Assembly: GCA_018713375.1 (NCBI GenBank)
Contig: DVOV01000210.1
Span: 1-34,255 of the forward strand
DNA from: Candidatus Scatomorpha stercorigallinarum
GTDB lineage: Bacteria; Bacillota_A; Clostridia; Oscillospirales; Oscillospiraceae
DNA length: 34,255 nucleotides
Direction: 5' to 3'
Below the pieces are notes generated by a model. That model had not been told where the DNA came from and made no database searches. It was given only the letters and a program-made list of their open reading frames with translations. Made by a program: the position numbers and the translations under genes. Shown here piece by piece: positions 1 to 34,255 of the stretch. Each line of letters starts with the position of its first letter. Within the stretch, counting starts at the first letter, position 1.

Positions 1-425
1 GCCAGGGCCTGCATGAACTCCCGCGCCAGCTCGGTGTCGAAGTCCCCCACGCGCGCGCTCGGGATCTGCGCCGTATAGCGCAGGCAGGGCCGGCCGCTGA
101 GGTCCACGGCGCAGAGGATAAGCGCCTCGTCCATCGGCAGGACGATGTCCCCGTAGCGGCGGATGCCGCGCTTGTCCCCCAGGGCGGACTTCAGCGCCTC
201 GCCCAGCGCGAGGCCCACGTCCTCCACCGTGTGGTGGCCGTCCACCCAGGTGTCCCCCTGGCAGCGGACACTGAGGCCAAAGCCCGCGTGGCGGGAAAAG
301 AGCGTCAGCATGTGGTCGAGGAAGCCGACGCCCGTGCTGATGCCGCCCTCCGCCGCGCCGTCCAGGTCCAGCGTCAGGTATATCTCCGTTTCCGCCGTTT
401 TCCGGCTTATTTCCGCCCTTCTCAC
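1..425 (-). CDS. hisB: imidazoleglycerol-phosphate dehydratase, partial (HisB)
   Basis: This is the N-terminal 141 codons of HisB; the 3' end lies beyond the window. The enzyme dehydrates imidazole-glycerol phosphate to imidazole-acetol phosphate in histidine synthesis. The translation opens [16 protein letters not shown] and contains the family's metal-binding regions GFLDHML and [17 protein letters not shown], followed by DEAL. The start is GTG at 425, with a GGAGGT ribosome site a few bases upstream. The start overlaps the hisC stop (GTGA), which supports translational coupling. There is no fused phosphatase domain at the N-terminus, so this is the monofunctional type. The call is firm; only the end is missing. 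Confidence 0.95.
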
Positions 426-1489
426 GGCTCTCTTACCTCCTCCATAGCGCCGTCCAGCGCCGAGCACAGCGCCGCGTTCTGCCCCGGCGAGCCGATCGTG
501 ATGCGCAAATAGGCGCTCAGCGCGCCGCCGCCGAAATACCTCACGAGCACGCCCCGCGCGCGCACGGCGCGGAAGAGCGACTCCGCCGCGCAGCCCTCCG
601 GCGGCATGGCCAGCACGAAATTGGCCCGCGAGGGCGTGCAGCGGAAGCCGCGTTTTTGCAGTTCAGCGTGCAGTTTTTCCCGCTCCTCGGCAATGATGCG
701 GCAGTTTCCCATGTAATAGCCGTCCTCCGCCAGCGCCGCCGTCCCCGCCGCCAGGCCGATGGCGCTCACGCTGTAGGGGTTCACCGAGTACTTCAGCCGC
801 TCGAGGTCGGCGATCAGCTCCGCGCCGCCGATGGCAAAGCCCAGCCTCGCGCCCGCCAGCGAGCGGGATTTGGAGTACGTGCGCACGATGAGCAGGTTTT
901 CGTACTTCCCCAGCAGCGGCAGCGCGCTCTCCGCGCCGAAATCGACGTAGGCCTCGTCCACCACGACCAGCCGCCCGCTGTTTTCCGCCACGATGCGCTC
1001 GATGTCCGCCACCGGCAGGGCGATGCCCGTCTGCGCGTTGGGGTTGGCGATGACCACCGTCCGGCCCAGGCGCAGGAAGCGCTCCGGCTCGATGGTGAGG
1101 CCCGGGCCCATGGGCACTTCCAGCGCGTCCAGGCCGTAGAGCGCGGAGAAAACGCTGTAAAAGCCGTAGCTCACCGCCGGATAGGCCACGCCGCGGCCGC
1201 AGAAGCCCATGAAGCAGAGGTTGAGGATGTTGTCCGAGCCGTCCTCCACCATGACGTTGGCGCTCTCCACGCCGTAGCGCGCGGCCAGGGCGGCCTTCAG
1301 CTCCCGGCAGGCCGCGTCCGGGTACATGTTCAGCCCCGCCGCGGCCTCGCTGACGGCCCTTATCACGCCCGGGGAGGGCGGGAAGGGCGACTCATTGGCG
1401 TTGAGCTTGATATACTCCCGGTCCCGCGGCTGCTCGCCGGGGACATAGGCCGCGAGCGCGGCAAGCCTGCCGTCGATATACGCGCCCAT
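422..1489 (-). CDS. hisC: histidinol-phosphate aminotransferase
   Basis: A 355-residue class I/II PLP aminotransferase that converts imidazole-acetol phosphate and glutamate to histidinol phosphate. Visible hallmarks are [12 protein letters not shown] near residue 30, NPNAQTG at 149-155, DEAYVDF at 178-184 and the PLP lysine K207 in [15 protein letters not shown]. Length is normal for HisC. It sits between hisD (3-bp gap) and hisB (4-bp overlap) in the his operon, which removes the usual ambiguity with other aromatic aminotransferases. Confidence 0.96.
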
Positions 1490-1492
1490 GGC

Positions 1493-2764
1493 TCAGCCCT
1501 CCCGCCGGATGGTGGCGGAGACAGCGTGGCCGTGCAGGCCCTCGGCGTCGGCAAAAAGGGCGATGTCGTCCGCCGCGGCCTCCAGCGCGGCCGGGGTGTA
1601 GTAGGAAAAGCAGCTCTTTTTCACGAAATCGTCCACGCTCAGCGGGCTGGAAAAGCGCGCCGTGCCCATCGTGGGCAGCGTATGGTTGGTGCCGGCCAGG
1701 TAATCGCCCACCGGCTCCGGGCTGTAGCGCCCGAGGAAGATGGAGCCGGCGTTGCGCACCCGCCCCAGATAGTCGAAAGGCGCGTCCACGCAGAGCTCCA
1801 GGTGCTCGGGGGCGATCTCGTTGGCGATATCGACGGCCTCGCCGAGGTCCTCCGCCACGATGATCTTGCCGTTGTTCTCGATGGACGCGCGGGCGATCTC
1901 CTCGCGCGGCAGCGCGGCGAGCTGCCGCTCCAGCTCCGAGCGCACGGCCAGGGCCTGCTCCATGCTGTCCGTGATGAGGATGGCCGTGGCCAGCTTGTCG
2001 TGCTCGGCCTGGCTGAGCATGTCCGCCGCCAGCCATTTCGCGCTCGTTTTCCCGTCGGAGACGATCAGTATCTCGCTCGGCCCGGCGATCATGTCTATGG
2101 CCACCTGGCCGTACACCTGGCGCTTGGCCTCGGCCACGAAGGCGTTGCCGGGGCCGACGATCTTGTCCACGCGCGGTACGCTCTCCGTGCCGTAGGCCAG
2201 CGCGGCCACGGCCTGCGCCCCGCCCACCTTGAACACGCGGTCCACGCCGGCCACCCGGGCCGCGGCCAGTATGGCCGGGCTGACGGCCCCGCCGCCGGCG
2301 GGCGTGGTCATGACGAGCTCCCCCACGCCGGCGATCTTCGCCGGGATGGCGTTCATCAGCACGGAGGAGGGATAGGCCGCCGTGCCGCCGGGGACATAGA
2401 GCCCCACGCGCGCCATCGGCAGCACCCGCTGGCCGAGGACGGAGCCGTCCTCCGCCGTGACGATATAGTCGTGCCGCACCTGGCGCAGGTGGTATTCGCG
2501 GATGTTCCGCGCCGAGCGCTCGAGCACGCGCAGCAGCTCCGGCCCCACGGCCTCCACCGCGGCGTCGAACTCCTCATCGGAGACCAGCAGGCTCTCGCAG
2601 GAGCAGCGGTCGAACTTCTCGTTGTACTTTTTCAGCGCCGCGTCGCCGTTCCGGCGCACGTCGGCGATGATGTCCGCCACCGCGCCGGCCACGTCCGCGC
2701 CGTTCACCTTGCGGGCGAAGAGCTCGCTCTCGCTTACCTCGCCGCGTTTCATTATCCTTATCAT
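1493..2764 (-). CDS. hisD: histidinol dehydrogenase
   Basis: A 423-residue NAD-dependent zinc enzyme that oxidises L-histidinol to L-histidine in two steps. Visible motifs include [22 protein letters not shown] (about 121-142), [15 protein letters not shown] (about 201-215), [14 protein letters not shown] with the zinc-ligand pair Q252/H255, and APEHLEL with the catalytic Glu-His pair at 320-321. [14 protein letters not shown] near the C-terminus completes the active site. It lies 1 bp downstream of hisG in the operon, so translation is probably coupled. Confidence 0.97.
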
Positions 2765-2765
2765 G

Positions 2766-3395
2766 TCAGTCCGCCTCCCCGGCCGCCACGGCCATGTCCG
2801 CCGTGAGGGCGCTTATCTCTTCGTACTTGAATTTATACCCCGCCTTGTTGGCGATGAGCCGCGCGGAAATGGGCAGGAAGCGCTCTATCACCTCAAGGTC
2901 GTTTTCCTTCAGCGTAGTCCCCGTCTCCACGATGTCCACTATGACGTCGGAGAGGCCGAGTATCGGTGCGAGCTCTATCGAGCCGTTCAGCTTTATGATG
3001 TCTATCGCCCGGCCGCTCTTTGCGTAGTGCCGGCGTGCGATGCCGGGGAACTTGGTGGCCACGCGCAGCGTGGCGCCCTCCGGCGCGCGCCAGCCCTTCG
3101 GCCCCGCCACGCACATGGCGCAGCGGCCGATGCCCAGGTCCAGCAGCTCATATACGTCCGCCGCGTGCTCCAGCAGCACGTCCTTGCCGGCCACGCCCAG
3201 GTCCGCCGCCCCGCGCTCCACATAGATGGGCACGTCCGAGGGCTTCACCCAGAAAAAGCGCACCCCCGCCTGCGGGTTTTCAAACACCAGGCGGCGCCCC
3301 GGCGCGCGTATCTCCTCGCAGCCGCGCCCGCAGCGCTCGAAAAGGCCGTAGGCCCGCTCACCCAGCCGCCCCTTGGGCAGCGCGATATCGATCAT
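2766..3395 (-). CDS. hisG: ATP phosphoribosyltransferase, short form (HisG-S)
   Basis: This 209-residue enzyme catalyses the first step of histidine synthesis, joining ATP and PRPP. The length and the absence of the C-terminal regulatory domain identify the short form, which in known systems is active only with HisZ. The lipoate-like N-terminus (IALPKGRLGERAYGLFERCG), the DLGVAGKDVLLE motif and the PRPP loop DIVETGTTLKEN (about 150-161) are visible. The partner hisZ is immediately upstream and overlaps by 4 bp. Histidine feedback is expected to act through HisZ. Confidence 0.96.
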   Translation of the reverse strand: MIDIALPKGRLGERAYGLFERCGRGCEEIRAPGRRLVFENPQAGVRFFWVKPSDVPIYVERGAADLGVAGKDVLLEHAADVYELLDLGIGRCAMCVAGPKGWRAPEGATLRVATKFPGIARRHYAKSGRAIDIIKLNGSIELAPILGLSDVIVDIVETGTTLKENDLEVIERFLPISARLIANKAGYKFKYEEISALTADMAVAAGEAD

Positions 3396-4447
3396 GCCCT
3401 CTCGCCCCCTTCCCGCGCTACGCGCACGCGCCCGCCGCGCGCGATGATGCGTTTTGCGGCGGCGGCCGTCTCCGCCGGGCTCGCGCCGGCGGCGTAAAAG
3501 AGCTCCTCCTCCACCGGCGGCGGCGCCCCCGGCGCGCCCAGGCGCTCCAGCGCGTCCAGATAGACGGCGAAGCCCACGGCCCCCGCCTCGCGCCCCAGCT
3601 TGCGCATCAGTGCGTCGTAGCGCCCTCCGGAGAGCACCGCGCGCGGCGCGCCCTCCACATAGCCCTTGAACACCAGGCCGTTATAATACTCCATGTCGCC
3701 CATGAGCGAGATGTCGAGCATCACTCCGCCCAGGCAACCGAAGCCCCCCAGGGCCTCCGCTACGCCGGCCAGCTCCGCGCAGGCAGCGCGCATGCCCTCG
3801 TTCACCGCCGCCGCGGCCAGCTGCGGCAGCAGCTCGCCGAGCGGGCCGTAGAGCCGCGCAAAGCGGCAGAGCGTCTCCGCCATGGCGCGCGGCGCGTACG
3901 CGCGCTCCAGTATGGCGGAGAGCTCCGGCACATTGCGCGCCGAGAGCGAGCGCAGCGCGGCCGCGGCGGCCTCGCCCTCCAGCCCCAGCTCCGGCAGCAG
4001 CGCGGCCACATAGCCCATGTGCGCCACATCCAGCACAAAGCGCGGCGAGACTGCGCGCAGGCTCTCCGCCGCCAGATAGAGCACCTCGCCCATGGCGTAG
4101 GCGTCCACCGTACCGATGCACTCCAGGCCCGTCTGCGTGATCTCCTGGAAGCCGGCGTCCGGGTCCGGCGCGCGGTAGACGCTCTCGTCATAGTACACCT
4201 TCAGCGTATCCGAGCGGGCGGCGGCGCCCTTGGCGATGGAGAGCGTCACGTCCGGCTTGAGGGCCATCAGACGGCCCGTCGTGTCCGTGAAAGCGGCGAT
4301 GTTCCCCCGCTCCAGGAAGCGGCGGTTCTCGGCGTAGAAGTCGTATTCTTCAAATTTGCCCAACTTGTAGGGCCGGTAGCCCATGGCGGCGTAGAGCGAG
4401 CGCAGCGCGAGCACCGTGCGCTCCTCCCGAGTTAAGATCTCGTCCAT
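3392..4447 (-). CDS. hisZ: ATP phosphoribosyltransferase regulatory subunit (HisZ)
   Basis: A 351-residue paralogue of class II histidyl-tRNA synthetase that has become the regulatory partner of short HisG. The sequence has the class II fold motifs, for example YDFYAENRRFLE and MALKPDVTLSIAKGAA near the N-terminus and VLSGGRYDALMRKLG (motif 3-like) near residue 270. It lacks the C-terminal anticodon-binding domain of true HisRS and is shorter than the roughly 420 residues of HisRS. It is the first gene of the his operon, and the 4-bp overlap with hisG fits equimolar production. Confidence 0.94.
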   Translation of the reverse strand: MDEILTREERTVLALRSLYAAMGYRPYKLGKFEEYDFYAENRRFLERGNIAAFTDTTGRLMALKPDVTLSIAKGAAARSDTLKVYYDESVYRAPDPDAGFQEITQTGLECIGTVDAYAMGEVLYLAAESLRAVSPRFVLDVAHMGYVAALLPELGLEGEAAAAALRSLSARNVPELSAILERAYAPRAMAETLCRFARLYGPLGELLPQLAAAAVNEGMRAACAELAGVAEALGGFGCLGGVMLDISLMGDMEYYNGLVFKGYVEGAPRAVLSGGRYDALMRKLGREAGAVGFAVYLDALERLGAPGAPPPVEEELFYAAGASPAETAAAAKRIIARGGRVRVAREGGERA

Positions 4448-4476
4448 CGCGGCCTCCGTGAAACTTTAGTATGCTA

Positions 4477-4520
4477 ATGTGGTAGTGTGATAATATTACC
4501 ACATCTCTGCGAAATGTCAA
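4477..4520 (-). promoter_or_regulatory. his operon promoter and inverted-repeat operator
   Basis: On the minus strand a TTGACA box (4520-4515) is followed after 16 bp by TAATAT (4498-4493), pointing into hisZ. An inverted repeat, ATGTGGTA - 12 bp - TACCACAT, spans 4477-4504 and covers the -10 box, the geometry of a repressor operator. No T-box leader is visible in the 50 bp between promoter and hisZ. Firmicute his operons can be controlled by a TrpR-like repressor, but no such gene is in the window, so the repressor is unknown. Confidence 0.7.
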
Positions 4521-4525
4521 GTGTT

Positions 4526-5032
4526 TTATATCTGTATCTCGATGATCTCCAGCCCCTGGCGCATAGCGTAGAGCATGGTGCTCATGGTGCCGCCGGCGCG
4601 CCCGTCATAGGCGGCGATGAGCACGCTGGAGGCGTCCACCATATAGTGGTTCCTCCGCTGGTAGCAGCCGGGCGTGAACTCCCGCGACACGAGCGTGTGG
4701 TAGTCGCACTCGCCGAGTATGCGCGCGTAGCGCTCGCGCAGCGCGCCCTCCCAGTGCGCGGCCTGCGCCTCATAGGGCACGGCGGCCTCCAGCGTCACGT
4801 CAGGACGGCGCGAGCGCAGCGCGAGCACGGCCTCCGCGAAATAGAGGTCGCAGCCGTTGGCCATGCCGCAGATGTAGTGGCGGATGCCGGCCTCATAGAC
4901 GGCCTCCGCCGCGTCGGCGATGCGGCGCTTGAGCTGTGCGCAGCGCGCGTCGCGCTCGTTGAAGCCCCAGGGCAGCTTTGCCGCCCGGTGGCCCGTGAAA
5001 CAGCAGCTGTTTTCCCGCTCCGGCACGTCCAT
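4526..5032 (-). CDS. SLOG-family DUF1273 (YpsA-like) protein
   Basis: A protein of about 168 residues with the DUF1273 opening CCFTGHRAAKLPWG, then a Rossmann-like SLOG pattern (GIRHYICGMANGCDLYFAEAVL) and a late MVDASSVLIAAYDGRAGGT segment. The SLOG superfamily binds nucleotide-like ligands; YpsA itself has been linked to Bacillus cell-division and stress phenotypes, but the molecular role is unsettled. An upstream in-frame start at 5089 exists. I prefer the ATG at 5032 because it directly precedes the conserved domain and has a G-rich stretch just upstream, although spacing is short. It sits alone between the his promoter and the riboswitch. Confidence 0.8.
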   Translation of the reverse strand: MDVPERENSCCFTGHRAAKLPWGFNERDARCAQLKRRIADAAEAVYEAGIRHYICGMANGCDLYFAEAVLALRSRRPDVTLEAAVPYEAQAAHWEGALRERYARILGECDYHTLVSREFTPGCYQRRNHYMVDASSVLIAAYDGRAGGTMSTMLYAMRQGLEIIEIQI

Positions 5033-5097
5033 ATTCCCCCTTTTCCCGGCCATTTTTACCATACTAACGCCTGCGGCGGGAAAAGTCAATTTTCCTC

Positions 5098-5126
5098 TTG
5101 CATTTGCGCGGCTATAGTGCTATCAT
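5098..5126 (+). promoter_or_regulatory. candidate promoter of the FMN riboswitch-ribU unit
   Basis: TTGCAT (5098-5103) and TATCAT (5121-5126) are separated by 17 bp and lie about 25 bp before the riboswitch. Both boxes are imperfect, so this is a positional inference. Confidence 0.45.
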
Positions 5127-5150
5127 AATCGTGACAAACGAACACGATGT

Positions 5151-5259
5151 CTTCAGGGCAGGGTGAAATTCCCGATCGGCGGTAAAGTCCGCGAGCCGCG
5201 CAGCGGCATGAATCGGTGCAAGTCCGATACCGACAGTTACAGTCTGGATGAGAGAAGAT
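5151..5259 (+). ncRNA. FMN riboswitch (RFN element)
   Basis: The stretch carries the conserved FMN aptamer features in order: the closing strand CTTCAGGGCAGGGTGAAATT, CCGATCGGCGGTAAAGTCC, the variable GAGCC..CGGC arm, GAATCGGTGCAAGTCCGATACCGACAG, and the final AGTCTGGATGAGAGAAG that pairs back to the start. In known cases FMN binding lowers expression of riboflavin synthesis or uptake genes. Here the downstream gene is the riboflavin transporter ribU, and a Rho-independent terminator follows within 30 nt, so control is most likely by transcription termination. Confidence 0.95.
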
Positions 5260-5285
5260 GCGTATTTTGCACCTTTGCAATAATT

Positions 5286-5324
5286 ACGCCCGGAGGAGAC
5301 ATTCCTTCGGGCGTCAAATTTTTG
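5286..5324 (+). terminator. riboswitch expression-platform terminator
   Basis: A stem of ACGCCCGGAGG against CCTTCGGGCGT (5286-5296 / 5304-5314) is followed by CAAATTTTTG. It lies between the FMN aptamer and the ribU start, so it is the expected OFF-state terminator when FMN is bound. Confidence 0.88.
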
Positions 5325-5342
5325 CCGAGAGGTGCATTTGTA

Positions 5343-6032
5343 ATGGATGTCAGAAAACCCGCCCCCACCCTGAGGAAAATCGACACTAAGAAGCTCGCCG
5401 TCCTCGCCATGCTCACCGCCCTGGCCTATGTGGTCATGTGGATGTCGAAGATACTCCCGAGCGTCAACGACTTCCTCGACTTTGACTTCAAGCACGTCGT
5501 TATCTGCATCGGCGGCTTCATCTACGGCCCCGTCTCCGCCGGGCTCATCACCGTCGTGGTCTGCTTCATCGAGATGATCACGATCAGCGGCACCGGCCCC
5601 TGGGGCTGCCTTATGAACATCATAGGCACGGCCAGCTTCTGCTGCACGGCCTGCTATGTTTATAAGAAAAACCACACCATGAAGGGCGCCGTCATCGGCC
5701 TCTCCCTCGGCGTGATAGTCATGACCGCCCTGATGCTGCTCTGGAACTACCTTGTCACCCCGATTTACCAGGGCATGCCCCGCTCCGCCATCGCCGACAT
5801 GCTCGTGCCCGTGTTCCTGCCCTTCAACCTCGTCAAGGGCGGCATGAACATGGCCGCCACGCTGCTGCTCTACAAGCCCATCGTCGGCGCGCTGCGCCAC
5901 GCGAAGCTGGTCCCGGAGTCGGAGGGCGCGGCCCCCGTCGGCGGGAAGAAAAAGGTGGGCTTCACGATAGTCGCCCTCTTCCTGCTCGCCACCTTCATCT
6001 TCCTCGCCCTCGTCCTGGCCGGTGTCATCTGA
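5343..6032 (+). CDS. ribU: riboflavin ECF transporter S component
   Basis: A 229-residue membrane protein with about six hydrophobic segments; it binds riboflavin as the substrate-specific subunit of an energy-coupling-factor transporter. The family pattern is visible: LAVLAMLTALAYVVMW in TM1, FLDFDFKHVVICIGGFIYGP, and a late FNLVKGGMNMAATLLLYKP. Translation starts at ATG 5343, after the riboswitch terminator; the open frame extends upstream through the aptamer but is not coding there. The C-terminus carries a Lys-rich linker and one further hydrophobic helix (VGFTIVALFLLATFIFLAL), longer than a minimal RibU. The EcfA/EcfT energising genes are not in the window, so a shared module elsewhere is expected. 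Confidence 0.93.
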   Translation: MDVRKPAPTLRKIDTKKLAVLAMLTALAYVVMWMSKILPSVNDFLDFDFKHVVICIGGFIYGPVSAGLITVVVCFIEMITISGTGPWGCLMNIIGTASFCCTACYVYKKNHTMKGAVIGLSLGVIVMTALMLLWNYLVTPIYQGMPRSAIADMLVPVFLPFNLVKGGMNMAATLLLYKPIVGALRHAKLVPESEGAAPVGGKKKVGFTIVALFLLATFIFLALVLAGVI

Positions 6033-6058
6033 GCAGGGGCAGGCCCCTGCCGGCCCTA

Positions 6059-6203
6059 TTCTGAGAGATTTCTTTTTGTCTTGTCAAAAAGAAACCCCTC
6101 AGACTCCAAAGAGAAAACCGCTTTGGTGCGGGTCGGTAGGTAAATGCTGTCTTTTATGCCTTTCCGCTTGCTTCAAGTGGTCATCCCGGTGTCGGATGGC
6201 TTT
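6059..6203 (+). repeat. dispersed intergenic repeat, copy A (conserved segments)
   Basis: Segment 1 (6059-6144, 86 bp) matches 19758-19843 at 82 of 86 positions by my alignment. Segment 2 (6177-6203, 27 bp) is identical to 19880-19906. Segment 1 contains a long stem: CTGAGAGATTTCTTTTTG (6061-6078), loop TCTTGT, then CAAAAAGAAACCCCTCAG (6085-6102), with two mismatches. A second small stem, CCAAAG/CTTTGG (6106-6126), follows. Both copies sit in convergent gaps in the same orientation. It may be a MITE/REP-like element or a structured RNA or terminator; no mobility gene is nearby. Confidence 0.85.
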
Positions 6204-6333
6204 ACTCATCGCCGACCGTGCGTTGCTTCGCTTCGCTCTCGGCACTACGTGGTGGTTAAGGGCAGCGTAATGTGCCACATAATCGGCAAGCGCGCCGAAG
6301 GCCGCGTTTCCGCAACCGCAAACCGTCCCGACG

Positions 6334-6780
6334 CCGGCCCGCGGAGCGGGCCGGTAAGTCTGTAAGGGGAAAAAGCCGGCACATGTCATGCGTCCCCGCA
6401 CCAATGCGGCGAGTCCGCAGGACGAGCCGCCCCAGGGGGCAAGGGGGCGGAGCCCCCAATAAACGCCGCGACAAGCGCGCCGTTCCGCCCAACGCGAACT
6501 ACGTCCGTGGGCGGGCTCCGCCCATCTCGCTCGCCCGCGCCCCAGCGCGGGCGGCGTATTTAAGTCCCATTTTGCTTAAGCAAAATGGGACACATTAGAA
6601 AAGCCCGTGCGGTCAGTGGCACCCAACGCCGCAAGCATAGGAATGGCCGCCCGCATAGGGCGGCCAAAATCCCCGGCGGGCTTTGCCTGCCGGGGATACC
6701 TTATCTTGCGCCCTGTGGGCGCAACCGCGCCGCCGTGCGGCGCGAGGGGGAGCCTACGAGGGGGACGAAGTCCCCCTCGT
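6334..6780. repeat. array of ten GC-rich stem-loops (copy A)
   Basis: Stems, outer limits: 6334-6354 (9 bp, loop GGA), 6443-6457 (6 bp, GGA), 6508-6524 (7 bp, GCT), 6532-6553 (9 bp, CCCA), 6564-6591 (28-bp perfect palindrome), 6644-6666 (9 bp, GCATA), 6669-6697 (13 bp with one G-T, loop TTT), 6706-6724 (8 bp, TGT), 6726-6744 (8 bp, CGT), 6756-6780 (11 bp, GAA). Six of the ten have GC-rich stems closed by a three-base loop. The stem sequences differ from each other, so the structure rather than the sequence repeats. Confidence 0.85.
6564..6591. repeat. perfect 28-bp palindrome
   Basis: GTCCCATTTTGCTT is followed with no spacer by its exact reverse complement AAGCAAAATGGGAC. It is the only AT-rich and spacer-free member of the hairpin array. 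It could be an operator, a recombination site or a cruciform-prone sequence; I cannot decide which. Confidence 0.95.
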
Positions 6781-6782
6781 AC

Positions 6783-7874
6783 TCACGTTTCGTCGCCAAA
6801 ATATATCTTCACGTCCCTGGCCGTCTGGATCAGCGGGTGATCCGTGGGCAGGAACTTGGTGCGGCTGGCGGAGTCCTCCAGCGGGACGGAGACGATCTCG
6901 CCCTGCTGGATGCCCACCATCATGCCGTACTTGTGCTCCATGATGAGGTGCGCGGCGGCGGTGCCGAACTGCGTGGCGAGCACGCGGTCGTACGGGCACG
7001 GGGGGCCGCCCCTCTGGTAGTGGCCGGGGATGGTGACGCGCGTCTCCTGCCCGGTGAGGGCCTCCAGCTCGCTGGCGATGCGGTAGGAGATGGTGGAGTG
7101 GCGCGACTGCTCCTTCACGCGGCGGCGCTCCTCCTCGCTGAGCACGGCGTCCGTGCTGGAGACGGCGCCCTCCGCCACGGCGATGATGGAAAAGTGCTTG
7201 CCGCTGCGGTAGCGCTGCTCGACGGCGGCGGCCACGGCCTCGATCTTATAGGGTATCTCCGGGATGAGGATGATGTCCGCGCCGGAGGCGATGCCGGCGT
7301 TCAGCGTCAGCCAGCCGGCGTCGCGGCCCATCAGCTCCACCAGGAAAACGCGCCCGTGGGAGCTGGCGGTGGAGTGTATGTAGTCGATGACGTTGGTGCC
7401 GATGTCCACGGCGCTCTGGAAGCCGAAGGTGGTGTCCGTGCCCCAGATGTCGTTGTCGATGGTCTTGGGCAGGGTGATGATGTTCATGCCCGCGTCCATC
7501 AGCAGCTTGGCGCTCTTCTGCGTGCCGTTGCCGCCCATGACGATCAGGCAGTCCAGGTTGAGGCGGTTATAGGTGTCCAGCATGGCGGGCATCAGGTCGT
7601 TGCCCTGGTCGTCCACGATGGCCTTGCCGGGGATGTACTTCTGGCGCGAGGTGCCGAGTATGGTGCCGCCCTCCGTCAGGATGCCGGAGAAGTCCTTCGA
7701 CTCCATGAACTTATAGTCGCCCTCGATGAGCCCGCGGTAGCCGTCGTACATGCCGAAGATCTCGACATTGTCAACGTACTGCAGCAGCGCCTTGCCGATG
7801 CCGCGGATTGCGGCGTTCAGGCCCTGGCAGTCGCCGCCGGAGGTGACTATGCCTACCTTTGTGTTCCTTTTCAT
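6783..7874 (-). CDS. pfkA: 6-phosphofructokinase, group III-like
   Basis: A 363-residue phosphofructokinase that phosphorylates fructose 6-phosphate in glycolysis. The phosphoryl-donor motif SGGDCQGLNAAIRG (12-25), the catalytic loop PKTIDND (136-142) and the fructose-phosphate motif MGRDAGW (182-188) are present. Donor specificity is mixed in appearance. GGNGT (114-118) has the small Gly typical of ATP users, but PKT has the Lys common to PPi-type and group III enzymes, and the usual Asp of GGDGS is Asn. ATP use is more likely than PPi but not settled. AGGAGG sits 8-9 bp before the ATG. The gene has its own promoter. Confidence 0.9.
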   Translation of the reverse strand: MKRNTKVGIVTSGGDCQGLNAAIRGIGKALLQYVDNVEIFGMYDGYRGLIEGDYKFMESKDFSGILTEGGTILGTSRQKYIPGKAIVDDQGNDLMPAMLDTYNRLNLDCLIVMGGNGTQKSAKLLMDAGMNIITLPKTIDNDIWGTDTTFGFQSAVDIGTNVIDYIHSTASSHGRVFLVELMGRDAGWLTLNAGIASGADIILIPEIPYKIEAVAAAVEQRYRSGKHFSIIAVAEGAVSSTDAVLSEEERRRVKEQSRHSTISYRIASELEALTGQETRVTIPGHYQRGGPPCPYDRVLATQFGTAAAHLIMEHKYGMMVGIQQGEIVSVPLEDSASRTKFLPTDHPLIQTARDVKIYFGDET

Positions 7875-7924
7875 ATATGATAACCTCCTGATCCCCCCGG
7901 GGATATTCGCGTCATTCCAAACGT

Positions 7925-7954
7925 ATCATACAGCAGCGGCCGGGCGCTTGTCAA
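7925..7954 (-). promoter_or_regulatory. phosphofructokinase promoter
   Basis: TTGACA (7954-7949) and TATGAT (7930-7925) are 18 bp apart on the minus strand, about 50 bp upstream of the phosphofructokinase start and downstream of the suf terminator. Confidence 0.75.
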
Positions 7955-7980
7955 CAGGCAGACTGTTAAATTTCCCGCTA

Positions 7981-8009
7981 AAAAACGGGCGGCCGCGCCG
8001 CCCGTTTTT
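7981..8009 (-). terminator. Rho-independent terminator after sufB
   Basis: A perfect 8-bp stem CGGGCGGC/GCCGCCCG (7986-7993 / 7997-8004) is flanked by A5 and T5, so it can terminate in either direction. It follows the sufB stop by about 10 bp and separates suf from the phosphofructokinase gene. Confidence 0.92.
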
Positions 8010-8019
8010 CCGCCGCTGT

Positions 8020-8937
8020 TTACTTCAGGAAGCCGGCCACGATCTCCGCTTCGGCCTCTTTTTCCGTCAGGCCGAGGGTCATCAGCTTGGTCAGCTGCTC
8101 GCCGGCGATCTTGCCGATGGCCGCCTCGTGGACGAGGCTGGCCTCCACGCTGTTGGCGGTAATCTCCGGTATCGCCTGCACGAAGCCGTTGTCCATGACG
8201 ATGCTGTCGCACTCCGAGTGCCCGTAGCACTTGCCGTTGCCGTTGATCTTCATCAGCAGCACCTGGCGGGAGTTGCCGCTGGCCACGCTGCGGCTGATGA
8301 CGTTGGAGGAGCTGTCCTCGCCGTCCAGGTCCACGCAGAAGTTCGTCTCCGCGTACTGCGTGCCGTGGGTCATCAGCTTTTCGCGGATGATGAGCGTGGC
8401 GCCGTCGGCCAGTTTGGCCTGCGTGTCGCGTTTTGTGGAGTCCACGCCCTTGATCTGCGTGGTGTCCATCTCCATGTACGCGCCCTCTTCAAGGTTTATT
8501 ATCGTTGTTGGGTTCATGATGCGCTCGCCGGTGCCGTCGCCCTCGGCGTAGTGCTTTTCGATGTACTTGACCTTCGCGTTTTTGCCCACGAAGAAGCTGT
8601 GTATGCCGTCGTGCTGGCTGTCCTGGCTGCCGCAGTTGGAGATGCCGCAGCCGGCGACGATGGTCACGTCGCAGTCCTCGCCGATGTGGAAATCGTTGTA
8701 CACCAGGTCCTTGAGGCCGGACTTGGCGATGATGACGGGGATGTGCATGCTCTCGTTTTTGGTGCCGGGCTTGATGTAGATGTCGATGCCCGGCTTGTCC
8801 TTCTTGCTGACGATGTCGATGTTGGCGGTGGTGTTGCGCCCGGCGAGCTCGCCGTCCGAGCGGATGTTATAGGCCCCCTCGGGGACGCCGTGCAGCCCGG
8901 CCACCTGTTCGAGCAGGGCTCTCTGGATGCTGTCCAT
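8020..8937 (-). CDS. sufB: SufB/SufD-family Fe-S scaffold protein (minimal SUF)
   Basis: A 305-residue SufBD-family protein, much shorter than classical SufB (about 480) or SufD (about 430). The beta-helix core is followed by the C-terminal motif GHSECDSI with Cys243, HEAAIGKIAGEQL (270-282) and a terminal helical LGLTEKEAEAEIVAGFL, all typical of the family. With sufC as its only partner it matches the two-gene minimal SUF (SMS) arrangement known from archaea and strict anaerobes, where the scaffold is a homodimer bound to two ATPase subunits. It would build Fe-S clusters for the many Fe-S proteins of this genome. No sufS, sufU or sufE is adjacent. Confidence 0.9.
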   Translation of the reverse strand: MDSIQRALLEQVAGLHGVPEGAYNIRSDGELAGRNTTANIDIVSKKDKPGIDIYIKPGTKNESMHIPVIIAKSGLKDLVYNDFHIGEDCDVTIVAGCGISNCGSQDSQHDGIHSFFVGKNAKVKYIEKHYAEGDGTGERIMNPTTIINLEEGAYMEMDTTQIKGVDSTKRDTQAKLADGATLIIREKLMTHGTQYAETNFCVDLDGEDSSSNVISRSVASGNSRQVLLMKINGNGKCYGHSECDSIVMDNGFVQAIPEITANSVEASLVHEAAIGKIAGEQLTKLMTLGLTEKEAEAEIVAGFLK

Positions 8938-8949
8938 ATACCTACCTCC

Positions 8950-9669
8950 TTAGACCGCGGAGAGGCGGGAGCACTGGCCGCCGCCGATGAGCTTGGGCAG
9001 CATCTCCTCGCGCGCGCCGTCCTCGGTGATGGCGCCGTTGGCGATGACGATGATGCGGTCGGCGATCTCCAGTATCCGCTCCTGGTGGGTGATGATCATG
9101 ATGCTGCCGCTGACCTCTTCATAGAGCTTCTCGAACACGGCGATGAGGTTGGAAAAGCTCCAGAGGTCGATGCCCGCCTCCGGCTCGTCGAATATCGAGA
9201 GCTTTGTCCCGCGGGCGAGGATCGTGGCTATCTCTATGCGCTTGAGCTCGCCGCCGGAGAGGCTGGCGTTGACCTCGCGGTTCACATAGTCGCGCGCGCA
9301 CATGCCCACGCGGGCCAGGTAATCGCAGGCCTGGCCGACGGTGATCTTCTTCCCCGCCGCGTAGCGCAGCAGGTCGTAGACCGTGATGCCCTTGAAGCGC
9401 ACCGGCTGCTGGAAGGCGAAGCTGATGCCCTTTTTCGCCCGCTCGGTGACGCCGAGGCCGGTGATGTCCTCCCCGTCGAGGAAGATGCTGCCAGACGTGG
9501 GCGTGATAATGCCGGCGATGATGCGCGCAAGCGTACTCTTGCCGCCGCCGTTGGGCCCCGTGATAGCCACGAAGCGCTCATCGACCTTGAGGCTGACGCC
9601 GCGCAGTATCTCTTTTTCGCCGCCGTCCTCTTCAGGAGCGGCGTAGGTGATGTCTCTGAGTTCCAGCAT
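8950..9669 (-). CDS. sufC: Fe-S cluster assembly ATPase SufC
   Basis: A 239-residue soluble ABC ATPase. Walker A is GPNGGGKST (38-46), the Q-loop is in FAFQQPVRFKG, the signature is LSGGELKR (137-144), and Walker B plus D-loop is IFDEPEAGIDLW (159-170), followed by the switch His in IITHQ. DEPEAGID is typical of SufC rather than of transporters, and there is no membrane partner gene. It precedes sufB by 12 bp and follows plsY by 25 bp, so it may be read from the der-plsY transcript. The purine-rich GGAGGG upstream is about 13 bp from the ATG, a long spacing that leaves the start slightly open. Confidence 0.93.
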   Translation of the reverse strand: MLELRDITYAAPEEDGGEKEILRGVSLKVDERFVAITGPNGGGKSTLARIIAGIITPTSGSIFLDGEDITGLGVTERAKKGISFAFQQPVRFKGITVYDLLRYAAGKKITVGQACDYLARVGMCARDYVNREVNASLSGGELKRIEIATILARGTKLSIFDEPEAGIDLWSFSNLIAVFEKLYEEVSGSIMIITHQERILEIADRIIVIANGAITEDGAREEMLPKLIGGGQCSRLSAV

Positions 9670-9694
9670 AGACTGAAACGTTCCCTCCTTTGTG

Positions 9695-10369
9695 TCAAAA
9701 GTCCTCCGAGTCCAGCTTGTGCGAGACGTCGGGGCGGAAATCTATCTTTGATTCGCGGTGCTGTATCAGCCGCACGATGTTCTGCCAGTGCTTGAGCACC
9801 ACCAGCGCCACGGAGATGCACACCAGCGTCATGCTGAGGCCCGAGAAGCCCTGCGCCAGGGCGGTCACCGGCACGCTCAGCGCGGCCAGCACCGAGCCCA
9901 GCGAGACATAGCGCGTCGCCGCCACGGCGATGGCGAAGATGAGTAGGCAGATGAGCCCCGCGTGGTATTCCATGACGAACACGCAGGCCACGCCGCAGAG
10001 TATGCCCTTGCCCCCGCGGAAGCCGAAGGGCGCGGGGAACACGTGCCCCATCACGCAGCAGAAGGTGGCGAAGGCGCGGCCCACTTCGCGGTAATAGGCC
10101 AGCTCCTCCGGCTCCGGCGCGGCCAGGCCCAGCAGTATGCCGCCGAGGAAGGCGGCCAGCAGGCCCTTGCCGATGTCCACGGCCAGCACCTCCAGCAGCC
10201 CGCTGCGGCCGAAGGAGCGGAAAAAGTTCGTGGCCCCGGCGTTGCCGCTGCCCATGCTGCGGATGTCTACACCGAACATGCGGCGGGAGATGATGAGCGA
10301 GCCGTTGAGGCAGCCCAGCGCGTAGCTGAGCGCCGCGATAAGGACCAGCAGCAGGACGGTGACGATCAT
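9695..10369 (-). CDS. plsY: glycerol-3-phosphate acyltransferase PlsY
   Basis: A 224-residue polytopic membrane enzyme that transfers acyl from acyl phosphate to glycerol 3-phosphate, the first committed step of phospholipid synthesis. The conserved loops are visible: GSLIISRRMFGVDIRSMGSGNAGATNFFRSFG near the N-terminus, GHVFPAPFGFRGGKG in the middle and KHWQNIVRLIQHRESKI at the C-terminus. The start is the ATG at 10369, which overlaps the der stop as ATGA. The reading frame is open further upstream, but that part is antisense-free shadow of der. The der-plsY pairing is common in Firmicutes. Confidence 0.96.
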   Translation of the reverse strand: MIVTVLLLVLIAALSYALGCLNGSLIISRRMFGVDIRSMGSGNAGATNFFRSFGRSGLLEVLAVDIGKGLLAAFLGGILLGLAAPEPEELAYYREVGRAFATFCCVMGHVFPAPFGFRGGKGILCGVACVFVMEYHAGLICLLIFAIAVAATRYVSLGSVLAALSVPVTALAQGFSGLSMTLVCISVALVVLKHWQNIVRLIQHRESKIDFRPDVSHKLDSEDF

Positions 10370-11691
10370 TCCTTGTCCCCTTTCTGCCGGATGACGATCT
10401 TCACCGGCGTGCCCTCCAGGCCGAAAACGGCGCGTATCTGGTTCTCGATATACCGCTGGTAGGAGAAGTGGAAAAGCTCGCGGCTGTTGCAGAAGATAAC
10501 GAAGCAGGGCGGCTTTATCCCTGTCTGCGTCATGTAGTATATCTTCAGCCGCTTGCCCTTGTCCGTGGGCGGCTGCTGGCGGGCCTGGGCGTCCGCCAGG
10601 ACGTTGTTGAGCATGCCCGTGGTGATGCGCATGGAGCTCTGCTCGTTCACGAAGTTCACCAGCTCGAAGATGCGCTGCGTGCGCTGGCCCGTGACGGCGC
10701 TGATGAAGAGCACCGGCGCGTAGGTCATGAAGGCCAGGTCGCGGTAGATGTCCCGGCGCATCCGGTCCATGGTCTTGCCGTCCTTTTCCACCAGGTCCCA
10801 CTTGTTGGCGACGATGATGCTGGCCTTACCGGCCTCGTGCGCCATGCCGGCGATCTTCGTGTCCTGCTCGGTGACGCCCTCGCGCGCGTCTATCATGATG
10901 AGGCACACGTCCGCGCGCTCGATGGCCAGTTGCGCGCGCATGACGGAGAATTTCTCGATCCGGTCGTCCACCTTCGAGCGGCGGCGGATGCCCGCCGTGT
11001 CGATGAACACATACTTGCCGTATTCGTTCTCAAAATACGTGTCCACGGCGTCCCGCGTGGTGCCCGCCTGGTCGGCAACGATCACGCGCTTTTCGCCGAG
11101 GATGAGGTTGATGAGCGAGCTCTTGCCCACGTTGGGCTTGCCTATCACGGCCACGTGGATGCGCTCGTCGTCCTCCTCGCCCTCCTCCGGGGGCGGGAAA
11201 TGCGCCACGCAGGCGTCCAGCAGGTCGCCCGTGCCGTGCCCGTGCATGGCGGAGAGCTCGATGGGGTCCCCCAGGCCGAGGGAGTAGAACTCGTAAAACC
11301 CCGGGTCGGGCAGGCCCGTGGAGTCCATCTTGTTCACGCACAGCACCACCGGCTTTTTCGAGCGCAGCAGCATATTGGCCACCTCGCGGTCGGCGGCGGT
11401 GACGCCGGTGCCGATCTCCGTCACCAGGACGATCACGTCCGCCGCGTCGATGGCGATCTGCGCCTGCTCGCGCATGAAGAGCAGTATCTCGCTGTCGGCC
11501 GACGGCTCTATGCCGCCGGTATCCACTATATCAAATTTCCGCCCGTTCAACTCGCACTCGGCGTAGAGCCGGTCGCGCGTGACGCCCGGCGTGTCCTCCA
11601 CGATGGAGAGGCGCTTGCCCGCCAGGCGGTTGAAGAGCAGGGACTTGCCCACGTTGGGCCGCCCCACTATGGCTACAAGGGGTCTGGACAT
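10366..11691 (-). CDS. der: ribosome-assembly GTPase Der (EngA)
   Basis: A 441-residue protein with two tandem GTPase domains, the defining feature of Der, which matures the 50S subunit. Domain 1 has GRPNVGKS (10-17), DTGG and NKMD (120-123). Domain 2 has GKPNVGKS (184-191), DTAG (231-234) and NKWD (296-299). A KH-like C-terminal domain (from about 355) includes RLKIYYMTQTGIKPPCFVIF. Length is normal. The gene overlaps plsY by 4 bp and follows the DUF512 gene by 27 bp, so the three are probably co-transcribed. Confidence 0.98.
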   Translation of the reverse strand: MSRPLVAIVGRPNVGKSLLFNRLAGKRLSIVEDTPGVTRDRLYAECELNGRKFDIVDTGGIEPSADSEILLFMREQAQIAIDAADVIVLVTEIGTGVTAADREVANMLLRSKKPVVLCVNKMDSTGLPDPGFYEFYSLGLGDPIELSAMHGHGTGDLLDACVAHFPPPEEGEEDDERIHVAVIGKPNVGKSSLINLILGEKRVIVADQAGTTRDAVDTYFENEYGKYVFIDTAGIRRRSKVDDRIEKFSVMRAQLAIERADVCLIMIDAREGVTEQDTKIAGMAHEAGKASIIVANKWDLVEKDGKTMDRMRRDIYRDLAFMTYAPVLFISAVTGQRTQRIFELVNFVNEQSSMRITTGMLNNVLADAQARQQPPTDKGKRLKIYYMTQTGIKPPCFVIFCNSRELFHFSYQRYIENQIRAVFGLEGTPVKIVIRQKGDKE

Positions 11692-11718
11692 TCAGCCGGC
11701 CACCTTTCACGTTCAGAT

Positions 11719-13029
11719 TCAGTATGATACGCCCAGCATGGCGTCCAGCAGCTCGCCGCCGGAGCCGCCTGTGGGCGTCACCGGCACGCCGAGCGCCGCG
11801 GAGGCCTCCTCGAGCGTCACATCGTCGAGGAAAACGCCCTCGCCGTGCCTGAGCATGGTGTGCGGGATGAGCACGCGCTCCCCGAGGTCCTTCCCCCGGA
11901 GCTGGGCGATGAGGTCGCCGCCCGTGACCAGCCCGGCCACGTCTATCGTGTGGCCGAAGAAGTCGTTGACGACGGCGTACACCCGCCCGTCTATTTTAGC
12001 ACATTTTTTATGAGCAGTCTGTAAAAGTTTTTCCAGCAGCGGCGCGGCCGCGACGCCGGTGGCTATCGTGAAGCGCCCTCCCGCGCCCTCGTCCGGCTCC
12101 GCAAGGCGGAGCGCGGTCATGAATTCGGTCTCGAGCAGCCGCATCAGGCCCACGCCGTTTTCAAGCTGGCTGTACTCCTCGTAGTATTCGTCCTCCGGCA
12201 CCTCGCGCCCCGCCTTGAGATAGAGCTCGTCCGAGCACCAGAACACGCGGCTGCCGAGCTTTGAAAGGCATTCGGCGGCATAGGCCTCCACGCGGTCGAT
12301 AGTCTCCGCGGCGGACTCCCGGTCGAAGGGCCTGAGCTCCGCCAGCCCCTCGCGGTGCTTCGTCAGCCCCACGGGGACGATGGAGACGCTGTTCACGCCC
12401 GGGTAGAGCCCGGCCAGGTCGCTCATCGTGCGCGAGAGCTGCCCGCGGTCGTTCCAGCCCGGGCAGCAGACGATCTGGCAGTCCATGACGATGCCGGCGT
12501 CCGCAAGGCGCTTCAGCGGGCCCATTATGTCCGCGGCCTTCGGGTTGCCCATGAGCTCGGCGCGCAGCGCGCCGTCCGTAGCGTGGACGGAGACGTTGAT
12601 AGGGCTGATCTTCAGCGCGCAGATGCGCTCCAGCTCCCGCTCGGAGAGGTTGGTGAGCGTGATGTAGCTGCCCGTGAGGAAGCTCAAGCGCGCGTCGTCG
12701 TCCTTGAAATAGAGCGTTTTGCGCAGGCCCTTCGGCAGCTGGTCGATGAAGCAGAACTTGCAGCGGTTCGAACAGCCCCAGGGCCGGTCCATCAGGTACT
12801 CCTCAAAGTCGAGCCCGAGGTCCTCGCCCTCGCCCTTGCGGGCCTTCACGCTGTACTCCCCCCCGTCCGCGGAGCGGAACAGGAGCGTCAGCTGCGGCTC
12901 ATAGCTCCAGTAGCGGTAGTCGAGCACGTCCTCCACCTCGTGGCCGTTGATGCTCAGGAGCTTGTCCCCCACGCGCACCCTGCCCCGCAGGGGGCTGCGC
13001 GCGTCTATGTTCGTCACAGTGTTGAGCAT
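11719..13029 (-). CDS. DUF512 PDZ / radical-SAM-like protein (TIGR03279 family)
   Basis: A 436-residue protein. Residues about 1-65 form a PDZ-like domain (SPLRGRVRVGDKLLSINGHEV). A CSNRCKFCF motif follows, with Cys86, Cys90 and Cys93 in the CX3CX2C radical-SAM pattern, then the DUF512 C-terminal domain (ENGVGLMRLLETEF ... TIATGVAAAPLLEKLL ... VVNDFFGHTIDVAGLVTGGDL). The family is widespread next to der in Clostridia, but its substrate is unknown. An in-frame TTG at 13041 exists; I choose ATG at 13029 because GGGAGG lies just before it. It lies between rpmF and der on the same strand. Confidence 0.9.
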   Translation of the reverse strand: MLNTVTNIDARSPLRGRVRVGDKLLSINGHEVEDVLDYRYWSYEPQLTLLFRSADGGEYSVKARKGEGEDLGLDFEEYLMDRPWGCSNRCKFCFIDQLPKGLRKTLYFKDDDARLSFLTGSYITLTNLSERELERICALKISPINVSVHATDGALRAELMGNPKAADIMGPLKRLADAGIVMDCQIVCCPGWNDRGQLSRTMSDLAGLYPGVNSVSIVPVGLTKHREGLAELRPFDRESAAETIDRVEAYAAECLSKLGSRVFWCSDELYLKAGREVPEDEYYEEYSQLENGVGLMRLLETEFMTALRLAEPDEGAGGRFTIATGVAAAPLLEKLLQTAHKKCAKIDGRVYAVVNDFFGHTIDVAGLVTGGDLIAQLRGKDLGERVLIPHTMLRHGEGVFLDDVTLEEASAALGVPVTPTGGSGGELLDAMLGVSY

Positions 13030-13119
13030 ATTACCTCCCAAAATGGCCCGCAGGCGCGCGGCCGCCGAAAAGCAAAAGAAGGAAAGGCTGCGCGCCTTCC
13101 CTTCCCTGCGTTGCAGTTT

Positions 13120-13308
13120 TTACTTGCTCTCCTCGACCGCGAGGACCTGGCGCCCGTTGTACTGGCCGCAGGCCTTGCAGGCGCGGTGGGGCAGATGGTA
13201 AGCGCCGCAGTTCGGGCACTTGACTATGCTGGGGGCCTCGAGCTTCCACACGGAAGAGCGCCGCTTGTTGCGCCTCTGGCGGGAAACTTTACTCTTCGGT
13301 ACTGCCAT
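13120..13308 (-). CDS. rpmF: 50S ribosomal protein L32
   Basis: A 62-residue ribosomal protein opening MAVPKSKVSRQRRNKRRS, the hallmark of L32, with a zinc ribbon of two Cys pairs (CPNCG and CKACG). The cysteine-containing form does not depend on zinc-free paralogues. The start is the ATG at 13308 with GGAGG seven bases upstream; the frame is open a little further but without signals. It follows the yceD gene by about 50 bp, the conserved yceD-rpmF arrangement. Confidence 0.98.
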   Translation of the reverse strand: MAVPKSKVSRQRRNKRRSSVWKLEAPSIVKCPNCGAYHLPHRACKACGQYNGRQVLAVEESK

Positions 13309-13361
13309 TATTACACCTCCCATAGACGGCTGTCGTTGAGCAGCTCTATGTTAATAGAAAT

Positions 13362-13850
13362 TTATTTATCCAAAAGCTGCTCCAACACAGCTAATCTTGG
13401 ATCGATGTCCGGGCGGCATCCGCAGGGCCCGTCGTTCAGGTCCTTGCCGCATTTGGGGCAGAGCCCCTTGCAGTCCGGCCGGCAGAGGCTCTTCGACTCC
13501 ATGTCGAGGATGAAAGCCGTCTCCAGCAGGTCGTCGATGTCGAGCTCCTCGCCCTGCAGGCAGAAGGCCTCGGCCTCCTCGCTGTCCTCGGCGTCCACCA
13601 CGGGGACGGCAACGTCCACGTGCTTGTGCCGGCTGTAGGTCCTGCCGCAGCGGTCGCAGCGGCACTCCATGGCCGCGTCCACCCCGGCGCGCACCCACAG
13701 CGCCCCGGCGGTGTTGACGACCTCGCCCGCGCCGCGCGGCGCGGCCTCAAAGGCGACGACATAGGGGGCGGCAAGGCGCCCGGGATCGAGCTCGCGCTCG
13801 AAGGGGAGCCGCGCTCCGGGGACGGAAATGACATCTCTCAGATCGAGCAT
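13362..13850 (-). CDS. yceD: YceD / DUF177 family protein
   Basis: A 162-residue member of DUF177, the family found next to rpmF in most bacteria and linked to 23S rRNA metabolism in plants and E. coli. CRCDRCGRTY in the middle and CRPDCKGLCPKCGKDLNDGPCGC at the C-terminus are the typical cysteine-rich sites, probably metal binding. I place the start at ATG 13850; a GTG at 13859 is the alternative, but it lies too close to the GGGAGG ribosome site. Its promoter at 13883-13911 is near consensus. Confidence 0.93.
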   Translation of the reverse strand: MLDLRDVISVPGARLPFERELDPGRLAAPYVVAFEAAPRGAGEVVNTAGALWVRAGVDAAMECRCDRCGRTYSRHKHVDVAVPVVDAEDSEEAEAFCLQGEELDIDDLLETAFILDMESKSLCRPDCKGLCPKCGKDLNDGPCGCRPDIDPRLAVLEQLLDK

Positions 13851-13882
13851 GTTCTTCACCCCTCCCGCACAGCCGCCTTGGT

Positions 13883-13911
13883 ATTATAATTGATATATCG
13901 CCCCTTGTCAA
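13883..13911 (-). promoter_or_regulatory. consensus sigma-A promoter of yceD-rpmF
   Basis: On the minus strand TTGACA (13911-13906) and TATAAT (13888-13883) match consensus exactly at 17-bp spacing, about 33 bp before yceD. This separates vegetative yceD-rpmF expression from the sporulation operon upstream. Confidence 0.93.
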
Positions 13912-13947
13912 CTGCTTTTTTGCTTATTTCACGCGCCCCGGCGCGCC

Positions 13948-14586
13948 TCAGGCGGCGGGGCTGGCCTCCGCCGCGGCGGGCGAGGCAGAAGCCGCCGGCG
14001 CGAGGGCGTCGTCCGCCGTAGCGGAGGCGTCCACGCCCTCCTCCTGCGCCGTCCCAGGCTTGATCTCTATCACCCGCAGCTGGGATGCGTCATAGTCCGT
14101 CTCCGCCGTGATGGTCTCCGTGATTCGCGCCACGTCCGCTTCGCTCAGGCCTTCCGCCGGGGCCGGCACCGCCACGGTGACGCCGTCGTCGGTCATATAG
14201 GCCACGCAGTCGGCGAAGTCGCGGGCGATGAGGAGGTTTTCTATCTGCGTCTCCATCATCGACCACTGGGCCATGGCGGCGATGGCGTCCATGGCGCTGT
14301 CGATGGTCTCCTGCGAGGCGGACTCGGAGGCCGCCGCCGTCTGCAGCAGGCTCAGCGCCTCGTCGCGCGAGGTCTGGCGCGTCAGCCGCGCCTCGGCAAA
14401 GTAGTCGAAGGCCTCCTGCGCTTCGTCCTCCTGCCCGAGGGCGGCGGCCATGGCCGCGTCTTCGGCCTCCACCATGGCCTCGTCCGCGCGGCCCCAGCTG
14501 TTGTTGTAGCTCCAGTTGAGGTACACCGCCGCGCAGACGAACAGCATGACCGTGACGATGATGATGTTGCGTTTCGCCTTTTTCAC
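13948..14586 (-). CDS. spoIIIAH: stage III sporulation protein AH
   Basis: A 212-residue protein with a short cytoplasmic N-terminus (MKKAKRN), one membrane helix (IIIVTVMLFVCAAVYLNW) and an extracytoplasmic YscJ/FliF-like domain with a long helical stretch. In Bacillus the forespore SpoIIQ and mother-cell SpoIIIAH form the channel linking the two compartments at engulfment. The start is GTG at 14586 with GGGAGG seven bases upstream. The C-terminal tail is an Ala/Ser/Pro-rich low-complexity sequence. It is the last gene of spoIIIA. Length is close to that of B. subtilis SpoIIIAH. Confidence 0.93.
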   Translation of the reverse strand: MKKAKRNIIIVTVMLFVCAAVYLNWSYNNSWGRADEAMVEAEDAAMAAALGQEDEAQEAFDYFAEARLTRQTSRDEALSLLQTAAASESASQETIDSAMDAIAAMAQWSMMETQIENLLIARDFADCVAYMTDDGVTVAVPAPAEGLSEADVARITETITAETDYDASQLRVIEIKPGTAQEEGVDASATADDALAPAASASPAAAEASPAA

Positions 14587-14601
14587 GTTTTTGCCTCCCA
14601 A

Positions 14602-14928
14602 TTAGTCAGTTTTCATTTTCAGCACCGTTATGCGGTCGCTGCCAAAGCCGGTGTAGGCCGCCGCGGCCTCCGTCACGCGCAGCCGCACCGCGGCGGAGCC
14701 CGCCCCCTCGCAGACGACGACCACGCCGTTGTCCGAATAGAGCGCGCCCACCTCCCCCACGCCCTCCACGGCGGAGAGCACGGCCTCCAGCCGGCGCTCC
14801 TCCTCCGTGGCGGCGGAGCCCTCCGCGCCGCCCCCGCCGCCGGCGGGGAGCAGCAGCAGCGCGGTCCCGGCGAGCAGCAGCAACAGCACATAGCGGTTCT
14901 TCATCAGCGTCTCCAGCGCCCTGTTCAC
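14602..14928 (-). CDS. spoIIIAG: stage III sporulation protein AG, short form
   Basis: A 108-residue protein with one membrane helix (NRYVLLLLLAGTALLLLP) and a compact domain, LEAVLSAVEGVGEVGALYSDNGVVVVCEG then VRLRVTEAAAAYTGFGSDRITVLKM, which matches the ring-building motif of SpoIIIAG. B. subtilis SpoIIIAG is about 229 residues; here the insertion that forms the large beta-structure of its ring seems absent. The start is GTG at 14928, overlapping the spoIIIAF stop (GTGA), with GGAGGT upstream. Position between AF and AH supports the call despite the short length. Confidence 0.85.
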   Translation of the reverse strand: MNRALETLMKNRYVLLLLLAGTALLLLPAGGGGGAEGSAATEEERRLEAVLSAVEGVGEVGALYSDNGVVVVCEGAGSAAVRLRVTEAAAAYTGFGSDRITVLKMKTD

Positions 14929-15410
14929 TGCGGCACCTCCCATTCCTGGCGCGAGCGCGGTATGCCGAGGTCGGCCTCGATGGCGGCGGCGAGGGCCTCG
15001 CTCCGGCCGCCGGGGCAGCACACGCGGCAGCTGCGCGGGACCCAGTAGCCAGCACTGTCCCATTCCGCGCGCACGCTCGCCGAACAGCCCGCAAGGCCCA
15101 GGGCCTCCGCTTTGTCCAATATATATGCCGCGCACTCCTCCTCTATGACGCCGCGGCTGGATAAGCGCGCCTCCTCCTGCGCTCCCTCCGCGGCCGCGCG
15201 GGCGGCCTCGCCGTAGCCGGAGAGGGCGGAGGAATAGGCGTCGAAGTCCAGCTCCAGGACGGGCGAGAGCAGCGCGCAGGCCATCACCAGGCCGCAGACG
15301 AGGCGCAGCACGCGCTTCACGCGCCCATCCGGGCAGAGGGCCATCGCCGCCGCGCAGATCACCGCCGCGCCGCAGAGGGCGCGCACCCAGTCCGTGAGCG
15401 CGCCCGTCAT
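14925..15410 (-). CDS. spoIIIAF: stage III sporulation protein AF
   Basis: A 161-residue protein with two N-terminal membrane helices (VRALCGAAVICAAAMALC and VLRLVCGLVMACALLSPVLEL) and a C-terminal ring-building-like domain. The motif DFDAYSSALSGYGEAAR after the second helix and the position between AE and AG identify it. It is part of the mother-cell SpoIIIA complex. The start is the ATG at 15410, overlapping the spoIIIAE stop (ATGA). Confidence 0.92.
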   Translation of the reverse strand: MTGALTDWVRALCGAAVICAAAMALCPDGRVKRVLRLVCGLVMACALLSPVLELDFDAYSSALSGYGEAARAAAEGAQEEARLSSRGVIEEECAAYILDKAEALGLAGCSASVRAEWDSAGYWVPRSCRVCCPGGRSEALAAAIEADLGIPRSRQEWEVPQ

Positions 15411-16480
15411 GCCGCCACCGTCCTCACAAGCGAGGCCACGGCGATGAACAGCATCAGCGCCGCCGCCCCCACCACGCCCAGCACCATGCCGAAGGCCCCG
15501 CCGAGGGTGGAGATGAGCTTCGGCAGCCGCCCGGGGGCGAAGCCGGCGGCCAGGGCCGCGGCCAGCTTGTACATCAGGTACTGCATGCCGAGCGCGATGA
15601 AGGGCGAGAGGCACACGGCGGCCGCCGCCACCATCCCCAGCGAGCCGACGGCGCTTTTGATGAGCCCCGCGCCGGCCACCACGGTGCCGGCGGCGTCGGA
15701 GATGATGCCGCCCACCACGGGCAGGGCGGTGGAGATGGCGCTCTTGGCCGCGCGCAGCGTGACGGCGTCCGCCGCGCCGCTCACCGCCCCCGTGAGGGAG
15801 AGATAGGCCGTGAAGGCCGTCATGATGAGCGTGGTGGCGCTGACGGCCAACCATTTGAGTACGCCGGCGGCGCTCTCGGCGGCGGCGCTGCCCGTGGCCG
15901 CCTGGGCCACCGCCGCGGCCATATATATGTACACCAGCGGGATGATGACAGCGCGTGCGGCGGTGATGAGCACGTCCATGAAGAGCGCCGTGGCCGCGTA
16001 TTTGGCCGCCGCCGAGGTGACGGCCCCGCCCGCCGCGGCCGCCGCCGTCAGCGAGGGCAGCAGCGCGTGGGAAAACGTGTTCAGCTCGCCCAGCGCCTCC
16101 GCCCCGGCGGTGATGAAGGTGCGTGCGTCGCCAAGGGCGATGGCCGCCACGGCCAGCACGCCGCCCAGCGTCACATAGCCCGCCGCCTCGCCGCCGGCCA
16201 CGGCCTCCACCGTCGCGCAGAGCAGCGCCGCGCAGAGCAGGGCCGCCGCGCTGCGCACGGCGGGCGACACCAGCTCCTTCGCCCGCTCCAGCGCCGCCTC
16301 CCACAGCCGCGAGAGCATCCCCTCCGGCTGCGCGGCGGACTCCAGGGCGCTGCCGCCCACGATATCGCGCGCCGCTTCCGGCAGGGCGTCCTCCACGGCG
16401 GAAGCGCCGTAGTCCGCCGCCGCGGCGGGCACGGAGAGCAGCAGCGCCGCCATCAGCAGCGCGGATAAACAGCGAAGCAT
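15407..16480 (-). CDS. spoIIIAE: stage III sporulation protein AE
   Basis: A 357-residue polytopic membrane protein with a signal-peptide-like start (LSALLMAALLLSVPAAAA) and about eight later hydrophobic helices. Family features include SALLCAALLCATVEA, INTFSHALLPSLTAAAA-like text (LNTFSHALLPSLTA) and GGIISDAAGTVVAGAGLIKSAVG. It belongs to the export-like part of the SpoIIIA complex. The ATG at 16480 has AGGGGAG upstream and the gene starts 14 bp after spoIIIAD. Confidence 0.94.
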   Translation of the reverse strand: MLRCLSALLMAALLLSVPAAAADYGASAVEDALPEAARDIVGGSALESAAQPEGMLSRLWEAALERAKELVSPAVRSAAALLCAALLCATVEAVAGGEAAGYVTLGGVLAVAAIALGDARTFITAGAEALGELNTFSHALLPSLTAAAAAGGAVTSAAAKYAATALFMDVLITAARAVIIPLVYIYMAAAVAQAATGSAAAESAAGVLKWLAVSATTLIMTAFTAYLSLTGAVSGAADAVTLRAAKSAISTALPVVGGIISDAAGTVVAGAGLIKSAVGSLGMVAAAAVCLSPFIALGMQYLMYKLAAALAAGFAPGRLPKLISTLGGAFGMVLGVVGAAALMLFIAVASLVRTVAA

Positions 16481-16494
16481 GTCCCACTCCCCTT

Positions 16495-16887
16495 TCAGCC
16501 GCCAATGATGCTTTCCACCGTGTCCAGCAGCGCTGTGAGCAGCGGCAGCGCCGTCCACAGCGCGGCGACGGCCCCCGCCAGCTCGACGGCCGAGCCCAGC
16601 GCGCCGCTGCCCGCGTCGCGGCATTCGTCCGCCGCCAGCCGGCAGACGACGCCGATGGCCGCGCACTTCATCACCGGCGCGAGCAGCGCCCCGCTCAGGC
16701 CGGACATCTCCCGCGCCCGCGCGAGCGCCTCCCCCACGCCGTCCATCAGCCCCAGGGCGGCGGCCAGCACGGCCGCACAGCCGGCGATGGCCAGGCAGAG
16801 GGCGATCTCCGCGTTGTGCCGCCGCAGCAGCTGCGCGAGCAGCGCCGCGCAGACGCCGCCCGCCGCCAGACGCACCGCCAGCTCCAT
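16495..16887 (-). CDS. spoIIIAD: stage III sporulation protein AD
   Basis: A 130-residue membrane protein with four hydrophobic segments. LLRRHNAEIALCLAIAGCAAVL near the N-terminus is the recognisable SpoIIIAC/AD family pattern, and the C-terminal ALWTALPLLTALLDTVESI is also typical. The start overlaps the last base of the spoIIIAC stop. Its role is in the SpoIIIA channel complex of the mother cell. Confidence 0.93.
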   Translation of the reverse strand: MELAVRLAAGGVCAALLAQLLRRHNAEIALCLAIAGCAAVLAAALGLMDGVGEALARAREMSGLSGALLAPVMKCAAIGVVCRLAADECRDAGSGALGSAVELAGAVAALWTALPLLTALLDTVESIIGG

Positions 16888-17081
16888 CAGAAGGCGAAGA
16901 GGTCGCGGATGAGCTCAAATAGCTCGCTCACCTTCTGCACCACCAGCAGCAGCACGATCACCAGCCCGGTGATGGTCACCATCAGCGCCTGTTCCTCGCG
17001 GCCCGAGCGCGTGAGCAGTATGTTCAGCACGGCGACGAGGATGCCCACCGCCGCCACCTTGAATATAAGATCTACCTGCAT
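16887..17081 (-). CDS. spoIIIAC: stage III sporulation protein AC
   Basis: A 64-residue protein with two membrane helices. MQVDLIFKVAAVGILVAVLN, then REEQALMVTITGLVIVLLLV and a short amphipathic tail, is a close match to SpoIIIAC, including the usual length of about 65. It lies between spoIIIAB and spoIIIAD in the invariant order. Confidence 0.94.
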   Translation of the reverse strand: MQVDLIFKVAAVGILVAVLNILLTRSGREEQALMVTITGLVIVLLLVVQKVSELFELIRDLFAF

Positions 17082-17096
17082 GTCCTCTCCCGTCCT

Positions 17097-17597
17097 TCAG
17101 TACAGCATGATGGCCGCGATCAGCCCCAGGGCCAGCCCCGCCCCGGCGTAAAGCCTGCGCCCGTTCTCCGCGCGCGCCCGCTCCTCCTCCGCCAGGCGGG
17201 CGAGGGCCTCTACCCCCCGCGAGAGGGCCGCGAGCTGCTCGTCCGCGCCGTAGCGCCCCAGGCTGCGCCCCGCTGCCAGCAGGGCCTCCAGCGCCGGCGG
17301 CGCGAGCGGCAGCGTGCGCGCCGCCGCGTCCCAGATCTCCGCCACCTCCCGCTCGCCCAGGGCCCCCAGCCCGGCGGCGAAGAGGGAAAAAAAGCCCCGC
17401 GCCTCCGGCGGCCCGGCGCGTGCGAGGCGCTCCGCCGCCCGGTCCACGCGCTCCATGCGCGCGACCTCACCGCGCAGCAGCTCGAGCGCGGAGGCCAGCG
17501 CGGCCGTCAGGCGGCAGCGCCGCGTGAGCTCCCGCGCGCGCTCCACCCCGCCCGCCAGGCCCGCTATCGCCAGCAGCAGCGCGCCCAGGGCCCTCAT
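17097..17597 (-). CDS. spoIIIAB: stage III sporulation protein AB
   Basis: A 166-residue protein with an N-terminal helix (LGALLLAIAGLAGGVE), an all-alpha middle domain (LELLRGEVARMERVDRAAERLA) and a C-terminal membrane helix with the sequence LYAGAGLALGLIAAIMLY. This resembles the GspF-like fold of SpoIIIAB. It overlaps spoIIIAA by 4 bp (ATGA). Length matches the family (about 170). Confidence 0.93.
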   Translation of the reverse strand: MRALGALLLAIAGLAGGVERARELTRRCRLTAALASALELLRGEVARMERVDRAAERLARAGPPEARGFFSLFAAGLGALGEREVAEIWDAAARTLPLAPPALEALLAAGRSLGRYGADEQLAALSRGVEALARLAEEERARAENGRRLYAGAGLALGLIAAIMLY

Positions 17598-18481
17598 GGC
17601 GCGCCCGCCGCCTTCACTTCATACTCCCGCGCGCCGTCCGGGCGCCGGCGGACGGCCACGTAGCGGCGGAAAACGCCCTCGTCCAGCAGCCGGCGGTAGA
17701 GCTCCCGCCGGCTCAGTCCCGCAAGGCCCTCCGCGTGGGCCGTGGCGAGCACGGCCACGCCGCAGCCCGCCGCCGACAGCACGGCCTCCACGTCCTCCGG
17801 GGCGGTGATCTCGTCCATCGCCAGCACCGTGGGCGACATGCTGCGGATGAGCATCAGCGCCGCGGCGGCTTTTGGCGCGCCGGACATCACGTCCGTGCGC
17901 GGCCCCAGGTCGAAACCGCCTTCACCGCCGGCGACCTCGGCGCGCTCGTCCGCCACGGCCACGCGCTCCCCGCGCACTGAGAGCAGCCGCACCAGCTCCC
18001 GCAGCAGCGTGGTCTTGCCCGCCCCGGGCGGGGAGACGATGAGCGTGTCGCAAAATCCGCCCTCCAGCAGCGCCTTTTTTATCCCGTCGGCGCAGCCGCG
18101 GCGCTCGCGCGCGATGCGTATGGCCGCCGAGCGGGCGCGCAGCAGCTCCACGCGCCCCGCGGCGTCCAGCGCCGCCTCGCCGCAGACGCCCAGCCGCCCG
18201 CCGCCCGGCAGCGGCACGTATCCCGCGCGCAGCCCGGCGAGGGCCGTGTGCGCGCTGCCGTGCGTGGCCGCCTCCAGCAGCGAGGCGAGGTCCTCCGGCG
18301 TCACGGCGCGCGTACCGAGCGTTCGCTCGCCGCCCGGCAGCAGCACGGCCGGCGGATGCCCGCAGCGCAGGCGTACCTCCTCCGCCGCGGCCCGCTCGGC
18401 GTCCCGCAGGGCCAGCACGCCGCCCCTTATGTCCCGCGGCAGCAGGGCCGCCGCGCTTTCAAAGCTGTCCTTCCCTTTCAT
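17594..18481 (-). CDS. spoIIIAA: stage III sporulation protein AA (ATPase)
   Basis: A 295-residue secretion-type ATPase, the motor of the SpoIIIA complex. Walker A is PPGAGKTTLLREL (151-163), Walker B is VLAMDEIT (219-226), and the arginine-rich RLGVCGE and SIRIA-like segments before Walker A fit the family. It is the first gene of the operon. The ATG at 18481 has no clear Shine-Dalgarno sequence and I find no convincing sigma-E promoter in the 100 bp upstream, so start and promoter remain open. The family assignment is firm. Confidence 0.94.
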   Translation of the reverse strand: MKGKDSFESAAALLPRDIRGGVLALRDAERAAAEEVRLRCGHPPAVLLPGGERTLGTRAVTPEDLASLLEAATHGSAHTALAGLRAGYVPLPGGGRLGVCGEAALDAAGRVELLRARSAAIRIARERRGCADGIKKALLEGGFCDTLIVSPPGAGKTTLLRELVRLLSVRGERVAVADERAEVAGGEGGFDLGPRTDVMSGAPKAAAALMLIRSMSPTVLAMDEITAPEDVEAVLSAAGCGVAVLATAHAEGLAGLSRRELYRRLLDEGVFRRYVAVRRRPDGAREYEVKAAGAP

Positions 18482-18524
18482 GTGGACAATCTATTCGCCC
18501 GCCGCGGGCGGTAGAACATTGCCC

Positions 18525-18553
18525 TTGCGCCCGCAGGCAAATCGTGCTAAAAT
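18525..18553 (+). promoter_or_regulatory. promoter of the 18584 membrane protein gene
   Basis: TTGCGC (18525-18530) and TAAAAT (18548-18553) are 17 bp apart, about 30 bp upstream of the ATG, in the divergent gap next to spoIIIAA. Confidence 0.65.
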
Positions 18554-18583
18554 ACTCAAAAAAGAACACGGAGGTCCTCGGCA

Positions 18584-19060
18584 ATGGATAACCTTCCCAT
18601 GAAGATCATGTATTTCGCCCTGCTCGCCATGGCGGGCTGGGTCTACTTTTACATCTGTGTGCGTCAGCTGGTGTTCGACTTCACGGTCGGCTACCGGCTG
18701 ATAAAGGTCTTTGACGGCGTGAAGGAGGACGTGTTCGCCGCGCAGGGCGCGCGCCGGCTGAACACCATCTCCGTCATCATGTGGGCCATCATCTGCGCCG
18801 GCTTCCTCTGGCTGGTGATACACTTTGCCGCCACTTACCTCATCATCGGCTTCGCCGTGGGCGCGCTTGGCGCACTGGCCATGTATTCGAAGCGCCTGGG
18901 GCCGCGCACGCGCTATAACTTCGAGGCCTTCTGCCGCACCTACTGCCGCTTCTGCACGGACGACGACCTGCGCCAGGCGATGGCCACCTGCGACGTGCCG
19001 AAAATGCACGCCGCGCTGAAAGCCCTGGGCAGCCCGCTGCGCTTCGAGTTCATCAACTGA
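18584..19060 (+). CDS. unknown membrane protein with Cys-rich C-terminal domain
   Basis: I do not recognise this 158-residue protein. It has an N-terminal hydrophobic helix (about 6-28), a soluble loop, two closely spaced hydrophobic helices (about 63-98), and a soluble C-terminal part with FCRTYCRFC and a further Cys (ATC). GGAGG lies 10 bp before the ATG, and a promoter and a strong terminator bracket it as a single-gene unit. It lies divergent from spoIIIAA and may share the regulatory gap. The cysteines could bind metal, but they lack the partner pair of a zinc ribbon. Function unknown. Confidence 0.8.
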   Translation: MDNLPMKIMYFALLAMAGWVYFYICVRQLVFDFTVGYRLIKVFDGVKEDVFAAQGARRLNTISVIMWAIICAGFLWLVIHFAATYLIIGFAVGALGALAMYSKRLGPRTRYNFEAFCRTYCRFCTDDDLRQAMATCDVPKMHAALKALGSPLRFEFIN

Positions 19061-19091
19061 GTGCGCCGGCGGCGCGGATACCACAGGCAGA

Positions 19092-19126
19092 AAAGCCGCG
19101 GAGCTCTCTCCGCGGCTTTCGTTTTT
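19092..19126 (+). terminator. Rho-independent terminator
   Basis: A 12-bp stem AAAGCCGCGGAG/CTCCGCGGCTTT (19092-19103 / 19108-19119) is followed by CGTTTTT. It ends the unit of the preceding membrane protein. Confidence 0.93.
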
Positions 19127-19155
19127 AACATGCCCCGACCGGCGCCCTTTTCCGC

Positions 19156-19185
19156 TTGCCGCGCCCGTGGGCGCCGCGGTATAAT
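19156..19185 (+). promoter_or_regulatory. promoter of the GNAT gene
   Basis: TTGCCG (19156-19161) and a perfect TATAAT (19180-19185) are 18 bp apart and lie about 30 bp before the GNAT start. Confidence 0.75.
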
Positions 19186-19215
19186 GGTGGAAAAACGCGA
19201 ACGGAGGCGCAGCAC

Positions 19216-19716
19216 ATGCCCGAGGGGATCATCATCAGGCCGTACACGGCCACAGACGTGCCGCAGATGGCGGAGATCTGGAACGAAGTCGTGCGCGACG
19301 GCGCGGCCTTCCCGCAGACGGAGGAGCTCGGCGCGGCGGAGGCAGCGGAGTTTTTCGCCGCGCAGTCGCACTGCGGCGTGGCGGTGGACACAGCCGGCGG
19401 CGCGCTGCTGGGCATGTACATCCTGCACCCGAACAACGTCGGCCGCTGCGGGCACATCGCCAACGCCAGCTACGCCGTGGCCTCCGCCAGCCGCGGGAGG
19501 CACATCGGCGGCGCGCTGGTGGAGGACAGCCTGGCGCAGGCGCGCTCGCTGGGCTTCCGGCTGATGCAGTTCAACGCCGTGGTGGACGCGAACACACACG
19601 CGCGCCATCTCTACGAGCGCCTCGGCTTCCGCCCCCTGGGCCGCATCCCCGGCGGTTTCCTGATGAAGGACGGGCACTATGAGGATATCTGGCTCTACTA
19701 CATCGAGCTGAGGTAA
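19216..19716 (+). CDS. GNAT-family N-acetyltransferase
   Basis: A 166-residue single-domain acetyl-CoA-dependent acetyltransferase. IIIRPYTATDVPQMAEIWNEVV opens motif C, and the acetyl-CoA-binding region reads ASRGRHIGGALVEDSLAQARSLGFRLMQFNAVVDANTHARHLYERLGFRPLGRIP, here described by position (about 92-147); the core RGRHIGGAL is the motif A signature. The layout resembles phosphinothricin-type and small-molecule acetyltransferases, but the substrate cannot be read from sequence. The start is the ATG at 19216 with GGAGGCG upstream; an earlier frame opening runs across the promoter and is not used. Confidence 0.88.
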   Translation: MPEGIIIRPYTATDVPQMAEIWNEVVRDGAAFPQTEELGAAEAAEFFAAQSHCGVAVDTAGGALLGMYILHPNNVGRCGHIANASYAVASASRGRHIGGALVEDSLAQARSLGFRLMQFNAVVDANTHARHLYERLGFRPLGRIPGGFLMKDGHYEDIWLYYIELR

Positions 19717-19757
19717 GCGCTGCGCGCCGCGCTGGGGAAAGGCCCCCGCAAGGGGGC

Positions 19758-19906
19758 TTCTGAGAGGTTTCTTTTTGTCTTGTCAAAAAGAAACCCCTCA
19801 GACTCCAAAGAGAAAACCGCTTTGGTGCGTGTCGATACGTAAAATCTGCCCGTTAGTTCGGGTGGTGACTGGTTTTTGGGTGGTCATCCCGGTGTCGGAT
19901 GGCTTT
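19758..19906 (+). repeat. dispersed intergenic repeat, copy B (conserved segments)
   Basis: Segments 19758-19843 and 19880-19906 match copy A at 82 of 86 and 27 of 27 positions. The main stem here is CTGAGAGGTTTCTTTTTG (19760-19777) with CAAAAAGAAACCCCTCAG (19784-19801), with a single A-C mismatch; copy A has two mismatches. The linker between segments differs in sequence and length (36 versus 32 bp), while the region after segment 2 again contains GGCTTCGCTTCGCTC-like text. Confidence 0.85.
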
Positions 19907-20071
19907 GCACAACGCCGGCCGCGGTTGGCTTCGCTTCGCTCGCGCCGCTACCGGGATTGTAATCGTTAGTGCCGCGAGCGAAAGCGAAGCAGTGCACGGA
20001 CGGCGATGCTGAAAACTCATTCACCCTTCGGGATGACCACTTTTGACAACTGAAAACCTGTAAAAACACGC

Positions 20072-20105
20072 AAAAAACGCTCCGGTTTCCACCAGAGCGT
20101 TTTTC
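20072..20105. terminator. bidirectional terminator in the copy B gap
   Basis: A6 precedes the stem CGCTC/GAGCG and T5 follows (ACGCTC at 20077-20082, GAGCGTTTTT from 20095). Either strand gives a stem plus U-tract, which suits a convergent gap between the GNAT and peptidase genes. Confidence 0.8.
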
Positions 20106-20113
20106 TTTGGGGC

Positions 20114-20262
20114 GCCACTCCCGTTTCTTTGGGCAAGACCAAAGAAATGGGGTGGCACGTGGGTCTTGCAGGGGCCTTCGTCCCTGCATCCCGCCGCCGC
20201 TTAGCGGCGGCAACTGCCTCCAGGCGCAGCCTGGGCCATTGGCCGCGGCAGTCAACTGCCGC
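20114..20262. repeat. stem-loop array (copy B)
   Basis: The stems are: 20114-20156 (about 18 bp with one wobble and one bulge, centred on TTTCTTTGG/CCAAAGAAA), 20167-20188 (7 bp TGCAGGG/CCCTGCA), 20193-20211 (8 bp, loop TTA), 20220-20234 (6 bp CCAGGC/GCCTGG, loop GCA), and 20245-20262 (8 bp GCGGCAGT/ACTGCCGC, loop CA). The last one contains the peptidase stop codon. As in copy A, several stems have three-base loops and unrelated stem sequences. Confidence 0.8.
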
Positions 20263-21760
20263 CAAACTCCTCCGGGAGGATCTCCACCGTGCCGTTGTGG
20301 CGGCCGAGGGAGGCTTTCTGGACGCCATCTATGCCCAGCTCGGCGCTGGCGTAGGACACGGTGAGCTCCATCGCGTCGGTCAGGCCCTCGACGGCCACGC
20401 CGTCCTCCGTGCGGTAGATGCGCAGCGTCCCGGCGCAGCTGCCGGAGAGGCGCAGCGGAGAATAGCGTGTGTCCTCCGGGTAGTTTATCAGCGCCTCGAA
20501 CGCGCCCCCTCCGCTGTGCAGCTCGATGCCGCCGTCCCGGTCGAGCACGGCATACTCGATATCCGCGGCGGAGACGCTCTGCGCCCAGCCGTCGCTCTCC
20601 ACGCTGAGCTCCGCGCGCCCCGGCCCGGGCCTGAAGACGAAGCGGCTGCTGTAGCGCGTTTCGAGCACGAGCCCGCCGGGGCCCTCCGCGCTGACGCTCT
20701 CCAGGCAGGCAAACAGCTCCATGTCCCCGCCGGCCTCGCCGTTTTCATATGTCAACTGCGCGCCGCCGCCGTTTTCCAGCGTGAAGCTCCCGCCGCGCAC
20801 GCTGACCAACGCGGTGCCCTGCGCGTCCGCGGGCGGGTCCGTGAGGAAGAACACGGCCGCCAGCAGGCAGAGCAGCGCGCCCAGGACGCCCAGCCAGACG
20901 GCGGGGCGCTTATAGTCCAGCGCGCGCTTCACGCGCTGGCGCACGCCCGTCTCGCCGAAGGCCAGCGGCGCGAAGCCCCGCCGCGGCGCGCTGCACTTCA
21001 GCAGCGCGGCTGCGTAATCCGCCCGCCCCTCGGGCGTGAGGTCCTTCACCACCCGCTCGTCGCAGGCCAGCTCCACATCGCGGCAGAACAGCGCCCAGCA
21101 GAGCCACATCAGCGGGTCGTACCAGTGCAGGCTGAGCAGCAGCCAGCCCAGCGCCTTCGCCAGATGGTCGCCGCGGCGGATGTGCGCGCGCTCGTGCGCC
21201 GTCACCAGCTCGCGCTCGCGCGCGTCCAGCTCGGCGGGGAGGTATATCCGCGGCCGCGCGAGCCCAAAGACGAAGGGCGAGGGGGCGAATTCGCTCACAT
21301 ACACGCCTCCGGCCTCCTTCACGGCCGTGCGCAGATGCCTCCGCAGCCTCAGGGCCGAGGCCCCTGCCCACAGCAGCATGGCCGCCGCGCCCAGCGCCCA
21401 GACGGCGCCGGCGGCGTACACCGCCACATACAGCGGGTTGACACTGGCATGTGGGTCCGCAGCGAAGGCCTCGCCCAGCGCGGGGTTCACCGCCGCGTCG
21501 ATGAGCGGCACGCCGCTGTCGATCGCCGGCCGGACGGCATAGCGCACCGTGTCCGGGCTCAGCGTCTCCGCGCTGGGGATGAGGCTGAGGGCGCTCTCCA
21601 GCGTGAACGGCAGGCAGAGCCGCAGCGCCAGCACGCCCCAGAGGGCGCAGGCCGTCCAGCGCGGGGCGCGGCGCAGCAGCGCGCGCGAAAGCAGCACCGC
21701 CAGCGCCAGGAAATCGGCGGCGACGCCCATATTCAGCACTTTCAGGAACACCTCAGCCAT
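20252..21760 (-). CDS. BlaR1/MecR1-like M56 metallopeptidase sensor
   Basis: A 502-residue membrane protein. Three or four hydrophobic helices surround a zinc peptidase site: HERAH (about 189-193) and a downstream Glu in DVELACDERV, the M56 signature. A further helix (LGVLGALLCLLAAVFFL) precedes a soluble C-terminal region of about 190 residues rich in predicted beta strands. That region lacks a recognisable penicillin-binding SxxK/SxN/KTG set, so it is not a classical beta-lactam sensor. It overlaps the BlaI-type repressor gene by 8 bp (ATGGCTGA) with AGGAAGGGG upstream. The likely role is ligand- or envelope-triggered inactivation of that repressor. The signal is unknown. Confidence 0.88.
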   Translation of the reverse strand: MAEVFLKVLNMGVAADFLALAVLLSRALLRRAPRWTACALWGVLALRLCLPFTLESALSLIPSAETLSPDTVRYAVRPAIDSGVPLIDAAVNPALGEAFAADPHASVNPLYVAVYAAGAVWALGAAAMLLWAGASALRLRRHLRTAVKEAGGVYVSEFAPSPFVFGLARPRIYLPAELDARERELVTAHERAHIRRGDHLAKALGWLLLSLHWYDPLMWLCWALFCRDVELACDERVVKDLTPEGRADYAAALLKCSAPRRGFAPLAFGETGVRQRVKRALDYKRPAVWLGVLGALLCLLAAVFFLTDPPADAQGTALVSVRGGSFTLENGGGAQLTYENGEAGGDMELFACLESVSAEGPGGLVLETRYSSRFVFRPGPGRAELSVESDGWAQSVSAADIEYAVLDRDGGIELHSGGGAFEALINYPEDTRYSPLRLSGSCAGTLRIYRTEDGVAVEGLTDAMELTVSYASAELGIDGVQKASLGRHNGTVEILPEEFGGS

Positions 21761-22124
21761 CGCCAAGCCCCTTCCTGTACTCCTCGATCATCCGTTCCGC
21801 CTCCTCCAGCTCCGCGGCAGTAACGCCCTTCCGCCGGGCAAAGGCGGCGATAAAGCCCGGCAGCGAGCCGCCGAAGCGCTTTTCCAGCAGCTCGTCGATC
21901 TCCGCGCACTCGGCCTCCGTGCGCGAGACCAGGCTCGTCACCACGCTGTGCTCGTTCTTCAGCACGCCGCGCTCGGCCAGGCGCCTGATGACCGTATAGG
22001 TCGTGGTCGGCTTCCAGCCCAGCTTTTCGCGGCAGAGGGCCACCAGCTCCCCGCTCCTGACTGGCTCGCGCTCCCAGAGTATCTGGCAGAAGCGGTATTC
22101 GCTCTCAAATATCTTCGGCGGCAT
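21753..22124 (-). CDS. BlaI/MecI/CopY-family transcriptional repressor
   Basis: A 123-residue winged-helix repressor. The N-terminal domain (ESEYRFCQILWEREPVRSGELVALCREKLGWKPTTTYTVIRRLAERGVL, described here by residues 7-55) has the TTTYTVIRRL recognition helix typical of the family, and the C-terminal helices form the dimer domain. The partner is the M56 peptidase encoded directly downstream, as in bla/mec systems. GGGGGAGAAGG precedes the ATG. A long inverted repeat overlapping the promoter is the obvious operator, so the operon should be autoregulated. No beta-lactamase or PBP gene is adjacent. Confidence 0.93.
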   Translation of the reverse strand: MPPKIFESEYRFCQILWEREPVRSGELVALCREKLGWKPTTTYTVIRRLAERGVLKNEHSVVTSLVSRTEAECAEIDELLEKRFGGSLPGFIAAFARRKGVTAAELEEAERMIEEYRKGLGDG

Positions 22125-22141
22125 GTCCTTCTCCCCCTTGT

Positions 22142-22177
22142 CTAATGTGTTAGAGTAAATCTACTCTATCACATTAG
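22142..22177. promoter_or_regulatory. inverted-repeat operator of the BlaI-like repressor
   Basis: CTAATGTGTTAGAGTA (22142-22157), a 4-bp spacer, then TACTCTATCACATTAG (22162-22177): arms of 16 bp with one mismatch. It overlaps the -10 box of the repressor promoter. Assignment to the neighbouring repressor is inference from position; it lacks the TACA/TGTA core of staphylococcal operators. Confidence 0.85.
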
Positions 22178-22191
22178 AGCCGGACTGTCAA
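22163..22191 (-). promoter_or_regulatory. promoter of the repressor-peptidase operon
   Basis: On the minus strand TTGACA (22191-22186) and TAGAGT (22168-22163) are 17 bp apart. The -10 lies inside the operator arm, so repressor binding would block polymerase. Confidence 0.75.
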
Positions 22192-22238
22192 GCCGCCGTG
22201 CCTCGCTCGGGGAAGATGATTTTAGTTAACGCAGGGCA

Positions 22239-22267
22239 TTGTATTCGCCCGCCAAATGTGCTAAACT
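22239..22267 (+). promoter_or_regulatory. promoter of the L-cysteine desulfidase gene
   Basis: TTGTAT (22239-22244) and TAAACT (22262-22267) are 17 bp apart. About 80 nt of leader separates it from the ATG; I see no riboswitch there. Confidence 0.6.
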
Positions 22268-22348
22268 GTGAAGGGCGTCGAAAGACGGCGCCCTGTGAAC
22301 GGTCTGGAATGGAAAACCCTACAAAAATACAAAAGGAGAGCGAAAACC

Positions 22349-23629
22349 ATGCTTAAACCTGAGCTTGAAAACGCCTATATCTCCATCCTGCGCGAAGAGC
22401 TCGTCCCCGCGACGGGCTGTACCGAGCCGATCGCCATCGCCTATGCGGCGGCCCGGCTGCGCGCGCTGCTCGGCGCCGCGCCTGAGCGTGTGCTCTGCGA
22501 GGTCTCCGGGAACATGATAAAGAACGCCAAGAGCGTCGTCGTGCCCAGCACGGGCGGCCTGAAGGGCATCCCCGCCGCCGTCGCCGCCGGCATCGTGGCC
22601 GGCGATGCGGACGCCGCGTTGCAGGTCATCGCCAGCGTGCCCGAGGAAAAGCACGCCGACATCGCCGCCTATATCGCCAACACGCCCATCGAGGTCGTCT
22701 GCGAGGACACCACCCGTATGCTGGATATACAGCTCACCGGCTGGGCCGGGGAGCACAAGGCCCTGGTGCACATCGCCAACAGCCACACCAACGTGGTGCT
22801 TGAGGAGCTGGACGGCAAGGCCGTGATGGAAAAGGAGTTTTCCGACTCCGCCGAGGACAGCCTGACGGACAAGAGCGTCCTCAACGTGAAGGACATCCTC
22901 GAGTTCGCCAACACGGTGGACGTGAGCCGCGTCTCCGACCTTCTGGAAAAGCAGGTGTCATGTAACCTCGCCGTGGCCGAAGAGGGCCTGCGCAACAGCT
23001 GGGGCGCCAACATCGGCTCCACCCTGCTCGCCGAGTACCCCGAGGACATCAAGGTCGAGGCCCGGGCCTGGGCCGCCGCCGGCAGCGACGCGCGCATGAG
23101 CGGCTGCGAGATGCCGGTGGTCATCGTCTCCGGCAGCGGCAACCAGGGCATCACCGCCTCCGTGCCAGTGGCGAGGTACGCCCTGCACCTCGGCGTCAGC
23201 CGTGAGAAGCTCTACCGCGCGCTGCTCGTCAGCGACCTGATCACCGCCGAGCAGAAGGCCGGCATCGGCCGCCTCTCCGCCTACTGCGGCGCCGTCAGCG
23301 CCGGCGTGGGCGCGGGCGCCGGCATCGCCTACCTGCTGGACGGCAGCTATGAGGCCGTCGCCAACACCGTGCGCAACGCCGTGGCCATCCTCAGCGGCAC
23401 CATCTGCGACGGGGCCAAGCCCTCCTGCGCCGCCAAGATCGCCGAGGCCGTGGACGCCGGCATCATGGGCTACAATATGTACAAGACCGGCAACAACTTC
23501 AACGGCGGCGACGGCATCGTCGGCCGCGACGTGGACACCACTGTCGGCAACATCGGCATCCTCGCCCACGACGGCATGCGCCAGACGGACAAGACCATCC
23601 TCAACATCATGCTCACCCGCTGCGACTGA
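22349..23629 (+). CDS. cyuA: L-cysteine desulfidase family protein (UPF0597, CyuA/CdsB-like)
   Basis: A 426-residue member of the UPF0597 family, which includes the [4Fe-4S] L-cysteine desulfidases that split cysteine to pyruvate, sulfide and ammonia in anaerobes. PATGCTEPIA holds the conserved Cys24, followed by SGNMIKNAKSVVVPSTGGLKG, VSGSGNQG, SAYCGAVSAGVGAG and TICDGAKPSCAAK, the cysteines expected to bind the cluster. The fold relates it to serine dehydratase alpha subunits, the main alternative name in annotations. The start is ATG 22349 with AAGGAGAG 8 bp upstream; the longer frame is not supported. It is a single-gene unit with promoter and terminator. Confidence 0.9.
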   Translation: MLKPELENAYISILREELVPATGCTEPIAIAYAAARLRALLGAAPERVLCEVSGNMIKNAKSVVVPSTGGLKGIPAAVAAGIVAGDADAALQVIASVPEEKHADIAAYIANTPIEVVCEDTTRMLDIQLTGWAGEHKALVHIANSHTNVVLEELDGKAVMEKEFSDSAEDSLTDKSVLNVKDILEFANTVDVSRVSDLLEKQVSCNLAVAEEGLRNSWGANIGSTLLAEYPEDIKVEARAWAAAGSDARMSGCEMPVVIVSGSGNQGITASVPVARYALHLGVSREKLYRALLVSDLITAEQKAGIGRLSAYCGAVSAGVGAGAGIAYLLDGSYEAVANTVRNAVAILSGTICDGAKPSCAAKIAEAVDAGIMGYNMYKTGNNFNGGDGIVGRDVDTTVGNIGILAHDGMRQTDKTILNIMLTRCD

Positions 23630-23645
23630 TATATAAACAGACAGC

Positions 23646-23679
23646 AAAAAATGCCCGCCGGGCCCCGGCGGGCATTTTT
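23646..23679 (+). terminator. Rho-independent terminator after cyuA
   Basis: AAAAAATGCCCGCCGG pairs with CCGGCGGGCATTTTT around a short loop, giving a strong stem with A- and T-tracts on both sides, 17 bp after the stop. Confidence 0.95.
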
Positions 23680-23703
23680 CTGCCCGGAGCGCGCATTTTG
23701 CCG

Positions 23704-23732
23704 TTGACACGGTGTCAGTGGCGTGGTATAGT
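23704..23732 (+). promoter_or_regulatory. promoter of the flavodoxin-DUF362 genes
   Basis: A consensus TTGACA (23704-23709) and TATAGT (23727-23732) are 17 bp apart. One palindromic operator overlaps the -35 and a second lies just after the -10, so this promoter is built for tight repression. Confidence 0.85.
23705..23717. promoter_or_regulatory. operator 1, TetR-type palindrome
   Basis: TGACAC-G-GTGTCA, a 13-bp palindrome overlapping the -35 box. It differs from operator 2 only in the central base. The likely ligand is the TetR-family protein encoded at 25291-25920 (inference). Confidence 0.8.
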
Positions 23733-23736
23733 ATGT

Positions 23737-23757
23737 GCGCTGACACCGTGTCAGCGC
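23737..23757. promoter_or_regulatory. operator 2, extended TetR-type palindrome
   Basis: GCGC-TGACAC-C-GTGTCA-GCGC is a 21-bp perfect palindrome around a central C, at the expected transcription start. Its centre is 36 bp from that of operator 1. Confidence 0.85.
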
Positions 23758-23786
23758 ATGAAGATCTGGAAGGAGCATCCGTTGCC

Positions 23787-24263
23787 ATGAGCAAAAAGAT
23801 ACTGGTCGCCTATTTTTCCGCCGGCGGCGCCACCGCCTCCGCGGCCCGCGCCGTCGCCTCCGCCGCGGGCGGCGAGCTCTATGAGATAAAGCCCGCCGTG
23901 CCCTACACCGCCGCCGACCTGGACTGGAACGACAGCCGCAGCCGCAGCAGCGTGGAGATGAACGACGAAGCCTGCCGCCCGGCCATCGCCGGCGAGCTGC
24001 CCGATCTGGGGCAGTACGACGCCGTGTTCCTCGGCTTCCCCATCTGGTGGTACGTGGAGCCCCGCATCGTGGACACGTTCCTCGACGGCTGCGACATCGC
24101 CGGCAAGGCCCTCATCCCCTTCGCCACCTCCGGCGGCAGCGGCATCGCCAATGTGGAAAAGCACCTCCGCCAGCTCTACCCGGCGGCCAACTGGCTGCCC
24201 GGCAAGCGCCTCGGCCGCGGCGGGGACGAGAGCTGGGCCCGCAGCGCCGTAGAGAGCCTTTAA
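23787..24263 (+). CDS. flavodoxin-family protein
   Basis: A 158-residue flavodoxin. The FMN phosphate loop is VAYFSAGGATASAARAVA near the N-terminus (residues about 6-23); YDAVFLGFPIWWYVEPRIVDTFLD and PFATSGGSGIANVEKHLRQLYP are the isoalloxazine-contact and C-terminal motifs of the flavodoxin_4 group. It would carry electrons at low potential. The ATG at 23787 follows AAGGAG with a somewhat long spacing of 11 bp; an earlier in-frame opening crosses the operators and is not coding. It is followed after 30 bp by a DUF362 gene, likely in the same transcript. Confidence 0.88.
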   Translation: MSKKILVAYFSAGGATASAARAVASAAGGELYEIKPAVPYTAADLDWNDSRSRSSVEMNDEACRPAIAGELPDLGQYDAVFLGFPIWWYVEPRIVDTFLDGCDIAGKALIPFATSGGSGIANVEKHLRQLYPAANWLPGKRLGRGGDESWARSAVESL

Positions 24264-24293
24264 CATCCGGATCATTGAAAGCGAGGTAAACAA

Positions 24294-25184
24294 ATGAGCG
24301 CCAAAGTCTATTTTTCCCGTGATATAAGCCCTGAAAAGGTCGTCGAGCTGTACCGCCGGCTGGGCGTGGAGCTGCCCGGCAGGGTGGCTGTAAAAGTCCA
24401 CTCCGGCGAGAAGGGCAACCAGAACTTCCTGCGCCCGGACTTCTGGAAGCCGATGGTCGACGCGGTCAGGGGCACCGTCGTCGAGTGTAACACCGCCTAT
24501 GGCGACGCCGCCGGCGGCGTGCGCGACAACACCGCCAGCCACCTGAAGCTCATCGAGTACCACGGCTGGAACAAGTATTTCGACGTGGACCTGATGGACG
24601 CCGAGGGCCCGGACGTGGTCTGGGACATCCCCAACGGCAAGGTGCTGAAGAAGAACACCGTCGGCAAAAACATCCTCAACTATGACTCCATGCTGGTCCT
24701 CGCCCACTTCAAGGGCCACCCCATGGGCGGCTACGGCGGCGCGCTCAAGCAGCTCTCCATCGGCTGCGCCTCCCGCGCCGGCAAGGCGCTCATCCACTCC
24801 GCCGGCGTCAGCGACGACCGCTACGAGTGCTGGGAAAAACACGCCAGCAGCGTCGCCTTCCCGGAGGCGATGGCGGACGCGGCCATGAGCGTGGTGGAGC
24901 ACTTTGAGGGCAAGATCGCCTTTATCAACGTGATGAAAAACCTCTCCGTGGACTGCGACTGCTGCGTGGTGGCCGAGGACCCCTGCATGAAGGACATCGG
25001 CATCCTCGCCTCCCTCGACCCCGTGGCCATCGACCAGGCCTGCATCGACCTCGTCATGAAAAGCGACGACCCGGGCAGGGAGCACTTCATGGAGCGCGTG
25101 AACAGCCGCAACGGCATCCACACCATCGAGGCTGCCGCGGATCTTGGCTATGGCAGCCGCGAATATGAGCTCATCGAGCTCTGA
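24294..25184 (+). CDS. DUF362 domain protein
   Basis: A 296-residue DUF362 protein without the ferredoxin domain that many relatives carry at the C-terminus. Recognisable segments are VAVKVHSGEKGNQNFLRPDF, ECNTAYGDAAGGVRDNTASH, LVLAHFKGHPMGGYGGALKQLSIGCASR and CDCCVVAEDPCMKDIGILASLDPVAIDQACIDLV (by residues: about 31-50, 63-82, 139-166 and 222-255). The cluster of four cysteines near 222-232 could ligate metal or an Fe-S centre. The family's biochemical role is not known. Pairing with a flavodoxin under a repressible promoter suggests a redox task. GAGGT precedes the ATG. Confidence 0.88.
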   Translation: MSAKVYFSRDISPEKVVELYRRLGVELPGRVAVKVHSGEKGNQNFLRPDFWKPMVDAVRGTVVECNTAYGDAAGGVRDNTASHLKLIEYHGWNKYFDVDLMDAEGPDVVWDIPNGKVLKKNTVGKNILNYDSMLVLAHFKGHPMGGYGGALKQLSIGCASRAGKALIHSAGVSDDRYECWEKHASSVAFPEAMADAAMSVVEHFEGKIAFINVMKNLSVDCDCCVVAEDPCMKDIGILASLDPVAIDQACIDLVMKSDDPGREHFMERVNSRNGIHTIEAAADLGYGSREYELIEL

Positions 25185-25231
25185 GCGCCGGGCAGAGCGC
25201 GCAGGGCTTCGCCCGCCTCCCCGCGCGGGGT

Positions 25232-25259
25232 TTGACGGCGGCGCAAAAGCTGGTATAAT
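25232..25259 (+). promoter_or_regulatory. promoter of the TetR-family gene
   Basis: TTGACG (25232-25237) and a perfect TATAAT (25254-25259) are 16 bp apart. No copy of the TGACAC palindrome is here, so the regulator may be made constitutively. Confidence 0.75.
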
Positions 25260-25290
25260 AGTGCGCAAAGTGTGAAAAGGGGTTGATGGC

Positions 25291-25920
25291 ATGTCCGCTG
25301 TTCCTGATGAACTGGCCCGCGCCCGCCGCGACGAGATCGTCAACGCCTGCGCGGAGCTCTATGAGACCATGAGCTTCAGGGACATCACGCTCAAGGAGAT
25401 CGGGCAGCGCACGTCGTTCACGCGCACGTCTATCTACAATTATTTCCAGACCAGGGAGGAGATCTTCCTCGCCCTCTTCCAGCGGGAATACGAGGACTGG
25501 ACGCACGACCTGCTCTTGCTCCGCTGCTCGCACGAGGCGATGACGGCGGAGGAGTTCGCCTGCGCGCTGGCGGAAACACTCGCACGGCGCGAGCGGTTGC
25601 TGAAGCTGATGAGCATGAACCTCTACGACATGGAGGGCAACAGCCGCATGGAGAACCTGGTCGCCTTCAAGCGCACCTATGCCGGGGCCATACACGCGCT
25701 GGCCGGATGCCTGGAAAAGTTCTTCCCCCGGATGTCCGAAGACGAGGTGCGGCGGCTTATCTACACGCTCCTGCCCTTCCTTTTCGGCATCTATCCCTAT
25801 ACGTCGCCCACGGAAAAACAGCGCCGGGCCATGGAGCTGGCCGGCATCAGCGCCCCGGCGCTCACCGTCTACGAGATGACCCGCTCCCTGACGCAAACCC
25901 TGCTCCAGGGCAGCAAATAA
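25291..25920 (+). CDS. TetR-family transcriptional regulator
   Basis: A 209-residue regulator. The N-terminal DNA-binding domain (about 8-58) reads RRDEIVNACAELYETMSFRDITLKEIG followed by the recognition helix TSFTRTSIYNYFQTREEIFLALFQ (given by residues 14-62), with the family motif IYNYFQTREE. The C-terminal ligand domain is all-helical with no recognised ligand. It lies 106 bp downstream of DUF362 with its own promoter, so it can act on the flavodoxin promoter palindromes without being autoregulated there. The start is the ATG at 25291 with AAAAGGGG upstream. Confidence 0.92.
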   Translation: MSAVPDELARARRDEIVNACAELYETMSFRDITLKEIGQRTSFTRTSIYNYFQTREEIFLALFQREYEDWTHDLLLLRCSHEAMTAEEFACALAETLARRERLLKLMSMNLYDMEGNSRMENLVAFKRTYAGAIHALAGCLEKFFPRMSEDEVRRLIYTLLPFLFGIYPYTSPTEKQRRAMELAGISAPALTVYEMTRSLTQTLLQGSK

Positions 25921-25926
25921 AAAACC

Positions 25927-25966
25927 CCCCGCGCAGGAGATGATCCCCGCGCGGGGCTTTATTTTT
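25927..25966. terminator. bidirectional terminator
   Basis: Stem CCCCGCGC/GCGCGGGG (25927-25934 / 25949-25956) is followed by CTTTATTTTT, and A-rich sequence lies on the other side. It serves the convergent TetR and alcohol dehydrogenase genes. Confidence 0.85.
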
Positions 25967-27119
25967 ACATCAGAGTCAGATAAATATTCCTGATATCGTC
26001 CTTGGTGAGCGCCTTTATGTTGTTGTTCAGCAGGCGCTTTACCTCGAAGGCGCTGTCCACCAGCGTGTCCAGCTCCTCGTCGATGTTGCTCACATACGCC
26101 GACAGCTTCTCCGGGATGTCCAGGCTGCGCACGATGCGCCTTATCTCGCCGATCACCGCGTCGGCCTTGCGCGCTTCGCCGAACGCGCCGTTCTGGCCGA
26201 ACACGCCGTCGTATACCTCCGCCAGCCGGGGCGCTATCGCGTCCTTGTTGAACTCCATCACCGGGTAGAGCAGCATCGCGTTGCTCACCCCGTGCGCCAC
26301 GTGGTACTTGCCGCCCAGCGGGTACGAAAGCGCGTGTACCGCCGTCGTCCCCGACGCCGCTATCGCCACGCCGCCGTAGAACGCGCCCAGCAGCATGTTT
26401 GCCCGCGCTTCCTCGTCGCCGCCGTTGCAGGCCGCCTCGATGCTGCTGAAAATCAGCCGCATGCCCTTCATCGCCCAGATGTCGCTGAAGGCGTTGGCTT
26501 TGTTCGACGTGTAGCACTCGATCGTGTGCGCCAGCGCGTCCACGCCCGCCGAGGCCGCGATGTGCCGCGGCAGGGTCGCCGTCGCCGCCGGGTCCAGCAC
26601 CACGTTGTCCGCGATCAGCTTCGTGTTCACGATGCCCACCTTCAGCTCCTGCTCGGGCACCGTCACTATCGCGTTGGGCGTCGCCTCGGAGCCGGAGCCG
26701 GCGGTGGTCGGTATCATCACCGTCTCCGCGCCCTTCTCCACCAGCGAGAAGTCGTCCAGCAGCCGCCGGGCGCTCGTCCCCGGGCGCGGGCAGGCCGACA
26801 CCAGCTTCGCTGTGTCCATCACGCTGCCGCCGCCCATGCCGATCACCAGGTCAGGCTTGAACTCCTGCACGGAGGCGATGATCTCGTCCACCTGGTCCAC
26901 CGTCGGCTCCGCCGGCACGCTGCTGATTCGCCGGTACTCGATGCCGGCCTCTTTCAGCAGCGCCTCCGGGCGCTCGGCCAGGCCGTGGCGGTATACGCTC
27001 CCTCCGGTGAGCAGCAGCGCGCGGGTGTGCCCGGCGAATATCTCGCCCAGCCCCTCCATCGCGCCCGGCCCCGCCAGCACCCGCGACGGCATGTGCGTCG
27101 TGTACTTTTCAAGCTTCAT
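25965..27119 (-). CDS. iron-containing alcohol dehydrogenase
   Basis: A 384-residue group III (iron) dehydrogenase that interconverts alcohols and aldehydes with NAD(P). The nucleotide motif GMGGGSVMDTAK (94-105) and the metal ligands D194, H198, H262 and H276 are all in place (GVDALAHTIE, TAVHALSYPLGG, HVAHGVSN). Length is normal and there is no fused aldehyde dehydrogenase. Substrate (ethanol, butanol, propanediol) cannot be told. GGAGGGAAGAAA precedes the ATG, and a 17-bp spaced promoter lies about 50 bp upstream. It is a single-gene unit. Confidence 0.94.
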   Translation of the reverse strand: MKLEKYTTHMPSRVLAGPGAMEGLGEIFAGHTRALLLTGGSVYRHGLAERPEALLKEAGIEYRRISSVPAEPTVDQVDEIIASVQEFKPDLVIGMGGGSVMDTAKLVSACPRPGTSARRLLDDFSLVEKGAETVMIPTTAGSGSEATPNAIVTVPEQELKVGIVNTKLIADNVVLDPAATATLPRHIAASAGVDALAHTIECYTSNKANAFSDIWAMKGMRLIFSSIEAACNGGDEEARANMLLGAFYGGVAIAASGTTAVHALSYPLGGKYHVAHGVSNAMLLYPVMEFNKDAIAPRLAEVYDGVFGQNGAFGEARKADAVIGEIRRIVRSLDIPEKLSAYVSNIDEELDTLVDSAFEVKRLLNNNIKALTKDDIRNIYLTLM

Positions 27120-27164
27120 TTTCTTCCCTCCCTGCTTTTGTCAGGCATATTTTGTCGTGCCTGT

Positions 27165-27193
27165 AGTTTATCAGCATTTTCCTCCGGGCGCAA
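27165..27193 (-). promoter_or_regulatory. promoter of the iron alcohol dehydrogenase gene
   Basis: TTGCGC (27193-27188) and TAAACT (27170-27165) are 17 bp apart on the minus strand. The boxes are moderate matches. It shares the divergent gap with the ABM gene. Confidence 0.6.
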
Positions 27194-27211
27194 GGCCCGC
27201 GCATTTTCTTC

Positions 27212-27240
27212 TGGCAAAACCGTGGATATTGTGTTATCAT
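27212..27240 (+). promoter_or_regulatory. candidate promoter of the ABM-ogt operon
   Basis: TGGCAA (27212-27217) and TATCAT (27235-27240) are 17 bp apart, 28 bp before the GTG start. The -35 is weak. Confidence 0.5.
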
Positions 27241-27268
27241 GGCGTCAGGACGTGAAGGAGGGGATGGC

Positions 27269-27628
27269 GTGGCTGATATCATCGTATTGTTTGAAGTGAA
27301 GCCCACCGCGGAGGGGCGGCAGCGCTATTTGGACCTGGCCGCCGCGCTGAAGCCGCTGCTGGCGGGCTATGAGGGCTTTATCCGAGCCGAGCGCTTTGCC
27401 AGCCTGGCAGAGGAGGGCAAGCTGCTCTCGATGAACGTCTGGACGGACGAGGCCGCCGTGGAGCGCTGGCGCAACGACGTGCAGCACCGCCTGAGCCAGC
27501 GGGAGGGCCGCGAGCGGCTTTTTGAGAGCTACAGCATCACCGTCTGCTCGCAGCTGCGCAGCTACACGATGGACGGCCGCGCCGGCGCGCCGGCGGACTC
27601 CAACGATTACTTCCGCACGGAGGCGTGA
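27269..27628 (+). CDS. antibiotic-biosynthesis monooxygenase (ABM)-like protein
   Basis: A 119-residue small alpha-beta barrel protein of the ABM superfamily: ADIIVLFEVKPTAEGRQRYLDLAAALKPLL, then YEGFIRAERFASL and MNVWTDEAAVERWRNDVQHR (residues about 2-31, 35-47 and 55-75). Members include heme-degrading enzymes, quinol monooxygenases and uncharacterised proteins; the pattern YEGFI..ER and W..W..D..H is common to the uncharacterised set. The start is GTG 27269, five bases after GGAGGGG; the frame opening at 27239 lies on the promoter. The stop is 1 bp before the ogt start, so the two are one operon. Confidence 0.8.
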   Translation: MADIIVLFEVKPTAEGRQRYLDLAAALKPLLAGYEGFIRAERFASLAEEGKLLSMNVWTDEAAVERWRNDVQHRLSQREGRERLFESYSITVCSQLRSYTMDGRAGAPADSNDYFRTEA

Positions 27629-27629
27629 C

Positions 27630-28157
27630 ATGGTCTACACGGCGCGTTACCGCTCGCCGCTGGGCGGCATCCTGATGGCGGCGGACGAGGAGGGCCTCAC
27701 GGGGCTCTGGTTCGAGGGGCAGAAATACTTCTCCCGCGGCCTGGCGGGCAGCACGGAGGAGCGGGAGACGGCCGCCACCGCCGCGGCGCGCCGCTGGCTG
27801 GACGAGTATTTCGCCGGGCGCGAGCCCAGATTCACGCCGCCGCTGCACCTTGTGGGCACGGAGCACCAGCGCGCCGTCTGGGACGTGCTGCTCTCCATCC
27901 CCTACGGCCGCACCATGACCTACGGGCAGATCGCCGCGCGTTTGGCGGAAAGCCGCGCCCGCGTCTCCGCCCAGGCCGTGGGCGGCGCGGTGGGGCGCAA
28001 CCCCGTGTCCATCATCGTCCCCTGCCACCGCGTGGTGGGAGCGGACGGCAGCCTCACCGGCTATGCCGGCGGCATTGAAAAAAAGCGCCGCCTGCTGGAG
28101 CTGGAGGGCGTTGACATGTCGGCCCTCTACATCCCCAGACAGGGCACGGCGCTGTAA
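27630..28157 (+). CDS. ogt: methylated-DNA-protein-cysteine methyltransferase (Ogt)
   Basis: A 175-residue suicide repair enzyme that removes O6-methyl groups from guanine. The active-site motif VPCHRVV places the acceptor at Cys132, preceded by the helix-turn-helix region QRAVWDVLLSIPYGRTMTYG and followed by GSLTGYAGGIEKKRRLLELE, all standard. The ATG at 27630 has GGAGG six bases upstream; the longer open frame upstream is a shadow of the ABM gene. It ends at two terminators. Confidence 0.96.
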   Translation: MVYTARYRSPLGGILMAADEEGLTGLWFEGQKYFSRGLAGSTEERETAATAAARRWLDEYFAGREPRFTPPLHLVGTEHQRAVWDVLLSIPYGRTMTYGQIAARLAESRARVSAQAVGGAVGRNPVSIIVPCHRVVGADGSLTGYAGGIEKKRRLLELEGVDMSALYIPRQGTAL

Positions 28158-28162
28158 AATAT

Positions 28163-28199
28163 CCGCCGCCCCGCCGCAAAAACGGCAGGGCGGCGGTTT
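28163..28199 (+). terminator. terminator-like stem after ogt
   Basis: CCGCCGCCC (28163-28171) pairs with GGGCGGCGG (28188-28196), with an inner GCCG/CGGC extension, followed by TTTC. Confidence 0.75.
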
Positions 28200-28220
28200 C
28201 TGCATCCCAGCACATTCAAA

Positions 28221-28256
28221 CGGCCGGGGGATGGTCTCCCCCGGCCGCTTTTGTGT
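28221..28256. terminator. terminator between ogt and hypA
   Basis: An 11-bp stem CGGCCGGGGGA/TCCCCCGGCCG (28221-28231 / 28237-28247) is followed by CTTTTGTG on the plus strand. It also abuts the hypA stop and may serve both convergent units. Confidence 0.8.
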
Positions 28257-28601
28257 TCAGCACACTTCGATCTCCTTGATGTTCACTTCCCGGCCCTGGC
28301 GCAGCCAGGTGCGTTCGCTGCCGCAGTAGGGGCAGCGCTTGCCATATTCAACGGTGGGATAGGTGCGGCGGCAGCCGTCGCACCAGGTGACGGCCGGGAT
28401 GGTCTCGCTCACCAGCCGCGCCGAGCGCATCAGCTCGGTCTTGGGCATGTACCACTTCCAGCAGTCCTCGATGAACTGCGGCACGATGCCGGACACCTCG
28501 CCGAACTCCAGCGTGACGGAGCTCACCTGGGACGCGCCGTTCTCCCGCGCGATGCCCTCCACCTGCCGGACGACGTAGGAAACGATGCTCAGCTCGTGCA
28601 T
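28257..28601 (-). CDS. hypA: HypA/HybF-family nickel-zinc protein
   Basis: A 114-residue protein with the nickel-binding N-terminus MHELSIV and the zinc motif CDGC (74-77) plus CPYC (90-93), as in HypA, which delivers nickel to [NiFe]-hydrogenases or urease. No hydrogenase, hypB or other hyp gene is in the window. The gene lies 3 bp after a large Fe-S flavoprotein gene in a clear operon, so it may instead serve that enzyme or a hydrogenase elsewhere. Family assignment is firm; the function in this context is open. Confidence 0.88.
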   Translation of the reverse strand: MHELSIVSYVVRQVEGIARENGASQVSSVTLEFGEVSGIVPQFIEDCWKWYMPKTELMRSARLVSETIPAVTWCDGCRRTYPTVEYGKRCPYCGSERTWLRQGREVNIKEIEVC

Positions 28602-28604
28602 GGC

Positions 28605-31358
28605 TCACTTACCTGCGGCCAGGCCCTTTTTGACGATGCGCACCTGGCGCTTGGCGGCGTAGGGCAAAATGGCCTTGAACTTGTCCTCGGCGGGGATCAT
28701 GCGGCTGTTCTCCGGGCGCGTGCGCTTGAGGTGGATGGCGTCGAACTCGCACTTCGTGGTGCAGACGCCGCAGCCGATGCACTTGTTGGGGTCCACCACG
28801 CTGCGCCCGCAGCTCAGGCAGCGGGAGGCCTCGGCCCTGATCTGCTCGGGCGTGAAGGTCACGCGCTCGTCCTGCATGGTGAGCACCTTCGCCGGGTCTA
28901 CGGCGGCCTTCGCGCGCGGCGGCTTGCGGAAGCTGTCCGTGGGCAGGGCGATGTTCTGCTTGTCCAGCTCCTTGAACTCGCGCAGGTTGCGGTGTATGGT
29001 CAGGGACTGCCCCTCGTTCACAAAGCGGTGGATGGACACGGCGCCCTCGCGGCCCGTGGCTATGGCGTCTATGGTGTACATCGGCCCGGTGGCGCAGTCG
29101 CCGCCCACAAAAATGTCCGGCTCCGCCGTCTGGAAGGTCACGCGGTCGTGGGCGATCAGCGTCCCGTCCGCCGTCTCGGCCGCGGTGCCGGCGAGCAGGG
29201 CGCCGTAATCGGAGCGCTGGCCTATCGCCACAAGCACGTTGGAGCAGCTAACGGTCATGGTCTCGTTCTCGTCGTACACGGGCGCGAAGCGGCCGGCGGC
29301 GTCGCGCACGGAAAGGCAGCGCATCAGCTCTATGCCGGTGACCTTGCCGCCCTCGCCGAGTATGGCCTTCGGCGCCCAGCCGTTGTTGATGACGACGCCG
29401 TCGGCCAGTCCGGCCTCCTTCTCGTCGGGGACGGTGGGCATTTCCTCATCCTTTTCAAGGCAGTAGATGTTCACGCTGCCGTTTCCGAGCCGGAGCGCGG
29501 CGCGCGCCACGTCTATGGCCGCGTTGCCGCCGCCTATGACCACCGTGTCGCCCTCAAGGGCGGTGACGGAGCCGCCGTTCACCCCACGCAGGAAGTCGAG
29601 CCCGCCGAGGACGCCGCCGAGCTCCTCGCCCGGGATGTTCAGCCTGGCCGCCCGCTGCAGCCCGACGGCCACATAGAAGGCCCTGAAGCCCTCCTCGCGC
29701 AGCTGCTGGATGGTGATATCCTTGCCGACCTCCACTCCGCAGCGGAATTCCACGCCCATCTCGCGCAGGACGTCTATCTCTGAGTTCACGACCGCCTTGT
29801 CCACCCGGAAGCCCGGTATGCCGTTCACCAGCATGCCCCCGGGGGCGGCCTCGCGCTCGAATACCACCGGGCTGTAGCCCTCTATCGCGAGGAAATAGGC
29901 GCAGGACATGCCCGCCGGGCCGGAACCGATGATGGCAACCTTCTGCTCAAAGCGCTCGTGCGTGCAGGAGTTCATGGCGGGGACATAGCGGTGCTCGGCC
30001 TTCAGGTCCTGCTCGGCGATGAATTTCTTGATCTCGTCGATGGCCAGGGCCTCGTCCACCGTGCCGCGGGTGCAGGCGTCCTCGCAGTATTTGCGGCAGA
30101 TGCTGCCGCAGACGGCCGGGAAGGGGTTGTCCTTCTTTATGAGCTTGAGCGCGTCGGCGTACCGGCCGTCGCCGGCCATCTTTATGTAGCCCTGGATGGC
30201 GATGTGCGCGGGGCACGCGACCTTGCAGGGGGCCGTGCCGGTGGGCCAGGTCTGGATGGAGCCGTTTTCGTTTTTATAGTTCTTGTTCCAGTGCTCCTCG
30301 CCCCACTTCGTATCATCCGGCAGCTCGTGGCGCGGGTACTCGACCGGCCCGGACGTGGTGCAGAGCTTCTGGCCCAGCCGCACGGCGCCGGCGGGGCAGG
30401 TCTCCACGCATTTGCCGCAGGCGACGCACTTTTCCGGGTCGCTCTCCGCCACATAGGCCGAGGCGGACATGTTCGGCGTGTTGAAGAGCTGCGAGGTGCG
30501 CAGCGCGTTGCAGACGCCCACGGCGCAGTTGCAGATGCCGAATATCTTCTCCTCGCCGTCGATGTTCGTCACCTGGTGGACATATCCGCGCTCCTCGGCC
30601 TGCTGCAATATGGTCAGGGCCTCCTCGCGCGTTATCTTGCGCGCCTTCCCCGTCTCGAGCATATAGTCGGCGAAGTCGCCCACGCCGATGCACCATTCGG
30701 CCTCTATGTCGCCGGAGCCCTCGCCACGGATGCGCTGCTGCTTGCGGCAGGAACATACGCCCACCACCAGCTGCCCGTCGTATTTGTCGAGCCAGTGGGA
30801 TATGTGCTCTATGTCCAGGGACTTGCTCTCCGCCGGTATCGCCTGCTCCACGGGTATCACGTGCATGCCGATGCCCGCGCCGCCGGGCGGCACCAGCTCC
30901 GTCACGCCCACCAGCGGCAGATAGGCCATGCGCTCGAAGAAATTGGCAACCCGCGGGTCGTTGTCCGCAAGGTCCGGGTGCATCATCATGATCTCCGCGC
31001 TGCCGGGGACGAACATATCCAGCACCCAGCGCTTCTCATGCTCCGGGTTCTTCCCGTCGAGGTTCTCCCAGTGGTACTCGATGAGGCCCACCGTGGCCGC
31101 CACGGTCAGTATCTCCTCCAGTTCCTGCTCGCTTTTGCCGGTCTTTTTCACCAGCTGGGCCGTGGTGACGGGCTTGCGCTTGTCCATGCAGAGCAGCACG
31201 TCCAGCACGTCGTCCCCGCGCTCGCCGCAGGCGTCGATCCCCGCGCTCACGCCCCAGAATTCCGGCGAGGCCTCCGTCAGCTTTTCCTGGCCGAGCAGCA
31301 CCGCCTTGCGGTCGGTTATCTTCTTGCCCAGCCGGGCGATCTTCTCTTCCCTTGTCAT
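28605..31358 (-). CDS. multi-domain Fe-S flavoprotein, GltD/NfnB-like oxidoreductase
   Basis: A 917-residue protein. Residues about 50-100 look like a winged-helix or similar helical domain. A Cys region follows (C202, C204, C223, C276, C278, C283). Then a [4Fe-4S] ferredoxin-type motif CVACGKCVETCP (311-322), and a GltD-type Fer4_20 domain with C378, C382, C417, C421, C425, C429. FAD binding is at GSGPAG (478-483), NAD(P) binding at GGGNAAID (609-616), and a second cluster region has C847/C850 and CIGCGVCTTKC (860-870). The C-terminal half resembles the NADPH-ferredoxin units of GltD and NfnB. The partner and substrate are unknown. It forms an operon with hypA and is divergent from a GntR regulator. 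Confidence 0.88.
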   Translation of the reverse strand: MTREEKIARLGKKITDRKAVLLGQEKLTEASPEFWGVSAGIDACGERGDDVLDVLLCMDKRKPVTTAQLVKKTGKSEQELEEILTVAATVGLIEYHWENLDGKNPEHEKRWVLDMFVPGSAEIMMMHPDLADNDPRVANFFERMAYLPLVGVTELVPPGGAGIGMHVIPVEQAIPAESKSLDIEHISHWLDKYDGQLVVGVCSCRKQQRIRGEGSGDIEAEWCIGVGDFADYMLETGKARKITREEALTILQQAEERGYVHQVTNIDGEEKIFGICNCAVGVCNALRTSQLFNTPNMSASAYVAESDPEKCVACGKCVETCPAGAVRLGQKLCTTSGPVEYPRHELPDDTKWGEEHWNKNYKNENGSIQTWPTGTAPCKVACPAHIAIQGYIKMAGDGRYADALKLIKKDNPFPAVCGSICRKYCEDACTRGTVDEALAIDEIKKFIAEQDLKAEHRYVPAMNSCTHERFEQKVAIIGSGPAGMSCAYFLAIEGYSPVVFEREAAPGGMLVNGIPGFRVDKAVVNSEIDVLREMGVEFRCGVEVGKDITIQQLREEGFRAFYVAVGLQRAARLNIPGEELGGVLGGLDFLRGVNGGSVTALEGDTVVIGGGNAAIDVARAALRLGNGSVNIYCLEKDEEMPTVPDEKEAGLADGVVINNGWAPKAILGEGGKVTGIELMRCLSVRDAAGRFAPVYDENETMTVSCSNVLVAIGQRSDYGALLAGTAAETADGTLIAHDRVTFQTAEPDIFVGGDCATGPMYTIDAIATGREGAVSIHRFVNEGQSLTIHRNLREFKELDKQNIALPTDSFRKPPRAKAAVDPAKVLTMQDERVTFTPEQIRAEASRCLSCGRSVVDPNKCIGCGVCTTKCEFDAIHLKRTRPENSRMIPAEDKFKAILPYAAKRQVRIVKKGLAAGK

Positions 31359-31406
31359 TTGGGCGCCTCCCTGTTATCGATTTTACTTGACAGGACTTCC
31401 GTCGCT

Positions 31407-31419
31407 GTGATTAAATCAC
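31407..31419. promoter_or_regulatory. FadR/GntR operator 1
   Basis: GTGAT-TAA-ATCAC, a 13-bp palindrome just downstream of the -10 of the flavoprotein promoter on the minus strand. It shares arms with the site at 31497-31509. Confidence 0.8.
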
Positions 31420-31428
31420 CTTGTCATT

Positions 31429-31457
31429 AAGATATCGTAACACCGGGAAAATTGCAA
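31429..31457 (-). promoter_or_regulatory. promoter of the flavoprotein-hypA operon
   Basis: On the minus strand TTGCAA (31457-31452) and TATCTT (31434-31429) are 17 bp apart. Operator 1 would sit at the start site. Confidence 0.65.
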
Positions 31458-31496
31458 CCTTTTCTTTTGCCGCGGCGGCAGTTTTTGCCGGTACTC

Positions 31497-31509
31497 GTGA
31501 TCAGATCAC
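31497..31509. promoter_or_regulatory. FadR/GntR operator 2
   Basis: GTGAT-CAG-ATCAC, 22 bp before the start of the GntR gene. Its arms are identical to those of operator 1, and the centres are 90 bp apart. It probably mediates autorepression. Confidence 0.8.
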
Positions 31510-31530
31510 AGCCACCAGGGAGGCAGGCAC

Positions 31531-32253
31531 ATGAAATTCGAAGCCATCAGCGCGCCCACCATCAACGAGCTGTTCGAGACGAAGCTGCAGGACATGATCC
31601 TCTCCGGCGAGCTCGCCATCGGCGAGAAGCTGCCCACCGAGCAGGAACTGGCGGACGCCATGCACATCAGCAAGAGCACGGTGCACAACGGCATCAAGAG
31701 CCTGGAGCGCAAGGGCTTCCTGCGCGTGACGCCGCGCCACGGCGTACACGTGGCCAACTATCCGGAGACGGGCAACCTGGACACGCTGGTGGCCCTGCTG
31801 AAGCACAACGGCGACCGCCTCGACAGGCAGATGGTGAAGTCCATCCTCGAGTTCCGCGAGAGCGTGGAGGGCGCCTCCGCGCGGATGCTCGCGCAGCGCC
31901 ACAGCGCGGGGCACATCCTGCGGCTGCGGATGTACATCGACGCTTTCCGCCGCGCCGCCGTGCTCGGCGCCGGGGACGAAGAGCTGGCGGAGGCGCTCTT
32001 CCAGTACCACCGCTACATCGCCCTCAGCTCCGGCAACACCGTGCTGCCGATGGTGCACAACGCCTTCCACGACGTGGGCGTCGCCTTCTGGCGCATGTGG
32101 ATACGCCAGACCGGCGCGGAAAACGCCGCCGCCTTCCTCGAGGGCTTCACAGCCTGCATCGCCGGCGGGGACGGCGAGGGCGCCATGCGCCTCTACCGCG
32201 AGGGCGCGGAGCGCTTCCTGCGCGAGGCCTTCCCCGCCACGGCGGAGGTTTGA
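31531..32253 (+). CDS. GntR-family (FadR/FCD) transcriptional regulator
   Basis: A 240-residue regulator. The N-terminal winged helix is typical GntR: LQDMILSGELAIGEKLPTEQELADAMHISKSTVHNGIKSLERKGFL (residues about 18-63), ending in the wing RVTPRHGVHVAN. The C-terminal FCD-type all-helical domain (about 95-235) contains FRESVEGASARMLA, EALFQYHRYIALSSGN and a late His-containing helix. FCD domains sense small carboxylic acids, often with a metal. It starts at an ATG after GGGAGG and is divergent from the flavoprotein-hypA operon. The two 13-bp palindromes between them are the probable binding sites. Confidence 0.93.
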   Translation: MKFEAISAPTINELFETKLQDMILSGELAIGEKLPTEQELADAMHISKSTVHNGIKSLERKGFLRVTPRHGVHVANYPETGNLDTLVALLKHNGDRLDRQMVKSILEFRESVEGASARMLAQRHSAGHILRLRMYIDAFRRAAVLGAGDEELAEALFQYHRYIALSSGNTVLPMVHNAFHDVGVAFWRMWIRQTGAENAAAFLEGFTACIAGGDGEGAMRLYREGAERFLREAFPATAEV

Positions 32254-32260
32254 GCGCGGC

Positions 32261-32286
32261 CGCCCCGGGAGACCGGGGCGTTTTTT
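32261..32286 (+). terminator. Rho-independent terminator after the GntR gene
   Basis: Stem CGCCCCGG/CCGGGGCG (32261-32268 / 32273-32280) with loop GAGA, followed by six T. Confidence 0.97.
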
Positions 32287-32348
32287 CGCCTGCGGGCATT
32301 CTTTTTTTGAATTATCCGTAAACCAGACTTTTTATTTGCAAAGAGTTA

Positions 32349-32357
32349 TGGTATAAT
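32349..32357 (+). promoter_or_regulatory. extended -10 promoter of glgA
   Basis: TGG precedes a perfect TATAAT (32352-32357), an extended -10 element; no good -35 is visible at the right distance. About 98 nt of leader follows, with a possible GCAGC/GCTGC hairpin. Confidence 0.65.
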
Positions 32358-32455
32358 GCAGCTCGTGGCGCGGGAAGCCGCTGCAAGAGGAGCAGCGCCC
32401 CGCCGCCCGCTGTCATTGTAACGAACGATCATGATATCCGAAAGGAAGACCCGTA

Positions 32456-34255
32456 ATGCCAAAAAAGAAGACCGATACCCCTGTGAACGACGCGGCGCTC
32501 GGCAACGCCCCCGCCGCCGGGGCGGAGAAGGAAGCCCCCGCCGCCAAAAAGGCCCCCGCCCGCAAGAGCGCCTCCACGGCGAAAAAGGCCCCCGCCGAGA
32601 ATGCTACCACCGAGAAGGCTGCCGCCGCCGAGAAGGCTGCCGCGGAGAAGGAGCCCGCCCCGGCCGCCAGGAAGGCCGCGTCCACGGCGAAAAAGTCTGC
32701 CTCCGCCGGCAAGGCCGCGTCCACGGCAAAAAAGGCCGCTTCCACCACCCGCCGCACCTCCACAAAGAAGGCCGCCGCGCCGGCCGCTGAGGAAACCGCG
32801 CCCGCGGCTGAAGCCGCCGCCCCGGCAGCCGATGTCGCCGCCCCTGTGGTAGAAGTTATTGCACCCGTAATCGAGGAAGCCGCCCCGGTCGCTGAGGAAA
32901 CCGCCCCCGCCGCCGAGGAAGCCGCCCCCGTGGCCGAGGAAGCCGCCCCCGTGGCCGAGGAATCCGCCCCCGTGGCCGAGGAATCCGCCCCCGTGGCCGA
33001 GGAAACCGCCCCCGTCGTCGAGGAGGCCGCCCCCGTCGTCGAGGAGGCCGCCCCCGTGGCCGAGGAAACCGCGCCGGGCTATGAGATGGCCAACCTGCCG
33101 CGCAGGAGCGTCGCCTTCATCGGCTCGGAGTGCCACCCCTTCGTCAAGACGGGCGGCCTGGGCGACGTGATGTACGCCCTGCCGCGCGAGCTCGTGCGCC
33201 TCAACTGCGACGTGCGCGTGATACTGCCCCGCTACGCCTGCATCCCCCAGGAGTATCAGGACAAGATGGTCTACCGCGGCGAATTCTACATGGACCTTGG
33301 CCGCACGGGCCGCAGCTATTACGTCGGCATCATGGAGTACATCTGCGACGGCGTCGTCTATGACTTCATCGACAACCAGGAGTTCTTCTCCAGCGGCCGG
33401 CCCTACACCAACCTGGTGGACGACATCCCCCGCTACTGCTTCTTCAGCAAGGCGGCGCTGGCGGCGCTCAACTACATGGACTGGATACCGGACATCGTCC
33501 ACTGCCACGACTGGCAGGCGGCGCTGGTGCCCATTTACCTGCGCACGCTCTTCAAGGACACGCCCGTGGGCCGCGCGAAGAGCATACTCACCATACACAA
33601 CCTGCGCTTCCAGGGCGTGTACAACATCCCCACCATCAAGTACTGGACGGGCCTGCCCGACGAGGTGTTCAACATGGGCGCGCTGCAGCAGGACTGGGTG
33701 GACGCCAACCTGCTCAAGGGCGGCCTCGCCTACGCCGACCGCATAACCACCGTCAGCCACACTTACGCCGGCGAGATACAGACGCCCGCTTACGGCGAGC
33801 GCCTGGACGCGCACCTGCGCTATCACAGCTGGAAGCTGCGCGGCATCGTCAACGGCATCGACTACGGCATGTGGGACCCGCAGACGGACCCCGCCCTGGC
33901 GGAGAATTACGGCCTCGGCAACGTGCTCGAGCACAAGATGGCCAACAAGCGCGCCCTGCAGCGCGAGCTCGGCCTGCAGGAGGACGAGGGCAAATTCGTC
34001 ATCGGCCTGGTCTCCCGCCTGACCAACCAGAAGGGCCTCGACCTCGTCAGCGCCATCATGCCGCAGATACTCGACGGCAACACGCAGATGGTCGTCCTCG
34101 GCACCGGCGACCATGAGTATGAGGACACCTTCCGCTACTACGAAAACACCCACCGCGGCACCTTCAGCGCCTGCATCCAGTACGACGAGGGCCGCGCCCA
34201 CCGCATATACGCCGGCGCGGACGTGGTGCTGGTGCCCAGCCGCTTCGAGCCCTGC
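32456..34255 (+). CDS. glgA: glycogen synthase with long low-complexity N-terminal extension (partial)
   Basis: The first 600 codons of a GT5 starch/glycogen synthase that adds ADP-glucose to glycogen; the 3' end lies beyond the window. The catalytic domain starts near residue 216 with VAFIGSECHPFVKTGGLGDV, where K231 starts the ADP-glucose motif, followed by DWQAALVPIYLR, TIHNLRFQG and later VSRLTNQKGLDL. Before it lie about 110 residues rich in Lys and Ala, with three STAKK units, and then ten seven-residue units of the APVAEEA type (136-205). Normal GlgA starts directly at the catalytic domain. The ATG at 32456 has AAAGGAAG upstream and the frame is continuous, so the extension is part of the gene. 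Confidence 0.93.
   Translation, partial: MPKKKTDTPVNDAALGNAPAAGAEKEAPAAKKAPARKSASTAKKAPAENATTEKAAAAEKAAAEKEPAPAARKAASTAKKSASAGKAASTAKKAASTTRRTSTKKAAAPAAEETAPAAEAAAPAADVAAPVVEVIAPVIEEAAPVAEETAPAAEEAAPVAEEAAPVAEESAPVAEESAPVAEETAPVVEEAAPVVEEAAPVAEETAPGYEMANLPRRSVAFIGSECHPFVKTGGLGDVMYALPRELVRLNCDVRVILPRYACIPQEYQDKMVYRGEFYMDLGRTGRSYYVGIMEYICDGVVYDFIDNQEFFSSGRPYTNLVDDIPRYCFFSKAALAALNYMDWIPDIVHCHDWQAALVPIYLRTLFKDTPVGRAKSILTIHNLRFQGVYNIPTIKYWTGLPDEVFNMGALQQDWVDANLLKGGLAYADRITTVSHTYAGEIQTPAYGERLDAHLRYHSWKLRGIVNGIDYGMWDPQTDPALAENYGLGNVLEHKMANKRALQRELGLQEDEGKFVIGLVSRLTNQKGLDLVSAIMPQILDGNTQMVVLGTGDHEYEDTFRYYENTHRGTFSACIQYDEGRAHRIYAGADVVLVPSRFEPC
32861..33070 (+). repeat. ten 21-bp tandem units coding APVAEEX
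   Basis: Ten consecutive in-frame 21-bp units encode seven-residue repeats with the pattern A-P-V-A/V-E-E-A/S/T. Several units are nearly identical at DNA level (GCCCCCGTGGCCGAGGAA), so the number may vary between strains by slippage. Confidence 0.92.

Follow-up and report, generated by a model that had tools for sequence, protein, structure and literature searches.

The hairpin array at positions 6334–6781 of the window (the whole stretch of 34 255 nucleotides analysed, from Candidatus Scatomorpha stercorigallinarum) contains in its right part a recurring element with a fixed order of hairpins, anchored to stop codons, which goes beyond the array described in the earlier note. The existence of this apparently undescribed dispersed structured element in Oscillospirales gut bacteria is well supported. 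No description of it was found in the open-licence papers searched, as judged from titles and the starts of abstracts. With moderate confidence, the array is interpreted as one copy of the element, which lies behind stop codons and would form part of the mRNA 3′ end, tuning ribosome release and shielding the message.

Hairpin array of the window

The features of the array and of its surroundings are listed in Table 1. The array occupies a gap of about 750 bases between the end of an ECF transporter-like gene (6032, plus strand) and that of the 6-phosphofructokinase (PFK) gene (6783, minus strand), for which the nearest relative found was the protein of Candidatus Scatomorpha intestinavium (97% amino-acid identity).

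Table 1. Features of the hairpin array and neighbouring sequence
Feature	Positions	Strand	Structure	Remarks
FMN riboswitch	5145–5263			Rfam; directly upstream of the ECF-transporter S component-like gene
ECF-transporter S component-like gene	5343–6032	+		Convergent with PFK; below curated cut-offs
One half of a large dispersed palindrome distinct from the array	6059–6246			Adjoins the array
Outermost hairpin	6334–6354		9 bp, loop GGA	Outside the stretch matched in G008
hpA	6443–6457		6 bp, loop GGA	
hpB	6508–6524		7 bp, loop GCT	Nine-base insertion and longer hairpin here in the G008 copy
hpC	6532–6553		9 bp, four-base loop CCCA	G008 copy has a longer loop
hpD	6564–6591		Perfect 14 bp palindrome without spacer; drawn as 12 bp with loop TTAA	G008 rny copy has the same outer 12 pairs but a different loop
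hpE	6644–6666		9 bp, five-base loop GCATA	Restricted to the long form; unchanged in the G008 rny copy
Core recurring element, hp1–hp4	6669–6781	−, message strand of the PFK gene		Recurrence and covariation
hp1	6669–6697	−	13 pairs including one G·T, loop TTT	Loop AAA in two other copies
hp1–hp2 linker	6698–6705		ACCTTATC	Largely kept within the genus, more variable outside
hp2	6706–6724	−	8 bp, loop TGT	
hp3	6726–6744	−	8 bp, loop CGT	Covarying stem; loop largely retained
Linker	6745–6750		AGGGGG	Conserved
hp4	6755–6781	−	12 bp, loop GAA	Stop-proximal hairpin
6-Phosphofructokinase (PFK) gene	6783–7874	−		NCBIfam; message would carry the element

Counting stems of 6 bp or longer, ten hairpins were listed in 6334–6781, in agreement with the earlier note, which had also placed the end of the array within 2 bp of the PFK stop; the final hairpin ends one base short of the PFK reading frame (stop codon 6783–6785, minus strand). 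Six perfect non-overlapping stems of at least 6 bp with three-base loops were counted, compared with a mean of 0.32 and a maximum of 3 in 1000 dinucleotide shuffles, and four of at least 8 bp, compared with a mean of 0.024 and a maximum of 2. This is the control that had been proposed for the claim that the density exceeds that of random sequence; the claim holds, and a chance origin of the array was ruled out. RNA folding of 6560–6783 gave z = −8.4 for the minus strand and −9.6 for the plus strand.

The prominence given to three-base loops stood only in part. Seven of the ten hairpins have them (one with a G·T pair in its stem), but each loop size from 3 to 8 exceeded the shuffles in intergenic DNA sampled from three relatives and Oscillibacter ruminantium, so that the three-base loop alone is not a special feature and was rejected as the key one. 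A tandem direct repeat, already discounted from the sequence, was rejected as well, the direct repeats present being two-copy only (12 to 25 bases). What is unusual about the array is its dense packing, together with its recurrence with covarying stems.

Searches with Rfam 15 at the gathering score returned only the FMN riboswitch in the window and nothing in 17 loci with copies, and a known Rfam RNA was rejected as the identity of the array; 19 low-scoring matches at 6030–6800 were all under their gathering scores.

The large palindromic repeat that adjoins the array has a second window copy at 19758–19951, in a repeat region given as 19758–20160, and near its start reads TTTCTTTTTG-TCTTGT-CAAAAAGAAA. 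Matches to it were obtained in eight of 11 relatives, with 50 in the closest one (G001). Short hairpins with GCA loops were seen by eye to be scattered around it in G001 intergenic regions (L091–L110), with stems that vary but stay matched (CACAC/GTGTG, CAGGC/GCCTG, CAAGC/GCTTG).

Recurrence of the element

A covariance model (R1) was built from 11 copies; it covers window positions 6669–6750 and is tuned to one genus. Applied to 21 relatives, it gave 23 strong hits (at least 80 bits) in ten of the 21 genomes, with one to four strong copies in each of these carriers. At 1e-8, matches were obtained in 11 of 13 genomes of one genus. Searches beyond the 21 relatives used stricter filters, and their counts outside the genus are not copy numbers: a match was found at 1e-6 in 15 of 400 family genomes (seven of the same genus and eight outside it) and at 1e-8 in five of 394 order genomes, four of them new. 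The whole architecture was recognized by eye in seven of the eight family genomes outside the genus, and all seven loci taken from the order-level matches have it. In other genera the hp1 and hp3b stems are quite different yet still paired, and the motifs GAGGGGG-TATC and TATC-[CT]-AGGGGG are kept with small changes; hp3b is absent from the window, the G008 rny copy and L125.

Single genomes and contigs gave further copies. The named isolate Butyricicoccus sp. Marseille-Q5471 carries one next to a gene with pyruvate formate-lyase domains (L054; one of 80 loci scanned). Within 118 kb of G322 four sites were located (L384:11583, 14404 and 15713; L385:6665), one of which is partial and one of which was recognized by its linker. 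Two of the G322 sites lie behind neighbouring genes, one of these with AIR synthase domains; the protein beside one G322 copy gave no Pfam match at 1e-8. A pattern scan of 200 kb of G368 revealed no copy. Among the listed matches to a 15-base pattern in viral contigs, R1 detected no element in 80 loci, and a longer exact gapped pattern led to one contig. This putatively viral IMG/VR contig of 9.5 kb carries a copy behind a reading frame (L390:4833–4872).

Tandem copies exist, including those in G001, L152 and L147, and copies were found by eye at the same genes across species (tuf, ACT-PFL and the SNF symporter).

The array is absent from the pfk gap of 12 relatives (the gaps of L003 and L004 being only 135 and 325 bases), and in the closest relative (L001) this gap holds one terminator-like hairpin. 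The comparison of the same gap in relatives suggested by the earlier note thus found no array there; the conserved copy adjoins a different gene. A search with the full array in the 21 relatives gave one long match, located behind the RNase Y gene on contig 126 of G008 (87% over query bases 102–448), and counterparts of hpA–hpE were found among these relatives in this copy only. In a comparison that ignores bases inserted in the G008 copy, the 84 pairs of the nine hairpins showed no one-sided change, so that the stems are conserved, and the refuting outcome named in the earlier note, no stem conserved in close relatives, did not occur. Two-sided differences affect three pairs; two of these are alignment gaps in hp1, the stem of which differs as a block. 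The unpaired positions differ at 24 of 171, seven as gaps. G008 holds two RNase Y (rny) matches, L349 and L362 (100 and 93% to the query), and contig 126 (C126), which carries the long array, may therefore belong to another species in the bin. The rny gaps of 13 other loci contained no full element by eye; that of G003 gave a weak R1 match (41.7 bits).

Covariation and conservation

Stem sequences change while pairing is kept. In the alignment of 11 copies 96.9% of the cells are paired, with 40 double changes, and none of 500 shuffles was as high; in that of 41 rows (every distinct row being kept, as in the hp1 G·T count below) the values are 96.2% and 264, again with none of 500 shuffles as high and with at most 69 double changes in slid-partner controls. 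Alignments made with R1 lean towards the R1 structure.

Pairwise differences were counted among 23 copies, two of the 25 distinct rows (L148 and L142, the latter on the reverse strand) being left out. Two-sided and one-sided differences numbered 1632 and 346 when one G·T pair was omitted and 1667 and 458 when it was included, counts that ignore the shared descent of the copies. The sole yardstick was RNase P, found in seven of 11 genomes, with 73 two-sided and 143 one-sided differences in the seven relatives; its structure was predicted with RNAalifold after 128 columns around an unalignable insertion had been removed, and its much higher conservation compared with the element makes it a weak control. 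The copies nearest to each other show one-sided changes first, and the ratio is therefore not proof of one-step change.

Conservation was tabulated from 39 rows, the last two of the 41 (reverse-strand matches) being omitted. The AGGGGG linker has a mean column identity of 96% and the hp3 loop an identity of 88%, compared with 74% for the stem columns. The hp1–hp2 linker (74% mean column identity) is no more conserved than the stems across genera.

In 14 of 25 rows one hp1 pair reads G·T on the plus strand of the window. It corresponds to A·C on the message strand, which ill suits selection on that RNA and counts against the mRNA-fold reading. When this pair is excluded, message-strand G·U and A·C pairs number 16 and 8, respectively.

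Position relative to stop codons

Of 39 copies, 34 have a reading frame of 50 codons or more that runs towards hp4 and stops between −7 and +7 nt from it; the script detected an hp4 in 37 copies, and all 34 are among these. Eight shifted places used as a control gave 1 to 6 of 33 to 37, and in the mirror test a frame ends at the hp1 end in two of 39 (L171 and L176). The host gene is accordingly faced by hp4. In L151 and L164 the script assigned no hp4, and in L368 it gave no stop, but a stop at hp4 is visible by eye in each of the three. The frame that it gave for L177 is probably spurious, and by eye another frame ends at hp4, that of a gene which we take to be enolase. The 39 copies do not include L155 (cut by the contig end), L165 (no hp4 seen), L172 (hp1–hp3 only), L054, L390 and the partial copy in L384. 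No gene adjoins the inner tandem copies of L152 and L147, and in L170 and L171 a TAG lies inside hp4.

The window host is PFK (NCBIfam). The other hosts were assigned by Pfam as EF-Tu, DUF4830, ACT domain, SNF symporter, PNP_UDP_1, ABC ATPase, RNase Y, HpaB, ATP-synt_F, Cu-oxidase_4, KhpA/B KH, tRNA-synt_2d, ribosomal L1, DBI_PRT, ThiI, aminotransferase V, IF-2, CtsR, AIR synthase and pyruvate formate-lyase-like; gene names such as infB and thiI are our reading of the Pfam matches.

Individual gaps were inspected by eye. In the tuf gaps of G004, G009, G002 and G011 the stop codon is followed by the element and then by a terminator-like hairpin with a short T run, an arrangement which suggests that the element is transcribed in the 3′ end of the message. 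In the tuf gap of G003 the element is on the other gene of the gap, and none was seen within the 260 bases read of the G010 and G360 tuf gaps. The convergent tuf/DUF4830 gap (L337–L347) has the element on one or other side, with apparent remnants of the opposite copy in several species. The distance from the ACT gene to the next gene is 191 bases with the element in G008 and 13 bases without it in G002. Several copies lie between genes of the same direction.

Possible function and alternative explanations

From its placement and covariation, the element probably functions as a stop-proximal structure of the mRNA 3′ end. Transcribed as part of that 3′ end, hp4 would stand at the site of the terminating ribosome and the hairpins behind it would form a barrier. 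The element could then adjust the release of ribosomes and protect the message upstream of it against 3′ to 5′ decay, its tandem hairpins slowing 3′ exonucleases as is reported for REPs. In passages of a report on REPs (PMC12306157), those within 15 nt of a stop codon are stated to stall ribosomes and REPs to be able to block exoribonucleases. The arms may be kept matched partly by template switching during replication, one arm being rewritten from the other, in addition to selection for the fold. If this account is true, it would add, for a large group of gut bacteria, a structured element that resembles a regulator of how translation ends and messages decay.

The principal alternative, which is possible if somewhat unlikely, is a selfish dispersed element without host function, spread by an enzyme and surviving where it is least harmful, the folds of which serve its own copying. 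Proximity to stop codons could then be a mere tolerance filter. The dispersed positions, the gaps without the element in relatives, the tandem copies and the copy on the IMG/VR contig all fit such an origin, as do shortened or interrupted copies in the tuf gaps of G005, G006 and G008 and in the ACT-PFL gap of G006 and the weak match (41.7 bits) in the G003 rny gap. Against it, each of the ten carrier genomes has only one to four strong copies, the same host genes recur across species by eye (tuf, ACT-PFL and the SNF symporter), a Y1 match is missing in ten of 11 draft genomes and the placement is tighter than avoidance of coding DNA alone needs. As to the traits of MITEs, no clear target-site duplication was seen by eye between filled and empty tuf and ACT-PFL gaps.

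It appears improbable that the array consists of clustered transcription terminators serving one of the two convergent genes or both. GC-rich hairpins at gene ends are expected of terminators, the window genes do converge and a terminator-like pattern occurs at 6669–6697 (plus strand); the 2.1 kb scored contain three sites of this kind, and shuffles contain 1.6 on average. However, hp1 is followed by TTTT in three of 37 copies on the message strand, and hp4 in six of the 26 readable on the other strand; moreover, four tuf gaps have a separate terminator-like hairpin beyond the element, and several copies separate same-direction genes.

It is very improbable that the matched arms are a mutational product only, arising by template switching in palindromes with the structure unselected: two-sided changes dominate, the hp1 loop is TTT or AAA, the tandem hp3b hairpins of G001 share their arms and have reverse-complementary loops and the mechanism has been described (PMC8794818; PMC8604942), but the AGGGGG linker, the order of the hairpins, the hp3 loop and the anchoring to stop codons are also conserved, for which arm copying alone is insufficient. 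The hp3b observation was made by eye on two tandem copies; identical arms with reverse-complementary loops are the footprint expected of template switching according to parts of the same two papers (PMC8604942; PMC8794818).

Beyond the preferred stop-proximal function, a broader proposal is that the element represents a new order-wide class of stop-anchored structured RNA, with stems rewritten by template switching, that may switch between two folds; this we regard as speculative and rather doubtful. It draws on the lengths of the G-runs in the linker and in hp4, which in a table typed by hand from 34 of 40 copies were short in both in eight, long in both in 24 and mixed in two (L151, L164, L169, L175, L176 and L177 were left out; with L175 and L177 added the counts become 9, 25 and 2). 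With one row per host site they are 9, 15 and 2 (Fisher p = 3e-5, descent ignored). Given this match in length, an arm of hp4 might form its stem with either the other hp4 arm or the linker, a choice that would be coupled to the stop-codon ribosome. The many copies, with differing stems and one architecture, form a natural data set on the evolution of perfectly paired stems and bear on the open question of slow compensation through G–U pairs as opposed to one-step template switching.

Comparison with known systems

Like REP/BIME sequences, the element is extragenic, palindromic, dispersed, close behind stop codons and able to supply a stop codon, and it resembles the translation-linked REP subset (at most 15 nt from the upstream stop) in that hp4 is within 7 nt in 34 of 39 copies. 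Unlike them, it comprises three to five hairpins in a set order, joined by linkers. The tag of the GTAG REPs occurs near the element ends in none of 37 copies (the hp4 end being readable in 26 and the hp1 end in all), and the CGTC/GACG letters of the CGTC repeats occur near an element end in seven of 37, at no fixed place. In the portions consulted of the respective papers, the GTAG and CGTC families are reported in phyla that do not include Firmicutes (PMC3733652), and REPs under a wider definition are listed in three Bacillota (PMC12306157). A Y1 transposase (RAYT) was matched in one of 11 draft genomes, at 23.2 bits with a cut-off of 23. The element thus probably acts like the REPs of E. 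coli, yet it is not classified among REPs, since GTAG is missing, TTTT is rare, there is no Rfam family and Y1 was matched in a single genome of the 11.

With intrinsic terminators the element shares GC-rich hairpins at gene 3′ ends; unlike them, most copies lack the U-tract (TTTT after hp1 in three of 37). Palindromic candidate structured RNAs of the human microbiome, as presented in part of PMC8040213, are a further parallel, the element also being palindromic. In that part 20 of 250 such candidates are not predicted terminators, and the four examples named there, mostly or wholly from Bacteroidetes, were compared with the element by their descriptions, so that overlap is possible. In its covarying stems and its conserved loop and linker, the element resembles the structured RNA families of Rfam 15.
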